Shown here: positions 1-64,000 of the stretch, one piece after another
How positions within the stretch are numbered: position 1 is the stretch's first letter
Layout of the letters: each line of letters starts with the position of its first letter
Source of the DNA: Tepidisphaeraceae bacterium
Lineage (GTDB): Bacteria; Planctomycetota; Phycisphaerae; Tepidisphaerales; Tepidisphaeraceae
Assembly: GCA_035998445.1 (NCBI GenBank)
Contig: DASYHQ010000032.1
Location: forward strand, 124,001-188,000
Length of the DNA stretch: 64,000 nucleotides
Direction: 5' to 3'
Translations under genes and position numbers: made by a program
The notes under the pieces: generated by a model
Told to the model about the DNA's origin: nothing
Databases searched by the model: none
What the model saw: the letters and a program-made list of their open reading frames with translations, nothing else

Positions 1-851
1 AGGTAAAAGACCATTAGCAGGATCACAACGCCGCCCACGGTTTTGTAGGTCTTGTCGTAGTTGCCGAACTCGGTGAGGTAGATGCGCAAGCCCATCGCCA
101 GCAGAATCCAAACGGCCACACAGAAGATCGATCCTGGCGTGAAGAACCGAAACGAATGCTTCACGTTCGGCCCGTAGTGGTAGACGATCGCAGTGATCGA
201 GAAGACCAGGAAGAACGACAGGCCGTAGCGGATGAAGTCCGAGCTAATGTCGATGAAGAGGAGCCAGCTGGGGCCAAGGTTTAGCCGGGCGAGCCAACCG
301 GTCTCATAGTTCCGCAGGTAACCCAAAACAACTGATCCGACCGGCACGAGAACCAGCACCATGATGACCATGGACGCCGTCGCCAGCGTAAGGGCCAGCG
401 CAAGGACGCGCTGCCGCACGAGGCTGCGCGAGGTCGTCGCCTGGTAGGCGGCGTCGAGCGCGGAGATCGTCATGTTCATTCCACCCGTGGCGGTCCAGAG
501 CGTGATGAGCAGACCGATGCTGAGGAAGCTGACCTTCTCGGTCTTGTTGTCGTTCAGCACTTCCCTCACGATTTCGACGATTGGCGCAGCCGCCTGTTCG
601 CCGGGCACAGACTCGTTGATGTAACTGATGAGTGTCGTGCGCGCTGTACCTCGGGCGTCGTCGCTCATCACCAGCGGCACGAGCGACAGCAGGAAGATCA
701 GAAACGGGAAGATCGAAAACAGCCACGAGTACGCCATCGCCGAGGCCAGCGTGAGCAGGTTGTCGTTGTTTACCTCATTCCAGACGCGCTTCGCAAACGC
801 GATGAAACCGTAACGTCGAAGGGCGGGGATGGCGGTGCGGAGCGATGGCAT
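1..851 (-). CDS. YihY/BrkB family integral membrane protein (3' end outside window)
   Basis: The gene runs off the window, so only the first 283 codons are visible. It reads as a polytopic inner-membrane protein of the YihY/BrkB family. Hydrophobic stretches lie at about residues 33-62, 108-128, 149-180, 207-227, 240-260 and from 272 on. The run NYDKTYKTVGGVVILLMVFY matches the conserved C-terminal part of the family, where a Tyr/Lys-rich loop precedes the last helix. The family was once called ribonuclease BN, which is now known to be wrong; its transport role is unsettled. The ATG at 851 is the first good start, although the frame stays open upstream. It is the last gene of the dut-ftsK-yihY run and is separated from ftsK by a hairpin. 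Confidence 0.85.
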   Translation of the reverse strand, partial: MPSLRTAIPALRRYGFIAFAKRVWNEVNNDNLLTLASAMAYSWLFSIFPFLIFLLSLVPLVMSDDARGTARTTLISYINESVPGEQAAAPIVEIVREVLNDNKTEKVSFLSIGLLITLWTATGGMNMTISALDAAYQATTSRSLVRQRVLALALTLATASMVIMVLVLVPVGSVVLGYLRNYETGWLARLNLGPSWLLFIDISSDFIRYGLSFFLVFSITAIVYHYGPNVKHSFRFFTPGSIFCVAVWILLAMGLRIYLTEFGNYDKTYKTVGGVVILLMVFY

Positions 852-881
852 GCGTTTAAGTGGAGCGTCGAAGAAAATATC

Positions 882-916
882 AAGCGTGCGGTCAGCAATA
901 CGCTGGCCGCACGCTT
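882..916 (-). terminator. Hairpin between ftsK and yihY
   Basis: A perfect 10-bp inverted repeat (AAGCGTGCGG at 882-891, CCGCACGCTT at 907-916) encloses a further CAGC/GCTG stem. On the minus strand it follows the ftsK stop and is trailed by GATATTTTC. It is a plausible partial terminator or processing site, although the U tract is short. Confidence 0.5.
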
Positions 917-945
917 GGAAAAGCCTCGCAAGGAACAAGCAAAAC

Positions 946-3606
946 TTAGACCGTCATGCCGCTTTCCTCGTCCGCCTGCTGTTGGGCCTTGGCGGCCTCG
1001 TACTCTTCCAGCGTGATGGTCGCCTCACGGGCCTGGCTACCCTTGTAGTCGCCCACGAGCCCCGCGGCGGCCATCTGCTCGATCAGGCGGCTGGCTCGGC
1101 TGTAGCCGATCGTCAAACGACGCTGCAGCAAGCTGACGCTGCCACGCTTCGTCTCCAGCACGATGCGGACGGCGTCCTCGAACAGCTCGTCGCGCTCCAT
1201 GTCGCCGTCCTCGCCCAGGGTGGCCTTGATCTGCACCAGCTCCGGCTCGTACTGCGCCGCCGCCATGCTCTTGACCAGCTTCACGCTGTCGCGGATTTCC
1301 TTGTCGTCAATATACGTGCCCTGGCCACGCATGGGTTTGCTTGCGCCCGGTGGCAGGAACAGCATGTCGCCCTGGCCCAGCAGCAGTTCGGCACCGTTCT
1401 GGTCCAGCACGATTCGGCTGTCCATCTTGCTGGCGACGCGGAACGCGATCTTGCTCGGCATGTTCGACTTGATCAGGCCCGTTACCACCGTCGCCTGCGG
1501 CCGCTGGGTCGCCAGCACGAGGTGAATGCCGACCGCGCGGGCCTTCTGGGCCAAGCGCACGATAAAGCTTTCGACTTCCTTGCCGCTGGTCATCATCAGG
1601 TCGGCCAGCTCGTCGATGATGATCACGATGTACGGCAGTTTCTTCGGGATCTTCGCTTCCTCTTCCTCGTTGGAAGGCTCGAAGCGCTCCTTCAGCTCGT
1701 CCAGCGTCAGCTTGTTGTAGTCCTTGATGTTCCGGACGCCCGCTTCGGACAGGATCTCGTAGCGCTCGTCCATCTTCTCGCAGGCCCAGTCCAACACGCT
1801 CGTCGCCCGGCCGGTCTCGTTGATGACCGGGCACATGAGGTGCGGGATGTCCTTGAACGGCGCCATTTCGACGACCTTCGGGTCGACCAGGATCAGCTTC
1901 ACGGTGTCCGGCCGTTGAAGGTACATGATCGACATGATGATCGTGTTGATGCAGACCGACTTACCGGAGCCGGTCGTGCCGGCGATCAGGCAGTGGGGCA
2001 TCTTGGTCAGGTCGGCGATCAGCGGCTCACCGCTAGCGTCCTTGCCGAGGAAGATCGGGATGCCGTCCTTGGCGGCGCCGTCCGGGGCCTGCTGCATCAG
2101 CTCCTTCAGGCGCACCTTTTCCTTCTCGGCGTTGGGCACTTCAATGCCGACGGTGCTCTTGCCGGGAATCGGCGCGACGATGCGGACCGTCTCGGCCTTC
2201 AGCGAACGTTGGATGTCGTTCGACAGCGCGCTGATCGTGCTGACCTTGATGCCGGGCGCCAGCGCCAGCTCGTACATGGTGATGACCGGGCCGGTGTCGA
2301 TCTCGACGACGTGCGCATCGATGTTGAACTCGCGCAGCGCCTGTTCCAGCAACGCGGCCTGTTCGCGGACGAACTGCTCCTGCGACTCGACATAGCCGTG
2401 CTCGGCGTCGCCCAGCACGCTCCAGTCGGGCAGTTGGTACTCGCCCAGTTCCTGCCGGGGTGGCGGGGAGACCTGGCGCGGCCGGGCCATGCTCGGCAGC
2501 TTTACCTTGATGTCGCGCCGGATCTCCGGTGGGGCGATCGTCGCGGGGCCCTCGGCGTCGTCGGGGGCGTCGATCGGTGTCACGCTCGGGCCGTTCACGT
2601 AGTCGGGCGCGGGCGTCGAGGTGACGGCCATCGATTGCTCGACCGTCGGATTGAAAACCGCCGGCGCTGCGTGCACAGGAATGGCCATCGAAGGCGCCGC
2701 CGGCGGAATGACCGCCGCGGTCGCGGGCGTGGGTTCGGAGTCGTCGGAAAAGGCGGCGTGTTCCTCGGCCGGCTCGTCATTGTCGTACGACAAATCGATC
2801 TGGTTCTCAGCCGGCTTCTTACGGCGCAACAGGGCCGGCAGCTTCCACGACGATTCACCGTCGTCCACGATGTCGGCCATCGTCCGGCGCGTCTGCATCT
2901 TCGGCACCGGCGCTTTGGCGGCCCTCGGCTTCAGGTCAGTCGCTTCCGCACCCACCGTTCGAAACTTTGGAAGCGACGGCAGGGTGGGCAGTTCGGGGAA
3001 GTTGAAGCGAGCCGTGTTGTTGCGCAGCTGTTCGGCGGTGGCGGTGGCGACGCTCGGCACGCGGGCGAGCAAATCGTCGGCGGCCAGCAGAATGCCGACC
3101 AAGATCGTCACGCCCAGCACCAGCCGGGTGCCGACGGTGTTCAGGTGACCGTGAAGGTACGTTGAGAAGGAGATGCCAACCCAGCCGCCGTTGCCTTCGG
3201 GGAAGCTGGTGTTCGAGCCCGGATATAGGTGATGGACGACCGTTGCGAACGCGACACTGATTAGCGTCAGCCCGATCAGGCGCATCCACCAGTCGCCGAC
3301 CTTTGCCTGGAAGATGAATGCGATGCAGCAGAAGCCGGTGAAAGCCAGGATCGGGAAGACGCCCTGACCGATGGCGGCGTACGTCCAGTAGGCGACGAAC
3401 GCGCCGGCGCTACCGCAGAGGTTCTGCGTCGTGCCGTGCGGGTAGACGTTGTGGCTGGGCCAGTCGCTGTCGTGGAAGCTCGCGATCGACAGCAGCACGA
3501 ACAACCACACGCCGCAGGCGAGGAACTGAAGCACCCGGCGCAACAGCAGGTGCGGATCGCGCGGGGCGGCTTCGGGTTCAAACTCAGGTTCGACGTTACG
3601 CGGCAA
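946..3606 (-). CDS. ftsK: FtsK/SpoIIIE DNA translocase
   Basis: This septum-anchored double-stranded DNA pump clears and aligns chromosome termini during division. It has 886 residues. The N-terminal 190 residues hold hydrophobic segments (from about residue 22) that anchor it in the membrane. An acidic, Pro/Ala-rich linker of about 200 residues follows. The motor has a Walker A GTTGSGKS near residue 543 and a Walker B LILVDPKVVEM shortly after. The C-terminal gamma winged-helix domain (from about residue 800, with SVSLLQRRLTIGYSRASRLI) is the part that reads KOPS/SRS-type polar sequences in known FtsK proteins. The start is TTG at 3606, supported by GAGG six bases upstream. The gene lies 91 bases downstream of dut on the same strand, so co-transcription is likely. 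A long open frame on the opposite strand is a codon-bias shadow. Confidence 0.96.
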   Translation of the reverse strand: MPRNVEPEFEPEAAPRDPHLLLRRVLQFLACGVWLFVLLSIASFHDSDWPSHNVYPHGTTQNLCGSAGAFVAYWTYAAIGQGVFPILAFTGFCCIAFIFQAKVGDWWMRLIGLTLISVAFATVVHHLYPGSNTSFPEGNGGWVGISFSTYLHGHLNTVGTRLVLGVTILVGILLAADDLLARVPSVATATAEQLRNNTARFNFPELPTLPSLPKFRTVGAEATDLKPRAAKAPVPKMQTRRTMADIVDDGESSWKLPALLRRKKPAENQIDLSYDNDEPAEEHAAFSDDSEPTPATAAVIPPAAPSMAIPVHAAPAVFNPTVEQSMAVTSTPAPDYVNGPSVTPIDAPDDAEGPATIAPPEIRRDIKVKLPSMARPRQVSPPPRQELGEYQLPDWSVLGDAEHGYVESQEQFVREQAALLEQALREFNIDAHVVEIDTGPVITMYELALAPGIKVSTISALSNDIQRSLKAETVRIVAPIPGKSTVGIEVPNAEKEKVRLKELMQQAPDGAAKDGIPIFLGKDASGEPLIADLTKMPHCLIAGTTGSGKSVCINTIIMSIMYLQRPDTVKLILVDPKVVEMAPFKDIPHLMCPVINETGRATSVLDWACEKMDERYEILSEAGVRNIKDYNKLTLDELKERFEPSNEEEEAKIPKKLPYIVIIIDELADLMMTSGKEVESFIVRLAQKARAVGIHLVLATQRPQATVVTGLIKSNMPSKIAFRVASKMDSRIVLDQNGAELLLGQGDMLFLPPGASKPMRGQGTYIDDKEIRDSVKLVKSMAAAQYEPELVQIKATLGEDGDMERDELFEDAVRIVLETKRGSVSLLQRRLTIGYSRASRLIEQMAAAGLVGDYKGSQAREATITLEEYEAAKAQQQADEESGMTV

Positions 3607-3697
3607 TGTTCACCTCTTAAACAAATTCTGGTGACGGATGGGTGGTGCCTGACGCGGAATCACTTCCTGCCGGGTACCACGCATCGATCACCACTCC

Positions 3698-4150
3698 TCA
3701 GTGTCCCGTGTGCCCGAAGCCCCCTGTGCCGCGAGACGTTTCGTCCAGGTCGGTCACCTCGATCAGCTCGACCGCCGGCACGGGCAGGACGAGCATTTGC
3801 GCAACGCGCGTGCCGCGCTCGATCGTGAACGGCTGCTTGCCGTGGTTGATCAACGGCACGTGCACCTGGCCGCGGTAATCCGAATCGATCGTACCGGGAC
3901 TATTGATCAGCGTAACCCCGAACTTGCTGGCCAGCCCACTGCGCGGGCGCACCTGGGCCTCGTAGCCCACTGGTATCGCCATCGCGAACCCGCAGGGGAC
4001 GAGGAAGATGTCGCCAGGTTGAATAACGGCTGGGGCGTCGACCGCGGCGCAAAGGTCGAACCCGGCCGCTTGGGCGGTCATGCGGATGGGCAGGGGCAGG
4101 TCTTGCCCGTTGGCCAGTCGCTTCAATTTGACGGTAATCGGGCTCGCCAA
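3698..4150 (-). CDS. dut: Deoxyuridine 5'-triphosphate nucleotidohydrolase (dUTPase)
   Basis: It hydrolyses dUTP to dUMP and pyrophosphate, which keeps uracil out of DNA and supplies dUMP for thymidylate. The 150-residue length fits the homotrimeric family. All five motifs are visible in order: AGFDLCA, RSGLASK, GTIDSDYRG, RVAQMLV and the C-terminal Gly-rich arm RGTGGFGHTG that closes over the substrate. The TTG at 4150 is the probable start because GGAG lies seven bases upstream and no in-frame ATG precedes it; an ATG at 4163 is in another frame. The gene is first in a minus-strand run leading into ftsK. Confidence 0.96.
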   Translation of the reverse strand: MASPITVKLKRLANGQDLPLPIRMTAQAAGFDLCAAVDAPAVIQPGDIFLVPCGFAMAIPVGYEAQVRPRSGLASKFGVTLINSPGTIDSDYRGQVHVPLINHGKQPFTIERGTRVAQMLVLPVPAVELIEVTDLDETSRGTGGFGHTGH

Positions 4151-4394
4151 CGGGGCTCTCCATGGTTTAGGCGCGTTGGCCCCCGGCGCATAGGGCGGGC
4201 GCGGCGGCGCATGACACGGTCTTTAGGGTTATCGGCCATCCGACCTCAACTTCGACAGTGCGAACGCCGTCGATTTGGCACCATTTCTCTACCGCGGTAA
4301 CGCCGGGTAACGTATGGACCGAAAATGGGTAGTGTCAGCGCGCGCCCTGGTCCACCGCGAACGGTCGAGGACAAGCGAGCGCCAAGGAGCATTT

Positions 4395-5303
4395 GTGTCA
4401 GATCGATACGCGATTGGGCTGGACGTGGGTGGGACGAACATCAAGGCGATCGCCATCAGCGCCGCGGGGCGCGTGCTGGACGATCGCGAGCAACCCACGG
4501 TCGACGACGATCGCGCCCAGTGGAAGTCGGACGCGAAGAACCTGGTTGCCCAGATGGAGCAAGCCGTCGGGCGCCCCGCCGACGCGGTGGGCGTTTGCTG
4601 TCCGGGCATCATCGCACCCCACGGGCGCAGCGTGTGGTGGATGCTGGGGAAGATGGAAGCGCTGATGGGCTTCGAATGGGCGCCCTATCTTGAGCGAACG
4701 GACGTGGTGCCGGTCTACAACGATGCCAAGGCCGCGCTGCTGGGCGAGGTGCACACCGGGGCGGCCAAGGGGGCGTCAAACGTCGTGTTGCTGACGCTGG
4801 GCACCGGCGTTGGCGGGGCGGTGATGTGTGACGGCAAGTTGCTGAACGGTCACATGGGCCGCGCGGGACATCTTGGGCATATGTCGGTCAATTTCGACGG
4901 CCCACCCGACCTGGCTCGCACGCCGGGCGCGATTGAGTACGAAATTGGTCAGAACTCGGTCGCCGACCGCACTGGCGGGCGGTTTGAAGACACGAAGGCA
5001 CTGGTGGAGGCCCACCTGCAAGGCGACACGCGGGCCAGCGAGATCTGGCTGCGCAGCGTGCGGGCGTTGGCGGCCCACATCGTCAGCGTCATCAACGCGG
5101 TTGACCCGGAGGTGGTGATCGTGGGTGGTGGCATCGCTAAGAGCGGAAGTGCGCTATTTAAGCCGTTGAACGACTACTTGGATCAATTTGAGTGGCGGCC
5201 GTTCGAACATCGCGTGCGCATTGTGGAGCCGACGCTTGGCTCCGACGCAGGGGCCATCGGCGCGGCTTATGGCGCGATGGCGGAACTCTCGGGGTCTGTC
5301 TGA
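4395..5303 (+). CDS. ROK-family sugar kinase/glucokinase-like protein lacking the zinc cluster
   Basis: A 302-residue protein of the ROK (repressor, ORF, kinase) family that probably phosphorylates a hexose with ATP. The N-terminal phosphate-1 motif DVGGTNIKA and the adenosine-side motif LTLGTGVGGAVMCDGKLLNG are clear, and the C-terminal VDPEVVIVGGGIAKSG fits the family. The usual CxCGxxGC zinc cluster after the catalytic GHxxH region is absent: after HLGHMSVNFDG the chain runs straight into PPDLARTPGAIE. The GTG at 4395 is chosen because AAGGAG sits five bases upstream, while the frame also stays open to 4314. The gene stands alone, divergent from dut. The substrate is unknown; the many glycosidases nearby make a hexose plausible. 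Confidence 0.85.
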   Translation: MSDRYAIGLDVGGTNIKAIAISAAGRVLDDREQPTVDDDRAQWKSDAKNLVAQMEQAVGRPADAVGVCCPGIIAPHGRSVWWMLGKMEALMGFEWAPYLERTDVVPVYNDAKAALLGEVHTGAAKGASNVVLLTLGTGVGGAVMCDGKLLNGHMGRAGHLGHMSVNFDGPPDLARTPGAIEYEIGQNSVADRTGGRFEDTKALVEAHLQGDTRASEIWLRSVRALAAHIVSVINAVDPEVVIVGGGIAKSGSALFKPLNDYLDQFEWRPFEHRVRIVEPTLGSDAGAIGAAYGAMAELSGSV

Positions 5304-5352
5304 AGGCAAGGGCGGGATGCTGCCGTTCGTATGCCATTTCGTGAAAAGCGGT

Positions 5353-6264
5353 TCACCCCGTCCACATGCCGCCGATCTCGCGGATGACGACGCGATCTGC
5401 TTCGTCGCCCGCAGCTGCTAACAACCGTTCCATAGGCTCGGTCGCGGGCTCGTGGCTGAGGATGAACGTGCTGTGGTGCATTGGCAGCAGGTGGCGGGCG
5501 GGCATGCGCTGGGCCATTGTCCACGCCTGTTCGGGCGTTGAATGGGCAGCGACGTAGGGGTCGTAGGCGCCGATGCCAAGTATCGCCAGGTCTACCGGTC
5601 CTATGCCATCGAAGGCGTGCGTGAAGGCGGTGTCCGCGCCGTACAGGATCGATCGGCCAGCGGAATCTCGCAGCAGATACGAGTTGTAGCCGCGGTTCAT
5701 GTCGTGGAACGTGCGCGCGCCCCAATGTCGAGATTCAATCGCGCTGATAATGACGCTGCCGACCGATAGTTGGCGGTTCCAGGGCAACTCGCGCACTTTT
5801 CGATAGCCCAGATCGGTCAGCAGATCGCGCGTGGCGGCGGCCGTCACCACGGGTGTACGCTTCGGCAGGCGCGCCAGCGTGGGGCGGTCCAGGTGGTCGA
5901 AATGCGCGTGTGAAATCAAGATAAGGTCCAACGGCGGCAGGTCCGCCAGCTTCACCGCCGGCGCAACAAGGCGTTTCGGACCAGCGGTGAACATGCCCAG
6001 CCCCACGCCGACACGCGCGGAGAAGACCGGGTCGGTGATGATGTTCATCCCTCCAATGCGCAGCAGGACCGTCGCGTGCCCGATCCACGCTGCGGCCAGT
6101 TCGTACGATTGCCAGTTCGTCAGATCCAAGCGCAACCGCGGCTTCGGTGGGGGATTGAGCCGGTCGATGATCGCCAGCCGACCCCGGCTGCGCCCAAGGC
6201 GGTCGGCCAGGCGCAGTGCCAGCGGCTTGTGCTTGGCCCAGTTGGCAAGTCGACGCCAGCTCAC
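5353..6264 (-). CDS. Metallo-beta-lactamase-fold hydrolase, UlaG/NAPE-PLD type
   Basis: A 303-residue metal-dependent hydrolase. The dinuclear metal motif SHAHFDHLD (HxHxDH) is intact. AAWIGHATVLLRIGG upstream and the later MHHSTF His are typical of the branch that contains UlaG-like lactonases and phospholipase-D-like NAPE-PLD enzymes. The substrate cannot be read from sequence. The start is the GTG at 6264, which overlaps the stop of the upstream gene by four bases (GTGA), a sign of translational coupling. Longer in-frame starts exist but would lie inside the upstream gene. It ends tail to tail with the ROK gene. Confidence 0.85.
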   Translation of the reverse strand: MSWRRLANWAKHKPLALRLADRLGRSRGRLAIIDRLNPPPKPRLRLDLTNWQSYELAAAWIGHATVLLRIGGMNIITDPVFSARVGVGLGMFTAGPKRLVAPAVKLADLPPLDLILISHAHFDHLDRPTLARLPKRTPVVTAAATRDLLTDLGYRKVRELPWNRQLSVGSVIISAIESRHWGARTFHDMNRGYNSYLLRDSAGRSILYGADTAFTHAFDGIGPVDLAILGIGAYDPYVAAHSTPEQAWTMAQRMPARHLLPMHHSTFILSHEPATEPMERLLAAAGDEADRVVIREIGGMWTG

Positions 6265-7025
6265 CGCAGTTCCACCCCGACCGGAAAGTGGTCGCTCGCG
6301 TCGCGTGCGCGGTCGCTGTTGTCGATCCATGCCCGCACGATGCGGTCGGCGGGCAATGAATGCGCGAAGATGTAATCGACGCGCTGCTGCGGGTACTGCG
6401 TCTTAAACGTGCCGGTGGCGTCGGCGTAACTGGCGTCGAACGCGCGCAGCGTGTCGGTGTAGCCGTGTGCCAGCATTTGCGCGATCGCCCGGCGGGGCAC
6501 GTCACCGCCGTTCTCCTTCGCCTCGCGCTGCGTGCGCGGCGACGCTTTATCAAAGTCGATCTGCTGCGTCGGCGCGTTCGCGTTGAAGTCACCACAGAGC
6601 ACGTGAGGCTTCCCGATCCGTCGGTGGCGTTCGAAGCGGTGCCGGATGCGGTTTAACTGCTCGCAGCGTTCGTGCTCCGCAGCCTCGGTCGCATGGGCAC
6701 GCAAGTGCAGCACGCCGATCGGGCATTCAGTGCCGTTAGGGGCGACAACGGTTGCTTCCAGCAGGCAGCGACCCGCGTTCGCATCGATGGCCGTGTGATT
6801 GATCGAGTCGATGATCGGCCAACGCGACATCAATGCGACGGAATGTTCCGAACCCTCTGCGAAAATGAAATCCATGCCCAGCCGCGACGCCAGGCGCGTC
6901 ACGACATCATGGTTATCGGCCTCCACAAGCGCCACCACGTCAGCGTCGGCCGTCGAGATGACGTCAGCGAGCTGAGGCACCCGATCAGTACCGCCGTCGA
7001 GAATGTTGTAGCTAAGCAGTCGCAT
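6261..7025 (-). CDS. Endonuclease/exonuclease/phosphatase-family protein
   Basis: A 254-residue member of the EEP fold, the Mg-dependent phosphodiesterase superfamily of DNase I, AP endonucleases and sphingomyelinases. Visible signatures are the N-terminal LLSYNILDGG, the Glu in VVALVEAD, the CGDFNAN motif and the C-terminal RVDYIFA and SDHFPVGV. The ATG at 7025 gives the family's usual MRLLSYNI start; an ATG nine bases upstream is also possible. No signal peptide is evident, so it is probably cytoplasmic. Its stop overlaps the start of the metallo-beta-lactamase-fold gene, so the two are probably made in fixed ratio and may act on the same substrate class, which I cannot name. Confidence 0.85.
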   Translation of the reverse strand: MRLLSYNILDGGTDRVPQLADVISTADADVVALVEADNHDVVTRLASRLGMDFIFAEGSEHSVALMSRWPIIDSINHTAIDANAGRCLLEATVVAPNGTECPIGVLHLRAHATEAAEHERCEQLNRIRHRFERHRRIGKPHVLCGDFNANAPTQQIDFDKASPRTQREAKENGGDVPRRAIAQMLAHGYTDTLRAFDASYADATGTFKTQYPQQRVDYIFAHSLPADRIVRAWIDNSDRARDASDHFPVGVELR

Positions 7026-7207
7026 AGAATGCATTTCAAACGGCACAGGCCGCACAGTCAGCAATCTATCCGTTCGATCGCTGGCCCGGTTCTTGCCAAT
7101 CCGGCTTCCGGCACGGCAACTGCATCGTAGGTTTCGGTTGCGTCGCTGTCACCTGACGATGGGGTCGGGTGGACCGTCTTGGTCGGAGCATCTGGGAAGG
7201 AATGGAA

Positions 7208-7639
7208 ATGCATACGTTGATCGGTGAATTGCTGGGCAAACAAGTCGAACTGAGCGCGCACGACGTTGAGGAAATCCTGCAAGAGCAGGGCGCGACCGGG
7301 CGGCGGTTCGGGGACATTGCGTTGTCGTGGGGCCTGTGTCAGCCGCAACACGTGTGGCGGGCCTGGGCAAAGCAGCATGTGGAAGATGGCAAGAAGGTCG
7401 ACCTGTCGCGCTTGCCCGTCGATTGCCAGGCTGTGACGTTGCTGCCTTATGAAATGGCGAACCGGTTGAGCATGATCCCGCTGCGCAGCTTCGATGATGA
7501 GGTGATCATCGCCGCCGCCGAACTGGACGTGATGAGTACGGGCGAGGTGGGGCAGATTATCCAGAAGACGTGTCGTTTCGTTCGGGCCGATTCGACGCAG
7601 ATCCGCGAAGCCATCGCGACCTATTACCATCACGCGTAA
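7208..7639 (+). CDS. Stand-alone MshEN/GspE N-terminal-like protein
   Basis: A 143-residue soluble protein that resembles the N-terminal domain of type II secretion and type IV pilus ATPases (GspE, PilB, MshE), without any ATPase domain. Two helical half-repeats are seen: LIGELLGKQVELSAHDVEEI then FGDIALSWGLCQPQHVWRAW. A second half with VDLSRLPVDCQAVTLLPYEM follows the pattern of the lipid-like 'P...A....P' segment of that domain. In MshE this module binds cyclic di-GMP. The ATG at 7208 is chosen because AAGGA lies six bases upstream. The gene converges on a serine/threonine kinase whose N-terminus has similar repeats. Function as a partner or sensor subunit is inference. Confidence 0.65.
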   Translation: MHTLIGELLGKQVELSAHDVEEILQEQGATGRRFGDIALSWGLCQPQHVWRAWAKQHVEDGKKVDLSRLPVDCQAVTLLPYEMANRLSMIPLRSFDDEVIIAAAELDVMSTGEVGQIIQKTCRFVRADSTQIREAIATYYHHA

Positions 7640-7648
7640 CGCGATCGC

Positions 7649-7727
7649 AGGGGCAGGCCTCCGTGCCTGCCCTTCCTCTTTTTCGCCATAATCGAAAGGA
7701 AGAGGGCAGGCACGGAGGCCTGCCCCT
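7649..7727. repeat. Palindromic intergenic element with 25-bp perfect arms (type D)
   Basis: The arms at 7649-7673 and 7703-7727 are exact reverse complements over 25 bases (left arm begins AGGGGCAGGCCTCCGTGCC) around a 29-base centre. The element lies between two convergent genes and would form a strong hairpin in either transcript, so it can serve as a bidirectional terminator. A degenerate relative lies at 22853-22880 and a shorter one at 36390-36413. Confidence 0.85.
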
Positions 7728-7753
7728 ACACGACCGTTACCGCATCCCATCGC

Positions 7754-9022
7754 TTACCGCGAGGCGACGACGAACAACAGGATGATGTTCAGCAGCACAG
7801 AAACGCCAGCGGCCAGCGCCACTGCCATCACGGCCGGTTGGCTCCAAACGGACTCACCGCGGCTGGTGGGGATGTCGATCGTCTTGCCGGTCTCCTCGAT
7901 CTTCTCCAGTGAATCCAGATCAACCGCCCGGTGGGCGTGCGTGGGAGCGCCACCGTTCAACACCGACTTTAAGTCTTCCACAAGGTCTTCGGTGCTGGCG
8001 TAGCGATCGTTGCGATCCTTCGCCATCGCGAACTCGATGATTTCGGCGACGCCGGCCGACAGGGCGGTGTTGATGTGGTCGGCGGGCACCAGCGGTGACT
8101 TCAGGTGCTTGTGCATCACGGCGCTCGGCGTGTCACCTTCAAACGGGGGCCGGCCCGTGACCAGGTGGTACATTGTCGCACCAAGCGAGTAGATGTCGGC
8201 GCGGAAGTCGATGTCGACGTCGCCGCGGATCTGCTCGGGGCTGATGTAGTACGGCGTGCCGTACGCCTTGCCCGCCTCGCTCTCGGCGGCCTCTTTGTCG
8301 TCCGTCGCGCGAGCCAGACCGAGGTCGGTCAGCTTCGCCACGCCCTGCGGCGTCAGGATGATGTTCTTCGGCTTCACGTCGCGGTGAATCAAATTGCGCA
8401 GATGGGCGTGCGCCAGCGCATCGGCGATCTGAAGCGTGGTGTCGATCGCCTCGCGCTCGGAGAAGCTCTTGCCATCCCCGTTGGGGGGCGGAGCCATAAT
8501 GTCGTAGAGCGTCTTGCCCTCGATGAATTCCATCACGAAGAAGTGGAACCCGTCCGGCGACTCGGCCACGTCGATCGCCTGCACGATGTTGTTGTGCGAT
8601 AGTCGGGCGGCGGCCTTACCCTCTTTGTAGAAGCGGTCGACGAAGTCCTTGCTCTCGCTCATCCGCTTCGGCAACACCTTCACGGCGACGATGCGGTCCA
8701 GCGAGATCTGCCGGGCCTTGTAGACCGTCGCCATCGCCCCCTTGCCGACTTTAACGATCAGCTGGTAGCCGGGCAGCTGGCTAGTGGCCTTGCGCTCTTC
8801 AACCTGCTGGCGCAACCGCTTGGCCTGGTTGGCCGTGATGAAATTATTCTCGACGAGAATATCGGCCAGGCTGCGCGCGTTTGGATCGGACGACTGCTTC
8901 TGCTGTTCACGGCAGAAGCTCAGTTCCGAGCGCGTGGCTAGCCCCGCTTCGACAACGACCTTGCCGACCTCGGTATCGAGGCTGGTCGTGATCCCGGTAA
9001 CGTTGCTGTCGGATCGGCTCAT
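7754..9022 (-). CDS. Hanks-type serine/threonine protein kinase with C-terminal membrane anchor
   Basis: A 422-residue membrane-tethered kinase. Residues 1-80 form a helical region with the pattern LADILVENNFITANQAKRLR, like the MshEN/GspE N-terminal repeats. The kinase domain follows: glycine loop VGKGAMATVYKA, AVKV lysine, catalytic HRDVKPKN, metal-binding DLG in place of DFG, and activation segment end GTPYYISPEQ. A single hydrophobic helix near the C-terminus ends the chain, so the kinase domain sits inside the cell. No PASTA or other external sensor is present. The ATG at 9022 is the start. It converges on the MshEN-like gene, and the shared N-terminal architecture suggests a common ligand or partner; that is inference. 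Confidence 0.93.
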   Translation of the reverse strand: MSRSDSNVTGITTSLDTEVGKVVVEAGLATRSELSFCREQQKQSSDPNARSLADILVENNFITANQAKRLRQQVEERKATSQLPGYQLIVKVGKGAMATVYKARQISLDRIVAVKVLPKRMSESKDFVDRFYKEGKAAARLSHNNIVQAIDVAESPDGFHFFVMEFIEGKTLYDIMAPPPNGDGKSFSEREAIDTTLQIADALAHAHLRNLIHRDVKPKNIILTPQGVAKLTDLGLARATDDKEAAESEAGKAYGTPYYISPEQIRGDVDIDFRADIYSLGATMYHLVTGRPPFEGDTPSAVMHKHLKSPLVPADHINTALSAGVAEIIEFAMAKDRNDRYASTEDLVEDLKSVLNGGAPTHAHRAVDLDSLEKIEETGKTIDIPTSRGESVWSQPAVMAVALAAGVSVLLNIILLFVVASR

Positions 9023-9226
9023 TGCTGTAGTATTGATCGGCTCGGCTCACCGGGAAGCTAAATGCCGACTCGCGGGCTGTCAAGAAAAGATAAACTGGGG
9101 AAACCCCGTTCCCACGCGGGTTTACGGCGATTTGTCCCCAATCCTCACCTGCCTGTCGGTCGACTTCACGTCTTGCAAAGGTGCCGAGAAGTTGCCGCGT
9201 CGCACATTGCCACGTATCAAGGCGAT

Positions 9227-9997
9227 ATGGTAACCGCTGGCACAGATAACTGGAATGCGGGTTTGTATAACCGGGCTCACGCCTTCGTCTACCAGGCCGC
9301 TGCCGATTTGGTCGATCTGCTCGCGCCCCAACCCGGCGAGATGATTTTAGACTTGGGTTGTGGCACGGGGCCACTCGCCAGCCGGGTCGCCGGTGCGGGC
9401 GCAACCGTGCTCGGCATCGATTCGTCACCCGCCATGATCGAGGCTGCTAGGGCCGGCTTTCCCAAGCTCGACTTTCGGGTCGCCGACGCGCGAAGCTTCC
9501 GGACCGATACACCGTTGGATGCCGTCTTTTCTAACGCCACGCTGCACTGGGTTCGCCCGCCGGCCGAGGCGGTGGAGACCATCTGGCTGGCGCTGAAACC
9601 GGGCGGACGGTTCGTGGCCGAGTTCGGCGCGCAGCGGAACGTGCTGGCGGTGCGGACGGCGATGGAGGCGGCGCTGCGCGAGATGCGCATCGACCCGACC
9701 GGCCTGAGCCCGTGGTACTTCCCCTCGCCAGGTGAGTACGCGACGCTGCTGGAGGCGCAGGGATTCGAGGTCGGCCAGATCGCCTCCTTTCCGCGGTTCA
9801 CAAAGCTCGAGGGGGCCGACGGGCTGCGCAACTGGATCCGCATGTTCGCGTCGGCCTACCTGACCGCGGTGCCGGAGGGGCAGCGCGACGCATTCTTGTC
9901 GCGCGCCGAGGACCTCGCGCGGCCGACGCTGTTCCGCGACGACATGTGGCACGCCGACTATCGCCGCTTGCGCGTCGCCGCGGTCCGGCCGAGCTAG
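9227..9997 (+). CDS. SAM-dependent methyltransferase, trans-aconitate methyltransferase-like
   Basis: A 256-residue class I methyltransferase. Motif I LDLGCGTGPLA, the acidic end of strand 2 (GIDSS) and the SNATLHWV motif characteristic of the trans-aconitate methyltransferase (Tam) branch are all visible. Tam methylates trans-aconitate to protect aconitase; whether this enzyme does so cannot be decided here. The ATG at 9227 is preferred, with AAGG four bases upstream, because the family begins shortly before the W..LY segment; the frame also stays open to 9062. It stands between the kinase gene (divergent) and an exported cyclophilin 55 bases downstream, which may be co-transcribed. Confidence 0.85.
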   Translation: MVTAGTDNWNAGLYNRAHAFVYQAAADLVDLLAPQPGEMILDLGCGTGPLASRVAGAGATVLGIDSSPAMIEAARAGFPKLDFRVADARSFRTDTPLDAVFSNATLHWVRPPAEAVETIWLALKPGGRFVAEFGAQRNVLAVRTAMEAALREMRIDPTGLSPWYFPSPGEYATLLEAQGFEVGQIASFPRFTKLEGADGLRNWIRMFASAYLTAVPEGQRDAFLSRAEDLARPTLFRDDMWHADYRRLRVAAVRPS

Positions 9998-10052
9998 TTT
10001 CGCTATCGCGCAATCCCTATCATCCATCCCCGACCCCCAACTGGAGCAACGA

Positions 10053-10976
10053 ATGGAAGCCGCCTTGCCGATCTTGATGACCTTGTTCTCGATCCTGATC
10101 CCCGCCAAGTCGTGGTTCGCGCCCAACCAGCCGCTGGACGTGAAGAACGATTCGAAGGAAGTCGTCACGTTGGTCTTGACGACCTTTACCGGCCAGGCCA
10201 TCGAAGCGGGCGGGGCGACCAAGCTGGAGCCCGGTAAGGATGTGGACCTGAAAGCGGTTTTTCCGCAGGTCGCCACGCCGGGCACGTACCTGCTGTACGC
10301 GGTGCCGGAGGGCAAGTCGCTACCGGAATTTATCGGCACTCCACTCGTGATCGGTGTTCGGCAAGATAAGCGCGAAGGCGCGCCGAGTGGGCCGGTCGTG
10401 ACGAAGGTCGAACCCCTGCGCTACGCGGTGGCGACAACGGGAAAAGGGAAGATGACGATCATCTTCTACTTCGACGTTGCGCCGAACACTGGGGCCAGCT
10501 TCCTGTCGCTCGCAGACGGCGGGTATTTCGATGGGCTGACGTTCCACCGCGTGGTGCCCGAGTTCGTCATTCAAGGTGGCGACCCGCGCGGTGATGGCAC
10601 CGGTGGACCGGGCTATTCTTTGCCCCCCGAGTTCAACGACCGCCCGCACACCGCCGGCACGCTTTCGATGGCCCGCCAGGGCGACCCGAGCGAAGCGCCC
10701 GGCGTTCCCCCGCGCTACGAGTTCGCCGCCAGCGCCGGCAGCCAGTTCTTCGTCTGCCTCGACTACGAGCGCACGAAGCAGCTCGATGGCCGTTACACGG
10801 TGTTCGGCAAAGTGGTGGAAGGCATGGACACCGTCCGCGCCATCGCCGACACGAAGCTCGCCGACCCCGCGACCGGAAAGCCGGAACAGCCGCAGGTGAT
10901 CGAGAAGATTGAAGTGATCCCGGTGACGCCGGGGAAGAATCCGTATGAGAAGCTGGATGTAGAGGAAGCGAAGTAA
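10053..10976 (+). CDS. Exported cyclophilin-type peptidyl-prolyl cis-trans isomerase
   Basis: A 307-residue protein that speeds proline isomerisation during folding. A short hydrophobic N-terminus (MEAALPILMTLFSILIPA) looks like a signal peptide. Residues about 30-115 form a beta-rich domain of unknown role. The cyclophilin domain follows from about residue 125, with FHRVVPEFVIQGGD, the conserved GTLSMA and GSQFFV, all typical of the active bacterial form. Location is therefore probably periplasmic or surface. A GGAG lies a few bases before the ATG. Downstream, an imperfect hairpin separates it from the convergent SMP-30 gene. Confidence 0.9.
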   Translation: MEAALPILMTLFSILIPAKSWFAPNQPLDVKNDSKEVVTLVLTTFTGQAIEAGGATKLEPGKDVDLKAVFPQVATPGTYLLYAVPEGKSLPEFIGTPLVIGVRQDKREGAPSGPVVTKVEPLRYAVATTGKGKMTIIFYFDVAPNTGASFLSLADGGYFDGLTFHRVVPEFVIQGGDPRGDGTGGPGYSLPPEFNDRPHTAGTLSMARQGDPSEAPGVPPRYEFAASAGSQFFVCLDYERTKQLDGRYTVFGKVVEGMDTVRAIADTKLADPATGKPEQPQVIEKIEVIPVTPGKNPYEKLDVEEAK

Positions 10977-10986
10977 ATTGGGAAGG

Positions 10987-11077
10987 GGGATGACAAGGCG
11001 AGGGGGTGGTGATCGCGCTGGAAGTGCAGCGACTGTCCTCACCTTTTCACCTTGTCACCCCTCACCTTGTCCATCCC
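10987..11077. terminator. Imperfect inverted repeat between convergent genes
   Basis: GGGATGACAAGGCGAGGGG at 10987-11005 is nearly the reverse complement of the 20 bases at 11058-11077, with one inserted base and one mismatch. It lies between the cyclophilin and SMP-30 stop codons and could end transcription from both sides. The centre of 52 bases is long for a simple terminator. Confidence 0.5.
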
Positions 11078-11093
11078 AGCAAGCCGCGTCACG

Positions 11094-12053
11094 TTACCGG
11101 TCCGTCGCCCCCGTCATGTTCGTCTGAATTCGGCATAGCGCCTTTGTCGCGGTCATGTAAAGCGTCTTCCCATCCGGCCCACCGAAGGTGAGGTTCGTCA
11201 CGGTGTGCGGCGTCAGAATCGTGCCGATCGGGCGACCGTCGGGGGTGAAGATCTGCACGCCGTCACCGGCGCTCGACCAGATCCGGCCATCGCGGTCGAT
11301 GCGGATGCCATCGGGCACGCCATCCTTGCGCGAGCGATCGAGCGCCGCGACCGAGCGGCCGTTGGCGTTCACCGTACCGTCGGGGTTCACGTCGAACGCC
11401 TGCGTGTCCTTCGGGCCGTTCCACAGGCTCTCGGCGACGTAAAGGATCTTCTCGTCCGGTGAAAAGGCCAACCCGTTGGGCATGTCCATGTGGGTCAGCA
11501 CCGCGGTGGTCGTGTCGGTCTTCGGGTCGTAGCGGAAGACGTTCTGCGTGTCGATCTCGCGCTTCTCCCCACGCGGCACACCGTACGGCGGATCGGTGAA
11601 CCAGATCGTACCGTCCGACTTCACCACCACGTCGTTTGGCGAGTTGAGCTTCTTGCCCTCGAAGTTGTTGGCCAGCTCGCGGACCGTGCCGTCCTTCTCG
11701 GTGACGGTCACGCGGCGCAGCGTCTGCTCGCAGGTGACCAGGCGGCCTTCGAGATCCTTCGTGTTGCCGTTCGACCGCTGGGACGGCTTGCGCCACTCGC
11801 TAATGCCCTCGCCTTGCGACCACTTGAAGATCGTGTTGGCCGGCTGGTCGCTGAAGAGCAGGTAGCCACCGTTGTCGGTGTTGAACCAGACCGGTCCCTC
11901 GATGAAGCCGAAGTCGCCCGCGAGCGTCTCCACCTCCGCCTGGGGCGGAATGATCTTCTCGAACTCGGCCTTGTCGACCACAACGAAAGTTTCACCAGAC
12001 GCCATCGATCCTCCAATCAGTCCGAACACTGCCGCCAATAACCATTTGCGCAT
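11094..12053 (-). CDS. Exported SMP-30/gluconolactonase/LRE-family beta-propeller
   Basis: A 319-residue protein of the six-bladed SMP-30 lactonase family, which hydrolyses sugar lactones with a divalent metal. MRKWLLAAVFGLIGGSMASG is a clear signal peptide, so the protein acts outside the cytoplasm. Family signatures are the metal-ligand Glu in GFIEGPVW, NSPNDVVVKSDGTIWFTDPP with the metal-binding Asn, and NGLAFSPDEKILYVAES. The ATG at 12053 is chosen so that the signal peptide starts the protein; an in-frame start 12 codons upstream has no support. It fits a sugar-degrading lifestyle with the glycosidases elsewhere in the window. The natural substrate is unknown. Confidence 0.88.
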   Translation of the reverse strand: MRKWLLAAVFGLIGGSMASGETFVVVDKAEFEKIIPPQAEVETLAGDFGFIEGPVWFNTDNGGYLLFSDQPANTIFKWSQGEGISEWRKPSQRSNGNTKDLEGRLVTCEQTLRRVTVTEKDGTVRELANNFEGKKLNSPNDVVVKSDGTIWFTDPPYGVPRGEKREIDTQNVFRYDPKTDTTTAVLTHMDMPNGLAFSPDEKILYVAESLWNGPKDTQAFDVNPDGTVNANGRSVAALDRSRKDGVPDGIRIDRDGRIWSSAGDGVQIFTPDGRPIGTILTPHTVTNLTFGGPDGKTLYMTATKALCRIQTNMTGATDR

Positions 12054-12094
12054 ACGGTGCAGTGTGAACCAATTCCCGAGGTTTGGCAACCGGG

Positions 12095-12955
12095 CTAGAA
12101 GTCCAACTGGCCGAACGTCTTGTACCGGTAGCCACTGCCGATGTTAACGGCCTTTATGTGACCGACGGTCGCCTCGCCGGGCATGTGGCTGTGCCCACAG
12201 TAGACGGTCGAGACGTTCGGATAGCGCAGCAGCGTACGGCCGATTTGCTCGCTGCCCAGGTAGGCCTTGGCGAAGTCCCACTGGGCAGATTTTGGCGGTG
12301 GCAGCAGCTCGCGGAAGGGCAGGTGATGCACGGCCGCGATGATCTGCCGGGCACCGGCGTTCGCCTCGCACGCGCTGGCAAGGTTGGCGAGCCGTTCGGT
12401 GAGAAAGTCGTGGTCGCTGCGACCCAGCTTGATGAACTTGCCGTCGTTCCACCGTGCTACGGTGTCGCGCGCGACGTCGCTGATGTCCGTGTCCGGCTGA
12501 AACAGGTGCTCGTATCCGCCAAGATAAGTCGCGGCGCCGGGTGAGAGCTTGGCGCCGTAGAAACGATCGGGGATGCCGAGCGAGGCCTGCGCAAACGAAT
12601 AATCGTACCAGCCGACGCTGCCCACGATTGCCACATCACCCGCGACGAACGGCTGCGTCTCCAGCCACTGCCAACCCATCGCGGTCACCCGGCGAGGGAG
12701 TTCCTCGTTGAACAACGCGTAGCTGTCGGCGCGGTGCGTCCACAACTCATGATTGCCTGCGACGATCAGCTTCGGCCCATCGAATTTGAAGCGCGACAGG
12801 CACCGTTCGATCACGTCACCGTCGGCCACGCCGGTGTCGCCAACGATTAGCAGCACATCACCACCGGCCGCGTTCATGCGGTCGATCAGTTCGTCCGCGA
12901 GCGGTCGAGAAACCGGATGGTTGTAGTGCAGATCGGCAGTGACGATGAGCCGCAT
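12095..12955 (-). CDS. Calcineurin-like metallophosphoesterase
   Basis: A 286-residue dinuclear metal phosphoesterase. All five family motifs are present: DLH near the N-terminus, IVGDTG, GNHELW, the VHH pair and GHSHMPG near the end. There is no signal peptide, so the enzyme is probably cytoplasmic. The substrate (nucleotide, phosphoprotein or phospholipid) cannot be read from the sequence. The ATG at 12955 starts directly with the strand that carries the first metal ligand, as is usual. It lies upstream of the SMP-30 gene on the same strand, 41 bases away, so the two may share a transcript. Confidence 0.9.
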   Translation of the reverse strand: MRLIVTADLHYNHPVSRPLADELIDRMNAAGGDVLLIVGDTGVADGDVIERCLSRFKFDGPKLIVAGNHELWTHRADSYALFNEELPRRVTAMGWQWLETQPFVAGDVAIVGSVGWYDYSFAQASLGIPDRFYGAKLSPGAATYLGGYEHLFQPDTDISDVARDTVARWNDGKFIKLGRSDHDFLTERLANLASACEANAGARQIIAAVHHLPFRELLPPPKSAQWDFAKAYLGSEQIGRTLLRYPNVSTVYCGHSHMPGEATVGHIKAVNIGSGYRYKTFGQLDF

Positions 12956-13000
12956 GATCGCATTCTAGGGCGCGTCACCTTTCACCGTCGCGTCGTTTAG

Positions 13001-13050
13001 CCGCGGGCTTGCCGCGATCGAATGTGAACCCGTCGCGGGCAAGCCCGCGG
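13001..13050. repeat. Palindromic intergenic element (type F)
   Basis: CCGCGGGCTTGCCGCGA (13001-13017) pairs with TCGCGGGCAAGCCCGCGG (13033-13050), with one bulged base, around a 15-base loop. It lies just downstream of the stop codon of the unknown gene at 13075-13581 and could act as its terminator. Confidence 0.7.
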
Positions 13051-13074
13051 CAAAGGACGGGGAATGAACCCTCG

Positions 13075-13581
13075 CTATACCCCCGGCTTTTCTCCAGGCG
13101 GAATTTCCGGTTCCTGTTCCGGCTCGACCAGGTCCTGCGCCATGCGGCTCATGAAGAACTGCAACTCGCTCATCACCACCGCGGTTGGTAGCGGGTCGCG
13201 CAGGTCGTACTGGTGGCTATGGTCCTCGGCCGAGTCGTCACCGCGCTTTTCACCTTCGGTGATGATGTGGTGCTCGAACGTCACGGCGTCCTCGTGGCTC
13301 TGCGTGATCACCAGTTCGCCCCAGCGCCACGCGAGGTGCACGCGCAGTGACAGTTGGTTGCCCCACGTCGACACGCGATGCACGATCCCGTTCTTGGCCA
13401 GCAGTTGCACAAGGCCATCGACCGCGGGCAGGACGCCCTGGTTCAGCAAATCGGCGTAGTTGCGGTTGTAATCCTGCTGGCGCTCCATCGCCTCGCGCTC
13501 GGCGGCAAGCTTTTCGGGGGGAACATCGCGATACGGGCCAACGCGGCCCATCCACCACTTGGCGAACGGTTTGTCGAGCAT
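13075..13581 (-). CDS. Hypothetical protein, no recognised domain
   Basis: I do not recognise this 168-residue protein. It is highly charged, has no signal peptide and no membrane segment. Residues 15-45 (from about RDVPPEKLAAEREAMERQQD) look like an amphipathic helix. A central block with LRVHLAWRWGELVITQSHED has beta-strand character. The C-terminus is acidic and proline-rich (EPEQEPEIPPGEKPGV). The ATG at 13581 is the likely start; an in-frame start 21 codons upstream would add Arg-rich sequence of different character. It sits between a metallophosphoesterase and the divergent NHEJ operon; no function can be inferred from that. Confidence 0.6.
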   Translation of the reverse strand: MLDKPFAKWWMGRVGPYRDVPPEKLAAEREAMERQQDYNRNYADLLNQGVLPAVDGLVQLLAKNGIVHRVSTWGNQLSLRVHLAWRWGELVITQSHEDAVTFEHHIITEGEKRGDDSAEDHSHQYDLRDPLPTAVVMSELQFFMSRMAQDLVEPEQEPEIPPGEKPGV

Positions 13582-13894
13582 AGTTCGGCAACTATAGCGT
13601 GCCGCACCCCCGAAGAGAACGCGACGCCACGACGCATTGGCCAACTTGCCGCAGCGTATTGGCGCTTACCCAGATTTCAGTCCGATAAAAGGTTCGCTGG
13701 GCGGGCCTTGCGCGCCCGTGGCGCGCGCAAGTGCGCGCCGGCGCGCCACTTGCATTGATGACACCGGGCAAACTTGCTGTACGTCAGGAGGACGACCGAC
13801 CGATCTGGAGCACCGCTCGGATGCGGACATCGTGCGCCCGCGCCGCTGGAAGCGGCGCTGTTCCGTCATGGACGACGCTGACGGAGCGACGCCA
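13582..13894. other. Divergent gap between unknown gene and NHEJ operon
   Basis: This 313-base gap must hold promoters for both sides. I see no convincing -35/-10 pair. It contains a GC-rich palindrome, with GTGGCGCGC at 13718-13726 matching GCGCGCCAC at 13741-13749. The ligase frame stays open through most of it, but the encoded sequence is Arg/Cys-rich and unlike the ligase family. Confidence 0.5.
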
Positions 13895-14908
13895 ATGTCA
13901 TTCAATTTGAAATCCCCTCGTCGTAAGCCGTCGCGCGCGCCCATGCCGGCCGCCGTGCAACCCATGTTGGCCACGGGCGGGGTGCTGCCGGTCGACCTCG
14001 ACCAGTACGCGTTCGAGTACAAGTGGGACGGTGTGCGCGGCATCGCGTACGTAGAACCCGACGGTTTGAAACTGCACAGCCGCAACGGACTGGACATCAC
14101 CTTCAAGTATCCCGAACTGCAACCCCTGGCCGCCGCGTTGGATGGACGCCGGGCTATTTTGGACGGCGAGATCGTCTGCCTGCACGACGCCGGCCATCCG
14201 AGCTTTCCCCACCTGCAGCAGCGCATGCAGGTCAGTAGTCGGGCGGCCGTCGAGAAGGTGCGCAAGCAGTACCCCGTCTGGTTCGTCCTGTTCGACGTGC
14301 TGTGGCTGGACGGCCAATGGACGACCCATTTGCCGTTGCCCGAACGGCGGGAACTGCTGGAAGAACTGACCGTCGAAGGCCCCAACTGGCAGACCAGCCC
14401 GTCGCACATCGGTGAAGGCAGGACCATGCTGGAGACCGCGAGGCGGCACGGCATCGAGGGCATCGTCGCCAAGCGCCTCGACAGCACCTACGAGCCCGGA
14501 CGGCGGTCGTCGGCGTGGGTCAAGATCAAGATCGTGCATCGGCAGGAGTTCGTGATCGGTGGCTGGGTGCCGGAAGAATCGGCCGCCGCCAGGCGCGTGG
14601 GTTCGATGCTGATCGGCTACCACGACTGCGACGGCAAACTGCGCTACGCCGGCCGGATCGGCACGGGACTGAACGCCGACTGGCACGAACGGCTGTTCCG
14701 CGAGTTTGCGAAGCGCAGCCGGAGCAGCAGCCCGTTTGCGGACTTCGTGCCGCTTGCGGGCGTGCAATTCGTTCATCCCAAGCTGGTGGCCGAGATCGAG
14801 TTCCGACGCTGGCCGGACGGCGGCTTGGTGCAGCAGGGGGCCTTCAAAGGCCTACGGCAAGACAAGAAGCCCGCCGACGTGGTCAAAGAGTTCAACGGAA
14901 TCGCGTGA
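13895..14908 (+). CDS. ATP-dependent DNA ligase (LigD ligase domain type)
   Basis: It seals nicks and ends in bacterial non-homologous end joining. The protein has 337 residues and is only the ligase part of LigD. The nucleotidyl-transfer motif I EYKWDGVRG holds the Lys that is adenylated. Motif III LFDVLWLDG, motif IV EGIVAKRLDS and motif V AWVKIKI follow, then an OB-fold ending near the C-terminus. I chose the ATG at 13895 (GGAG eight bases upstream); an ATG at 13868 is also in frame. It heads an operon with Ku (30 bases downstream) and the polymerase gene. In many bacteria these activities are fused in a single LigD chain; here they are separate genes. Confidence 0.93.
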   Translation: MSFNLKSPRRKPSRAPMPAAVQPMLATGGVLPVDLDQYAFEYKWDGVRGIAYVEPDGLKLHSRNGLDITFKYPELQPLAAALDGRRAILDGEIVCLHDAGHPSFPHLQQRMQVSSRAAVEKVRKQYPVWFVLFDVLWLDGQWTTHLPLPERRELLEELTVEGPNWQTSPSHIGEGRTMLETARRHGIEGIVAKRLDSTYEPGRRSSAWVKIKIVHRQEFVIGGWVPEESAAARRVGSMLIGYHDCDGKLRYAGRIGTGLNADWHERLFREFAKRSRSSSPFADFVPLAGVQFVHPKLVAEIEFRRWPDGGLVQQGAFKGLRQDKKPADVVKEFNGIA

Positions 14909-14938
14909 CGGATCGCGCTAGCAAACAAAGGTGTCCCC

Positions 14939-15781
14939 ATGGCAGCAAAAGCATCATCCGCGCGTCCGGTTTGGACCGGTTCCATTAGCTTCGGGCTCGT
15001 CACGATCCCCATCAAGCTGTTTACGGCCGTGCGCGAGCAGCGCATCAGCTTCCGCAGCCTGCACGATCAGGACCAGGTGCCGCTAAAGCAGAAGATGGTG
15101 TGCCCGGCCGACGGGAAGGAGGTTCACTCCGAACATATCGTGAAGGGGTACGAAATCGAGAAGGACCGCTTCGTCGTAATCCAGCAGGGCGACCTGGAGG
15201 CCGTGATGCCCAAGGCGAGCAAGGCGATCGAGATTCAGGACTTTGTGGAGCTGGACGACATCGACCCGCTCTACTTTGATCGGCCATACTACGTCGCGCC
15301 CAAGCCCGAGGGGGCCAAGCCGTACCGATTGCTGCTGGAGGCGATGCAGAAGTCGGGCAAGGTGGGCATCGCGACCATCGTGATGCACAACAAGCAATAC
15401 CTGGCCGCGTTGCGGCCGCTGGGCGACGCGCTTTGCCTGGAGACGATGCACTTCGACGATGAAGTAGTGCCGGAAAGCACGGTGCCAGATCTGCATCACA
15501 AGGCTAAAGTGGACGACCGCGAGCTGAAGATCGCGCAGCAGTTGATCGACTCGCTGACGACCGAGTTCAAGCCCGACAAGTACAAGGACGAGTACCGCCA
15601 GCGCGTGTTGGAACTGATCGAGAAGAAGGCCAAGGGCCAGAAGGTCGTCAACCGGCCCGAATCGACGGCGTCGCCGCGCAAGGCGAACGATTTGATCGCG
15701 GCGCTGGAGGCGAGCCTCGCGAAGACCAAGAGTGAGGTCGTGTCGAGCGCGCGCACACCTCGCCGAAGGAAGTCAGCGTGA
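14939..15781 (+). CDS. ku: Ku homodimeric DNA end-binding protein
   Basis: It rings double-strand break ends and recruits the ligase and polymerase in non-homologous end joining. The 280-residue length fits bacterial Ku. WTGSISFGLVTIPIKLFTAV at the N-terminus, the HDQD...KMVCPADGKEV segment and GYEIEKDRFVVI are family hallmarks, followed by the bridge region. The C-terminus is Lys/Arg-rich (TPRRRKSA), as in Ku proteins that use a basic tail for DNA binding and ligase stimulation. The ATG at 14939 follows the ligase stop by 30 bases, and the stop codon overlaps the next start, so all three NHEJ genes are probably one unit. Confidence 0.97.
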   Translation: MAAKASSARPVWTGSISFGLVTIPIKLFTAVREQRISFRSLHDQDQVPLKQKMVCPADGKEVHSEHIVKGYEIEKDRFVVIQQGDLEAVMPKASKAIEIQDFVELDDIDPLYFDRPYYVAPKPEGAKPYRLLLEAMQKSGKVGIATIVMHNKQYLAALRPLGDALCLETMHFDDEVVPESTVPDLHHKAKVDDRELKIAQQLIDSLTTEFKPDKYKDEYRQRVLELIEKKAKGQKVVNRPESTASPRKANDLIAALEASLAKTKSEVVSSARTPRRRKSA

Positions 15782-16707
15782 TGGCTAAGCCGACCGCGGC
15801 AAAATCGGCACGTGGAACATCGTCCGGCCGGGCCGGCCCGGTGCCGGTGACGAACTTGGACAAAGTGCTGTTCCCTTCGGGCTTCACGAAGGGGCAGATG
15901 ATCGACTACTACGAGCGCATCTCACCGGTGCTGCTCCCGCACCTGCGCGGGCGGGCGTTGACGCTGAAGCGATATCCGAACGGATCCGACAAGCCGTTCT
16001 TCTTCGAGAAGAATTGCCCGAGCCACCGGCCCGATTGGGTGAAGACTGCAACGATCACCGGCCGAAAGTCGGGTGACTCGGTGAACCACTGCGTCATCGA
16101 CACCAAGAACGGCCTCCGCTGGACCGCCAACCTTGGCGCGATCGAACTGCACGTGCCACTCTCGCACGCCACCAAGCCCGACGCCGCCCGCGCGCTGGCG
16201 TTCGACTTCGACCCCGGTCCCGGCATCACCGTCATCGACTGCGCCCGCCTGGCGATCCGCGTGCGCGATCTGCTGCGGGACTTCGAGCTGCAAACGTTCC
16301 CAAAAACCTCCGGCGGAAAAGGCTTCCACCTTTACATCCCTCTGAACGGCGCCGCGACGTTCGACGAGACGAAATCCTTCGCCCATTCCGTCGCGCTGAC
16401 GCTGGAGAAGGACGACCCCAAGCGCGTGACCGCCTCCATGAGCAAGTCGGACCGTCCGAAGCGCATCTTCATCGACTGGAGCCAGAACGACCGCCATAAG
16501 ACGACGGTCTGCGTCTACTCGCTGCGCGCCCGTGAGTCGCCATCCGTCAGCACGCCACTGGCCTGGGACGAGGTGGAGTCCGCCATCACGACCAAGGACG
16601 CGGACGCGTTGCGGTTCGATGCGGATGCTGTCTTAAATCGCGTGGAGGCGCTGGGGGACCTGTTCGAGCCGGTGCTGAAACTGAAGCAGAAGCTGCCGCA
16701 AAGTTAG
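15781..16707 (+). CDS. LigD-type DNA polymerase/primase domain protein
   Basis: This is the archaeo-eukaryotic-primase-type polymerase of bacterial NHEJ, which fills gaps and adds (ribo)nucleotides at breaks. The 308 residues match the stand-alone POL domain. The metal-binding motif DFDPGPG, the FPKTSGGKGFHLYIPL motif and the third catalytic Asp in RIFIDWSQND are all visible. The ATG at 15781 overlaps the Ku stop by one base; a GTG three bases earlier would give a GTGA overlap and has better spacing to GAAGGA. The third LigD activity, the 3'-phosphoesterase, is not in this operon. Its absence may be real or the gene may lie elsewhere. Confidence 0.94.
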   Translation: MAKPTAAKSARGTSSGRAGPVPVTNLDKVLFPSGFTKGQMIDYYERISPVLLPHLRGRALTLKRYPNGSDKPFFFEKNCPSHRPDWVKTATITGRKSGDSVNHCVIDTKNGLRWTANLGAIELHVPLSHATKPDAARALAFDFDPGPGITVIDCARLAIRVRDLLRDFELQTFPKTSGGKGFHLYIPLNGAATFDETKSFAHSVALTLEKDDPKRVTASMSKSDRPKRIFIDWSQNDRHKTTVCVYSLRARESPSVSTPLAWDEVESAITTKDADALRFDADAVLNRVEALGDLFEPVLKLKQKLPQS

Positions 16708-17018
16708 GGGAAGAAAACGCGAGGGACCGACGGCGCGCGAGGAAGCCGCGAAGGGGGAGGGCGGCCGGCGTGTCGCCTGGGGTGCCGTTGCGGCGGTGAA
16801 TTTGATCGTTCACCTGTCTATTTCGTTGTAACCGTCTTACCGCCAACGTCGTACAGAGAGTGCCCGGGTGCCCGCGCGGCGGCGTATTCGGGATAATTCG
16901 GTACCAGATCCCAAAAACGCCGAAAGACATTTGGGGTATGATGGTATGGCAGCACGTCTGAATCCGAGGTCCGATAGCAATAGACGGTAACCTTAGCCGT
17001 TGTAGCTCGTGGAATCGC
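16708..17018. other. Gap before DUF1800 gene
   Basis: Across these 311 bases I see no gene. A TATGAT sequence at 16937-16942 could be a -10 element for the DUF1800 gene, but nothing resembling a -35 element lies 16-18 bases before it. The first 80 bases, just after the polymerase stop, are very GC-rich without a clear hairpin plus U tract. Confidence 0.4.
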
Positions 17019-18488
17019 ATGGCCATCACGCACCCAAAGCTCGCCACATACACGCCCTCCCAGGCGGACCCGTTCGATGCGACGAAGGCTGCGCACCTGA
17101 TGAACCGCGCGGGCTTCGGTGGCACCGCTGCCGAGCTTGAACGGGTGCTGCAGCTGGGCCCGCAGAACGCCGTGGATTGGCTGCTTGATTTCCCGGACGC
17201 GCCCGCTGAAGAGTTGAGCCAGGACGACATGCCGGACCTGACCAGCGTCGAGGGGTACCCGCGGAACTTTCGCGAGTACCGCAAGCTGCTGGACATGAAG
17301 AGTCGCGAGGAGCGTATGGAGCTGCAGCAGCAGTTCCAGGCCGCCAACCGCGAGGCGGTGCGTGAGACGATGGCGTGGTGGGTCCGCCGAATGGCCTACG
17401 GGCCGTTCCCGCTGCAGGAGAAGCTGACGTTCTTCTGGCATGGACACTTCACCACCAGTGCCCGCGACGAGCGCAGCGCCATGTTGATCTGGGAACAGAA
17501 CGAGTGCCTCCGCCGTCATGCGGGTGGTAACTTCCGCGCGTTCGTCCACAACATCTCGCGCGATCCGGCGATGCTGGACTACCTGAACAACACCCAGAAC
17601 AAGAAACAGCGCCCCAACGAAAACTACGCCCGCGAGCTGATGGAGCTGTTCACGCTTGGCATCGGCAACTATTCCGAGCAGGACATCAAGGAAGCCGCCC
17701 GCGCCTTCACCGGCTGGGCGCACGAGGGGGAGAGTTTCGTCTTCCGCAAGTACGACCACGACTTCGACGACAAGGTCTTCTTCGGCCGAAAGGGCAAGTG
17801 GGACGGGTCGGACGTCATCGAGATCATTCTGTCCCGCAAGCGCTGCGCGAACTACATCGCTGCCAAGGTCTGGGCCTACTTCGTCGCCGAGCCCGTCGAC
17901 GATCAACTGGCCGCGGCGCTCGGCGACGTGCTGTACGACGCGAGGTACGACGTGCGACCGCTGCTGCGCACGATCTTCACCAGCAAGGGCTTTTACGATC
18001 CCAAGGTCATCGGCAGCCAGATCAAGAGCCCGGTGCAGCTGGTCGTCGGCACGATTCGCCAGCTTGGGCTTGAGATGCCCAGCGTCGGCCAGCTTCGCGG
18101 CGCGCTGGAACAGATGGGCCAGGTGCCACTGATGCCGCCGAACGTGAAGGGCTGGCCCGGCGGGCGCCTGTGGGTGAACACCAGCACGCTCTTCGTCCGC
18201 TACAATACCGCCGTCTGGCTGGCCGGTGGCGAGATCCCCGTCGCCCCGGGTCGCCGGTTGATGGATCGGGCAATGCGCCGGCGTGGTCAGAGTAACTTCA
18301 AGCCCGACGGTGGCCGCGACGCGGATGCGGTTGTGGATGCGTGGGTGACCACGCTCATTGGTCGGCCGATTGGCGATTCGCAAAGGAAGCTATTGCGCGA
18401 AGCGCTCGGCGATCGACCCGACCGCGAAGAGAACGTACGGCGAATGGTCCAGCTGATCGTGTCGATGCCAGAGTACCAGCTGTGCTAA
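17019..18488 (+). CDS. DUF1800 family protein
   Basis: A 489-residue protein of the DUF1800 family, common in planctomycetes and related phyla and nearly always paired with DUF1501, as here. Recognisable blocks are AAHLMNRAGFGGTAAEL at the N-terminus, KLTFFWHGHFTT with its His pair, RPNENYARELMELFTLGIGN in the middle, FTGWAHEG, and MPPNVKGWPGG near the end. The molecular role is unknown; many family members are exported, but no clear signal peptide is seen here. The DUF1501 gene follows after 87 bases holding a palindromic repeat. The open frame on the opposite strand over the same stretch is a codon-bias shadow. Confidence 0.93.
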   Translation: MAITHPKLATYTPSQADPFDATKAAHLMNRAGFGGTAAELERVLQLGPQNAVDWLLDFPDAPAEELSQDDMPDLTSVEGYPRNFREYRKLLDMKSREERMELQQQFQAANREAVRETMAWWVRRMAYGPFPLQEKLTFFWHGHFTTSARDERSAMLIWEQNECLRRHAGGNFRAFVHNISRDPAMLDYLNNTQNKKQRPNENYARELMELFTLGIGNYSEQDIKEAARAFTGWAHEGESFVFRKYDHDFDDKVFFGRKGKWDGSDVIEIILSRKRCANYIAAKVWAYFVAEPVDDQLAAALGDVLYDARYDVRPLLRTIFTSKGFYDPKVIGSQIKSPVQLVVGTIRQLGLEMPSVGQLRGALEQMGQVPLMPPNVKGWPGGRLWVNTSTLFVRYNTAVWLAGGEIPVAPGRRLMDRAMRRRGQSNFKPDGGRDADAVVDAWVTTLIGRPIGDSQRKLLREALGDRPDREENVRRMVQLIVSMPEYQLC

Positions 18489-18497
18489 GACTTAGTG

Positions 18498-18562
18498 GTA
18501 CCATGGGTGCCCGGCCCATGTTCCGGTTTGAAGAGAAGAGACGGGCGAGCCGCCCATGGTAC
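18498..18562. repeat. Palindromic element between DUF1800 and DUF1501 genes (type G)
   Basis: GTACCATGGGTGCCCG (18498-18513) mirrors the 21 bases at 18542-18562, which read CGGGCGAGCCGCCCATGGTA plus C, with a few inserted bases. The centre also contains GGCCCATG. It fills most of the gap within a presumed operon, ending 13 bases before the DUF1501 start codon, and could shield or process the transcript. Confidence 0.65.
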
Positions 18563-18575
18563 GCAGGAGAAACCG

Positions 18576-19898
18576 ATGTCTGATCATCTTTCCACCCGCC
18601 GCGCGTTTCTCCAGAACGGCCTCGGCCTGCTCGCGGCCGCGACGACGGTGCCGGCGTTCCTCGATCGCACCGTGTGGGCGATGGACAAGCCGCTGGATGG
18701 CAATCGCCTTCAGCGCGCCAGCGGCAAGGACGGTAAGATCCTCGTCGTCGTGCAGTTGTCGGGCGGCAACGATGGGCTGAACAGCGTCGTCCCCTACGCC
18801 GACGACGCCTACTACCGCGCCCGGCCGGCGATCGGCATTGCCGCCAAAGATACGCTGCGCATCAACGACTACATCGGCCTGAACCCCACGCTCACGCCGT
18901 TGCAGAAGATGTACGACAACGGGCAGCTGTCGATCATTCAGGGCGTCGGCTATCCCAACCCGAACCGCTCGCACTTCCGCTCGATGGACATCTGGCAGAC
19001 CGCCAACCCGCAGGACGAGATGGCGGCGACCGGTTGGGTCGGCAAGTTCTTCGACAACACCTGCGAAGGCGTCGACCCGCACGTCGGCGTGTCGATCGGT
19101 GAGAACCTGCCACTGGCCATGAAGGGCGAGCGCATCACGCCGTTGGCGTTCGAGCGGCCCGACAGCTACCGCTACAAGGGCAAGGACCGCGAGCGCTACC
19201 TGGCCCTGAACCAGTACGACGGCAGCGCGATCGACCCCGCGATGGCGAGCGATGCGCAGCACAAGCCGATCATCAAGCCGAAAAAGAAGGAGATCGAGGT
19301 CGCGACCGCCGACCAGCAGTTGGATTTCCTGCGCCGCACCGCGATGGACGCGCAGGTCTCCAGCGATCGATTGCTGAAGATCACGCGCGAGTTCCAGGCG
19401 GCCGGCACCTATCCGCGCGGCAGCTTCGGTGATGGACTGCGCACCGTGGCGGCGATGATCGGTGGCGGGCTGTCGACGCGCGTCTACTACGTCACGCTCG
19501 GTGGCTTCGACACCCACGCCGGCCAGCGCGGCCGACACGACAACCTGATGCAGCAGTTCGCTCAAGGCACCGAGGCCTTCTGGGCCGACATGCTCAAGCA
19601 GGAGAACAGCGACCGCGTGCTGATGCTCAGCTTCAGCGAGTTTGGCCGGCGCGTACAGCAAAATGCCAGCGGCGGTACTGACCACGGCGCCGCGGCCCCA
19701 ATGTTCGTTATGGGCCCGAAGTTGAAACAGGGCGTCATCGGCAAGCACCCCTCGCTGACCGACCTGGACCAAGGCGACCTCAAACACAACATCGACTTCC
19801 GCAGCGTCTACGCGACCGTGCTCGAAGAATGGCTGGAGACGCCGAGCAAGCCAATCCTCGGCCAGCAGTTCAAGACGCTGCCGATGTTCAAGGCGTAG
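18576..19898 (+). CDS. DUF1501 family protein with Tat-type signal
   Basis: A 440-residue protein of the DUF1501 family (alkaline-phosphatase-like fold, sulfatase relatives). The N-terminus STRRAFLQNGLGLLAAATTV carries a twin-arginine export motif followed by a hydrophobic stretch, so it is probably exported folded. Family blocks include VVVQLSGGNDGLNSVVPYAD, RSHFRSMDIWQTA, YYVTLGGFDTHAGQ and MLSFSEFGRRVQQNASGGTD followed by HG. The ATG at 18576 has GGAG seven bases upstream. It is the usual partner of DUF1800 and probably forms one unit with it; the pair's biochemical role is not established. Confidence 0.94.
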   Translation: MSDHLSTRRAFLQNGLGLLAAATTVPAFLDRTVWAMDKPLDGNRLQRASGKDGKILVVVQLSGGNDGLNSVVPYADDAYYRARPAIGIAAKDTLRINDYIGLNPTLTPLQKMYDNGQLSIIQGVGYPNPNRSHFRSMDIWQTANPQDEMAATGWVGKFFDNTCEGVDPHVGVSIGENLPLAMKGERITPLAFERPDSYRYKGKDRERYLALNQYDGSAIDPAMASDAQHKPIIKPKKKEIEVATADQQLDFLRRTAMDAQVSSDRLLKITREFQAAGTYPRGSFGDGLRTVAAMIGGGLSTRVYYVTLGGFDTHAGQRGRHDNLMQQFAQGTEAFWADMLKQENSDRVLMLSFSEFGRRVQQNASGGTDHGAAAPMFVMGPKLKQGVIGKHPSLTDLDQGDLKHNIDFRSVYATVLEEWLETPSKPILGQQFKTLPMFKA

Positions 19899-19932
19899 CA
19901 CTGCCGGCCGTGTGCGGTGCTTTCGTGTTCGT

Positions 19933-20543
19933 CTTCTGTAGGACAGGCATTCCTGCCTGTCTCTCCCCCCGTATTCTCTCTTCTGTGGGCACGGGCATTC
20001 TTGCCTGTGTCTCTGCTTGTCTTCAGTTTGTCTCTTCTGGTGGGACGGACATTCTTATCTGTCTCTCTTCGAGAGAGTTGCGCCTCCTTGGATACAAAAG
20101 CGACGCGAAGGCACGAAGGCGCGGAGCCATCGCTAAGGAGATTCCACAACTTGATGCCCCGGCGGCGGTCTGGGTAAGGCAAAACGTGAATTCGTGCACC
20201 ATTTTGCACCATTGTGCAACATTGATTGGTCGCGACCGGGGAGTTGAACTCCACGACGTCTGCTATTCGGTTGTCAAAGAACACGCTATCCATTTCTACG
20301 GTCGCGCTGCGCGATTGAGGTGGAGTCGGCGCAACACACGCGAAGATTCTTGTGTCCTCCTTCGCGTCGTTGTGTCTTCTTTGCTCGCGGCTTCGCCGCG
20401 TGGCAGACAAGAGTGTCCGCCCCACTGAGCAAGGCAAAGATAGGGGGGAGACACAGGCAAGAATGCCTGTGCCACAGAAGAGAATACGGGGGGAGAGGCG
20501 GACGGGGGGAGAGACAGGCAGGAATGCCTGTCCTACAGAAGAA
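19933..20543. repeat. Mirrored array of hairpin units (type A), a 0.6 kb nested palindrome
   Basis: Three units run left to right, each a small dyad: ACAGGCATTCCTGCCTGT (19943-19960), ACGGGCATTCTTGCCTGT (19991-20008) and ACGGACATTCTTATCTGT (20045-20062). Their reverse complements appear in mirrored order at 20403-20420, 20453-20470 and 20514-20531. Spacers are mirrored too, for example CTCCCCCCGTATTC at 19963-19976 against GAATACGGGGGGAG at 20482-20495. Even the outer centre matches: CGACGCGAAGG at 20101-20111 and its complement at 20359-20369. The whole lies between the DUF1501 gene and the convergent debranching enzyme gene. Confidence 0.85.
20194..20223. repeat. Three tandem 10-bp repeats
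   Basis: GTGCACCATT, TTGCACCATT and GTGCAACATT follow each other without spacing. A 10-bp period places them on one face of the helix, as in some operators or iterons, but nothing nearby names a binding protein. Confidence 0.6.
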
Positions 20544-20571
20544 GCTATCCCGTTGGACGACAGCGCTTGGC

Positions 20572-22626
20572 CTACACGGGCGCCGAGGGCGCGCTCGGTC
20601 GGCTGGCCGGGGGATCCAGTTCGACGCGGGCCCAGGGGGGCAGGTCGACGGCGGCGCCGTTGGCGTCTTCGACATAGGCTCTCGCGATCTCGGCGACCGA
20701 GAGCAGCGAGGCGATCGCGCCGCCGGGGTGGTGCGGGGCTTCACCGTCGAAAAGCTCGGGGAGGTTGCCGATTCCGGGGCCGTTCAGGTGGTTCAGGCAG
20801 GGGCGCAGCCAATCGTTAACTGTGGCGATCGCGGCGTCATCGCGAGCGTGCTCGCGCGTCCATGCGGTGACGAACGGGCCGAGCAGCCATGGGTAGACTG
20901 TACCGTTGTGCTGCGCGCGATCCCGCTCGCTCACACTGCCGGCGTAGCGACCGCAGTACCGCGGGTCGGAGGGCGCCAAGGTGCGCAGGCCGTAGGGCGT
21001 TAGAAGCTCATCGCGCACGCGCTCAAGCATTTGCTTACAACGGTCGGCGGCCAGCACGGGATGGGCCAGGCTGGCCGCCAGGACCTGATTCGGACGCAGC
21101 GACGCATCGGGACCGGCCGGCGTCAGCACGTCGAAGCACGCCCCAATGACATCGTTCCAGAAGTACGCGTTGAAGGCGTCGCGGGTCGCGTCCGCCTGAG
21201 CACGCAGGTTGGTGGCCGTGGCGGCGTCGCCGTCGGATGCGCAGAGATCGGCGCCGATGCGGAGCGCGTTGTACCACAGCGCGTTCAGTTCCACTGGTTT
21301 GCCGACCCGCGGTGTAAGGGGCACGCCAGTCAGCGGTCGGGCGTCCATCCACGTTGTGGCGCGGGTGTCATCGGTCGTCTGCAACAGGTGGTCGCGATCC
21401 ACCGAAATGGCCAACGGCGTCGTGCCTTCGCTGTAGGCGGAGATGATCTTGCGGACCGCGTCGAACAGTGGCCGCATGGCGGCCGGGTCGACATCGTGCG
21501 CGTGCTGGCGGTACTGGTGGACGGCGTTCACAAACCACAGCGAGACGTCGGCGCCGTCGTAACGCGGGCCGGAACCGTCCTCGGGGTACGACGATGCGAT
21601 CAACCCATCCTTCAGCGTGCCGGCGATTGTGCACAGCAAGTTTAACCCGTCTGCAAATCGGCCGGTGACGAGGTACGTGCCGCTGAACGCGATCAACGCA
21701 TCGCGCACGGATGGCGGCGCCCACGGGTACTGCGTGATGCCGGGCCCGCGCTGCCGGGCGGCCTCGGTGGGCACGGTACAGCTGAACTGGCAGAGCGAAC
21801 GCTTCAGTGGCGCGGGCACGGGAACGGGGGCAAAGGTGGTGTCGTCAAAGGCGACGCTGTCGCACTGCAGGTCGGCCTGCGACAGGGCTGCGTCGAAGTC
21901 GATCGTGTCGGCGCTGCAGATGAAGTTGGCGGTCTGCCCCGGGTAAAGCGCCCAGCGGAGGGTCGCGGGTGACCAGACGTCTTCCAAGCCCGCGTAGCCG
22001 CGTTCCATGTCGCGGCGGTAGATCGAGTTCAGGTACCACGCGGGCGAACTGGCGAACGCGCCATCGTGGGCGAAGAACACCTCGGGCGTGCGGGCGGTGG
22101 GGGGCACGCGGTACTGGAGCTTGCCGCGCTTCTCGACGATCAACCGACCGTTCCACTGGTACATCAGTTCGTGGATCGGCCGCAGCGCCAGCATTGGCCG
22201 CATCTCGAGTTCCACCGGATGATCGCCGGCCAACAGCGTGTAGCTGATGCAGACCGTGTTCTGCCCGCGAACCAGGCGCAGCGTCTTCTCGATCGTCCAA
22301 CCATCGCCTTGATAAGCCCAGCGGGGAACGGGAGATCGGCTGAAGCAGCGCAGAAATTCGATGCCGCGCGGGTGGATGATGCCGGGGTATTCGTTGCTGG
22401 CCAATGGCCACGCGTTGCCAGCAAAGGAAACGGTTTCCTCAACCCGGCTCAGCAACACCATACGCCGCACCGGTGGCGTCATGGCGGCCACGAGCAGGCC
22501 ATGGTACTTGCGTGTGTTCAGACAGGGCACCGTCGAGCTTGCGTACCCGCCGATGCCGTTCGTCGTCAGCCATTCACGTTGGGTCAATCCGTCGAAACCC
22601 AATGTGGATAAATCTTGGCCTTCCAC
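20572..22626 (-). CDS. Glycogen debranching enzyme, archaeal/bacterial GDE type
   Basis: A 684-residue amylo-alpha-1,6-glucosidase-type debranching enzyme that trims branch points of glycogen. The N-terminal domain opens with REWLTTNGIGGYASSTVPCL and RKYHGLLVA, the hallmark of the family. The C-terminal (alpha/alpha)6 toroid has LIASSYPEDGSGPRYDGADV, with a conserved Asp expected at the active site, and HNGTVYPWLLGPFVTAW. No signal peptide is present, so it acts on internal glycogen. The start is GTG at 22626, with GGGAGG five bases upstream. The gene is alone, converging on the mirrored repeat array. Confidence 0.93.
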   Translation of the reverse strand: MEGQDLSTLGFDGLTQREWLTTNGIGGYASSTVPCLNTRKYHGLLVAAMTPPVRRMVLLSRVEETVSFAGNAWPLASNEYPGIIHPRGIEFLRCFSRSPVPRWAYQGDGWTIEKTLRLVRGQNTVCISYTLLAGDHPVELEMRPMLALRPIHELMYQWNGRLIVEKRGKLQYRVPPTARTPEVFFAHDGAFASSPAWYLNSIYRRDMERGYAGLEDVWSPATLRWALYPGQTANFICSADTIDFDAALSQADLQCDSVAFDDTTFAPVPVPAPLKRSLCQFSCTVPTEAARQRGPGITQYPWAPPSVRDALIAFSGTYLVTGRFADGLNLLCTIAGTLKDGLIASSYPEDGSGPRYDGADVSLWFVNAVHQYRQHAHDVDPAAMRPLFDAVRKIISAYSEGTTPLAISVDRDHLLQTTDDTRATTWMDARPLTGVPLTPRVGKPVELNALWYNALRIGADLCASDGDAATATNLRAQADATRDAFNAYFWNDVIGACFDVLTPAGPDASLRPNQVLAASLAHPVLAADRCKQMLERVRDELLTPYGLRTLAPSDPRYCGRYAGSVSERDRAQHNGTVYPWLLGPFVTAWTREHARDDAAIATVNDWLRPCLNHLNGPGIGNLPELFDGEAPHHPGGAIASLLSVAEIARAYVEDANGAAVDLPPWARVELDPPASRPSAPSAPV

Positions 22627-23054
22627 CGTGTCCTCCCTGTTCGGACCTATTCATCATACTCGATAAAACCCACCGGGGTTGACGAAACTTTGGACAGGGA
22701 CGCGGTAAGAACGCGCTAGGGCCGAAAGGTGATGTTGATGCGGGAAAACGATGGGTCAACTACGGAGAATAGGCGATAAGCCGTGTACGGTCAGCGGCTT
22801 TGTGAGGCGAGTTACGATTTATGGCGTGGCTCGTCGACTTGGCAAGACGCACGTAGGGGAAGGCACGGCGGCCTGCGCCTAAATTGAGCGCCGAAGCGGA
22901 GCGGACAAGACCCCATGTCATCCCGAAGGGAGCGGTAGCGACCTGAGGGATCTCGTGTATCTGGCGACGCCGGCCGTTGGAGATCCATCGGGTCGCTACC
23001 ACTCGCCTCGGAATGACAGGTTGGGCATTGCGCGGCCGTTTTATCCGCTAGCGT
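22627..23054. other. 428-base gap between debranching enzyme and moeZ-like gene
   Basis: No gene is seen. The left part should hold the debranching enzyme promoter, but no clear element stands out. A degenerate half of the type D repeat lies at 22853-22880 and a full type C palindrome at 22916-23018, just after the moeZ-like stop codon. Confidence 0.6.
22916..23018. repeat. Palindromic element type C, copy 1
   Basis: The left arm begins TGTCATCCCGAAGGGAGCGG (22916) and ends GGATCTC at 22954; the right arm (22981-23018) is its imperfect reverse complement. Arms of about 38 bases flank a 26-base centre. It could end transcription of the moeZ-like gene. Other copies lie at 38616 and 58110. Confidence 0.8.
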
Positions 23055-24341
23055 TTAGTACTGTGGCCCACCCGGGTTTACGTCCTTGTTCCACAGCAGG
23101 ATGCCACCGGCCATGCTCTTGACGTTCTTGAAGCCCTGGCCGCGCAGGATCTGGGCGAACTGAAGCGACCGCGCGCCACTGCGGCAATGCACGATCACCT
23201 CTTCGTCCTTGTGCGGCTTCAGGTCGCCGATGTGCTGGGCCAGCTGTTGCAGCGGGATCAATTTGGCGCCTTCGATGTTCGTGATCTCGAACTCGTTGGG
23301 CAGCCGGCAGTCGATGAAGACGAACTTGTCATGCTTGTCGAGCTTGGCCTTCACCTCGCGAGGCGTTACCTCCCAATCGGGCTTGAACGCGTAGCCGGGT
23401 GGCAAGCCCTTGTCGTCCAGCGACGGGTCGGGCTGAGGCTTGTTGCCGGACTTGGCGTTCTGCACCTCGGCTTCCGTTTCCGCCAATGACTTGGGGTCCA
23501 GGATCGGCGAGCCGCAGAACTGCTCGTAGTCGATCGGTTCGGTAATGGTCGGATTGTCGCCGCACACTGGGCAGGTGGGGTCGCGGCGAACCTTGAAGGT
23601 TTTGAACTCGAGATCGAGCGCCGCGAACGTTGTCAGCTTGCCGATCGCCGGCGTGCCGATGCCGAGGATCAGCTTGATCACCTCGTTGGCCTGTAGCGTG
23701 CCGATGATGCCCGGCAGCACGCCGATCACGCCACCTTCAGCGCAGCTCGGCACCGAACCCGGATCCGGTGGCTCGGGATACATGCAGCGGTAGCACGGCC
23801 CCTGTTCGCCAGCGCGCAGCGGGTTGGGCAAATGCGGCGCGAAGACGGTGACCATGCCTTCGAAACGGAAGATGGAGCCGTAGACGTTCGGCTTCTTTAG
23901 AATGACGCAGGCGTCGTTCACGCAGTATCGCGTGGGGAAGTTGTCGGTGCCGTCGATGATGACGTCGTAGTCCTTGATCAAACCGAGGACGTTCTCGGAG
24001 TTCACGACGGTCTTGTGTTCGATGACGTTGCAGTCCGGGTTCAGGTCCTTCAACCGCTTGGCCGCGGCTTTGACCTTGTCTTCACCCAGGGTGCTGACGC
24101 CGAACAGCACCTGCCGCTGGAGGTTGCTGGGGCTGACGACGTCCACGTCCGCCATGCCGATCGTGCCGACGCCAGCAGCGGCCAAGTACAGGCTGATGGG
24201 CGATCCCAATCCACCGGCGCCAATGCAGAGGATCTTGGCGTTCAGCAGCTTCTTCTGACCTTCCACGCCCACTTCGGGCAGGATCAGGTGGCGCTTGTAC
24301 CGGTTGACTTGTTCGCTGGTGAGGTTGGGGAGTGTGCTCAT
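23055..24341 (-). CDS. moeZ: MoeZ/MoeB-type adenylyltransferase with C-terminal rhodanese domain
   Basis: An E1-like enzyme that adenylates the C-terminal glycine of a ubiquitin-like sulfur carrier and loads sulfur on it. The 428 residues hold a ThiF/MoeB domain (ATP loop IGAGGLGSPISLYLAAAGVG, DNFPTRYCVNDAC, and zinc ligands in CYRC and CPVCG) followed by a rhodanese domain with active-site loop HCRSGARS near the C-terminus. Such fusions serve molybdopterin, thiamine, cysteine or tRNA thiolation pathways; which carrier is used here is unknown, since no MoaD/ThiS gene is in the window. The ATG at 24341 begins the family's usual MSTLPNLT..QVNRYKRH. It lies 52 bases downstream of the ahpD-like gene and shares its leader. 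Confidence 0.92.
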   Translation of the reverse strand: MSTLPNLTSEQVNRYKRHLILPEVGVEGQKKLLNAKILCIGAGGLGSPISLYLAAAGVGTIGMADVDVVSPSNLQRQVLFGVSTLGEDKVKAAAKRLKDLNPDCNVIEHKTVVNSENVLGLIKDYDVIIDGTDNFPTRYCVNDACVILKKPNVYGSIFRFEGMVTVFAPHLPNPLRAGEQGPCYRCMYPEPPDPGSVPSCAEGGVIGVLPGIIGTLQANEVIKLILGIGTPAIGKLTTFAALDLEFKTFKVRRDPTCPVCGDNPTITEPIDYEQFCGSPILDPKSLAETEAEVQNAKSGNKPQPDPSLDDKGLPPGYAFKPDWEVTPREVKAKLDKHDKFVFIDCRLPNEFEITNIEGAKLIPLQQLAQHIGDLKPHKDEEVIVHCRSGARSLQFAQILRGQGFKNVKSMAGGILLWNKDVNPGGPQY

Positions 24342-24393
24342 GTTGGTGTTCTCGTGGTCTGATTCTTTTGAGACGTTCGTGGTCCGTCGCGCG

Positions 24394-24852
24394 CTACTTC
24401 TTCGCCGGTTGATACGACCCCGCCGGTGATCGCAGCCCAATGGCCATGCGGTTCCATGCGTTGATCGCGGCGATGACCCACGTCAGGTCGACGGCTTCCT
24501 TTTCGTTGAAGTGCGCCCGCATCGCTTCGTAAGCCGCATCGGGCGCATGCGTGTCGCCGACGCGGGTCAGCACTTCCGTCCACTCCAGTGCCGCACGTTC
24601 GCGGTCGGTGTAGTACGGTGCCTCGGCCCAAGCATCCAGCCCGTAGAGCCGTTGCTCGGCCTCGCCGTTGGCCCGGGCGTCCTTCCAGTGCATGTCGATG
24701 CAGAACGCACAGCCGTTCATCTGCGACGCCCGCAGCTTCACGAGGTGGATCAGGCCGTGATCCAGGCCGCTGCCGTTGATGTACGCCTCGACCCCGGACA
24801 TGGCCTGGTACGCCTTCGGCGCGATCTGCGGAAAGTTGATTCGTGGTTGCAT
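24394..24852 (-). CDS. AhpD-like/carboxymuconolactone decarboxylase-family peroxidase
   Basis: A 152-residue protein of the AhpD-like family, which reduces peroxides or carries a thiol redox reaction. The redox-active pair is in NGCAFCIDMHWKDAR (CxxC followed by the conserved His). RERAALEWTEVLTR and the C-terminal INAWNRMAIGLR are also typical. The ATG at 24852 is preceded by GAGG four bases away. It is the first gene of a two-gene unit with the moeZ-like gene, and a strong intrinsic terminator ends only about 15 bases before its start codon, so its expression probably depends on antitermination. A link between thiol redox and sulfur transfer is plausible but inferred. Confidence 0.9.
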   Translation of the reverse strand: MQPRINFPQIAPKAYQAMSGVEAYINGSGLDHGLIHLVKLRASQMNGCAFCIDMHWKDARANGEAEQRLYGLDAWAEAPYYTDRERAALEWTEVLTRVGDTHAPDAAYEAMRAHFNEKEAVDLTWVIAAINAWNRMAIGLRSPAGSYQPAKK

Positions 24853-24867
24853 GAGCCCTCGTAAACG

Positions 24868-24969
24868 AAAAAACCATGCCCGTGGGGAAGCAAATTCTTC
24901 CCGTCGGCATGGCCCGTGGCAGAGACGCTCTGCCGCGCTTTAGCTGATGTGAGCTAAGGCTCACGGGCC
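24868..24969 (-). promoter_or_regulatory. Structured leader with intrinsic terminator before the ahpD-moeZ unit
   Basis: Reading the minus strand, an outer stem GGCCCGT/ACGGGCC (24969-24963 with 24917-24911) encloses two hairpins: one with TTAGCT/AGCTAA (24959-24938) and one with GGCAGAG/CTCTGCC (24934-24918). Directly after comes a long hairpin (24912-24874, arms starting CCATGCC and ending GGCATGG) followed by six T, which is a textbook intrinsic terminator. The outer stem and terminator share two bases. The 5' strand of the outer stem could instead pair with ACGGGC in the terminator's 3' arm, giving an antiterminator. I match it to no riboswitch class I know. Confidence 0.6.
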
Positions 24970-25232
24970 GCAATCTGCGTTCAAATCGCCCTGGCAACCG
25001 TTCGTGCGCTGCCGTGCTAAATTTTCTGACTTCAAACTGTAGGGTGAGGGATGAACTCGGTCAAGAGTGGCGGTGTGGGAGGCGAAACACCCCCCGCGTG
25101 CTCGTCATCCTGAAGTACTCCGAAGGCTCTCTTCCGGCCGCACAGCGAATACGGGGGGAGATCCTTCGGAGTACCTCAGGATGACGGTTGGCGCAGCGTC
25201 CGGAATGCGCGCGGGCCATCAATCAATCCAGG
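24970..25232. other. Remaining gap upstream of the ahpD leader
   Basis: With the leader, the gene-free stretch spans 24853-25232. This part should contain the promoter for ahpD-moeZ; I see no clear consensus pair. It also holds the type B palindrome at 25104-25185, near the stop codon of the large von Willebrand gene. Confidence 0.5.
25104..25185. repeat. Palindromic element type B, copy 1
   Basis: Arms of 28 bases (left begins GTCATCCTGAAGTACTCCGA at 25104; right ends CCTCAGGATGAC at 25185) differ at two positions. The centre carries GAATACGGGGGGAG (25147-25160), identical to a 14-mer in the type A array. It lies 47 bases beyond the stop of the large minus-strand gene and probably ends its transcription. 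Confidence 0.85.
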
Positions 25233-28200
25233 CTACTCCACCTTCGCGCCGCACGTCGTGCAGAACTTCGCACCGGGCGCCAGGGCCGCGCCGCAGTTCG
25301 TGCAGAACTTCTTCGCAACGTTTCCGCCGTCCGCCGGTGTCGTCGGCGCATCGGGCGCCGGTGGGGTGGCAACGGGGGGCGTCGCGGGGGGCGCATCGGT
25401 GGCGGGGGCGCTGTCTCCCAGTGCTTCCACGGGGATGCTGGCCGGGTCGAACGTGATCGACGTCGTCGAACCGGCGTTCACCCAGAACGGCTCGGCGAAC
25501 CGCTTGCCGGCGAAGGTGGTCACGAACGTGTACTTGCCAGGTTCCAACTGCTTCTCCGTTCCGAATGGCGCCTTGGCGAGCGGGTTGCCCTGCTCGTCGA
25601 ACAGCTCGTACTGCTCCGGAATGCCGAAGACCGAGGACTTCAGCTCGCGCACGAGTTGCTCGCTGTTGTTGGCGGCCAGATACGTGCCGCCGGCCGCCTT
25701 GGCCATCGCCTGGAGCTGTTCGCTCCAGTCGGCGCGGTTGATGTCGAAGCCGACGATTCGCAGCTTCACGTTCGACAGCTTCCCGAACTCCGCAGCCGCC
25801 TTGATCGGATCGCGTCGCGGTTGCGAGTCCTCACCGCCATCGGTCAGCAGCACGCAGGTGATGGGCGACGCTTCAGTGCCCTGCATGCGCGCCAGGTCCT
25901 TGGCCGCCTCTTCCAGGCTGAACGCCAGCGGCGTCTTGCCGCGAGCGCGCAGGCCGTTGACGATGTCACCGATCTTCTTGCGGTCCAGCGTCGCCATCGG
26001 GACCAGCAGCTTGCTGTCCTCGCTGGCGCCTTCCTCGATCGCGCGCAGGCGATAGCCGTACGCGCGCATCGCGACCTCGCTGTTGTCCGGCAGCGCCTCC
26101 AGCAGCGCGCGGACGGCGTCCTTGGCGATCTCGAACTTTTGCCGGCCGGCCATCTCGACCAGCATGGAACCGGAGCAGTCCAGGATGACGTACAGCCGAT
26201 TGCCCGGCGGCACCTCGACGGCGGTCTTCAGCAGGCCGGGGCCCGTCTTCTCGGTATGGCCGAGCGACTCGGTGGCGCGCGTCAGGAAGAGCAGCGCGAA
26301 ACTCGTGGGGATCTCGGCGTGCAGCTCGCTCTCGGGCCCGCTGGGCCAGAACCACAGGCCCGTCTCCTTCTGTCCCTGAAGCAGCCACTCTGCGCCAAGC
26401 GGGTACCACTCGTACTCGCCGATGAACTCGGTGTCGAGAATGCGCCCGACGCGCTCGAGCGAGTACAGATAGTAGTAGACCCAGTCGTCCTTGTTCTCCG
26501 GATGGTTGTCGACCATGAAGCGGGCGTTTAACCATGCCAGACCACGCTCGACCGACTCATGGTCCCAGGGCTGTGCTTCGCCCAGTTCATGACGCGTGAT
26601 GGCGGTGGCGCAGATGCCGGCGCAGGTCATGCTGCCGTAGCCGTAGCTGCTGCCATGATAAGACCAACCACCGTCGATATCACTTTGACGCTCCAGGTTC
26701 TCCTTGAGCAGGCGCTGGAACGTCTCGGGTGGAACGGCCACTCCACTGCGGCTTGCCGCATGCAGGCCAAGCAGCGCGTACTGCGTGACCGAGTTGTCAC
26801 CGCTCTGTCCCGCTTCCCAAGGAGTGCGGCGCTTCAACGGCGCGCCACCGGCGGGGGGCTCGCCGGGCGGGTGGCCACCGGCGACCATCAGGGTCCGGCG
26901 TGCGGGGCGGTCCTGTGCGTTCAGGCCCGGCACGGGTTCGCGGCGGCCGTAGTTCCACGTGCCGTCCGAGCCTTGCTGGTCGAGCAGCCACTGGGCGCAC
27001 TCGCGCAGCTTCGACGAGAACGCCGGGTCGCCGTACGAGTCGATGATCATGCAGACGATGCCGATCTCGTAGGTGCTGTGCCGAGCTGCTAACTCATACT
27101 TTGCGAGCATGCCACGCAGGTGGGCATCGAACGCTGGGTTCTTCTTGTGATAATTCGAGTGGACGAGCGCCAGCGCCACGAGGATGTCGTTGTCCTCGGC
27201 GCCGAACGGCTCGCGTTCCCGGTTCAAACGCTCGATCGTTCGCTTCCAGAGGCCCTCGGCACCACGATCGATGGCGGCGTTCACCATCGCGGGCGTTAGC
27301 CCGACGCCCTCCAGCCCTTGCGGCTGGCGCTCCTGCTTGGCCCGCACGCGGGCCGGGAAGAGCTTGTCGCCCACCTTGATCGTCACGCCCTTTTCAGCCT
27401 TCAACGGCTTGGCGGGCTCGGCCGGCTTCTGCGTGACAGCCGGCTGCTCTACTGCGGGTTGGGCGGGCGTGGCGGTCGCGACCTGTTCGGGCGTCGCCTC
27501 TGGCTTATCGGTCGCGGGCGCATCGGGCTTGGCGCCTGCATCCGCGACCGCAGCACCCAATGCGGGCAGGTCGATGATCTTCGCCAGGCTCAACCCGTTG
27601 TACGCCAGCCGCGGTTTGGCCTCGGCCGCGTCGATCGCGTAGACGACCTGAAAGCTGCGCGTCTCGCCCGCCGGCACCCAGTGCAGTTCGGCCGGCTGAT
27701 GGACGCCCTGCGTCGTCACGTCGGCGTACGCCTCCTGTTCACCGGCCGACGTCGCGTACTTCAGCTGTTCCTTCGCCTGGAGGAACTCACCATCCGTCCC
27801 CGCGTTTTTCACGCTGACATCCAGCACGAGGAACTGCTGCCCCTCGGGCGCCTTCTGCCCCCCAAATTCCGGCGCCGCGGCGCTCCCGGTCACGGCCAGG
27901 CGGAACATCTCATCTGAGATCGCTTCGGAAATCGGTTTGCGTTCCACCAGCGCGGGGCGCGTGCCCTCGATCGGGAGCGTCAGCCCCTTTGGGCGGATGA
28001 CCTTCCCCTCGGGCGTTTTGGCGTTCGGAACGTCGCAGCGCAGCTCGATGCTCTTGGTCTCGGCCGGCGCCAGGAACGCGATCGTGCCGCCGGTCGGCAG
28101 GTCGGGCAGAAAGCGGGGCGATTCGCCCAGCGGTGACAGTTCGGTAATGGCGGCGTAACCGTACTCTCCGTCGACGACGAGCGTGGCGTACTTCATCGCA

Positions 28201-29771
28201 TCGGTCCAGTCGGCGACGGTACCGACCTTCATCTTCGCGCCGGGCTTGGCCTTCGGGTCGAACGCGCTGGCGTCGGCCTCGGTGGCGAACTCGCTGGTGG
28301 CGCGGAAGTCGACCGTGATGTACTGCATGCTCGGCGGCGCCGTGCGATCGGCCAACTTCGGCTGCTTCTGGATGCCATAGACGGCCGCGTTCAGCACCTC
28401 GTTCTTCACCGGTTCCGCAAGCGGCTTTTCCGTCGATGCGAGCGAGCCACCCGCGGGCACGACCAACGGCAATGTGAAGTGGCCGTGGGCGTAATCGTAA
28501 AAGCGGACCTCGAGTGTCTCCACCTCGCCCGCCGGCAGTTTGAAGACGGCGTTGCCGCGGACGGTCGAGCCAATGCGCTCCAGGCTGAAGTCGGCCGCCG
28601 GCACGTGGCCCGGCAGGTCGTTGGCCAGCGGGTGTAATCGCGCGGTCTGCCGCCCGTTGACGACGACGTACAGGTGGTCGCCGAGCTGCGGGATTCGGTA
28701 TTCGGTGGGCGTTTGCCGCTCGCGCACGAGCGTGAGCGGGATGATGTTTTCGAACTCCACCTCAAGCACGAGCAGCGACCGACCCTCAGCGGCCTTCACC
28801 GGGCCGTACTCCTTGCGCGCAGCGAGGCGATGGACAGTGAAGTGGGCGGCGCGGTTACCAGCGGTCGCACCGTAGGGCTGCGACTCATCGCCGGCTAACG
28901 ATACCGGTGGGGCGACCGCAGTCGTGGTGATTGGCTTGGCCGCCGCAATTGGGTCGGCGGCCGCGGTGGCGGCCGACAGGTCGATTGCTGCATCAGGCGT
29001 GACGGCGGCGGCGACGAGCTCGTGCCTTACCGGCGCTTTCGCGTCGCTCGTGACGAATGTGCGACCGATCGTGTAGCGGTTGGCCGGGCCCTGGATGATC
29101 CACGCGTTGCCGACTTGCATCGGGCGGGGGTCGGGCAGGCCGGGGCCCGAGCGGACGACGAACTGCACAGCGGGATAGGCCTTGGCAATCTCGCTGGCGA
29201 GGCCGACATCAATGCCCCACCCCAACACGACCACACCGTCCGCCTGCTCCTTGGCCGACTCGATCACGTCGGAGAGGCTCTTGAGCGGATCGCCGATGGC
29301 TAACCCCGGCGCCGGCGCGAACGACGTCATGGTGATGCCGGTGACGGCGAGCTTCTTGCCGCCCGTCTCCACGACGGCGAACGGCTTGGCGATGCGCTCC
29401 TGCCCACCGGCCCGGTAGACGTTGGCCGATACCACGGGCACGTGCGAACCTTCAACCACGGCGCGCACGGCATCGGCGCCCGAGCGTAAATCGACGGCGC
29501 CGAGGTTCACGGCCTCGTACCCCAGCATCGTGAACGCCGCGCTAAGGTCGGCGGCGTCGACGCGATGCGGGCCGATGGCGCCACCACCGGCCAGCATGGC
29601 CGCGGGCGCGTCGCCCTCGGCGGCGGCGGCAAGGCCGGCGGTGGTGACGATGAGCGGTGGGCCGGCCGGCTCGCCATTGACCGCCTGCGCCCAAAGCGGG
29701 CTGGACACCGTCGTGGCAAGTACGAACAAGCGCGAACACATCCGTGCGACTGCAGAACCTCGCATCGTCAT
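25233..29771 (-). CDS. Very large exported protein: nucleotidase-like, cyclase-toroid, von Willebrand A, zinc ribbon
   Basis: A 1512-residue protein. An N-terminal signal (CSRLFVLATTVSSPLWAQA) predicts export. Residues about 35-260 resemble the metallophosphatase part of 5'-nucleotidases but lack clear metal motifs. Three beta-rich segments follow (about 300-770), then a Pro/Ala linker and an alpha-toroid like the prenyltransferase/squalene-cyclase fold (about 870-1180; GTWNYG, GGWSY). A von Willebrand A domain comes next, with MIDAS motif DCSGS at about 1198-1202 and LLTDGGED. The last 26 residues are a four-Cys zinc ribbon (FCTNCGAALAPGAKFCTTCG). Both ATGs at 29771 and 29765 have usable Shine-Dalgarno sequences. 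It is third in a cassette with a transglutaminase-like and a CsgG-like gene. Function is unknown; the domains suggest protein-protein assembly. Confidence 0.8.
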   Translation of the reverse strand: MTMRGSAVARMCSRLFVLATTVSSPLWAQAVNGEPAGPPLIVTTAGLAAAAEGDAPAAMLAGGGAIGPHRVDAADLSAAFTMLGYEAVNLGAVDLRSGADAVRAVVEGSHVPVVSANVYRAGGQERIAKPFAVVETGGKKLAVTGITMTSFAPAPGLAIGDPLKSLSDVIESAKEQADGVVVLGWGIDVGLASEIAKAYPAVQFVVRSGPGLPDPRPMQVGNAWIIQGPANRYTIGRTFVTSDAKAPVRHELVAAAVTPDAAIDLSAATAAADPIAAAKPITTTAVAPPVSLAGDESQPYGATAGNRAAHFTVHRLAARKEYGPVKAAEGRSLLVLEVEFENIIPLTLVRERQTPTEYRIPQLGDHLYVVVNGRQTARLHPLANDLPGHVPAADFSLERIGSTVRGNAVFKLPAGEVETLEVRFYDYAHGHFTLPLVVPAGGSLASTEKPLAEPVKNEVLNAAVYGIQKQPKLADRTAPPSMQYITVDFRATSEFATEADASAFDPKAKPGAKMKVGTVADWTDAMKYATLVVDGEYGYAAITELSPLGESPRFLPDLPTGGTIAFLAPAETKSIELRCDVPNAKTPEGKVIRPKGLTLPIEGTRPALVERKPISEAISDEMFRLAVTGSAAAPEFGGQKAPEGQQFLVLDVSVKNAGTDGEFLQAKEQLKYATSAGEQEAYADVTTQGVHQPAELHWVPAGETRSFQVVYAIDAAEAKPRLAYNGLSLAKIIDLPALGAAVADAGAKPDAPATDKPEATPEQVATATPAQPAVEQPAVTQKPAEPAKPLKAEKGVTIKVGDKLFPARVRAKQERQPQGLEGVGLTPAMVNAAIDRGAEGLWKRTIERLNREREPFGAEDNDILVALALVHSNYHKKNPAFDAHLRGMLAKYELAARHSTYEIGIVCMIIDSYGDPAFSSKLRECAQWLLDQQGSDGTWNYGRREPVPGLNAQDRPARRTLMVAGGHPPGEPPAGGAPLKRRTPWEAGQSGDNSVTQYALLGLHAASRSGVAVPPETFQRLLKENLERQSDIDGGWSYHGSSYGYGSMTCAGICATAITRHELGEAQPWDHESVERGLAWLNARFMVDNHPENKDDWVYYYLYSLERVGRILDTEFIGEYEWYPLGAEWLLQGQKETGLWFWPSGPESELHAEIPTSFALLFLTRATESLGHTEKTGPGLLKTAVEVPPGNRLYVILDCSGSMLVEMAGRQKFEIAKDAVRALLEALPDNSEVAMRAYGYRLRAIEEGASEDSKLLVPMATLDRKKIGDIVNGLRARGKTPLAFSLEEAAKDLARMQGTEASPITCVLLTDGGEDSQPRRDPIKAAAEFGKLSNVKLRIVGFDINRADWSEQLQAMAKAAGGTYLAANNSEQLVRELKSSVFGIPEQYELFDEQGNPLAKAPFGTEKQLEPGKYTFVTTFAGKRFAEPFWVNAGSTTSITFDPASIPVEALGDSAPATDAPPATPPVATPPAPDAPTTPADGGNVAKKFCTNCGAALAPGAKFCTTCGAKVE

Positions 29772-29834
29772 CTCCCGAAACTCCGACCTTCCATGCCAAC
29801 ACGCTCGCGCGGCTCGCCGCGAGAGCCGAACTCG

Positions 29835-32306
29835 CTACTCGGCAGCCTTGTAACCCCAGAGGTTGATGCCGCCACCGATCGCGGCGTTGATCACACCCAG
29901 CGCCTGTCCGACGACGAATTTCTGGCTGGCCGACAGCGCCGCACGCCCGGCCAGGTTAACGCCGAGCGCGCCGGTTCCCAGGCCCAGAAAGCATCCAAGC
30001 ATCTGGATCGCGTTGGCGTTGCGGGCCTTGCCCTGCAGCTTGCCCCCACCCTGCTTCTCGATCTCCCATTGCTGCAGGACCATAACGAAGATCAGGCACA
30101 CGCCGACGATAAAGATCTGCATGCCGTACTCGACCATCGCGCTGCCTCGGCCCCCGTCACGCCGGCCGAGGATAGTGCCGGTCTCCGGATCCAAAGACCA
30201 CCAACTGAGGTCGGCCGCGTCGATGTCATTTCCCGCGGCGGGGGCGGTGAACGCCAGCACGCGGTGACCGGTCGGTTCGTGCTTGCTGATCCAGTTGCGG
30301 TCGGACTCGGCGAGCGTCGCGCTGACCGATTGCGGCGCGGCCTGTCGGGGGTCGAACGCCACCATCGTGCTGCCGGCGAGGCGCAGTCGTTGCGTGTCCA
30401 CCAGCGCCGACCGGCCCATCCCCGACTGGATCGACGTCTCGGGTAACACCGCCTCGGCCGCCGTGTCGAACACGCCTTGCCGCAGCGCCGCCATTGGCGC
30501 GGTCGCGGTGGCGTCGGCGTTGCGTGGCACGAAGCTCAGGCCGTTGTCGACGATGTCCATACCGAACCGCGCGCAGGCGTGCGCGCCGTCCTTGCGACCG
30601 CAGAACCGGCGCTCGGCGATCACCAGTTGCGGGCGGTCCCAAAGCGGGGCGACCTGCGGGTTCTCGCGAACCAACCTCGCCAGCCCCGCCTGCCGCACCT
30701 GCGCGAAGCCTGCGAGGAACGTGGGGAACGTGCTGCCGCGCGTCGTGGAGAGTTTGTTCAGCTCCTCGTTGGTCGTCTCGCCGTCCTGCAGCATCGGCAG
30801 CACGGCGTCGATCATCTTCACCGACTCGCTCAGCGCGTCGTGCGCGGCGACCGCGGGGTCGAGCAGGTGCGACTGCAACAGCATCTGCCACGACAGCATC
30901 GGGCTAAGCCGGTGCTCACCGGTCGTGTCGGCCTTCGTCAGCAGCACGCGCGACTGCACGCGTGGCTCGGCGCCGGGCGAGGTGAAGGTCATGCGGACGG
31001 CCAGATCGACGAACGTCGATTCCGGCTCGGCGGCGGCGTCATCACCGCCACCCATCAGGCCGCCGAACATGCCACCGGTCGCCTGGCCGATCTCGGCGGC
31101 GCCCTTCACCCGGCCGTCGGTGGTCATCTCGAAGACGTTCCCCTTCAGGTCGAAGACCCGCGATGAGAAGTTTCGCGCGCCAAGGCTGATGACCGCCTGA
31201 AAGCGTTTGATCGACATCAGCTGCTTGACCGCGGCTTCGGGGTCCATCTCGAGGAGTTCGGTCGCAGAGGGAATCTCCTCACCAGGGACGATCACCAGTG
31301 CCGGGGAGGCCCACAACGCGTCGGCCGCGATGATGGGCATCTCGCCGACGATCGTCTCCTGCTCGCTGCCCGGCTCACCATGACGGTAAACGATTTGGAA
31401 CTGCACGGCGTGCTGCAACTCGGCGGGCATGGCGTCCATCGCCGCGCCGTTCTGGCCGCGAGCGGCATCGGTGGCCCCGGGGAAGCTGGGGTCGAGCGCC
31501 CGCCAGCCACCCTGGCCATCGCTCACCTCCACCCACACGTGGTCGGTGGCGCGGTCGGTCAGCTCGGCGACCCACTTGTCGTGCGGGCGACCGAGCTTGA
31601 TGCCGGCTGCGGCGATCTGGTCCTGCAGGTACTTCAGTTCCGATTGGGTCGCGCGTTCGGCCTGGGTGATGATGTCGAGCGATGCGGCCTGTTGATCGGC
31701 AATGAGCCCGTCGAGGTAGGCCTTCTCAAGCCCAACGCGGGCCGCGAAGTCGGCGGGCACGCCTTCGGTTGCCGGGGCATTGGTAGGAACGAGTTCACCC
31801 AGCAGGCCGGCGAGCGGGTCGGTGGCGAGGTACTGGTCGACGAGCGTGCGCGCGGCGTCGGCGGGCAGGGTGCCGCGCACCAGTCGGGCGCCATGACCAC
31901 CGGCGGCCAGCATCTCGACCAGCAGCAGGCTCTTGTCGAACGAGTTGGCCGCCCGGGCGGCCAGCGCCCCGCGCGAACCGCGCAGCACGCCGCGGTACGG
32001 TTCGTAGCGGACCTGGTCGCGGACGTACGAGAACATCTTGTCGACGTCGTTCCCCAGCGCCGCGGCGCGGGCGGTGACGTCGCTCGGCGACGCGTTCGGT
32101 TGACGAAGTTCGACCTTGGCGACCTTGGTCATCTGCTCGAGGAAGGCCACCGCCCGCTTCACTTCGGCCGTGCTATCAGCGTCGTCACCGGCCGCCGGCG
32201 CGGGCTGGGCGCGGGCGGTCGTCGCGAAGCCGGTCCAGGCGGCGGTCATGAGGACGGTGAACGTAAACCGGGCCAGACGGGAACAGAAGTCGTTTGAGAG
32301 TTGCAT
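29835..32306 (-). CDS. Exported transglutaminase-like protein with Ser at the Cys position and C-terminal membrane segments
   Basis: An 823-residue protein. MQLSNDFCSRLARFTFTVLM plus the following TAAW...ARA is a signal peptide; the ATG at 32306 has GGAG eight bases upstream. Residues about 85-280 have a transglutaminase-like core: NSFDKSLLLVEMLAAGGHGA, where the catalytic Cys position is Ser122, then DHVWVEV (His256) and WRALDPSF (Asp272). The Cys loss suggests an inactive, binding role or a changed chemistry. A long alpha/beta region of unknown fold follows. The C-terminus has GSAMVEYGMQIFIVGVCLIF (Glu726), which looks like a Flp-pilin processing site and helix, and a second hydrophobic region. 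It lies 63 bases before the large von Willebrand gene and 244 bases after the CsgG-like gene. Confidence 0.75.
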   Translation of the reverse strand: MQLSNDFCSRLARFTFTVLMTAAWTGFATTARAQPAPAAGDDADSTAEVKRAVAFLEQMTKVAKVELRQPNASPSDVTARAAALGNDVDKMFSYVRDQVRYEPYRGVLRGSRGALAARAANSFDKSLLLVEMLAAGGHGARLVRGTLPADAARTLVDQYLATDPLAGLLGELVPTNAPATEGVPADFAARVGLEKAYLDGLIADQQAASLDIITQAERATQSELKYLQDQIAAAGIKLGRPHDKWVAELTDRATDHVWVEVSDGQGGWRALDPSFPGATDAARGQNGAAMDAMPAELQHAVQFQIVYRHGEPGSEQETIVGEMPIIAADALWASPALVIVPGEEIPSATELLEMDPEAAVKQLMSIKRFQAVISLGARNFSSRVFDLKGNVFEMTTDGRVKGAAEIGQATGGMFGGLMGGGDDAAAEPESTFVDLAVRMTFTSPGAEPRVQSRVLLTKADTTGEHRLSPMLSWQMLLQSHLLDPAVAAHDALSESVKMIDAVLPMLQDGETTNEELNKLSTTRGSTFPTFLAGFAQVRQAGLARLVRENPQVAPLWDRPQLVIAERRFCGRKDGAHACARFGMDIVDNGLSFVPRNADATATAPMAALRQGVFDTAAEAVLPETSIQSGMGRSALVDTQRLRLAGSTMVAFDPRQAAPQSVSATLAESDRNWISKHEPTGHRVLAFTAPAAGNDIDAADLSWWSLDPETGTILGRRDGGRGSAMVEYGMQIFIVGVCLIFVMVLQQWEIEKQGGGKLQGKARNANAIQMLGCFLGLGTGALGVNLAGRAALSASQKFVVGQALGVINAAIGGGINLWGYKAAE

Positions 32307-32550
32307 GGTCAAAGCTCCACCGCGCTGTTGGGCGGCGTAATGCGGGCGTGGGATGTCTTGTTCGCCGCGACGCGCGGGTTGGGCTGTTGGCACAACGTCG
32401 TCTCACGCGACCCGGTCGACGAGGAGCGCGGCACACGTACGGATATGCTCCCCGGCGGCAGGCTCCGGCGCGTCCCACATCACGACGCCGACCTGCGAAA
32501 GCCCGCGGCGGCGCGTTAACGGCGCCGCGGGTGATGTCAGAGCATTCCCG

Positions 32551-33504
32551 TTACTGGATCTTCGTGCCATCGACCGGGCAGAACTTCGCGCCGGCCTGCT
32601 GCGCAGCGCCGCAGCTCGGGCAGAACTTCTTGCCGGCCTGGGCGTCACCACCCGTGGCGGCAGCCGGGGCAACCGCGGGAGCAGCAGCGGCGGCGGGAGC
32701 GGCGGCCGGGGCGGCGCTGGCGGGCTTGGCCGGCTGGTTCGTCAGGAACCGGTCGATCTTCGGCAGGCTCTTACGGACGGCGTCGTCCAGGGCCAGGCGA
32801 AGGATCTTGCCCTTGTCATCTTCCGACACCTCGATGTCGGCATCGGCGTTGGCGCTGGCGCCCAGGATGTCCACGCCCATCGCGCCGGCGGTGTCGGTCT
32901 TCTTGTACTCGCTGAAATTCGAGACGAGCAGCGCGCCCGTCGTCGGGTCGACCAGGCGAATGTCCACGCCGGCCTCGGTCGTCAGCTTGACGTTCTTGCT
33001 CTTGATGTCGAGGCCACCGGCGTTGAAGAACTCACCACCGACCTGCGCCAGGCCAAAGCCCTTTTCGTTACGCTCGGTCTTCACGCGGAGGTTGGTCACC
33101 TTGCCCAGCAGCAGGTAGTCGACGCCGCGCACCTGCGCGGTCTTGGCCAGTTCATCGGACTTCACGATGCCTTCGAGGTTCTGCTCGTCCAGCAGCTTTT
33201 CCAGCTGGGCGCGCTCGATCACCTGGAATCGCTCCGTCTGATCCAGCAGCGTCGTCATCTGGTCGGCGGCGAGTGTGTCGAGGCCGCCGCCAGCCATGCC
33301 ACCTTCGGCCTTCACGTTGAAGGGGGGCACGCCGACGCGCGGGCGGTTCACGCCCTGCGGCGCCGGCGGGTACTTGCCGACGTTTTCGGTCAGCACGTCG
33401 CGCTGGGCGGCTTCCTTGTTGCTCGAGCAGCCCATGAGGAGGCTCGACACGAGAACCGAACCAACAACGGCACCACGGCCGACCGATTTACAAACAGCGT
33501 TCAT
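32551..33504 (-). CDS. CsgG-like lipoprotein with C-terminal zinc ribbon
   Basis: A 317-residue protein. A lipobox (SLLMGC, Cys26) predicts lipid attachment. Residues about 50-260 follow the CsgG/HfaB pattern of curli-secretion lipoproteins: RVGVPPFNV, DQTERFQVIERAQLEKLLDE, VDYLLLGKVTNL and later VDIRLVDPTTGALL. CsgG forms an outer-membrane pore in curli systems; many relatives have other roles. An Ala/Pro-rich linker leads to a C-terminal KKFCPSCGAAQQAGAKFCPV-DG ribbon with three Cys, the fourth position being Asp. The ATG at 33504 has GGAG eight bases upstream. It heads the three-gene minus-strand cassette and shares its ribbon type with the third gene. No CsgA/B/E/F genes are nearby. Confidence 0.8.
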   Translation of the reverse strand: MNAVCKSVGRGAVVGSVLVSSLLMGCSSNKEAAQRDVLTENVGKYPPAPQGVNRPRVGVPPFNVKAEGGMAGGGLDTLAADQMTTLLDQTERFQVIERAQLEKLLDEQNLEGIVKSDELAKTAQVRGVDYLLLGKVTNLRVKTERNEKGFGLAQVGGEFFNAGGLDIKSKNVKLTTEAGVDIRLVDPTTGALLVSNFSEYKKTDTAGAMGVDILGASANADADIEVSEDDKGKILRLALDDAVRKSLPKIDRFLTNQPAKPASAAPAAAPAAAAAPAVAPAAATGGDAQAGKKFCPSCGAAQQAGAKFCPVDGTKIQ

Positions 33505-33752
33505 CGTATTTCTCCAAAGCGGCGGAACCCCCGCCGGTAGTGTGTATGACTCTTATGACGGGAAGTGGTTAGTGCAGACCTTGCTCCAGGAACTGCGACC
33601 GACGCTTTTCTACTGCTGCCCCATCGATCACAGTTGCGCCACCGTATTTAATATTGTGCCACACTTTTATCAAGCAGGTACGCAATCAATCGCAATTCTC
33701 TTAAAGCGGGCTCAGGTGGAAGCGGGAGGGGTCTCTGGACGTTCTACTTGAA

Positions 33753-34616
33753 TCAAACACGTGTGTTCTGCACACCGCGTCGAAACTGGCCAGCGGTGGT
33801 GCCGGTCACCTGCTGAAAGACGCGCCCAAAATGGTTGGCTCGGGCGAAACCACAAGCATGGGCGACTTCCTTGATCGACAGGGTGGTGGTCGACAGCAGG
33901 TGGCGCGCAAGTTCGACGCGCAACTGCCTCAATCGCTCCGCCGGGCCGATGCGGTACGTCTCGTGGAACAACCGGCTTAGCTGACTGCGCGATAACCCAA
34001 CGGCGCTGGCGATGTCGTCGACGGTGAGGGGCGACGAGAGTTGATGGCGGCAGAATTCCTCGGCCTCCTCGATGCGCCGGTCACGCGTCGCCGGCGTGGC
34101 GTCGTCGGCATCGGCACGGCGGGGTGCTTTCTCGTCCGCCAGCGCGCCCAGCAGTTCCCACAACGCTGCCATAATGCCCGCGTGCCGGGCCAGCCCCCCG
34201 CGCGACGCCGCCGACTGCAACCGATGCGCCGCCAGTTCGACCACCTTGCTCTGCGTGTCGAACCGACGGTCTCGTCCTAGGGACGCCAGAAACTGGCGTA
34301 AGGGGTTGTTGGGATCATCGGTGATGCGCAGGTCGATCAACTGCACGGTTGGGTCTACCCGGGGGATCTGCGTCACCACGTGCCACGTGTTGGCCAGAAT
34401 CACGCACGCCGTGCCGACCTCGAGCGTCACCTCTTCGTCGTCGTCGAACCGAATGCCCATCGAACCGGACAACGCCCACAGCACCTGCACCTCGGCGTGC
34501 TGGTGGGCCCGGTGCCACTTGGCGGTGCCCAATTGGGCGATCGCCAGGTACGGCACCCCCTGCGCGGGCAACGCCAGCGTACGGGTAATCACATAAGCGG
34601 AAGCGGCTTTGGGCAT
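33753..34616 (-). CDS. AraC-family transcription regulator with cupin sensor domain
   Basis: A 287-residue regulator. The N-terminal part (WHRAHQHAEVQVLWALSGSM, with a His pair, then VGTACVILANTWH) is a cupin-type ligand-binding barrel. The C-terminal 100 residues are a double helix-turn-helix of the AraC type: LTVDDIASAVGLSRSQLSRL and LSIKEVAHACGFARANHFGR, ending FQQVTGTTAGQFRR. The ATG at 34616 leaves a 138-base divergent promoter region before the amidohydrolase gene; a GTG/ATG 17 codons upstream is also open. The arrangement strongly suggests that it controls the amidohydrolase-Rieske pair in response to a small molecule. Confidence 0.9.
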   Translation of the reverse strand: MPKAASAYVITRTLALPAQGVPYLAIAQLGTAKWHRAHQHAEVQVLWALSGSMGIRFDDDEEVTLEVGTACVILANTWHVVTQIPRVDPTVQLIDLRITDDPNNPLRQFLASLGRDRRFDTQSKVVELAAHRLQSAASRGGLARHAGIMAALWELLGALADEKAPRRADADDATPATRDRRIEEAEEFCRHQLSSPLTVDDIASAVGLSRSQLSRLFHETYRIGPAERLRQLRVELARHLLSTTTLSIKEVAHACGFARANHFGRVFQQVTGTTAGQFRRGVQNTRV

Positions 34617-34754
34617 GCGACGATCAGAGCATAGATAAGACGATATTTGCCTTGCGATGTCCAGCATTTATGGCAGATTTACAGCACCAGATCGCGGCCG
34701 ATGCGGCATGCAGGTCTTTTGGAACGAACGGCTCAACGGAAGGTGCTCGATCTT

Positions 34755-35897
34755 ATGTCCAATGCCATCCCGCTTATCGATTGTGATATTCACCCCGAGG
34801 CAACGAAGGACAACCCACTGGACCCGTTCGTCCCCGAGGAGGCGCGCGAGATGATGCGCCAGGGGCTCAGCGGTTCGCCTGGGACGGGCTATTCCAACCC
34901 GTTCGGTGTGACGCGGCGTGACGCCGAGTGCAAGGATCCGAACAAGATCGGGGTCGACCACCTCGATAAGTACGGCATTCGCTACGGCATCCTGCAACCG
35001 CCGGGCATGAAGGCCAGCCTGACCAATCAGCCCGATGCCGCCAACGCGATCGCCCGTGCCTGGAACGACTGGCAGATCAACACGTGGCTCGCCGCCGACA
35101 AGCGCATCCTTGGCAGCGTGTGCATCAACGTGAACGACCCGCAGGCCGCGGTGAAGGAAATCCGTCGGGCGGGCGCTCATCCGCAGATGGTGCAGGTGAA
35201 CGTGAGCGGTGAAAGCCGCGACCTGTACGGTCATCGGCGGTACTTCCCGATCTACGAGGCGATGTCGGAGATGAACCTGCCGCTCTGCCTGCATCCTGGC
35301 CAGGAAGGGTCGATGAACAGCGCGACGCCGGTCGGCCGGCCGAGCACGTACTTCGAGTGGCACACGATTATTCCGCTCACGTTCCAAGCGCATCTGGTCA
35401 GCCTGGTGCTGGAGGGCGTGTTCGAGAAGTTCCCCAAGATGAAGCTCGTGCTGTGCGAGGGTGGCGTGGCGTGGTTGCCCCACACGATCTGGCGGATGGA
35501 CAAGAACTTCAAAGCGCTGCGCAGCACGACGCCCTGGCTCCGCCGGGCGCCGAGCGAGTACGTGTTCGACCACGTGCGCCTGACCACCCAGCCACTGGAG
35601 GAACCGCAGGTCCCCGAGCAGCTGCTGTCGATCTTCGAGATCATCAAGGCCGAGCGCACGCTGATGTTCGCGACGGACTTCCCCCACTGGGACTTCGACG
35701 AGCCCACCCGCACGTTGCCGCGGGCGATCGACCCGGCGATGAAGCGTCGCATCTTCTACGACAACGCCGCCGAACTGTACGGCCTGCCGAAGGCCGACGC
35801 GCAACAGCCCGCCTCGAACACCGCCGCGTCTGCCGCTGCCGCCGGCGCGGCCGCAGCGGCGGCGGCGATCGCTCGCATGCAGGGGGCCAACGTATGA
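34755..35897 (+). CDS. Amidohydrolase family 2 (ACMSD-like TIM-barrel hydrolase)
   Basis: A 380-residue metal-dependent hydrolase or decarboxylase. LIDCDIHPE at the N-terminus supplies the first metal ligands, PLCLHPGQEG the barrel His, KLVLCEGGVAWLPH a core strand and MFATDFPHWDFDEP the catalytic Asp region. This is the pattern of the amidohydrolase 2 family that includes ACMSD and aromatic-acid hydrolases. The last 40 residues are Ala-rich and outside the family. The ATG at 34755 starts two residues before the metal motif region; upstream open frame reaches 34647. The gene overlaps the Rieske gene by four bases (ATGA). Together with the AraC regulator this looks like an inducible aromatic or heterocyclic degradation unit. 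Confidence 0.9.
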   Translation: MSNAIPLIDCDIHPEATKDNPLDPFVPEEAREMMRQGLSGSPGTGYSNPFGVTRRDAECKDPNKIGVDHLDKYGIRYGILQPPGMKASLTNQPDAANAIARAWNDWQINTWLAADKRILGSVCINVNDPQAAVKEIRRAGAHPQMVQVNVSGESRDLYGHRRYFPIYEAMSEMNLPLCLHPGQEGSMNSATPVGRPSTYFEWHTIIPLTFQAHLVSLVLEGVFEKFPKMKLVLCEGGVAWLPHTIWRMDKNFKALRSTTPWLRRAPSEYVFDHVRLTTQPLEEPQVPEQLLSIFEIIKAERTLMFATDFPHWDFDEPTRTLPRAIDPAMKRRIFYDNAAELYGLPKADAQQPASNTAASAAAAGAAAAAAAIARMQGANV

Positions 35898-36370
35898 GCA
35901 CCGCCAAACCCAACGAGAAACCGTTGCCGATCGACACGTCGTACGGCACGGAAAACAAGGCGATCGACTTCGCGTTCAAGGTTGCCTTCGAGGCGCAACC
36001 CCCCAAGGCGCGCAACGGCAAGCGCGTCACCGTGTGCGCCGCCAGCGAACTGCCGCCGGGCAAGCGGCGCATCGTGGAGGTGCCGGGCCACTCGATCGGC
36101 GTGTTCAACATCGACGGGCAGTTCCACGCCATCCGCAACGTCTGCCCGCACTACGGCGCGCCGCTATGCCAGGGCAGCGTCCACGCGACGCACAAGCCCG
36201 CCGAGGTGCACCAGTTCGAGCCGGCGCTGAACGGCCGAGTGCTGCGCTGCCCGTGGCACGGGTGGGAGTTCGATATTCCCAGCGGCAAGGGCCTGTATGA
36301 CAAGAACAGCAAGGTGATGACTTACCCGGTCGAGGTAGACGCCAAGGGGGACGTCGTCGTCACCGTTTGA
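35894..36370 (+). CDS. Rieske [2Fe-2S] ferredoxin-like protein
   Basis: A 158-residue electron carrier. The Rieske cluster ligands are in CPHYGAPLC (Cys-x-His) and CPWHGWEFD (Cys-x2-His), with a 30-residue insertion between them compared with the shortest family members. IVEVPGHSIGVFNIDGQFHA is the usual preceding strand pair. There is no oxygenase catalytic domain, so it acts as a ferredoxin or as a subunit. Its ATG overlaps the stop of the amidohydrolase (ATGA), so synthesis is coupled. It may pass electrons to an oxygenase not present in the window. Confidence 0.92.
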   Translation: MSTAKPNEKPLPIDTSYGTENKAIDFAFKVAFEAQPPKARNGKRVTVCAASELPPGKRRIVEVPGHSIGVFNIDGQFHAIRNVCPHYGAPLCQGSVHATHKPAEVHQFEPALNGRVLRCPWHGWEFDIPSGKGLYDKNSKVMTYPVEVDAKGDVVVTV

Positions 36371-36389
36371 TCAATGCGTCACGTGGGTA

Positions 36390-36413
36390 GGGGCAGGCCC
36401 ATGAGTCTGCCCC
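36390..36413 (+). terminator. Short GGGGCAG/CTGCCCC hairpin after the Rieske gene
   Basis: GGGGCAG (36390-36396) and CTGCCCC (36407-36413) form a 7-bp stem with a 10-base loop. It lies 20 bases after the Rieske stop and resembles a shortened type D element. There is no U tract, so termination would be weak. Confidence 0.5.
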
Positions 36414-36474
36414 TGCGCGTGGACGTTGCCCACCGCCTTGCACACCCCGGAGCGCCCGCCGAAGATTGCGCCCT

Positions 36475-38553
36475 ATGCGTAATCTCCTGCCGTCGTCTCG
36501 CGTCCGCACCCCCTTCGAGAACCAGACCGCCATCATCCATGGCGGCGACTACAACCCCGACCAGTGGCTGTCGACCGTCCCGACGATCGTCGACGACGAC
36601 GCGAAGCTGATGCGGCAGACGGGCATTAACTCGTCGAGCGTCGGCATCTTCGCCTGGGCCTCGCTGGAACCGGCCGAGGGCACGTTCACGTTCGACTGGC
36701 TCGATCGCGTGATGGATGCGCAGGCCGGCATCGGCAACCGCGTGATCCTGGCCACGCCCAGCGGCGCCATGCCGACGTGGCTCGCCGAAAAGTACCCGGA
36801 GGCCCGGCGGGTGGACGCCAAGGGTTTCCGCGCTCACTACGGTGGTCGGCACAACCACTGCTGGTCGTCGCCGGCCTATCACGATCGGGTGAAGGTCATC
36901 AATACGAAGCTCGCCGAGCGGTACAAGGATCACCCGGCGCTGTCGATGTGGCACATCTCCAACGAGCTGTCGGGCCACTGTTTCTGTGACCTGTGCCGTG
37001 GTTGGTGGGCGTCGTGGCTCGAGCAACGTTACGGCAAGCTGAAGGAAATGAACGACGCCCACTGGGCCTACTTTTGGTCGCACCAGTCGTTCGAATGGCG
37101 GCACGCCGAGCCGACGGACGAGGTGATGGACGGGCTGGCGCTCGATTGGATGCGCTTCACTAACGAACAGCTGATCGACTGGTACCAGTTCGAGGCCAAC
37201 ATCCTGCGGCCGATCACGCCCGGCATCCCGATCACCACGAACTTCATGACGACCACGCATGGCCTGAACTACCAGGCGATCAGCCGCGTGGTGGACGTGG
37301 TCGCCGACGACCAGTATCCCGGTTACGACCCATCGAACTCGCGCTTCGCGCGGTCGGCGGCGTACTGGTCGATGAAACAGGACCTGTACCGCTGCTTCAA
37401 GCCCGAGCGCACGTTCATGCTGATGGAATCGTGCCCCGGCGCAGTGCAGTGGCGCACGCCGCAGAAAGCCAAGCGGCCGGGCGTGCATCGGCTGGAAATG
37501 CTGCAGGCAATCGCCCACGGCGCCGATGGCACCTGCTACTTCCAGTTCCGCGCCGGCCGCGGTTCGTGCGAGAAGCTGCACGGGTCGGTCGTCGAACACT
37601 GGGGCACCGAACGACACACCGAAACGCGCCGCTACCGCGAGCTGCGCAGCCTGTCCGACACGTACGACAAGTTACCCGCGGTGCTCGGGACGTCGGTTCG
37701 TCCGCAGGTGGCGATCGTCTACGACTGGGAAAGCCGATGGGCTCAGCAGTTGTCTGGCGGCACCGGGGTCAGCACGCCGAACTGGCAGGCAAACACGCTG
37801 CACTACTACGACGAAATCGCCACCGAGCAGTACGAGCAATTCTGGCAGCGCGGCATCCCGGTCGACGTGATCTCGAACGACCGCGAACTGTCGCGCTACA
37901 AGATCGTGGTCCTGCCAATGCACTGGATGATGACGCCAACCTTCGCCGCCAAGATTCGCGCGTACGTAAAGGCCGGCGGCACCGTCGTCGCAACGTGGGA
38001 CACGGCGATGGCCGACGCGCACAACCGCATGCTGCTCGGCGGATGGCCGGGCGAAGGGCTGGGCGACGTATTTGGCCTGTGGGTGGAAGAGGTCGACCGC
38101 CATGCCCACGGTACGCCGCGCGCCATCAGCGGCCTGCCCGGCTCCGGTGGCGACGTCGCTGCCCTCATGCATCTGACCGGCGCCACGCCCATCGCCACGT
38201 TCGCTGAGGACTTTTATTCCGGCGAGCCTGCGGTCACGCACCATGCCTTCGGCAAGGGGCAAGCCTACTTCCTCGGCACACGGCTGGATGCCACCGCCAG
38301 CGCCTCGCTGTACCAGAAATTGATCTCGGACAACGGCGTCACCCCGATCATCGATGCCGATCTTCCCGCGGGCGTCACGGCTCAATTGCGCGGTGCGGGG
38401 GATGAGGCATATATCTTCCTCATGAACTTCTCGGACGAAAAACAGAAGATCACGCTTCGGTCCGGCGAACTTCAGGATGTGGAGACCGGTGAACTGACCC
38501 AGAAAAAACTGACGCTTGAGCCGCTGGCAGCGAAGATCTATCGGGCGGTGTAA
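36475..38553 (+). CDS. GH42 beta-galactosidase
   Basis: A 692-residue glycoside hydrolase of family 42. It opens with GGDYNPDQW and an IFAWASLEPAEGTFTFDWLD block typical of the TIM barrel. The acid/base Glu is E164 in MWHISNELSG and the nucleophile is E318 in FMLMESCPG. The structural zinc cluster of GH42 is visible as HCFCDLC plus an upstream Cys (NHCWSS). A trimerisation domain (beta-galactosidase A-like, VAIVYDWESRWAQQ) and a C-terminal beta domain follow. There is no signal peptide, so it acts on imported oligosaccharides. The ATG at 36475 is used; a TTG three codons earlier is less likely. Confidence 0.94.
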   Translation: MRNLLPSSRVRTPFENQTAIIHGGDYNPDQWLSTVPTIVDDDAKLMRQTGINSSSVGIFAWASLEPAEGTFTFDWLDRVMDAQAGIGNRVILATPSGAMPTWLAEKYPEARRVDAKGFRAHYGGRHNHCWSSPAYHDRVKVINTKLAERYKDHPALSMWHISNELSGHCFCDLCRGWWASWLEQRYGKLKEMNDAHWAYFWSHQSFEWRHAEPTDEVMDGLALDWMRFTNEQLIDWYQFEANILRPITPGIPITTNFMTTTHGLNYQAISRVVDVVADDQYPGYDPSNSRFARSAAYWSMKQDLYRCFKPERTFMLMESCPGAVQWRTPQKAKRPGVHRLEMLQAIAHGADGTCYFQFRAGRGSCEKLHGSVVEHWGTERHTETRRYRELRSLSDTYDKLPAVLGTSVRPQVAIVYDWESRWAQQLSGGTGVSTPNWQANTLHYYDEIATEQYEQFWQRGIPVDVISNDRELSRYKIVVLPMHWMMTPTFAAKIRAYVKAGGTVVATWDTAMADAHNRMLLGGWPGEGLGDVFGLWVEEVDRHAHGTPRAISGLPGSGGDVAALMHLTGATPIATFAEDFYSGEPAVTHHAFGKGQAYFLGTRLDATASASLYQKLISDNGVTPIIDADLPAGVTAQLRGAGDEAYIFLMNFSDEKQKITLRSGELQDVETGELTQKKLTLEPLAAKIYRAV

Positions 38554-38802
38554 GCGGGGCGGCACAGGCAGGGCCGGACAGGGCACGGTTGTGCAGGGCA
38601 CGGCGCAGGCTAAGTTGTCATCCCGATGGGAGCCTTGGCGACCTGAGGGATCTCCCACTGCCGAGAGAATTCTTGCCAATCGAGTTCCCTCCCGTCGCCT
38701 TTAGGCTCCGCTCGGGATGACACCCGGCGCGTCTCGCGTCGCGGGATCTAGTCCGACAGGCAGTGACTTGCCCTCTCCCGGAGGAACCGACAAGAAAGCC
38801 GC
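38554..38802. other. Convergent gap between GH42 and GH92 genes
   Basis: The 249 bases between the two convergent stop codons contain the type C palindrome (38616-38722) and no other visible signal. Confidence 0.6.
38616..38722. repeat. Palindromic element type C, copy 2
   Basis: The left arm starts TGTCATCCCGATGGGAGCCT at 38616 and runs to GGATCTCC; the right arm ends CTCGGGATGACA at 38722. The arms match with several changes. Placed between convergent glycosidase genes, it is a likely shared terminator. Confidence 0.8.
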
Positions 38803-40827
38803 CTATCGATCGTTAGCCGTCACCCGATCAAACACGTTCGTCTTAACCGTCGCATACTTCCCACTCCCCGCGGGGCTCGGCAGTTGACCCAGTGCAGCCA
38901 GCACGTACCACGCCCCCATCTCGCCGTTATCCTCATCGGCGGGCAACGTCTCCGGCGTGTAAAGTCCGCGCATCACGCGCTCGATCCAACGGGCCGAAAT
39001 CTCCGGCCGGCCCAACTGCGCCGGCAGGTAGAGGAACGCGTGCACCGGTTGATTCGAATGCGCGTACTGCCCGAAGCTCTTGCCGTCCGCGTCGACGGCA
39101 AGCGCCATCTCCGTCATCTCGTGGATCTCTTGCGGATAATGTCCCACCTCGTACCGCGGCGGCGTGTCGAACATCTGCTGCAGTCGAGCCATCAACCCAT
39201 CGACGCCGCCGGACAGCTCTGCCAACCCCTGCGGATCGTGCGGCACGTGGAACGAGTGCTGCCACGGCCCACCTTCAACGTACGCACCGCCCCAGCCGAA
39301 CTCGCTCCACGGTTTCTGCCATGATCCATCGCGATTGCGCGGTCGCATGAACCCACTGCCGGCGTGCCAGAGGTGCCGGTAGTTTTTGCTGCGTTGCACC
39401 AGGTCGGCCGCGTCTTCATTTCGGCCGAGCTTGGCTGCCACCTGCGCGATCGCCCAGTCGCAGTGCGCGTTGTCCAGCGTCCAGCTGACGCTGTACTTGC
39501 TCGCGTCGGCCGGCACGTATCCGAGTTCAAGGTAGTCCTTCAACGCCGCCCGACCATACCGGCCGTGGGTGCCGTCGATCGGTTCATAGGCGTTCTTGCG
39601 AATGGCGTCGAACGCCTCGGCATGGTCGAACCCACCGATGCCGTGCATCACCGCATCGGCGATCACGACGTCGCTGTGCGAGCCGATCATGCAGTCGCGG
39701 TAACCGGGGCTGCACCACTTCGGCAGCCATCCCCCTTGCCGGTAGTGCTGCAGGTAGCCATCGACGATTTCGCCGAAGCCCGCGCGGTCGATCAGGCCCA
39801 ACAGCGGGTAGACCGTGCGATACGTGTCCCAGAACCCGTTGTTGGTGTAGAAGACGCCGGGCTCGACCTTCCCCGTGTGCGGGCTGTAATGCACCGGGCG
39901 ATCCTGGGCATCGAACTCGTGACCAGCCATGGGGAAGAGGCCGACGTGCCACAGGCAACTGTACAACGTTCGACGATCACGCTCACTGCCGCCTTCAACC
40001 TGCACGCGATTCAGCCAACGCTCCCATCGCTGCCCGGTTGCAGCGGCGACGTCCTGAACGCTTCGATCGCCCACCTCGCGCGACAGGTTGAGTTCTGCCT
40101 GTTCGAAGCTGATCAGGCTCGTGCCAATGCACAGCGACACCGGCCCCGCGGTTCGAAGGCGCAAGTACGCACCGGCGCGCGGCGCGGTTGTCGATTGTGA
40201 ACCTTCCTGGAGGCCAGCATCGGAGAGGGTACCGACGCCAACGACATCCGCGCCGCGCACCTCGGCGACGAAGTAGCAGGCAAAGTTCGCCGTCACGCCA
40301 CCGCTGTTGCTCATCGACCGCCCATACACGCGAGTGTGACCGGCGTGCTGGCGAATCTCCATCGCGCCCGCGGTGTGCTGTGCCTCGCCCGTCTGAATGA
40401 CGATGCCCGCCTGCTCGCCCGCATCGGCCGGGAACTGAAACTCGAATACGCCGCACGACCGCGTTGCGGACATCGCGACATCGACGCCGTAGCGAAGCAA
40501 TCGAGTGCGATAGACGTTCGGCTGCGCCTGTGACAGCCGCGCGTCGTACCCGCTCGCCCGCTCTGCCGGCGTTGGGGCGATCGCACCGACGATCGGCAAC
40601 ACATCGAAGTGCCCAAAATCCCCCATCCAGGGCGATGGCGTCCGCGTTGCGCGGAAACCTTGCAGCTTCACCGCTTGCCGATCGAACAGGAAGCCACTGT
40701 CGTCAGTCTGTGGTGTCCAGTAGACCGTGCCGCGCGGCACACCGACGGCCGGGTACGTGTTGCCGGTGGAAAACGAATGACGGCTGTCCGTGCCCTGCAA
40801 CGGATTAACCAGTTCGATCAAGCTCAT
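38803..40827 (-). CDS. GH92 exo-alpha-mannosidase, C-terminally short
   Basis: A 674-residue GH92 enzyme that removes alpha-mannose in a calcium-dependent way. The N-terminal beta domain starts NPLQGTDSRHSFSTGNTYPA, a family hallmark. The catalytic (alpha/alpha)6 part has FYTNNGFWDTYRTVYPLLGL, WLPKWCSPGYRDCMIGSHSD, and the substrate-binding EDNGEMGAWYVLAALG near the end. Family members normally continue about 60-80 residues after the segment here reading GKYATVKTNVFDRV; this one stops, so the last strands of the C-terminal domain are missing. No signal peptide is seen. ATG at 40827 opens the gene. It converges on GH42. Confidence 0.88.
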   Translation of the reverse strand: MSLIELVNPLQGTDSRHSFSTGNTYPAVGVPRGTVYWTPQTDDSGFLFDRQAVKLQGFRATRTPSPWMGDFGHFDVLPIVGAIAPTPAERASGYDARLSQAQPNVYRTRLLRYGVDVAMSATRSCGVFEFQFPADAGEQAGIVIQTGEAQHTAGAMEIRQHAGHTRVYGRSMSNSGGVTANFACYFVAEVRGADVVGVGTLSDAGLQEGSQSTTAPRAGAYLRLRTAGPVSLCIGTSLISFEQAELNLSREVGDRSVQDVAAATGQRWERWLNRVQVEGGSERDRRTLYSCLWHVGLFPMAGHEFDAQDRPVHYSPHTGKVEPGVFYTNNGFWDTYRTVYPLLGLIDRAGFGEIVDGYLQHYRQGGWLPKWCSPGYRDCMIGSHSDVVIADAVMHGIGGFDHAEAFDAIRKNAYEPIDGTHGRYGRAALKDYLELGYVPADASKYSVSWTLDNAHCDWAIAQVAAKLGRNEDAADLVQRSKNYRHLWHAGSGFMRPRNRDGSWQKPWSEFGWGGAYVEGGPWQHSFHVPHDPQGLAELSGGVDGLMARLQQMFDTPPRYEVGHYPQEIHEMTEMALAVDADGKSFGQYAHSNQPVHAFLYLPAQLGRPEISARWIERVMRGLYTPETLPADEDNGEMGAWYVLAALGQLPSPAGSGKYATVKTNVFDRVTANDR

Positions 40828-40855
40828 GTGGTTTTAGAAGTTGAGGAAGGTGGAA

Positions 40856-40929
40856 AGGCCGGAGTGGGATTCGAACCCACGAATAACGGATTTGCAATCC
40901 GTCCCCTTAGTCCGCTTGGGTATCCGGCC
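40856..40929 (-). tRNA. tRNA-Cys (GCA)
   Basis: On the minus strand GGCCGGA pairs with TCCGGCC as acceptor stem. The anticodon stem ACGGA/TCCGT encloses the loop TTGCAAA, giving anticodon GCA. The T arm GTGGG-TTCGAAT-CCCAC is perfect and the discriminator base is U, as expected for Cys. CCA is not encoded. Confidence 0.97.
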
Positions 40930-41085
40930 GCGAATTTCGCAAGATAACAGCGGCTACGTATTCGGGCAAGTGACCCCGAACGCAGCCAAAGTGTAAGAAC
41001 GCTATCGTCCCGTTCGTGCCCATTCTCCAATACGAATCCTGCCGTCGGCAAAACCAGGCAAAGCCAACAACATCGTTACGCAAAC

Positions 41086-41122
41086 AAAAACGCCGCTGGC
41101 CTCGTTACGGGCCAACGGCGTT
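41086..41122 (-). terminator. Intrinsic terminator after tRNA-Gly
   Basis: On the minus strand AACGCCGTTGGCC pairs with GGCCAGCGGCGTT around an 8-base loop, followed by a T-rich run (TTTTTG). It lies nine bases beyond the tRNA-Gly gene and separates it from tRNA-Cys. Confidence 0.8.
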
Positions 41123-41130
41123 CGTTTCGA

Positions 41131-41203
41131 AGCGGGTGAAGGGGGTCGAACCCTCGACATTCACGTTGGGAACGTGACGCTCTGCCAACTGAGCTACACC
41201 CGC
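41131..41203 (-). tRNA. tRNA-Gly (CCC)
   Basis: Acceptor arms GCGGGTG/CACCCGC, D arm GCTC-AGTTGGCA-GAGC, anticodon stem TCACG/CGTGA with loop TTCCCAA (anticodon CCC), and T arm GAGGG-TTCGACC-CCCTT are all visible on the minus strand. The discriminator is U; CCA is not encoded. Confidence 0.97.
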
Positions 41204-41277
41204 ACGGCCGATATCGTAACCGGCTTAGCCAATGGGTCAAGATGGTGGGGAATAGCCATTATCAGATCAATTTACAC

Positions 41278-41893
41278 TTAAGGCTCGATCGCATACACCT
41301 TCGCGCTGGCGGCGTAGGCGTTCACGTCGTGCTTGCGCACCAGATCGGCCAGGCCATCGTGAACGGACGACACCTCGGAACCGCAGCAAACGCTGCTGTT
41401 CGTCGCGGGGAGGAGGGTGAGCGGGGAGGACGTGACCGCCGGTGGAGCGCAGCAGGCGGATTGGTTGTCGACCTTTGAATAGGCGTTGAGATTCGCGCCG
41501 CTGTCGACCACGGCGACGTCTCTGAAACCGGTGTCGCGCAGGCGGTGATGTAGTTGGCAATGGGGATCGCGCCGGCGATGCAGCCAGCGTAGGCCACGAC
41601 GCTTTCGCGCAGGTCGGCCGGGAGTGGTGGCTTCAGCGCGATGTCGCTACCGCCACGCGACCGCCGGGCTGCAGCACGCGCGCGATCTCGCGGAAGACGG
41701 CTGACTTATCGGGCGCGAGATTGATCACGCAGTTGCTGATCACGACGTCTACGCTCGCCTCCGCCAACGGCAGGCGATCGATGGGGGCCAGGTGGAATTC
41801 CACGTTGGTGATGTTGCCGCGGGTGGCGATGTCGACCATGACGCTCTGCATCCCCAGCAGCGGACCGAATAGGCGGTTCAGATCGGATTGCAT
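41278..41893 (-). pseudogene. arsM: Remnant of an arsenite S-adenosylmethyltransferase gene (arsM)
   Basis: Three frames together read as the C-terminal half of ArsM. The first (from 41893) has [40 protein letters not shown] and [10 protein letters not shown] missing base near 41649 shifts to [20 protein letters not shown] and [10 protein letters not shown] second shift near 41545 leads to [20 protein letters not shown], the NQSACC Cys pair, and the C-terminal DVNAYAASAKVYAIEP. The N-terminal half with the SAM-binding GxG motif is gone; in its place lies the aro leader region on the other strand. The two frameshifts could be sequencing errors but the deletion cannot. The gene is dead; no ars operon partner is near. 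Confidence 0.85.
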
Positions 41894-41921
41894 TTGACTC
41901 CGGTCCGATCGGTGTTATAGA
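41894..41921 (+). promoter_or_regulatory. Sigma-70-type promoter of the aro leader
   Basis: TTGACT at 41894-41899 and TATAGA at 41916-41921 are separated by 16 bases. Transcription would begin at about 41927-41929, which coincides with the GTG of the leader peptide. It is the best promoter match I see in the window. Confidence 0.7.
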
Positions 41922-41928
41922 TAGAGCA

Positions 41929-42003
41929 GTGAAGCATTCGTTCGCCACGTTCTCGTTTTGGTTTAGCGGTTATTTTTATCCGCTGCGAAACTGCGCGTTC
42001 TGA
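41929..42003 (+). CDS. Aromatic-rich leader peptide of the DAHP synthase attenuator
   Basis: A 24-codon frame from GTG at 41929 to TGA at 42001-42003. The peptide begins MKHSFATFSFWFSGYFYP and ends with Phe. It holds six Phe (codons 5, 8, 10, 12, 16, 24), one Trp (11) and two Tyr (15, 17), nine aromatic residues of 24. The opening MKH recalls the PheL leader of E. coli. Codon choice mixes TTC and TTT. With the promoter at 41894-41921 the message would start on or within two bases of the GTG, so translation may be leaderless, as known for trpL of Sinorhizobium. Ribosome position on this frame would decide between antiterminator and terminator. Confidence 0.85.
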   Translation: MKHSFATFSFWFSGYFYPLRNCAF

Positions 42004-42045
42004 ACTGGCATTAAGTTGATATTGATCTACTGAGCCTCAGGACGC
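41995..42045 (+). promoter_or_regulatory. Antiterminator helix of the aro attenuator
   Basis: GCGTTCTGA (41995-42003, the last two codons and stop of the leader) pairs over nine bases, one of them G-U, with TCAGGACGC (42037-42045). This helix uses most of the 5' arm of the terminator stem, so the two are mutually exclusive. A ribosome waiting at the Phe/Trp/Tyr codons 8-17 would leave 41995-42003 free; one at the stop codon would cover it. Confidence 0.75.
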
Positions 42046-42062
42046 GGTCCTGGGGCTTTTTT
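42033..42062 (+). terminator. Intrinsic terminator of the aro attenuator
   Basis: AGCCTCAGGAC (42033-42043) pairs with GTCCTGGGGCT (42047-42057), an 11-bp stem with one U-G pair and a GCG loop, followed by a T run to 42062. It lies 29 bases after the leader stop and about 50 bases before the aro start codon. Confidence 0.9.
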
Positions 42063-42113
42063 CGTTTTGGGTTGTCCCATGTTTAGTTGGCGAGCAGCGA
42101 AGCGAGGTACGAA

Positions 42114-43139
42114 ATGATCGTCGTGATGAAGCCGGGCGCGACCGCGGAACAGGTCGAACATGTCGTGAGACTGGTGAACGAGATGAAGTTGAAGGAACAG
42201 GTGATCGTGGGATCGGAGCGCACGGTCATCGCCTGCCTTGGGGACGACCGCGCGAAGGACAAGGGCCGGCTGGAACTGGCCGGTGGCGTCGACAAGGTCG
42301 TGCCGATTCTGGCGTCGTACAAGATGGCGTCGTCGGAGGTGAAGAAGGATCGCACGCAGATCCCGCTCGGCGGCACGCTGGGTGGCGTGGTGGGTGGCGT
42401 GAAGGTGCCGGTGATCGCCGGGCCGTGCAGTGTCGAATCGAAGCAGCAGATCCTGGAGATCGCGCACGCCGTGAAAGAGGCCGGTGCCGTCGGCCTGCGC
42501 GGCGGGGCGTTCAAGCCGCGCACGAGTCCGTACGCGTTCCAAGGCTTGGCTGAGGAAGGGCTGAAGTACCTGGCTGAAGCGCGCGAGCAGACGGGCCTTG
42601 CGATCATCACGGAAGTGATGAGCATCGACCAGATCCCCGCCGTCGTGGAGTACGCCGACGTGATGCAGATCGGCGCGCGCAACATGCAGAACTACAATCT
42701 GCTGGCCAAGATTGGCCAGACGCGCAAGCCGGTGCTTTTGAAGCGCGGGCTGAGCGCGACACTCGAGGAATTCCTGCTGGCTGCCGAGTACATCCTGGCG
42801 GGTGGGAATTCGCAGGTCATGCTCTGCGAGCGTGGCATCCGCACCTTCGAGACGGATTACGTCCGCAACACGCTGCCCCTGGCGATCGTGCCTGAGCTTC
42901 ATAAGCGATCGCACCTGCCGGTGGTGGTCGACCCGAGCCACGGCACGGGTAAGAGCCACCTCGTGCCCGACATGTGCCGCGCCAGCGTCGCCGCCGGCGC
43001 CGATTCGCTAATTCTGGAAGTGCATGACGACCCGGAACACGCGATGACGGACGGCGCGCAATCTCTGAACCTGAAGCAGTTCGCCGAGGTGATGAAGAGC
43101 ATCAAGCGCGTCGCCGCCGCGGTGGATAGGGAAGTGTGA
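42114..43139 (+). CDS. aroF: 3-deoxy-D-arabino-heptulosonate 7-phosphate synthase, type I beta
   Basis: It condenses phosphoenolpyruvate and erythrose 4-phosphate, the first step to Phe, Tyr and Trp. The 341 residues comprise an N-terminal ferredoxin-like domain (1-70, [20 protein letters not shown]), the feedback-sensing domain of the Thermotoga-type enzyme, and a TIM barrel with [41 protein letters not shown] and VDPSHGTGK, the substrate and metal sites. The ATG at 42114 has GAGG seven bases upstream. The feedback domain and the upstream attenuator would give two levels of control by aromatic amino acids. The GNAT gene follows after one base, so the two are co-transcribed. Confidence 0.96.
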
Positions 43140-43140
43140 G

Positions 43141-43707
43141 ATGGCAAACGTGTCTTTCGAGCTGCCGGAGACGATTGAGACCGAGCGGTTGATCATTCGT
43201 CCACCCCGACCGGGTGATGGGGCAGCGGTGAACGAGGCGGTCCGCGAGTCGTTTGCGGAACTGCACCGGTGGATGATCTGGGCGAAAGAGGTGCCGACGC
43301 CGGAGGCGTCTGAGGAAAACGTCATGGCCGCCGTCGCGAAGTTCGCCGCACGTGAAGACCTGCGGCTGCACTTGTACGACAAAGCTTCGGGCGCGTTAGT
43401 CGGGTCCAGCGGGCTGCACGCGATTGATTGGGCTGTGCCGAAGTGCGAGATCGGCTATTGGATGCGGACGAGCCGCGCGGGTCAGGGTTACGCGACAGAA
43501 TCCGCGGCGGCGATTGCCGAGTTGGCGCTGGCGACGTTGGGGGCGCGGCGGGTGGAGATTCGTGTCGATCCGCTCAACGAGCGTAGCTGGCGCGTTGCCG
43601 AGCGCCTTGGTTTCACGCTCGAAGGTACATTGCGCAACGACGATCGCGGCCCGGATGGCCGACTGCGCGACGTGCGGATCTACGCGAAGGTGACGGCCGA
43701 TCGCTGA
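43141..43707 (+). CDS. GNAT acetyltransferase, RimJ/RimL type
   Basis: A 188-residue N-acetyltransferase of the RimJ/RimL branch, which acetylates N-terminal amines of proteins or small molecules. [20 protein letters not shown] opens the fold, [20 protein letters not shown] carries the acetyl-CoA pyrophosphate loop (Q-G-Y-A), and [20 protein letters not shown] then [10 protein letters not shown] are typical of the branch. The ATG follows the DAHP synthase stop by a single base, so it is probably part of the attenuated transcript. A link to aromatic synthesis is not evident from the fold. Confidence 0.9.
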
Positions 43708-43714
43708 TTGACCG

Positions 43715-44560
43715 TCAGTTGGTCGTGAAGTTGTTCGCCTTCAACCAAAACGCCAGGTCCCGCGCCCACGGGTGCACGTTCGCGAAGGGTGGCTTGTCGG
43801 ACAGGCCGATGCCATGGCGGCCCTTCTGATAAATGTGCAGGTCGAACGGCACGCCGGCGCGGCGCAGGGCGGCGGCGAAGTCCATACTGTTTTCGACGGG
43901 GACGGCCGCGTCTTCCCACGTGTGCCACACGAAACACGGCGGCGTGTCGGTCGTTACCTGCAGCTCGTTGGAGAGCAGCGTCACCAGTTCTGCCGACGGT
44001 TGCTCGCCGAGCAGGCTCGCCCGCGAGCCCGAGTGCGAGTGCGCGCCCATGGTGATGACGGGATAGCAGAGGATGCCGACGTCGGGCCGCGAGCTATGGT
44101 GGTCGATCGGGTCAGGCGATCGCGCGTCGCCGGCATCAGAGTGAGTCAACAGCGTGGACGCCAGGTGCCCGCCCGCCGATGAGCCCATGATGCCGACGCG
44201 GCGGGGATCGATGTTCCACTTCGATGCCATGGAACGCGTCAGCCGCACCGCGCGGGCGGCGTCGTGCAGCATCGTCGGGTGGCGGTAGCCATCTGTGCCC
44301 AGGCGATACTTCAGTACGAACGCGGCAATGCCGAGGATGTTCAGCCACTGGGCGTACGTCTCGCCCTCGTGGCCCGCTAGGTGACCGTACCCACCGCCCG
44401 GGCAGACCACGATCGCGGGCCGTGCTGCGGTGGGGTTGGCGGGTCGCGAGGTCGGCAGAAACGGCGTGAGCGTCGGCACGTCCTCGTCGCGCGTGCTAAG
44501 GGCGCCGGGAGCAGCGTCTGCCCAGAGTGGAATCGATTGGGGGTGGTTCGCGTCGGTCAT
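43715..44560 (-). CDS. Alpha/beta-hydrolase esterase, BD-FAE/acetylxylan esterase-like
   Basis: A 281-residue serine esterase. CPGGGYGHLAGHEGETYAQW is the oxyanion region of the HGG-type branch, GIMGSSAGGHLAST holds the nucleophilic Ser, and the Asp and His fit FVWHTWEDAAVPVENS and YQKGRHGIGL. The pattern matches bacterial enzymes that remove acetyl or feruloyl groups from xylan and related sugars. No signal peptide is visible, which argues for action on imported fragments. The ATG at 44560 begins MTDANHPQSIPLW. It converges on the GNAT gene and is divergent from the PAP2 gene. Confidence 0.88.
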   Translation of the reverse strand: MTDANHPQSIPLWADAAPGALSTRDEDVPTLTPFLPTSRPANPTAARPAIVVCPGGGYGHLAGHEGETYAQWLNILGIAAFVLKYRLGTDGYRHPTMLHDAARAVRLTRSMASKWNIDPRRVGIMGSSAGGHLASTLLTHSDAGDARSPDPIDHHSSRPDVGILCYPVITMGAHSHSGSRASLLGEQPSAELVTLLSNELQVTTDTPPCFVWHTWEDAAVPVENSMDFAAALRRAGVPFDLHIYQKGRHGIGLSDKPPFANVHPWARDLAFWLKANNFTTN

Positions 44561-44630
44561 AAGGGTGCGAACAGCTTACCGTGAAATCGGTGGTTGTTCG
44601 ATCCGCCCGCTTGACCGTAACTTGTCGCCT

Positions 44631-45353
44631 ATGGACTTCATTCGTCGAGTGGCGAGCTATCTCGGGTCGTACTCCCCGCTGGTGCTCGTGGGCATGCTGG
44701 TGGTGGTTGCAAGCGTCTACGGCTTTATCGAGCTGACCGACGACGTCCAGGAGGGCGACACCACGCACTTTGACGAACGCGCGATCGCTTGGATGCACGA
44801 GAACACGGGCCCGCGCTGGTTGCAGATCATGGGGCGCGATGTCACTGCGCTAGGCGGCGTGATCGTGCTGGCCGGCATGACGCTCGTGGTGGCGGGCTAT
44901 TTCATGCTGGTGCGCCAGTATCACGTAATCGTCCTGCTGCTGGTCGCGACCATCGGCGGGGCGGCACTCAACACGGGGTTGAAGCATTTCATCGGCCGTG
45001 ACCGACCCCCTGAAGAGGGCCGCGCCGTGGCCGAGATCAGCAAGAGCTTTCCGAGCGGTCACGCGATGCTGTCGGCGGCCGTCTATCTCACGTTGGGCGT
45101 GTTGCTGGCGCGCATGGCGAAGTCGCGCAAGGTGAAGATTTACTTCCTGAGCCTGGCCGTGCTGATCACCGTGCTGGTGGGGGTGAGCCGGGTGTACCTG
45201 CGCGTCCACTGGCCGACCGACGTGCTGGCGGGGTGGGTGGTCGGCCTGGCTTGGGCGATCCTGCTCTGGCTGGTGGCGACGTTCCTCCAGCGGCATCGCA
45301 TGATCGAACAAGATGGGCGCGATACGGACGACATGCCGACCGAGACCGCGTGA
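44631..45353 (+). CDS. PAP2-family membrane phosphatase
   Basis: A 240-residue membrane protein of the type 2 phosphatidic acid phosphatase family, which includes undecaprenyl-pyrophosphate and phosphatidylglycerophosphate phosphatases. Five hydrophobic segments are visible. The three catalytic motifs are KHFIGRDRPPE, FPSGHAM and SRVYLRVHWPTD, facing the outer side of the membrane in known members. The ATG at 44631 starts the first segment; the frame is open upstream but the added sequence is not family-like. It is a likely lipid-carrier recycling or lipid phosphatase; the substrate is not decided by sequence. Confidence 0.92.
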   Translation: MDFIRRVASYLGSYSPLVLVGMLVVVASVYGFIELTDDVQEGDTTHFDERAIAWMHENTGPRWLQIMGRDVTALGGVIVLAGMTLVVAGYFMLVRQYHVIVLLLVATIGGAALNTGLKHFIGRDRPPEEGRAVAEISKSFPSGHAMLSAAVYLTLGVLLARMAKSRKVKIYFLSLAVLITVLVGVSRVYLRVHWPTDVLAGWVVGLAWAILLWLVATFLQRHRMIEQDGRDTDDMPTETA

Positions 45354-45400
45354 GTGTGCGCACGTTCGCCGATCGCAGGGCTCACTTTTCGAGAAGCGGG

Positions 45401-48181
45401 TTATGCAGATGCACGACCGGCTGCCAGCAGTTGCAGTGGCTGTTGCCGGGCGGTGCCGATGGCGGGCCAGAGGCTGGCGACGATCGCGATGGCCATGACC
45501 AAGCCGCAACCGAGGCCGATGATGTCCCACGGCACGTCCATGTCGGGTGAGTAGCCGAGCGTGATCCGGCTGAGCTGCCGCGCGTTGAACGCCATTGTCA
45601 TGCCCGCAGCCAAGCCGAGGCCGACGCCCACAAGCCCCAGTAGTACCGCTTCGGCGACCACCAGACGCAGTAATTGGGTCCGCGTGACGCCGATGCTTCG
45701 CAGCACGCCGAACTGCCATTGCCGGCTGCGCACGGAGGCCATCACTGTGTTCGCCACACCAAGGCTCGCCACTGCCATCGCGGCGAAGGCAACGGTGCTC
45801 ACGAGCATAAGCAGGTTGGTCAGGCCTTTTTCGATGCGCGCCTTGATCTGCCGCACGTCGGCCACGTTCACGTTCTGTTGCCGCAGGTTGTCCTTCAGGC
45901 GCTTCAGGACGGCCTCACGCTCGGTGAAAAAGTCGAGGTTGGCCGCGAACAGGTAGGCGAAGTCGATGCCAAAGTCTTCCTTCGCGTCGGTCAGCGAGCC
46001 GAACACGCTGGCGGCCGTCCGCTGTTCCATTTGCCGGCCCATGTCGAACGTGCTGGCCATCACGTCCAACCCCGGCGACCAGACGATGCCCGCGATCGTG
46101 TAGTCGACCGTTCCATGCCGCGACGTGCGCAGCGGCAACTTGTCGCCGACCTTCAGGCCCTTCAGCTGGCGGAACTCGTCGGTCACGATGATGTGCCGCC
46201 CGAGCTTCAGCTTGGCCGTCGCTTCCTCGGACATGCGCTTCTGCTCTGAATCGCTAACGCTGCGGCCCTCGTCGTCGCGGAAGTCCAGCTCGAGCATCTC
46301 GAACATCAGGTCAGGTTCGAGCCCGAAGAACATCGTGGCATCGGGGAAGAACTGCAGCGCCGCACCGATACCGACCAACTGATTGCCCAACTGCGGCGAT
46401 GCGATCGCGATGGGCATCACCTGGTCGCCGCGGATGCCCTCCGTCTGCCGGAGCGTGGCTTGGTCTTGCGGGCCAAGCGCGTTGGGGCTGAAGATGAAGA
46501 CGTCGGGGAACTTGTTAGGCAGTTTCCAGCTGTTCAACGCCGAATTGCCCTGCACCTGCAGCACGGTGAGCACGGCCAAGCCCACCATGAGTGATGCGCA
46601 CGTGCCCGCGGCGCGCCAGAGGCCGCCGGACAGTTGCTGGCGCAACAGCGAGTATTGCAGTCCGAACATTGCCGAAACCACCGGTCCCAGAACGCGTTCG
46701 ATCACGATGACGAACAGCGGCGCCAGCAGGAAAAACCCGAGCATCAGTGTCGGCAGGCCAAGCAGGATGTGCGTGTAGAACCCGTACGTACGACCAAGGT
46801 CTTCCGGGTTGGCGATGCCGAGGGCTTGCCCTACGGCGACGTAGGGGAAGAAGACGATCAGCGAATCGATGCTGATCAGCAGCAGCCCGCCCACGATCGC
46901 GAGCCACGGGAACCGGCTGCGGCCGGTAGTGGCCAGGGGTGTCATGGCGGCCAGCGGGTCGACGCGCGTCGCCTGCCAAGCCGGTAGCAAGCTGGCGAGG
47001 ATCGCCGTCACCGCCGACCCACCGGCGGCCAATAGCAGGCCACCTTGGTCGACGGTGACACCAGCGTGCTCGAAGATGTCTTTGAAGCGATCCAAACTGA
47101 TCAGGATCTTCACGAACAGCAGCCCCAGCGGTACGCCGATCGCCACCGCGATGGCCGACAGGGTGATGGCTTCGATGACCACCAGCCACGCGACCTGGTT
47201 GCGCAGCGCGCCGATCGCGCGCATCATCGCCAGCGTGCGCTGCCGTTCACTGACGCCCATCGCCAGCGTCGAAAAGACGATGAACGCCGCCGCCGTCATC
47301 GAGACCATGCTGCCGAGGTAGCTGAGGGCTTCGATGGTGGCGAGGTTCTTTGCGATCGATTGCCGTTGTTCACTGGTAAGGCGCAGGCGAAGAGCGGGGT
47401 CGATCTGTTCGAGCTTTGCGTTCCAGCGATCGCGGAAGGCGATGGCGTCGGAGCCGCGTTTCAGCACGATCGACGCGCGGCTCAACTGGCCGGGCTTGTT
47501 GGGCGCCAGGAACTCCTGAAGCGTCGTCAACGGCACGTACATCGTCGGCATGTGCTGCGCGAGCATGCCCGGCTTGTGCACCGTGCCGACGACGGTCAGT
47601 TCCAGCTTGCGACCCAGGGCGGGCAGCGTCAGCGTGTCGCCGATCTCCAGTTGCAGCAGCTCGGCGACGACCTGGTCGATCACCACCTCGCGCACGTCGG
47701 ACGACTCGAACCATCGCCCGCCGGTGACGCGGAGGCGGTCGACGTCGCGGTCGTCGGGCCGGCGCACCCCAATCACCTGTGCCTTTCGCGGTCCGCGGCG
47801 GCCGTCGCCGAACGCGTCCTCATCGGCCTCCTCATCGGCATCGGCCGTCGCGCCTTGCGTGGCAGGACCGGTGGTCGGGCGGGCGGGCAGGCGTGTTTCG
47901 GTCTCCAGTCGACCGATGACGCTCTGCACGTCGGGGTCGGCCATAAGGTCGGAGATGATGCCTTGGTCGACGCCGCCGCGCGGGTCGTTCTGTTTGGTGA
48001 TCTGCGCGTCGCTCGTCCCCATCGTCTGCTCGAGGTAGCGCATCGCGACCGACTGCATCGTCTCGTAGCCGCTCGTCACCGCCACCACCAGGCTGACCGA
48101 GAACGTGATCGCGAGCACGGTCAGCAGCGTCCGCACCTTGCGGGCGATCAACTGCGATAGGACGAGCTTGGGAAGAAACAT
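45401..48181 (-). CDS. ABC transporter permease, double FtsX/MacB-like
   Basis: A 926-residue permease with two FtsX units. A membrane helix near the N-terminus (VRTLLTVLAITFSVSLVVAV) is followed by a large periplasmic MacB-type domain, then three helices near 290-400 with the MGVSERQRTLAMMRAIGALR loop that contacts the ATPase. A second copy follows: further helices, another periplasmic part, and the loop SVRSRQWQFGVLRSIGVTR. This is the layout of LolCDE/MacB-like mechanotransmission exporters. An acidic, Asp/Glu-rich insert lies near residues 105-130. The ATPase gene is upstream on the same strand, with 181 bases and a 26-bp palindrome between. The cargo is unknown. Confidence 0.92.
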   Translation of the reverse strand: MFLPKLVLSQLIARKVRTLLTVLAITFSVSLVVAVTSGYETMQSVAMRYLEQTMGTSDAQITKQNDPRGGVDQGIISDLMADPDVQSVIGRLETETRLPARPTTGPATQGATADADEEADEDAFGDGRRGPRKAQVIGVRRPDDRDVDRLRVTGGRWFESSDVREVVIDQVVAELLQLEIGDTLTLPALGRKLELTVVGTVHKPGMLAQHMPTMYVPLTTLQEFLAPNKPGQLSRASIVLKRGSDAIAFRDRWNAKLEQIDPALRLRLTSEQRQSIAKNLATIEALSYLGSMVSMTAAAFIVFSTLAMGVSERQRTLAMMRAIGALRNQVAWLVVIEAITLSAIAVAIGVPLGLLFVKILISLDRFKDIFEHAGVTVDQGGLLLAAGGSAVTAILASLLPAWQATRVDPLAAMTPLATTGRSRFPWLAIVGGLLLISIDSLIVFFPYVAVGQALGIANPEDLGRTYGFYTHILLGLPTLMLGFFLLAPLFVIVIERVLGPVVSAMFGLQYSLLRQQLSGGLWRAAGTCASLMVGLAVLTVLQVQGNSALNSWKLPNKFPDVFIFSPNALGPQDQATLRQTEGIRGDQVMPIAIASPQLGNQLVGIGAALQFFPDATMFFGLEPDLMFEMLELDFRDDEGRSVSDSEQKRMSEEATAKLKLGRHIIVTDEFRQLKGLKVGDKLPLRTSRHGTVDYTIAGIVWSPGLDVMASTFDMGRQMEQRTAASVFGSLTDAKEDFGIDFAYLFAANLDFFTEREAVLKRLKDNLRQQNVNVADVRQIKARIEKGLTNLLMLVSTVAFAAMAVASLGVANTVMASVRSRQWQFGVLRSIGVTRTQLLRLVVAEAVLLGLVGVGLGLAAGMTMAFNARQLSRITLGYSPDMDVPWDIIGLGCGLVMAIAIVASLWPAIGTARQQPLQLLAAGRASA

Positions 48182-48234
48182 GATGATTTGACTTAAACGC
48201 GTTTATGTCTTTGACAGACGAGCCAGCACGATCC

Positions 48235-48314
48235 GTCATCCTGAGGTACTCCGAAGGATCTCCCCCGTATGGGGTTCGGGGAAGAAGTGATCCTTCGGAG
48301 TACCTCAGGATGAC
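48235..48314. repeat. Palindromic element type B, copy 2, with 26-bp perfect arms
   Basis: The arms at 48235-48260 and 48289-48314 are exact reverse complements over 26 bases (left begins GTCATCCTGAGGTACTCCGA). The centre has CTCCCCCGTAT, a shortened form of the 14-mer seen in copy 1 and in the type A array. It lies inside the ABC transporter operon, between ATPase and permease. Confidence 0.9.
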
Positions 48315-48362
48315 AAATCAACGTGAGCGCGTGACACTTCTGACGAATGCAACACGCGTCAT

Positions 48363-49148
48363 TCATTGGTCCTGGAACGTCGCATCCTTACGATCGCTCG
48401 CCGCGACACCGTTGTTCATCGCCTCGTGATACCGCGCGGCCAGTTCCTGCCCGCTGCCGAGGCCCTCGGTGCTGAAGCGGTCGACGAGATTGCCATCACG
48501 AATGACGGCCACCTCTTGGGCGTACGCGGCGACGCTCGGTTCATGCGTGACCAGCACGATCGTCTTGTTATGAATGACCGACAAATCGCGCAGCAGTTCG
48601 CACACGCCACGGCTGTTGGCACTGTCGAGGTTGCCCGTGGGCTCGTCGGCGAGGATGACGGCGGGGTCGGTGACCAGCGCCCGTCCGATCGCGACGCGCT
48701 GCTGTTCACCGCCACTCATGGCGTCGGGCCGGTGATGTCGGCGGCCAGCGATGCCGAGGGCCTTCATCAGTTCCTCCACCTTGGCCTTGTGCGCCGGGGT
48801 CAGCCGGCCGTTCAGCATGAGCGGGAGCGCCACGTTCTCTTCGGCGCTGAGGGTGGGTATGAGGTTGAACGACTGGAAGACCAGCCCGATGTGCTTCCGC
48901 CGAAACAGCGTCAGCGTCTTGTCGTTCATCGTCGTGAGGTCGGTGCCGTTCACCAGCACCTTACCGGCGTTGGCGGTCGTCAACCCGGCCATCAGGTGCA
49001 GCAGCGTGCTCTTGCCCGACCCACTGGCGCCCATGATGGCCAGGAACTGCCCCTGCGGCACCTCGATCGAAATGCCGCGCAGCGCATCCACCGAGCGGTC
49101 GCCCTGGCGAAAGGTTTTTACCGCATGTTCAACGACCAGAGGCGACAT
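48363..49148 (-). CDS. ABC transporter ATPase, LolD/MacB type
   Basis: A 261-residue ATPase that drives the neighbouring permease. Walker [11 protein letters not shown]-loop [20 protein letters not shown], signature [15 protein letters not shown], Walker [14 protein letters not shown] and the switch His in VLVTHEP are all intact. The sequence order and the DEPTGNLDS motif are those of the LolD/MacB/FtsE branch. The C-terminal 35 residues extend past the family core ([20 protein letters not shown]). The ATG at 49148 has GGAG four bases upstream. Confidence 0.95.
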
Positions 49149-49408
49149 TCTACTCCTGCGATTGCGCGAATTGTGGATGATAGTCGTGCCGTGCGGGGGT
49201 CACAAGCAGCGCTTTCGCAAGAATGCCCAAGCAGACGCCGCCGTCAACGGACTGGAATGTGGAACAAATGCGAGGCAGCAGCACCGTTCGACTTGCCAGT
49301 CGGCGGTGAATTGGCTTGTTGCCGTGTTCGGGTGGATAATGTGCATCGGGCCCGCGTACTCCGGAATTCACTTGGTTGATCACGTTTTCCCTTTTCACGG
49401 CGACGACG
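49149..49408. other. Divergent gap between ABC ATPase and propeller gene
   Basis: The 260 bases must hold promoters for both sides. I see no strong promoter, repeat or terminator. Confidence 0.4.
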
Positions 49409-50536
49409 ATGAGCGCATCTCTTTTGCCTGAATTCGATTTAGCCCACTGGGCGCAAGCCGAGGTACGGCCCGTCGCGCCCGATGGATCGCGGCACACGAC
49501 TCACTCGTACTTCAACGCCTGCCCCGAGAGCCCAGACGGCCGTCACGTGCTGTACTTCAGCTCCACCGACCCCGAGGGAGAATCGGGCGACATCTGCATC
49601 TTGGAACGGGCCACCGGCAAGGAAACGGCCCTCGCTTCGGGCGTGGCCACCGAGGATGCTCATCGCGTGGCCTGCCAGCAGTGGGTGAACGACGGCCGGA
49701 CCGTCGTCTACCACGACCACCGCGACCGTCGCTGGTTCGTGATGGCCGTCGACATCGAGACGCAAGCCACGAAGGTTTTGGCCGAGGATCGGCAGATCGG
49801 GTTTGGCTCGCCGACGCAGCCGCTCGTGCCCGTGTACGGCTGTCACTGGAACCCCGGCCCCAACCGCGACCTTGAGTTGATCGACGTGCGCACCGGCCAA
49901 CGCCGCGCCGCGGTGACATCGGCCGCCGTCATCGCCGAGTACCGGGAGTGGACCAACGAGACCTTCGGCACCGACGATCTCTCGATCTTCTTCCCCATCC
50001 TCAGTCCCGACGGCAATCGCGTCTTCTTCAAGATGGCCCGCCCCAGTGGCGGTGACGACTTCCGCTCGCCTAAGGCCAGCGAGCGGCAGGGAAACCTGGT
50101 GTACGACCTCCGGTCGCGGCGCTTCGTTCGCATGTTCACGCAGTGGGGTCACCCGTCATGGCACCCAGACTCGAATCAGATCTTCGAAAAGGGCAACGTC
50201 CTGTTCAACCTGGAGACGACCGGGAACCGCCAGCACTGCGGGGAATCGATTACTGATCATCCTTCGGTCGGGCCTGACGGCCGGTTGTTCGTCACCGACG
50301 GAAACTACTCGCGTCGACCCACGGGGCGGCCTGGTGAGCAGGCGATCGTCGTAGGCTCGCTCGAGCGCGACGAGTTCGTCGTCGTGACCCGGTTCCTCAA
50401 CAACGGCGGGGCACGTTCTTGGCGCCGCAACCATCCTCACCCCGTCTTCACCGCCGACGGCCAACGGATCTACTACAACGTCAGTGACGGCGATTGGACT
50501 CGCTTAATGGTGGCCTCGCCGAGCCAGAAGAAGTGA
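49409..50536 (+). CDS. Beta-propeller protein resembling oligogalacturonate lyase/TolB propellers
   Basis: A 375-residue protein made of repeated strands with WD/TolB-like signatures: ACPESPDGRHVLYFSSTDPE, FFPILSPDGNRVFFKMARPS, WGHPSWHPDSNQIFEKGN and HPHPVFTADGQRIYYNVSDG. The many His residues in turn positions resemble the manganese site of oligogalacturonate lyases, so a role in uronic-acid sugar breakdown is possible but not proved. There is no signal peptide. The ATG at 49409 is preferred over an upstream in-frame start because MSASLLPEFDLAHW is the more usual type of opening; neither has a Shine-Dalgarno sequence. Confidence 0.65.
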   Translation: MSASLLPEFDLAHWAQAEVRPVAPDGSRHTTHSYFNACPESPDGRHVLYFSSTDPEGESGDICILERATGKETALASGVATEDAHRVACQQWVNDGRTVVYHDHRDRRWFVMAVDIETQATKVLAEDRQIGFGSPTQPLVPVYGCHWNPGPNRDLELIDVRTGQRRAAVTSAAVIAEYREWTNETFGTDDLSIFFPILSPDGNRVFFKMARPSGGDDFRSPKASERQGNLVYDLRSRRFVRMFTQWGHPSWHPDSNQIFEKGNVLFNLETTGNRQHCGESITDHPSVGPDGRLFVTDGNYSRRPTGRPGEQAIVVGSLERDEFVVVTRFLNNGGARSWRRNHPHPVFTADGQRIYYNVSDGDWTRLMVASPSQKK

Positions 50537-50594
50537 TCCGAATGCCTTGGGTAAAGTTCGCATCGGGTGCGCGCCGCATCGTGGCTCGCACGAC

Positions 50595-51368
50595 CTAAAG
50601 GTCCTCGTTCGTCCCGTTCTTCGAAACGCCCCCGGAGATGAAGCGCGCCGCGATTCGTGGCCGCGCGCGTGCGGGATCGCGGGCGGGCTTGTGGCGCACG
50701 CGTCGCTGGCCGTACGGACACATCTTCAGCAGCAGGCACTCGTCGCACTTGGGGTTCCTCGGCCGGCAGCGCTCCTTGGCGTGGCGGAACAGCAGCACGT
50801 GCGTGGCGTAGTGGTCGCCTTGCTTGATCAACGGCGACAGCTTTTGCTCGGTCTCGCGGTCGCGCGCGTTCGGGCGGATTAGCCGCAGGCGCTTCACGAC
50901 GCGCAACACCCCGTTGTCGACCGGCAAGATCGGTTTGCTGAACCCGAAGAGCAGCGTGAACGCGGCCGTCTTCGGGCCGATGCCGTGGAACTGCGTAAGC
51001 CAAGCATAGGCAGTTGGCACGTCGAGTTCGCTAAGGAATGAGATGTCGAGCTTGCGTTGCTCGTCCTTGATCCGCCGCAGCATTTCCTGCAGTCGGCGGG
51101 TCCGCATGCGGGCTAAACCGCAGATTGCGATCGAACGTTGAACGGCCTCGACCGGGCCGTTCATCACCTTCGTCCACGACGGAAAATCACGGCGAAGGCG
51201 CTTGTAGCCGCGCGTGGCGTTGGCCATGTTCGTGTTCTGCGCAAGCATCGCCTCAATCAGCACGTCGAGCCCGCTGCCACGAAAGTGGGAAGGTCGCGGA
51301 CCGTACATCTTGATCAGGTTGCGCAGCATCTGACGCAGAGCTGCGCGGTTCTCAACAGCGGTGGGCAT
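50595..51368 (-). CDS. Endonuclease III-like HhH-GPD DNA glycosylase
   Basis: A 257-residue base-excision glycosylase of the endonuclease III superfamily, which removes damaged bases. VLIEAMLAQNTNMANATRGY is the usual first helix pair. The helix-hairpin-helix FHGIGPKTAAF retains the catalytic Lys, and LPVDNGVLRVVKRL holds the Asp. The [4Fe-4S] ligands are in CRPRNPKCDECLLLKMC (spacing C-x6-C-x2-C-x5-C). The C-terminal 40 residues are basic and extend beyond the family. The ATG at 51368 is preferred to a TTG one codon earlier. It could equally be a MutY-like or archaeal-type relative; the substrate is not certain. Confidence 0.9.
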   Translation of the reverse strand: MPTAVENRAALRQMLRNLIKMYGPRPSHFRGSGLDVLIEAMLAQNTNMANATRGYKRLRRDFPSWTKVMNGPVEAVQRSIAICGLARMRTRRLQEMLRRIKDEQRKLDISFLSELDVPTAYAWLTQFHGIGPKTAAFTLLFGFSKPILPVDNGVLRVVKRLRLIRPNARDRETEQKLSPLIKQGDHYATHVLLFRHAKERCRPRNPKCDECLLLKMCPYGQRRVRHKPARDPARARPRIAARFISGGVSKNGTNEDL

Positions 51369-51498
51369 CAAGGGAAGTTTAGGCGCGCCGATCGATCACG
51401 GTTGCGCATCGAATCAATGGTTGCAGCTGGACCGCTACCTGTCATGCATTGGCCGGGGGATGAAGATGTGGAGTTCGGCTGACACCAACTGACCTCTC

Positions 51499-52431
51499 TC
51501 ACGCCACGGCGCGCAAGCGGTCCAGCACGCCGAGCGTCGGCTTCACATATTCCTGCCCGAACAGCCGCACGTGGTTCAACAGTTGATATAGCTGATAGAC
51601 ATGCTTCCGCACCGCGTGATAGTCAGGCGGGAATCGGCGTTCGCATTGGTACGCCTTGAACATCGCGGGCGTGGCCGTGCGGAAGAGTTCGAGATAGGCC
51701 AGCTCCGCCTCGGCATGGGCATACTTAGCGGCGGGGTCGATCAACGCGACCAACTGCCACCCTGATTCGCCGGGGCGAACCATGATATTGCCGCCCCACA
51801 GGTCCCAGTGGACCAGGGTGGGCGGGTCGTCGTGCGACAGCAGCGTCTTCAGGCGATCGTGAATCCGGCAGATCTGCTTGCGGCTCTTCACCGGCAGTAA
51901 CTTCGACTTTTGCACGTCCGCCCAGATGTCGTCGTACAAATCCTGGAAGAATTCGGCCCAGCAATCGTAACCACGCTCACCGTTGGGCGAGACACGCTTG
52001 AACTGCGAGCCCTGCGTGCGATGCAGTTCGCAGAGCAGCCGCGCCAGTTCGGCCTGCAGGCCGTCCCATTCCTGGCTCGTGCACTTGCTGCGCGCCGCCG
52101 AGAGCGGCATGCCGTCGATGAACTCCATCAACAGGTAGCTAAACGGGTGATCGAGCGATCCGACCGACGTCGCGAGGACCTTCGGCACCGGCATCTGCGC
52201 CGCGGCCAGTTGTTCGAGTTGATACGCTTCGTGGACAAACGCGTGCGTGACGCGGTGGGGCGATACCTTCAGCACGGTCTGGAACCCGTCCGTCATCGTC
52301 AACCGCAGCGTGCAGTTGATGCAACCACCCTTCAGCGGCGTCACCTCCGCGAGGTCGGCCGCGGTCCCGAAGGACTGCCGCACGACCTCGCGGAGGTTCG
52401 CCCACGAGATGTCACCATCCGATGAAGTCAT
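51499..52431 (-). CDS. Fructosamine kinase/aminoglycoside-phosphotransferase-like kinase
   Basis: A 310-residue small-molecule kinase. LKGGCINCTLRLTMTDGFQT and VLKVSPHRV form the nucleotide-binding lobe, LLMEFIDGMPLS the hinge, LVHWDLWGGNIMV the catalytic loop (HxD), and ALIDPAAKYAHAEAELAYLE the metal-binding Asp. The HWDLWGGN and DPA..Y...E.ELA..ELF patterns are those of the fructosamine kinase family, which repairs glycated proteins by phosphorylating the sugar. The loop reads HWDLW where family members usually have HGDLW. The ATG at 52431 is the natural start; the long open frame upstream is spurious. It is divergent from the chelatase gene. Confidence 0.88.
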   Translation of the reverse strand: MTSSDGDISWANLREVVRQSFGTAADLAEVTPLKGGCINCTLRLTMTDGFQTVLKVSPHRVTHAFVHEAYQLEQLAAAQMPVPKVLATSVGSLDHPFSYLLMEFIDGMPLSAARSKCTSQEWDGLQAELARLLCELHRTQGSQFKRVSPNGERGYDCWAEFFQDLYDDIWADVQKSKLLPVKSRKQICRIHDRLKTLLSHDDPPTLVHWDLWGGNIMVRPGESGWQLVALIDPAAKYAHAEAELAYLELFRTATPAMFKAYQCERRFPPDYHAVRKHVYQLYQLLNHVRLFGQEYVKPTLGVLDRLRAVA

Positions 52432-52575
52432 GCCATACCGCGGTGAATTGTCGTTGATTGGCGCAGGGCGGACAACCCAAAACCTCGCCGATCTGCCGCC
52501 TTTTTTGCGAGCGAGCCGTTCCGTGCGTAGACTCCATGGTGGCGAGGCAACGGCCAGCAAAGGACGACGTAAACG

Positions 52576-52998
52576 ATGTCGAAGAAAATCGGGATTATCC
52601 TTGTCGATCACGGATCGCGCATGCGCGAGAGCAACGCGATGCTCGAACGTGTAGCGGAGTTGTTCGCGGCGCGCTTTGGCGACCGGTATGACCTCGTTGA
52701 GCCAGCCCACATGGAGCTGGCCGAGCCGTCTATCGCAACCGCCTACGAGCGCTGCGTACATCGTGGGGCCGCTCACCTGATCGTCTGCCCGTTCTTCCTG
52801 GGCCCGGGCAAGCATTGGTCGCAGGACATCCCGGATCTAGCCCGAGCGGCAGCGACCAAGTTCCCCAATACGACGCACCGCGTGGCACACCCGCTCGGCA
52901 TCGACGACCTCATCCTCGACCTGCTCGCCAAGCGTGCCGACGCCGCGGTTGAAGCGCCACCGGCCACCGAGCCCGCCGGCGAGGTGCGCTCGCTGTGA
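52576..52998 (+). CDS. CbiX/SirB-like sirohydrochlorin chelatase
   Basis: A 140-residue protein of the small CbiX/SirB chelatase family, which inserts Co or Fe into sirohydrochlorin. LVDHGSRMRESNAMLERVAE carries the first catalytic His, AHMELAEPSIATAYERC the conserved Glu region, and CPFFLGPGKHWSQDIP the second His. The length fits the ancestral short form. The C-terminus is Ala/Pro-rich. Its stop overlaps the start of the next gene by four bases (GTGA), so the two are coupled. No other cobalamin or siroheme gene is in the window. Confidence 0.87.
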   Translation: MSKKIGIILVDHGSRMRESNAMLERVAELFAARFGDRYDLVEPAHMELAEPSIATAYERCVHRGAAHLIVCPFFLGPGKHWSQDIPDLARAAATKFPNTTHRVAHPLGIDDLILDLLAKRADAAVEAPPATEPAGEVRSL

Positions 52999-54158
52999 CG
53001 AAGCCGCTCACCATCGTTGTCGGCGGGTACATCGTCGGCTTTCCGCTGGGCGGGATGACGTGGCACCACCTCAACTACCTGCTCGGCCTCCACGCGCTGG
53101 GCCACGAGGTCTGGTTCCTCGAAGACAGTGGCGAATACGCCGTGCCGTACAACCCATCGACCTGGCGCTGCGATCCTGACCCAACCTACGGTATCGACTA
53201 CCTCAAGGCCACGTTCGCGCAGTACGGCTTGCCCCTGCGGTGGTGCTACTACTCGCAGTTCTGGGACACTTATTACGGCCTGCAGAAGGACGAGCTGAAC
53301 GACCTCCTGCAACGCGCCGACCTGCTGCTATGCGTCAGCGGTGTCACACCGATGCGGGTAGATCGCCCGCGGCCACGACGTACCGCGGTTATCGATACCG
53401 ATCCGGTCTTCACGCAACTGCGCATGGGCCACGACGCGGGGCTGATGGACTACTACCGCGCGTTCGATGCGCACGCTACGTTCGGCACCGAGATCGGGCA
53501 GCCGCACTGTGAACTGCCGACCCACGGGTTCAATTGGATTCCTACCCGCCAACCGATCGCGCTACCCCATTGGCCGGTGGTGCCGACGCCGTCGCGGCGG
53601 TTCTCGACGATCGGCAAGTGGGAACACAGTGCCGAACGGCACGTCGAGTTCAACGGCCGGCGGTTCCTGAGCAGCAAGGGGCCGGAATGGATGAAGATGC
53701 TCGACCTGCCGTCGCGCACGACTTGGGACATGACGCTCGGCATGCAATCGATGCCCGCCGACGTGTTGCGGCAGTTCGAGTCGCATGGCTGGCGTTGGAC
53801 CGACGCCGAGGCCGCCACGCTGAGCTGCCAGTCGTTCGGTGACTTCATCCGCGACAGCGCCGGCGAGTTTACCGTGGCGAAGGAAATCTACACCGGCCTG
53901 CCGAGCGGCTGGTTCAGTGACCGTTCCAGCGCCTACCTCGCGAGTGGCCGACCGGTGGTGACGCAGGCGAGCGGGTTCGATCGCTGGCTGCCGACAGGGG
54001 ACGGGTTGTTCTCGTTCCGATCTCTCCACGAGGCCGCGGCTGCGTTGAACACGATCGCCGCAGACTACGATCACCACAGCCGAGCGGCCAGGCGGGTCGC
54101 CGAGCAGAATCTGGATGCATCGGTGGTGTTACCGGCTCTGATCGAGCGCGTGATGTAG
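52995..54158 (+). CDS. Glycosyltransferase-like protein (GT-B type)
   Basis: A 387-residue protein with two Rossmann-like halves. The N-terminus IVVGGYIVGFPLGGMTWHHL and GLHALGHEVWFLEDSG resembles the start of GT-B enzymes. The C-terminal part, WFSDRSSAYLASGRPVVTQA and later GDGLFSFRSLHEAAAALNTI, is like the donor-binding half of GT4-type glycosyltransferases. The acidic residues that bind the nucleotide sugar are not clear, so the donor and acceptor are unknown. The GTG start at 52995 overlaps the chelatase stop. No signal peptide is seen. Pairing with a chelatase is odd and may only reflect transcription. Confidence 0.65.
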   Translation: MTKPLTIVVGGYIVGFPLGGMTWHHLNYLLGLHALGHEVWFLEDSGEYAVPYNPSTWRCDPDPTYGIDYLKATFAQYGLPLRWCYYSQFWDTYYGLQKDELNDLLQRADLLLCVSGVTPMRVDRPRPRRTAVIDTDPVFTQLRMGHDAGLMDYYRAFDAHATFGTEIGQPHCELPTHGFNWIPTRQPIALPHWPVVPTPSRRFSTIGKWEHSAERHVEFNGRRFLSSKGPEWMKMLDLPSRTTWDMTLGMQSMPADVLRQFESHGWRWTDAEAATLSCQSFGDFIRDSAGEFTVAKEIYTGLPSGWFSDRSSAYLASGRPVVTQASGFDRWLPTGDGLFSFRSLHEAAAALNTIAADYDHHSRAARRVAEQNLDASVVLPALIERVM

Positions 54159-54270
54159 CGTGTCGTACGACGGTCCATTGGCACACGGAGCGCGTGTCGC
54201 AGATGGGGTGACCGACTTCCTTAGATGCACGCCGCGCGCCTTCGCGCTATAATCCCCGGCCGGAGGAACG

Positions 54271-54807
54271 ATGGCATCGCGATTGATCGACAAGCAGGTG
54301 ATCTTCGACGGCCGCAAGGTGCGGCTGGAGATCCATCATCTGGAGGACGACGAGGGGCGTCGCCACAACGTCGAGGTGGTTGCCCACCCGGGCGCGGTCG
54401 TGATCCTGCCGATCGTGGACAATCAAACGATCCTGCTGATTCGCAACCGCCGGTACGCCACCGGGCAAATTCTGCTGGAGCTGCCCGCCGGCACCCTGGA
54501 GAAAGGCGAGGATCCGATCAACTGCGCCGGCCGGGAGTTGCAGGAGGAAACGGGCTATCTGGCGGGGCGGTTGCAGATCGTCGGCAGCTTCTTCAGCTCG
54601 CCGGGCATCCTGAGCGAGAAGATGTACGCCTTCGCTGCCTACGATCTGCAGAAGACCCGCCAGGCGCTGGAGCATGGCGAGGAGATCGAGGTCCAGAAAA
54701 CGCCGCTTGACGAAGCGATCGAGTGGACCCGCACTGGGCAGATCGCCGACGCCAAGACGATCGCGACCATCCTGCTGTACGACCGATTCTTCCGCGCCAA
54801 GTTATGA
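54271..54807 (+). CDS. Nudix hydrolase, ADP-ribose pyrophosphatase type
   Basis: A 178-residue Nudix enzyme that hydrolyses ADP-ribose or a related nucleoside diphosphate derivative. The Nudix box GTLEKGEDPINCAGRELQEE-TGY is complete, with the Glu cluster that binds Mg. The upstream VAHPGAVVILPIVDNQTILL and the downstream FFSSPGILSEKMYAFAA are typical of the ADP-ribose pyrophosphatase branch. A strong GGAGG lies before the ATG at 54271. It is followed by the rhomboid gene after 66 bases. Confidence 0.93.
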   Translation: MASRLIDKQVIFDGRKVRLEIHHLEDDEGRRHNVEVVAHPGAVVILPIVDNQTILLIRNRRYATGQILLELPAGTLEKGEDPINCAGRELQEETGYLAGRLQIVGSFFSSPGILSEKMYAFAAYDLQKTRQALEHGEEIEVQKTPLDEAIEWTRTGQIADAKTIATILLYDRFFRAKL

Positions 54808-54873
54808 TCCGGAAGCGGTCGAAGCAACCTGACTGACTTGGATCGATTACGACGGGCAAACCGAAAGACGTTC

Positions 54874-55695
54874 ATGGGCTGGCAAGACAGAACCTACAAC
54901 ACCGGCGGTGGTGACACGATCGGTCCGCGGCTGTCCGACTACAAGCCGCGGGGGCTCGCGCTGGTAATGATCCTGACCGTGCTGGGGATCTTCATTCTGC
55001 AGATCTTCGGCATCGGCCCGTTCCTGCGTGAGTGGGGCTCGCTGAGATTCGACGGAGGAAGGGGGTGGTGGCAACCCTGGCGGTTCATCACCTATCAGTA
55101 CATCCACGGCGACGGCAGCCACATCTTCTGGAACATGCTGTCGATGTACTTCATCCTGCCGTTGATGGAGCGCACCTATGGCTGGCGGCGTACGCTCGGC
55201 TTTTACACGTTGGGTGGCGTGGCGGCGGGGCTAACCTATGCAGTGATGAGCTACGTGTGGGGCCACTCGATCCTCATCGGCGCCAGTGGAAGCATATTAG
55301 CAGTTCTGGGCGCAGTGGCGGCGCTGATGCCGGGCATCATGTTCTTTGGCATCATTCCCGTGCGCATCCTTGCGCTGCTGTACGCTGTACTGTACGTGCT
55401 GACGATCCTGCACGACCGCAACATGTCGAACGTGGCGCACCTGGGCGGGCTGGCGTTTGGCTTCATCGTTCCCTTGATCGGCCAGCGATTCGACTGGAAC
55501 CTGACAGAGCGATTCACCGACTACCGCCGAGAACGCAGCCGCCGGATGGAGCAGGACGAACAGCAGGCGATCGACCGCATCCTGCAGAAGGTGCACGAGC
55601 ACGGCATGAACAGCCTCAGCCGTAGCGACCGCAATACGCTGAAGCGCGCCACCGAACGCCAGCGCGTCTCCGATGCCCGACGGCGCGTGCGATAG
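54874..55695 (+). CDS. Rhomboid-family intramembrane serine protease
   Basis: A 273-residue six-helix membrane protein that cleaves single-span membrane proteins. The catalytic Ser is in GASGSILAVLGAVAAL, the catalytic His in NVAHLGGLAFGF, and the conserved HIFWNMLSMYF lies in helix 2. A basic, charged C-terminal tail of about 70 residues (RRERSRRMEQDEQQAIDRIL) follows, as in many bacterial rhomboids. The ATG at 54874 starts MGWQDRTYN; a start 12 codons upstream is less likely. The gene is followed after 71 bases by a lipoprotein gene. Confidence 0.93.
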   Translation: MGWQDRTYNTGGGDTIGPRLSDYKPRGLALVMILTVLGIFILQIFGIGPFLREWGSLRFDGGRGWWQPWRFITYQYIHGDGSHIFWNMLSMYFILPLMERTYGWRRTLGFYTLGGVAAGLTYAVMSYVWGHSILIGASGSILAVLGAVAALMPGIMFFGIIPVRILALLYAVLYVLTILHDRNMSNVAHLGGLAFGFIVPLIGQRFDWNLTERFTDYRRERSRRMEQDEQQAIDRILQKVHEHGMNSLSRSDRNTLKRATERQRVSDARRRVR

Positions 55696-55766
55696 TGTCC
55701 GCGTGCGCCATTGCGGACAGGCTTGCGCCATCCTGTTACAATCGTCGGCCCCTGCGAGGAACACCC

Positions 55767-56858
55767 ATGATGTACCGCTCTGTCGCCGTCTCTATCACCG
55801 TTGCCATGCTTGGCGCATCCTGTGGCGAAAAGGCCCCTGCGACCGCCACGCCCCCGAAGCAGTCGATGCTCGCCGCGCCCGCGGCACAGCCGACCAAGGG
55901 GAAGGTCGTCAGCAACGTCACCGCCACGCCCGTCGCCCCGGCCGACGCGCGGTTGACGCTGTATTGCCTGGCCATTCCGGGCATCGATCACGTCGCGCAA
56001 TCGAAGATGCTGAAGGGCCAGCTCATCGAGCGCACCGGTTGGAACGACTTCTACATCATCCACGGCGAGACCGAGAGCATCCTCTACTACGGTTACTACA
56101 AGGACTTCATCGGCAGCGCCAACCCGAAAGAGAAGCAGCGGGCCGAGGCCGACCGGGCGAAGATCGTGTCGTTTCGCGACTCCAGGTCCGACCGCCCGTT
56201 CCGCGGGGCGGCGTTCGTCGACCTGAGCACGCCCGACCCCGAGGGGCCACCGGAATGGAACCTGGCAAACACGCCCGCGGACCGCATGTGGACGCTGCAG
56301 ATCGCCGTCTACAAGGACAGCCCGCTTCGCAAGCAGTACGCGGTCGATGCGGTGCGCGAGGCGCGTAAGCAGGGGATCGAAGCCTACTATCATCACGGCC
56401 AGAGCGTTAGTTCGGTGTGCATTGGCGCCTACCCGCGTCAGGCGCTGCGCGAACAGGAGACCGCGACGGCCGAAACGCAAAATTCCGACCAACCGATCGT
56501 CGTCCTGCCCGCTCCGCTGCCCGCTGGCGCGGGGGGCGACTTCTACGTCAACGAAGGCGGGCGCAGGGTGAAGGCCCAGGTGATGGCACCACGCGTCGAA
56601 CCCGTCGATCCGGCCCTGCTCGCGGCCATGAAGGCGTTCCCGCATTACTCGGTGAACGGGGAACAGACGATGACCCGCGCCAGGCACAAGCGCACGGGGC
56701 GTGAAGTGCAGGTGTTCGACCCGTCGGTGATCGTGGAGATCGACCGGCCGCGCTCGGCCCTTGCCGACCGTCCGCAGCCAGCGGCGCCGCAACTCATCAA
56801 TCCCAGCGGTACAAGCCGGCAGCGTGGTGTGAACCATCTGCGGGGCCTGGAGGATTGA
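55767..56858 (+). CDS. Probable lipoprotein with a SPOR-like segment
   Basis: A 363-residue protein. The N-terminus MMYRSVAVSITVAMLGASC, with Cys19, looks like a lipoprotein signal although the residues before Cys are unusual (GAS). Residues about 65-240 form an alpha/beta region; PADRMWTLQIAVYKDSPLRK then REARKQGIEAYYHHGQSVSS resembles the peptidoglycan-binding SPOR fold. The rest is Pro/Arg-rich without recognised domain. A GAGGA seven bases before the ATG supports the start. It lies between rhomboid and rdgB genes on the same strand, with a 6-base gap to the latter, so it is probably co-transcribed. Confidence 0.65.
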   Translation: MMYRSVAVSITVAMLGASCGEKAPATATPPKQSMLAAPAAQPTKGKVVSNVTATPVAPADARLTLYCLAIPGIDHVAQSKMLKGQLIERTGWNDFYIIHGETESILYYGYYKDFIGSANPKEKQRAEADRAKIVSFRDSRSDRPFRGAAFVDLSTPDPEGPPEWNLANTPADRMWTLQIAVYKDSPLRKQYAVDAVREARKQGIEAYYHHGQSVSSVCIGAYPRQALREQETATAETQNSDQPIVVLPAPLPAGAGGDFYVNEGGRRVKAQVMAPRVEPVDPALLAAMKAFPHYSVNGEQTMTRARHKRTGREVQVFDPSVIVEIDRPRSALADRPQPAAPQLINPSGTSRQRGVNHLRGLED

Positions 56859-56864
56859 AAATCG

Positions 56865-57530
56865 ATGAAGTTGCTCGTCGCCACGAAGAACGCGGGAAAG
56901 GTGAGGGAGTTCGCAGACCTCCTGCGCTCCACCGGCTTTGATTGCGTCGCCCTTTCTTCGCTGGACGCCGAGATTCCCACGCCTGAGGAGACCGGCGAAA
57001 CCTTTCGCGCCAATGCCTGCTTGAAGGCAACCTATTATGCCAGAGCGGCGCAATCCTGGGCTCTGGCTGATGATAGTGGGCTGGAAGTGGACGCGCTCGA
57101 TGGCAAGCCCGGCGTGGTCAGCAGCCGCTGGGCTGAATTGCACGACGCCGGCTCGGGCGACGCCGCCAATAACGTTTTGCTGCTCCAGCAGATGATCGAC
57201 GTTCCCGAAGAACGCCGGACCGCCCGGTTCGTTTGCGTGCTGGCTCTGGCCGACCCGGCGGGGCGGATCGTGCTGACGGCGCGGGACACAATCGAGGGCC
57301 GGTTGCTTTCGGGGGGGCGCGGTGGCAACGGCTTCGGGTATGATCCGCTCTTCCTCGTCCAGGCGCTGGGCCGGACGACCGCGGAACTGACGGCGGCTGA
57401 GAAGCACGAGATCAGCCACCGTGGCAAAGCCCTTCGGCGATTGCGCTCGCTGATGCAGGAGTTCCTGCCGATGACGCCCTCGACGCAACAGCAGGCGATG
57501 GCCTCGACCCCTCAACCGACGGAACTATGA
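56865..57530 (+). CDS. rdgB: XTP/dITP diphosphatase (RdgB/HAM1 family)
   Basis: It removes non-canonical purine nucleoside triphosphates (dITP, XTP) from the nucleotide pool by releasing pyrophosphate. The 221 residues begin LLVATKNAGKVREFADLL, with the conserved TxN...K site. ETGETFRANACLKATYYA and LADDSGLEVDALDG hold the Mg-binding acidic residues. GFGYDPLF and HEISHRGKALRRL close the active site. The C-terminus has a 20-residue extension of low complexity. The ATG at 56865 is 6 bases after the lipoprotein stop, and the stop overlaps the Usp start (ATGA), so the three genes form one unit. Confidence 0.96.
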   Translation: MKLLVATKNAGKVREFADLLRSTGFDCVALSSLDAEIPTPEETGETFRANACLKATYYARAAQSWALADDSGLEVDALDGKPGVVSSRWAELHDAGSGDAANNVLLLQQMIDVPEERRTARFVCVLALADPAGRIVLTARDTIEGRLLSGGRGGNGFGYDPLFLVQALGRTTAELTAAEKHEISHRGKALRRLRSLMQEFLPMTPSTQQQAMASTPQPTEL

Positions 57531-57943
57531 GCCGAATCCTCGTTTCAGTCAGCAGCCCCTACGCCGCCGAGCGCGTGGTGGAGACCGTCTCCGACCTCGC
57601 CAGCCGCATGGGTAGCGAGGTTCTAGTCGTCCACGTCTCGCGTCCCAGCGGTGGCCAGATGCGCGAGCAGGAACAAGCCGACGGCGAGGCCGCCATCTCC
57701 CTGCTTCGCGAACGCATGCAATCGATGGGCGTCGAGGTCCAATCCCTCCTGCTCTTCAGCGACGACATTGCCCGCGCCATCCTCAACACCGCCACCGAAC
57801 ATCACGTGTCGCTGATCGTGCTGGGACTGACCGGTAAGAACGTCTTCGCGCGCCTGCTGGCGGGGAACGTGCCGGTGGAACTGATTAAGAACACGAAGAT
57901 TCCGGTGCTGATGATTCCGCCGGATTGGTCGGGGACGGTGTAA
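57527..57943 (+). CDS. Universal stress protein (UspA family)
   Basis: A 138-residue cytoplasmic protein of the Usp fold. RILVSVSSPYAAERVVETVS opens the domain, and VLGLTGKNVFARLLAGNVP holds the ATP loop in which the usual G-x2-G-x9-G-(S/T) reads GLTG...GN, so the last position is Asn, which may weaken ATP binding. VPVLMIPPDW ends the last strand. The start ATG overlaps the rdgB stop by four bases, so the protein is made with RdgB. The function as stress sensor or nucleotide-binding regulator is inferred from the family. Confidence 0.9.
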   Translation: MSRILVSVSSPYAAERVVETVSDLASRMGSEVLVVHVSRPSGGQMREQEQADGEAAISLLRERMQSMGVEVQSLLLFSDDIARAILNTATEHHVSLIVLGLTGKNVFARLLAGNVPVELIKNTKIPVLMIPPDWSGTV

Positions 57944-58293
57944 GGGGCTTGGTTAGATAAACGGAAGGCGGCGAGAAAGTTTTGTAGGTCGCACTTTCAG
58001 CACTGTCTGGCGGATCAGATCGAGAGACGCGAACGAGCGCAACACTGAAAGTGTCATCCCTCATTCGCCTTAAGGCTAGCGGACGAAACCCTGTCGCCTC
58101 GTGCGCACTTGTCATCCCGACGGGAGCTTTGGCGACCTGAGGGATCTCAAATTGCGGACGGTCTCGGCCTTTGGAGATCCCTCAGGTCGCCAAGGGATGA
58201 CAGGCCACTGGTCTACGGATCGACTACAGTACGGGCTACAAGCGCGAAGAATCACCCGACCACCGACTCCACTTGCGGCTCCCTTAGCATCTC
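57944..58293. other. 350-base convergent gap with two palindromes
   Basis: No gene is seen. CACTTTCAG (57992-58000) and CTGAAAGTG (58045-58053) form a 9-bp stem around a 44-base loop. A type C element follows at 58110-58202. Both lie between convergent usp and scpB genes. Confidence 0.7.
58110..58202. repeat. Palindromic element type C, copy 3
   Basis: The left arm starts TGTCATCCCGACGGGAGCTT at 58110 and ends GGATCTC at 58148; the right arm (58173-58202) is its reverse complement but lacks about ten bases found on the left. The arms share a 20-base block containing GGCGACCTGAGGGATCTC exactly. It may terminate scpB and usp transcripts. Confidence 0.85.
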
Positions 58294-59001
58294 CTACTTC
58301 GGCGCCTTGAAATTCTCCGGCTGTGGCAGGTCCTTCAGCGTATTCAGCCCGAATAACTCCAAGAATCGCTTCGTCGTTCCATACAGAATCGGCCGCCCCG
58401 GCTCCTCTGCCCGGCCGGCGATCTTGACCAGGTGCTTTTCCATCAGCGAGCGGATCGTCTCACCACACGCCACGCCGCGGACGGCTTCGATGTCGGCGCG
58501 CAGGATCGGTTGCTTGTAAGCGATGATCGCCAGCGACTCGAGCGCCGCCTTGGTCAGCTTCGCATCGACTTCTTTCTGGTACAGCTTCTTCAGGTGCTCG
58601 CCGAACTCCGGTAGCGTGAGGATCTGATAGCCACCGGCGACCTGTTCGATGCGGAACGCCCGGCCAGTCTCGGTGTACTGTTTGTTCAGCGCCTTGACGC
58701 CTGCCCGCACCGGCTTGGTCGAGCTCAGCCCCATCAGGTCCGCCAGTCGGCCTGCGGTCAACGGTGATAACGTGCCCAGCAAAAGAGCCTCAATCAACGG
58801 TGTGTTGATCGGCTCGGCAGTCGCTTCCGGCGAAGCATCCGCGTCCTGTAGATCGGCCTCCACCGCGCCGTCCCGCTGTTCGGCCGTGCCTTCCTCCGCA
58901 GTCGGCTCCTCGGGTGTGGTTTCGGCAGCGGGGGCCTCTTTGCCGATGGCCTGTTCGACGGGCGTCTGCGGTTCATCGATTGACGGTTCGGTGGTTTCCA
59001 T
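58294..59001 (-). CDS. scpB: Segregation and condensation protein B
   Basis: The winged-helix kleisin partner that, with ScpA and SMC, compacts chromosomes. The 235 residues begin with an acidic, Pro/Glu-rich tail of about 70 residues, unusual for the family and perhaps disordered. Two winged helices follow: LIEALLLGTLSPLTAGRLAD and YQKEVDAKLTKAALESLAII with AYKQPILRADIEAVRG, then LMEKHLVKIAGRAEEPGRPI and LYGTTKRFLELFGL. The ATG at 59001 is the first after the family start; an upstream open frame is spurious. ScpA is not next to it, as would be usual. The sigma factor gene lies upstream on the same strand, 163 bases away. Confidence 0.93.
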   Translation of the reverse strand: METTEPSIDEPQTPVEQAIGKEAPAAETTPEEPTAEEGTAEQRDGAVEADLQDADASPEATAEPINTPLIEALLLGTLSPLTAGRLADLMGLSSTKPVRAGVKALNKQYTETGRAFRIEQVAGGYQILTLPEFGEHLKKLYQKEVDAKLTKAALESLAIIAYKQPILRADIEAVRGVACGETIRSLMEKHLVKIAGRAEEPGRPILYGTTKRFLELFGLNTLKDLPQPENFKAPK

Positions 59002-59164
59002 GCGCGCTGAAAAGTGGGGTACGAATGATGAACGAAATCCGGCCCTGCGACGCCGGACAAACGGGAACGGTCGAGAAGCAGCAGGGATGCCCGGGGAGAA
59101 TTGTATCGGTTGTGGTGCGAGCCGCAATGATGGGCAAGGAGACGCCGAGCGGCTCGGTGCATCT

Positions 59165-60811
59165 CTACCCGCGAACCGCCCGCAGTTTCGCCAAAGCGGT
59201 TTGTTCGATCTGGCGCACGCGTTGGGCGGAGATGCCCATGGTCACCGCGATCTCGTCCGGCGCGACGGGGAGGCCCCGTTCGTTGAGACCGAAGCGCGAC
59301 ATCAGAACCTGCGTCTCCCGGCCGCTCAGCCGCTGCAGCAGTTGCGCAACCTCATCGCGATGTGCGAGGCGGTCGTTACTGGACGCCATGCGGGAATCCG
59401 GCAGCGATTGAAGCAGCCCATGTGCCAGGTCGACCGACGGCCCGGCGGCCTGCATCCGTGGCACGCTGCGGGCAAAGCCCTTCATGAGCGCCAGCGTCGC
59501 GTACGTGCAGAACTTGTTGCCGCGGTGCACGTCGAAGCTCTCAGCGGCGCGGATGAGCGACAGGTTACCATCGCTCACCAGTTCCATCATCGAAACGCCC
59601 GGCCGAACGTGCTTGCGGGCCACGCTGACGACGAGCCGCAGGTTGGCCTGCACGATCGCGTTCTTCGTCTCGGTCGCCTTGGCCAGTTGCGATTCCAGCG
59701 TCCTCAACTCGCGCGATCGCGCCATCTGCGGCTCAAGTTTTCGCCGGGCCTGTACGAAACGATACTTGTGATAATTGAACTTCAGGAACAGCGCCCGTTC
59801 CTGCTGCGGCGACAGCAACGGCGTGCGGTACAACGCCTGCAGGTAGGGGGGCAGATCACGCGGCACGCGACTATCGAGCGGCGACGACGGCGCAGCGGTC
59901 ATCCCGCCATCCGCACCGGTGATCGCCCGAATGATCTCGTCGCTGTCCGACTGGTGATAGAGCGGATCGTCGATAAAGCGGACCTTGCGGGCCGACACCT
60001 TGTCGATCCGCCGATCCATCAGCGCGCGATACACGACCCATCGGGGCCGACCGATTCGCCTCGCGATCGCTTTCAACGAACGCCCACGCCGTGCGCCGCG
60101 CGAAATTCGCGCCCGCTCCGCATCGCTCAGTGGCGCGGCCGCCAGTGGCAGAACGGCATCGGCGGGATGTTCCGCATCCCACTTCCGCAGCGTGTGCAAA
60201 ATCGTCAATGGCGACCGACTCATGCGCCGCCCGAGCCGCCGGGCGATCTCGTCTTCCCAGCACCGCGACCGCACCGCCAATCGCCGTGCCTGGCGGACGA
60301 TCCGCTCACGCTCGACCATGGAGACGAGCGACACGTTCGCGCTCGTCATCACCTGCTGGCGCTGGGCGTTGATGAACCGCTCGACGCTGCTCAGCAGGAA
60401 TCCCACGCGTCGTTTGCCATCGGCGAACGTAAACCGCCTGGCCGGCAGCCCCCGGCGGCGCCACCGTTGGATAGTCTTACTGGCAACGTTGAACTGTTCG
60501 GTGACATCGTCGATTGATAGCACGGGCTCAGGTTGGCTGGCGACGTCCAGTTCGAGCGTGTCGCTGACGCGTTCGATCAGCAGCCCTAGATCGTGCTGCA
60601 AGGCCGCCCCGGCCAGCATGTCTTCCGACACGCTCTTGGGGCGGTAGCCGGTGATGCGATACATCACAAAGTCGGACGGATAGGCTTTGCAGGATTCGAC
60701 GGTGTGTAGCAGTGACTCCGCGTTGCCGAGCTGCGCCTGTCGGACATCAATGGGGGTAAAACCCATCTGCCGACTTAGGGCCGCCAAGGTGTCAATCCGG
60801 AAGTTTACCAC
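59165..60811 (-). CDS. Sigma-70-family factor with long N-terminal DNA-binding extension
   Basis: A 548-residue protein. The C-terminal 240 residues are sigma-70 regions: AIVQANLRLVVSVARKHVRP and LVSDGNLSLIRAAESFDVHR are region 2, FCTYATLALMKGFARSVP its -10-reading end, and LSGRETQVLMSRFGLNERG with MGISAQRVRQIEQTALAKLR region 4. Region 3 seems short. The first 300 residues are not sigma-like: a MerR/excisionase-like helix-turn-helix (VTEQFNVASKTIQRWRRRGL) and another (SLKAIARRIGRPRWVVYRAL) are visible. The GTG at 60811 is the first start; an ATG at 60766 is also possible. The extension may direct it to its own operators. It is not the housekeeping factor. Confidence 0.85.
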   Translation of the reverse strand: MVNFRIDTLAALSRQMGFTPIDVRQAQLGNAESLLHTVESCKAYPSDFVMYRITGYRPKSVSEDMLAGAALQHDLGLLIERVSDTLELDVASQPEPVLSIDDVTEQFNVASKTIQRWRRRGLPARRFTFADGKRRVGFLLSSVERFINAQRQQVMTSANVSLVSMVERERIVRQARRLAVRSRCWEDEIARRLGRRMSRSPLTILHTLRKWDAEHPADAVLPLAAAPLSDAERARISRGARRGRSLKAIARRIGRPRWVVYRALMDRRIDKVSARKVRFIDDPLYHQSDSDEIIRAITGADGGMTAAPSSPLDSRVPRDLPPYLQALYRTPLLSPQQERALFLKFNYHKYRFVQARRKLEPQMARSRELRTLESQLAKATETKNAIVQANLRLVVSVARKHVRPGVSMMELVSDGNLSLIRAAESFDVHRGNKFCTYATLALMKGFARSVPRMQAAGPSVDLAHGLLQSLPDSRMASSNDRLAHRDEVAQLLQRLSGRETQVLMSRFGLNERGLPVAPDEIAVTMGISAQRVRQIEQTALAKLRAVRG

Positions 60812-60950
60812 TGTTAATGATTATCCAACCCTTTCCGGCCCCGGTCAACGCTAAACCACCCACAGCGGCAATCCATCGACCGGCCGAGCCCGCTATGGGC
60901 TATCGGCCGATTGACAACTATCGCTGCAGCGCCTGTAATCCGCTGACCCT

Positions 60951-61032
60951 GCAGGAGTGGCGGAATTGGCAGACGCGCGGGATTTAGGTTCCCGTACCGC
61001 AAGGTGTAGGGGTTCGACCCCCCTCTCCTGCA
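60951..61032 (+). tRNA. tRNA-Leu (TAG)
   Basis: Acceptor arms GCAGGAG/CTCCTGC, anticodon stem CGGGA/TCCCG with loop TTTAGGT (anticodon TAG), a long variable arm TACCGCAAGGTGT, and T arm AGGGG-TTCGACC-CCCCT identify a class II leucine tRNA. The discriminator is A; CCA is not encoded. Confidence 0.97.
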
Positions 61033-61129
61033 TTCAGAAAGACGGATTTTCGGGGGATTTCGGGCGGACGAATGCCTATTCGTCTAACTTTTCGTCCACT
61101 TCTTCAAGGGGCGGGCGGCCACCGGATCC

Positions 61130-63406
61130 TTACTGCTCGCCATTGGATGGGATAGTGCCAGACCGCGGCAACCGGCCAGGGTGAGGTGGCACGGTTTGTA
61201 AGATCGGCGGCTGCTCGAGGAACAAGGCTTCGCGCGCGATGGAGCTGGCATCGGGGGTGATGCAGAACCGGAAGGCGTGCTCGCCGCGGTCCTGGACCGG
61301 CATCCGGTCACTGGATGCGTTGGCAGGCACGGCGTCGCAAGCGTATGGGGTGGAGCGGGCGATCGTGGCGCGGGTGACGCCGTCGCTGCTGTCGAAGTTG
61401 TAGAGCGAGTCGGAGGCAAAACCGACGTCGCCTTGCTGGCCATGAATGACGACCCAGCGACCGCCGGGCACTTCACCCAGCGGCCCGCGCGTGATCTGTC
61501 CACCGGGCACGTCGAACGTCGCACGGTCGCCGGCGGGCAGGATCAGCTTCAACCGCGGCCCGCGCTCGTTCCAGAAGAGTCGGGCTGATGCCTGCACCAC
61601 GTTGCTCCCATGACACAGCGCCAGCGTCAGATCGATCTCAGACCGCGCACCGGCCAAGTGGACGGCCAACGCGGCGCGGTACGGGCCGCTCTCGATGACC
61701 CTGCTCGATTTTACGGTCCATTGTTCCACTTCGTCACTCTGGTGCGTGCCTCGTTCCGTCATGTCACCCCACGATCCCTGGCCGTCGGTGAACAGCGCGA
61801 ACGTCAGGCCAGGATCTGCCAATAGCGTGCGACCGTTATGCCAAATCTGAACGCCGGCCGCGCCGGGCGTGGCGGTGACGGTGAGCGTGTCGTTGGCGAT
61901 TGTGCCTTCGCCCGTCGTGCGCGCAGCGCCTTCACCGCCAATGGGCGCGGCGCCCTCGACCCATGCCAGGTCATAGATTGTCCAACCTCGCGGCGGAAGC
62001 TCCGCGAACGTGAGGACGCGCTGCCGCCACGGGATGTTCCGCATGAACGCGTTCTCCACCGCGACCCGCTGGAACGCAACGGCCCTGCCTGACCCGTCCA
62101 TCAGCTGCAATGGCAGAAGGTCGGCACGATCCTGATAGGCGAAGACGGGACGGTAATCCACCGCGGCCTCGAGCTCGACGTACCCGGCGAACGCCTCGTC
62201 GTGCGGGTTGAAGAGCAACAGCGGGACCGCCGCCGGCATGTCGCCGACCGCCGCTTCAACGTTGCGCGTGTCGACCTGCGTTTGCAGATCGTTGATGGCC
62301 GCGAACTCCGCCGCCGCCGCGTCGTACTGCACGCCCCCAACCCACTGACGCTGCTCGTCCATCGCCCGTTCGATCGACGTCCCCGGCAGGATGTCGTGAA
62401 AGCTATTGAAGAGCAAACCGTCCCATGCCCGTGCGAGCTGCGCGTGCGCGGCGCCAGCATCGGACGTAGGGTCCGTGACGACATCGGCGACAGCGTCGCT
62501 CACCTTCTGCGCCCGCAGCACGGCGGCCTCGGCGCGGCGGTAGGCGAACTTGAAGGTGGCTGCGCTGCTGTAGCATCCCCGCAGGGTAAATCCCAGTTCG
62601 CCGGCGACCACCGGCACGAAGTCGTCCGGCTTCGATTGGAGCTCGGCGCGTAGCGCGTCGAACAGTTGGTGCAGGCCCGAGAACCGAACGGTGACGCCCG
62701 GATGCGCGTCGCGCCACGCGAGCAAATCGAGGATCTGACGGCGCGTCGGCCCGCCGCCGTGGTTGCCGAGGCCCATGAAGCAGGCGACGTTCTGCAGCCC
62801 TTGATCCATCGCCTCCTTCAGGCAGTGGTCAAGCCGTGCAGGCACCTCGGCGCGTTCGCACCCGTACCATCCCTGCCGCGGCCGGTACGCCATCACGCGG
62901 TCGCCGCCCACCCCTTGCCAGTGGAAGACGGACCGTTCGATTGGCAACTGCGCCACCGCCGGGCGCGTGCAGGCGAACGCGGTGATGCCGTGGCGCCGCA
63001 GGATATCGGGCAACCCGCCCGAATGTCCGAAGCTGTCGGCGGCCCACGCCACCGTGACGTCCCTGCCGAACCGGTCGCGGAAGTATCGCGTGCCGGCCTC
63101 GAAATGCCGGTCGATGACGGCGGTGCAGGGCAGGTTGGTGTCCATCTGGACGACGGTCCCCCCGACGACGTCCCACCGGCCATCCTCGATGCGCCGGCGA
63201 ATCTGCCGGAACGCGTGCGGGTCGAGGCGTTCCACGTGCTGGTAGATCGCCGCCTCGCCGCGGACGAACGTCAGTTCCGGAAACTCGTCCATCAGGTTCA
63301 GGACGGTGCGGATGGTGGTCAGCGCCTCGTTCAAGCCTTCGCGCCAGTCCCACAGCCAGACCGGATCGAGATGCGCGTTCGGGATGACATGGATCACGGT
63401 CTTCAT
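61130..63406 (-). CDS. GH38 alpha-mannosidase, C-terminally short
   Basis: A 758-residue GH38 enzyme that cleaves alpha-mannosides, probably from glycan fragments. The zinc site is in NAHLDPVWLWDW (His, Asp), the nucleophile Asp in AWAADSFGHSGGLPDILRR, and the second His in FNSFHDILPGTS. The helical domain and the beta domain follow (DSSDGVTRATIARSTPYACD). Members usually extend beyond HPGRLP with a further 50-100 residues; here the chain ends RSGTIPSNGEQ and the downstream frame does not resume the family pattern. The ATG at 63406 opens MKTVIHVIPNAHLDP. It is divergent from a DeoR regulator that probably controls it. Confidence 0.92.
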   Translation of the reverse strand: MKTVIHVIPNAHLDPVWLWDWREGLNEALTTIRTVLNLMDEFPELTFVRGEAAIYQHVERLDPHAFRQIRRRIEDGRWDVVGGTVVQMDTNLPCTAVIDRHFEAGTRYFRDRFGRDVTVAWAADSFGHSGGLPDILRRHGITAFACTRPAVAQLPIERSVFHWQGVGGDRVMAYRPRQGWYGCERAEVPARLDHCLKEAMDQGLQNVACFMGLGNHGGGPTRRQILDLLAWRDAHPGVTVRFSGLHQLFDALRAELQSKPDDFVPVVAGELGFTLRGCYSSAATFKFAYRRAEAAVLRAQKVSDAVADVVTDPTSDAGAAHAQLARAWDGLLFNSFHDILPGTSIERAMDEQRQWVGGVQYDAAAAEFAAINDLQTQVDTRNVEAAVGDMPAAVPLLLFNPHDEAFAGYVELEAAVDYRPVFAYQDRADLLPLQLMDGSGRAVAFQRVAVENAFMRNIPWRQRVLTFAELPPRGWTIYDLAWVEGAAPIGGEGAARTTGEGTIANDTLTVTATPGAAGVQIWHNGRTLLADPGLTFALFTDGQGSWGDMTERGTHQSDEVEQWTVKSSRVIESGPYRAALAVHLAGARSEIDLTLALCHGSNVVQASARLFWNERGPRLKLILPAGDRATFDVPGGQITRGPLGEVPGGRWVVIHGQQGDVGFASDSLYNFDSSDGVTRATIARSTPYACDAVPANASSDRMPVQDRGEHAFRFCITPDASSIAREALFLEQPPILQTVPPHPGRLPRSGTIPSNGEQ

Positions 63407-63550
63407 GGATTTGCGTTCCTCTCGTTTCTCGCTTGGCTTCTCGTTTTAACGTGCTGTCGCCGACGGTCAGCAATGATTACAGGTCGCGCCGCCCGTGACT
63501 AGCTCCGGAGACATATATGGTTCGACGCCAGTGCAGGTGGCAAGTTGCAC

Positions 63551-63606
63551 GTGAACATCCTTGACGATGGTGAACGATTAGTTAACATTTGTTCATGTTC
63601 GTTCAC
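63551..63606. promoter_or_regulatory. Operator candidates between GH38 and the DeoR regulator
   Basis: GTGAAC occurs at 63551-63556, GTGAACG at 63570-63576 and its inverse CGTTCAC at 63600-63606, with a perfect GTTAAC dyad at 63581-63586 and GTTCAT at 63591. The spacing and inverted orientation suit a homo-oligomeric repressor. The last half-site overlaps the regulator's start region, which fits autoregulation. Confidence 0.5.
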
Positions 63607-64000
63607 GACCGGCATCGAGAGATCGTTGACCGGCTGGCTCGTCGGCCGCGGTGGACGGTGACGCAGCTGCAGCGGGAGATGCGGGTCAGCCGCTCGACGC
63701 TGCGGCGCGACCTGTTGGAGTTGGAGGAGCGCGGCGACGTGGTCCGCGTGCACGGAGGGGTCGTTCACCGCGACTTCCTTCAGGGCGAGCCGACGTTCGA
63801 CCGCCGCGGCAAGCAGGGCGTCGCGGCAAAGCGCGCGATTGGCGCGGCGGCCGCGGCGATCGTTGCGGACAATGCCTCGGTCTATCTCGACGCGGGGACG
63901 ACCAGCTTGGAGGTCGGGCGTCGCCTGCTGCTGCGGCCGGACGTGAAGCTCTTCACTCATTCGCTGCGCCTCGCCGCCGACGCCGCGTCGTCCGATGCGC
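63595..64000 (+). CDS. DeoR-family transcription regulator (3' end outside window)
   Basis: The first 135 codons of a DeoR-type repressor. MFVHDRHREIVDRLARRPRW and VTQLQREMRVSRSTLRRDLL, LELEERGDVVRVHGGV is the winged helix-turn-helix that defines the family, in which the phrase STLRRDL...L...G....HGG is conserved. The effector domain begins FDRRGKQGVAAKRAIG and reaches VYLDAGTTSLEVGRRL, the sugar-phosphate-binding start. The ATG at 63595 lies inside a run of GTTC half-sites. The gene is divergent from the GH38 mannosidase, so it probably represses it and senses a phosphosugar. The remainder lies beyond the window. Confidence 0.93.
   Translation, partial: MFVHDRHREIVDRLARRPRWTVTQLQREMRVSRSTLRRDLLELEERGDVVRVHGGVVHRDFLQGEPTFDRRGKQGVAAKRAIGAAAAAIVADNASVYLDAGTTSLEVGRRLLLRPDVKLFTHSLRLAADAASSDA

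Follow-up and report, generated by a model that had tools for sequence, protein, structure and literature searches.

In Escherichia coli, each of the pheL and trpL leaders responds to a single amino acid made by a terminal branch, and translation of both uses a Shine–Dalgarno site. The locus described here resembles pheL–pheA and trpL–trp in its parts and in its logic: there is a leader peptide, a hairpin of the pause type, an antiterminator, and a terminator. It differs from both in that the leader would control the entry step, codes for several aromatic amino acids, and has a start that is probably leaderless. A functional likeness exists with Corynebacterium glutamicum, in which the gene for DAHP synthase is subject to ribosome-mediated attenuation [aroR–aroF; Neshat et al. 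2014, as described in PMC11802643 and PMC4046766]. The aroR leader contains Phe-Tyr-Phe and is reported to respond to Phe, not to Tyr. The two loci have in common a DAHP synthase gene preceded by a leader peptide that includes both Phe and Tyr, whereas the present locus belongs to another phylum, has aromatic residues including Trp at seven of its ten sensing codons, and has a codon hairpin and an antiterminator that are conserved across a family. Leaderless attenuators have been described in Actinobacteria: trpL, leuL and ilvL of Streptomyces lividans and Corynebacterium (PMC8079986, PMC5784534). These, and the rhizobial trpL, are similar to the present leader in having the leader open reading frame (ORF) at, or very near, the 5′ end of the transcript; however, they concern other genes and other amino acids and have a mapped start, whereas the planctomycete start is predicted.

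The original prediction held that ribosome-mediated attenuation of this gene had not been described in this lineage. As far as the literature was checked, the device is indeed undescribed in Planctomycetota and Acidobacteriota, although an earlier prediction is possible [Lopatovskaya 2010]; attenuation of a DAHP synthase gene as such, however, is already on record for aroR–aroF (PMC11802643, PMC4046766), and within the literature checked Corynebacterium is the one earlier case for this gene. The mechanism is not new; what is new is the wide distribution, the pooling of aromatic codons, and the conserved near-leaderless start.

The locus lies in a stretch of 64,000 nucleotides from a member of the Tepidisphaeraceae (Planctomycetota), referred to here as the window, and its features are collected in Table 1. 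The DAHP synthase gene is identified by its domain matches (PF00793, E 3e-73, and PF18152, E 7e-21, in Pfam; NF006421 in NCBIfam); the closest solved structures are 1rzm and 3pg9, and identity to the nearest named record, from a Phycisphaerales metagenome-assembled genome (L032), is 82%, in line with a planctomycete of Phycisphaerales type. Upstream of this gene there are a promoter, a short reading frame rich in aromatic codons, a hairpin, an antiterminator and a terminator, and comparison with relatives reveals that these elements and their spacing are conserved. The leader is very probably a ribosome-mediated transcription attenuator, which adjusts DAHP synthase according to how much charged tRNA for Phe, Tyr and Trp is available.

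Table 1. Features of the leader and of the gene it precedes; positions are counted from the first nucleotide of the window.
Feature	Position	Strand	Remarks
−35 box TTGACT	41894..41899	+	From sequence; TTGAC ~35–42 nt before the leader start in 18/19 aligned family loci
−10 box TATAGA, extended (TG at 41913–41914)	41916..41921	+	Predicted transcript start ~41927–41929
Leader ORF VKHSFATFSFWFSGYFYPLRNCAF	41929..42003	+	24 codons, GTG start, no Shine–Dalgarno site
Presumed sensing codons 8–17 (F S F W F S G Y F Y)	41950..41979	+	Most conserved part of the peptide alignment
Hairpin AGCGG-UUAUUUUUAU-CCGCU around the Tyr-Phe-Tyr codons	41965..41984	+	Presumed transcriptional pause hairpin
Antiterminator 5′ arm GCGUUCUGA	41995..42003	+	Overlaps the last leader codons and the stop; pairs with 42037–42045
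Intrinsic terminator	42033..42062	+	Stem 42033–42043 / 42047–42057; six T at 42057–42062
Second mini-ORF	42079..42117	+	Its TGA overlaps the DAHP synthase ATG (ATGA)
DAHP synthase gene	42114..43139	+	341 aa; ATG at 42114; DAHP_synth_1 and N-terminal ferredoxin-like domain

The proposed sequence of events is as follows. The transcript would begin with the GTG at 41929 or only a few nucleotides away from it. Ribosome loading would then take place at the 5′ end of the RNA without a Shine–Dalgarno site, while the hairpin at 41965–41984 probably holds RNA polymerase until the ribosome arrives. Where aromatic tRNAs are ample, the ribosome would proceed to the UGA at 42001–42003 and cover the antiterminator arm, the terminator at 42033–42057 would form, and transcription would end. 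Where they are scarce, the ribosome would stall at codons 8–17, leaving 41995–42003 free to pair with the nascent 42037–42045, so that the polymerase would read through into the gene; we infer that shortage of each of the three amino acids can produce such a stall.

Both helices required by this scheme exist at the positions first predicted. The terminator stem has 11 pairs, one of them G–T, and is followed by its T run; the antiterminator helix has nine pairs, one of them G–U, and forms when the entire leader is folded to minimum energy. The 3′ arm of the latter lies within the terminator, making the two structures mutually exclusive. Their behavior was followed by co-transcriptional folding, in which the RNA left free by a ribosome on a middle aromatic codon was considered up to the point just before the 3′ arm of the terminator. 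With the ribosome stalled in this way, at least 70% of the terminator 5′ arm is held by upstream RNA in 18 of the 19 family loci, and likewise in 18/21 loci of Acidobacteriota, 16/20 of other Planctomycetota and 4/6 of an anammox-type group; for shuffled leaders, the proportion is 20–31% (20% for the family). With the ribosome at the stop codon, no more than two of the 19 family loci have at least 40% of that arm held. When equilibrium folding is considered for the stalled ribosome, 10/19 family loci have the antiterminator as their state of lowest energy, and the complete RNA can favor the terminator. Because the equilibrium often favors the terminator, the switch must be kinetic, as it is in known attenuators. 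Folding and comparison together argue for the predicted logic, by which a stalled ribosome would free 41995–42003 and a ribosome at the stop codon would mask it.

The two helices have left different traces in evolution. Across 19 relatives, 93% of terminator cells are paired, and covariation is above that in all 500 shuffles. The antiterminator is near-invariant within the family and has no covariation beyond shuffles there, probably because its 5′ arm contains the constrained stop codon. Outside the family, the same pairing recurs with unrelated sequences, e.g., GAGUGG-CGUUGGUU / AACCAACCCACUC in Acidobacteriota. For the present locus, the duplex z is −2.1; of 74 loci, 48 have a duplex between the end of the leader and the terminator 5′ arm that surpasses the duplexes of shuffled leader (p ≤ 0.05; 12/19 in the family, 16/24 in other Planctomycetota, 2/6 in the anammox-type group, 18/23 in Acidobacteriota and 0/2 in Chloroflexota). 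Weak antiterminators are found at L006, L008, L062 and L183.

A further structure, absent from the original prediction and added here, is the codon hairpin at 41965–41984. In the family alignment, four of its six pairs have double compensatory changes; its covariation is 0.315 compared with 0.134 in shuffles, a value that 0 of 500 shuffles reach and below which all slid controls fall, and RNAalifold recovers the hairpin independently. Its arms are the conserved Gly and Pro codons that flank Tyr-Phe-Tyr, and its formation would pause the polymerase. The original prediction had pointed to relatives as the place to look for compensatory changes; these were found in the codon hairpin and in the terminator, and for the antiterminator it is the pairing that is kept elsewhere with different sequences.

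The 24-codon frame that had been read from the GTG at 41929 was confirmed with its six Phe, two Tyr and one Trp codons, seven of the ten codons at 8–17 being aromatic. All six Phe codons exist; however, the sixth (codon 24, 41998–42000) is probably not a sensing codon, because it forms part of the antiterminator arm and is frequently replaced by Ser in relatives. In the family leaders, Phe codons lean to TTT (54 TTT, 32 TTC), whereas the DAHP synthase gene of the window has 0 TTT and 5 TTC. The consensus of the family peptides is MxxxxAxFGFWFxGYFYPAxxxAS.

This consensus could be read in another way: the nascent peptide FGFWFxGYFYP could itself stall the ribosome, perhaps when an aromatic metabolite in free form occupies the exit tunnel, in the way that TnaC arrests the ribosome with tryptophan. 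The family motif is more uniform than mere aromatic content requires, and 16 of the 20 family leaders share a length of 24 codons, both of which would suit arrest by the peptide. However, the conserved Gly and Pro stand on two sides of a hairpin that covaries, which can account for their conservation, and the order and spacing of the aromatic residues change freely in other lineages (FYYFRYYYKRGG, YYRFWFYFTPP, FRFWF), which fits the sensing of codons. Arrest by the peptide is therefore very unlikely, and the attenuator that senses aromatic codons remains the preferred explanation.

The promoter TTGACT-16-TATAGA was checked base by base and is exactly where it had been placed; the TG upstream of TATAGA makes it an extended −10. 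The spacer between the boxes is 16 nt, and 7 nt separate the end of TATAGA from the leader GTG. A simple promoter scan did not list this promoter, because its −10 box lacks the final T. In 79% of the loci in the family and 89% of those in Acidobacteriota, the best −10 is 6–10 nt upstream of the leader start, compared with 12% in shuffles; the signal is weaker in other Planctomycetota (38% versus 11%), and in the anammox-type family (f55) no −10 signal was found close to the leader start. No Shine–Dalgarno-like site occurs within 18 nt of the leader start in any of the 19 family leaders or 18 Acidobacteriota leaders, and one precedes the DAHP synthase start in all 19 family genes. The fixed distance from −10 to start and the lack of a Shine–Dalgarno site at the leader make a 5′ untranslated region of 0 to ~5 nt likely, and the same two features support, at the level of sequence, the (near-)leaderless start originally proposed. 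Translation from the 5′ end of the transcript is likely to be conserved in the family and in Acidobacteriota. A near-leaderless start conserved in two phyla provides a testable model of attenuation by a ribosome that begins on the mRNA 5′ end, and the leader can also serve as a model for transcription–translation coupling in Planctomycetota.

Within the window, the combination of an aromatic-rich short frame and a terminator occurs at this locus only, among 606 overlapping tiles of 420 nt read on both strands, and none of 400 shuffled upstream regions of the family has the arrangement. Of 26 genomes in the family, 20 have a complete leader, which precedes the DAHP synthase gene wherever that gene shares the contig; the copy in G001, which encodes MSRRNATFGFWFSWYFYPPQTCAF, lies at the edge of a contig. 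Of the six genomes without a complete leader, three (G002, G016, G017) have a contig that ends within or close to the leader or the gene, two (G014, G022) are incomplete assemblies without the orthologous gene, and in G011 (L016) the device has been lost entirely. A terminator retained after loss of the frame would count against attenuation; this was mostly not seen, the frame, aromatic codons and terminator being kept in 19/20 readable family loci. A possible exception is G017 (L022/L172), where the terminator is present, the contig is cut at −188, and the remainder has no aromatic-rich frame. A covariance model built from 19 family leaders gives one strong match in each of the 20 genomes with a complete leader; a weak match in the window's own genome (G000:C13, E 0.0013) is a terminator after the gene for ribosomal protein L27 and is attributed to chance.

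Beyond the family, a strict scan that recovers 19/20 family loci finds the arrangement at 26/80 loci of other Planctomycetota (1/800 in shuffles) and at 16/32 of Acidobacteriota (0/640), the latter count rising on a looser reading. Planctomycetota of the family f55 (L139–L145), which appear to be of the anammox type, have their own version, with a conserved terminator (GCCCTAAAAC..GTTTTAGGGC) and leaders such as FYYFRYYYKRGG. The scan also returned 2/30 loci of one class of Chloroflexota; the candidates there (L072/L204, L224, L091, L216) are not claimed, and the two tested had no significant antiterminator. Among the DAHP synthase paralogues, one of nine gave a weak and unconvincing match (L152). 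The device offers a concrete rule for control of entry into the shikimate pathway in phyla where little is known of regulation.

No leaders were found at the family's trpE (PF04715) and pheA (PF00800) genes. A single attenuator at DAHP synthase, with none at these two genes, suggests that there is one pooled aromatic signal rather than separate ones. The fullest version of this idea is that one ancient device has been inherited with DAHP synthase since before Planctomycetota and Acidobacteriota split, sensing three aromatic amino acids at the entry step in place of separate controls at trpE and pheA, with a Trp-containing mini-ORF as a translational tier; taken as a whole, this is improbable. 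On a quick DAHP synthase tree, the presence of the leader needs 24 changes, at least 17 of them forced by well-supported branches, with presence labels taken from a scan at a fixed threshold, by which some leaders are overlooked (e.g., L051, L056, L104).

Distribution also bears on the suggestion that the terminator serves as an invariable 3′ end, giving a small RNA or a constant damper, with the short frame either incidental or having a product that acts in trans, as for rhizobial trpL. A terminated leader RNA of ~130 nt would arise in any case, and products of Sinorhizobium attenuators are reported to act in trans (PMC7298713). However, several lineages retain the frame, the aromatic codons and the antiterminator as a set upstream of DAHP synthase, which would be needless for an RNA acting in trans, and there is one copy per genome, at DAHP synthase only. 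This explanation, which would in any event be compatible with attenuation in cis, is highly improbable as a replacement for it. The notion of some other tRNA- or ligand-sensing RNA (a T-box, a riboswitch or a protein-binding antiterminator) can be dismissed almost entirely: all these classes have in common a terminator ahead of the gene and a helix alternative to it, but Rfam gave no match over 41880–42130 at E ≤ 1, including T-box, Phe_leader and Trp_leader, and only tRNAs over the whole window at gathering scores, and the conserved part is not an aptamer but a reading frame with synonymous variation.

Between the terminator and the gene, the mini-ORF at 42079–42117 suggests, from its position, translational coupling with DAHP synthase and possibly a second tier of control. 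A coupled mini-ORF that contains Trp precedes DAHP synthase in 11 of 21 family loci (e.g., L007, L011, L017, L019, L021, L006), and the type is also present at the distant locus L062. Mini-ORFs that overlap the DAHP synthase start frequently have a Trp-Arg motif, with their own Shine–Dalgarno site in several relatives, and TTGGCG is found within 75 nt upstream in 8/21 family loci, compared with 2.9% in shuffles.

The surroundings of the locus include a GNAT acetyltransferase gene (43141–43707), which follows the stop codon of the DAHP synthase gene immediately; because the two adjoin, they are likely to be on a common transcript, and the acetyltransferase would share the attenuator. Upstream, on the − strand at 41278–41893, is a divergent methyltransferase that seems to be split in two frames (86 aa, with another frame downstream); the gene may be broken, or the split may be a frameshift due to sequencing. 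No match was found among plasmid records. In another family of Phycisphaerae (L010, L013, L015, L039, L040), an ORF of 35–50 codons that ends in, or near, Leu-Trp lies between the terminator and DAHP synthase, with a weaker aromatic leader upstream of it.
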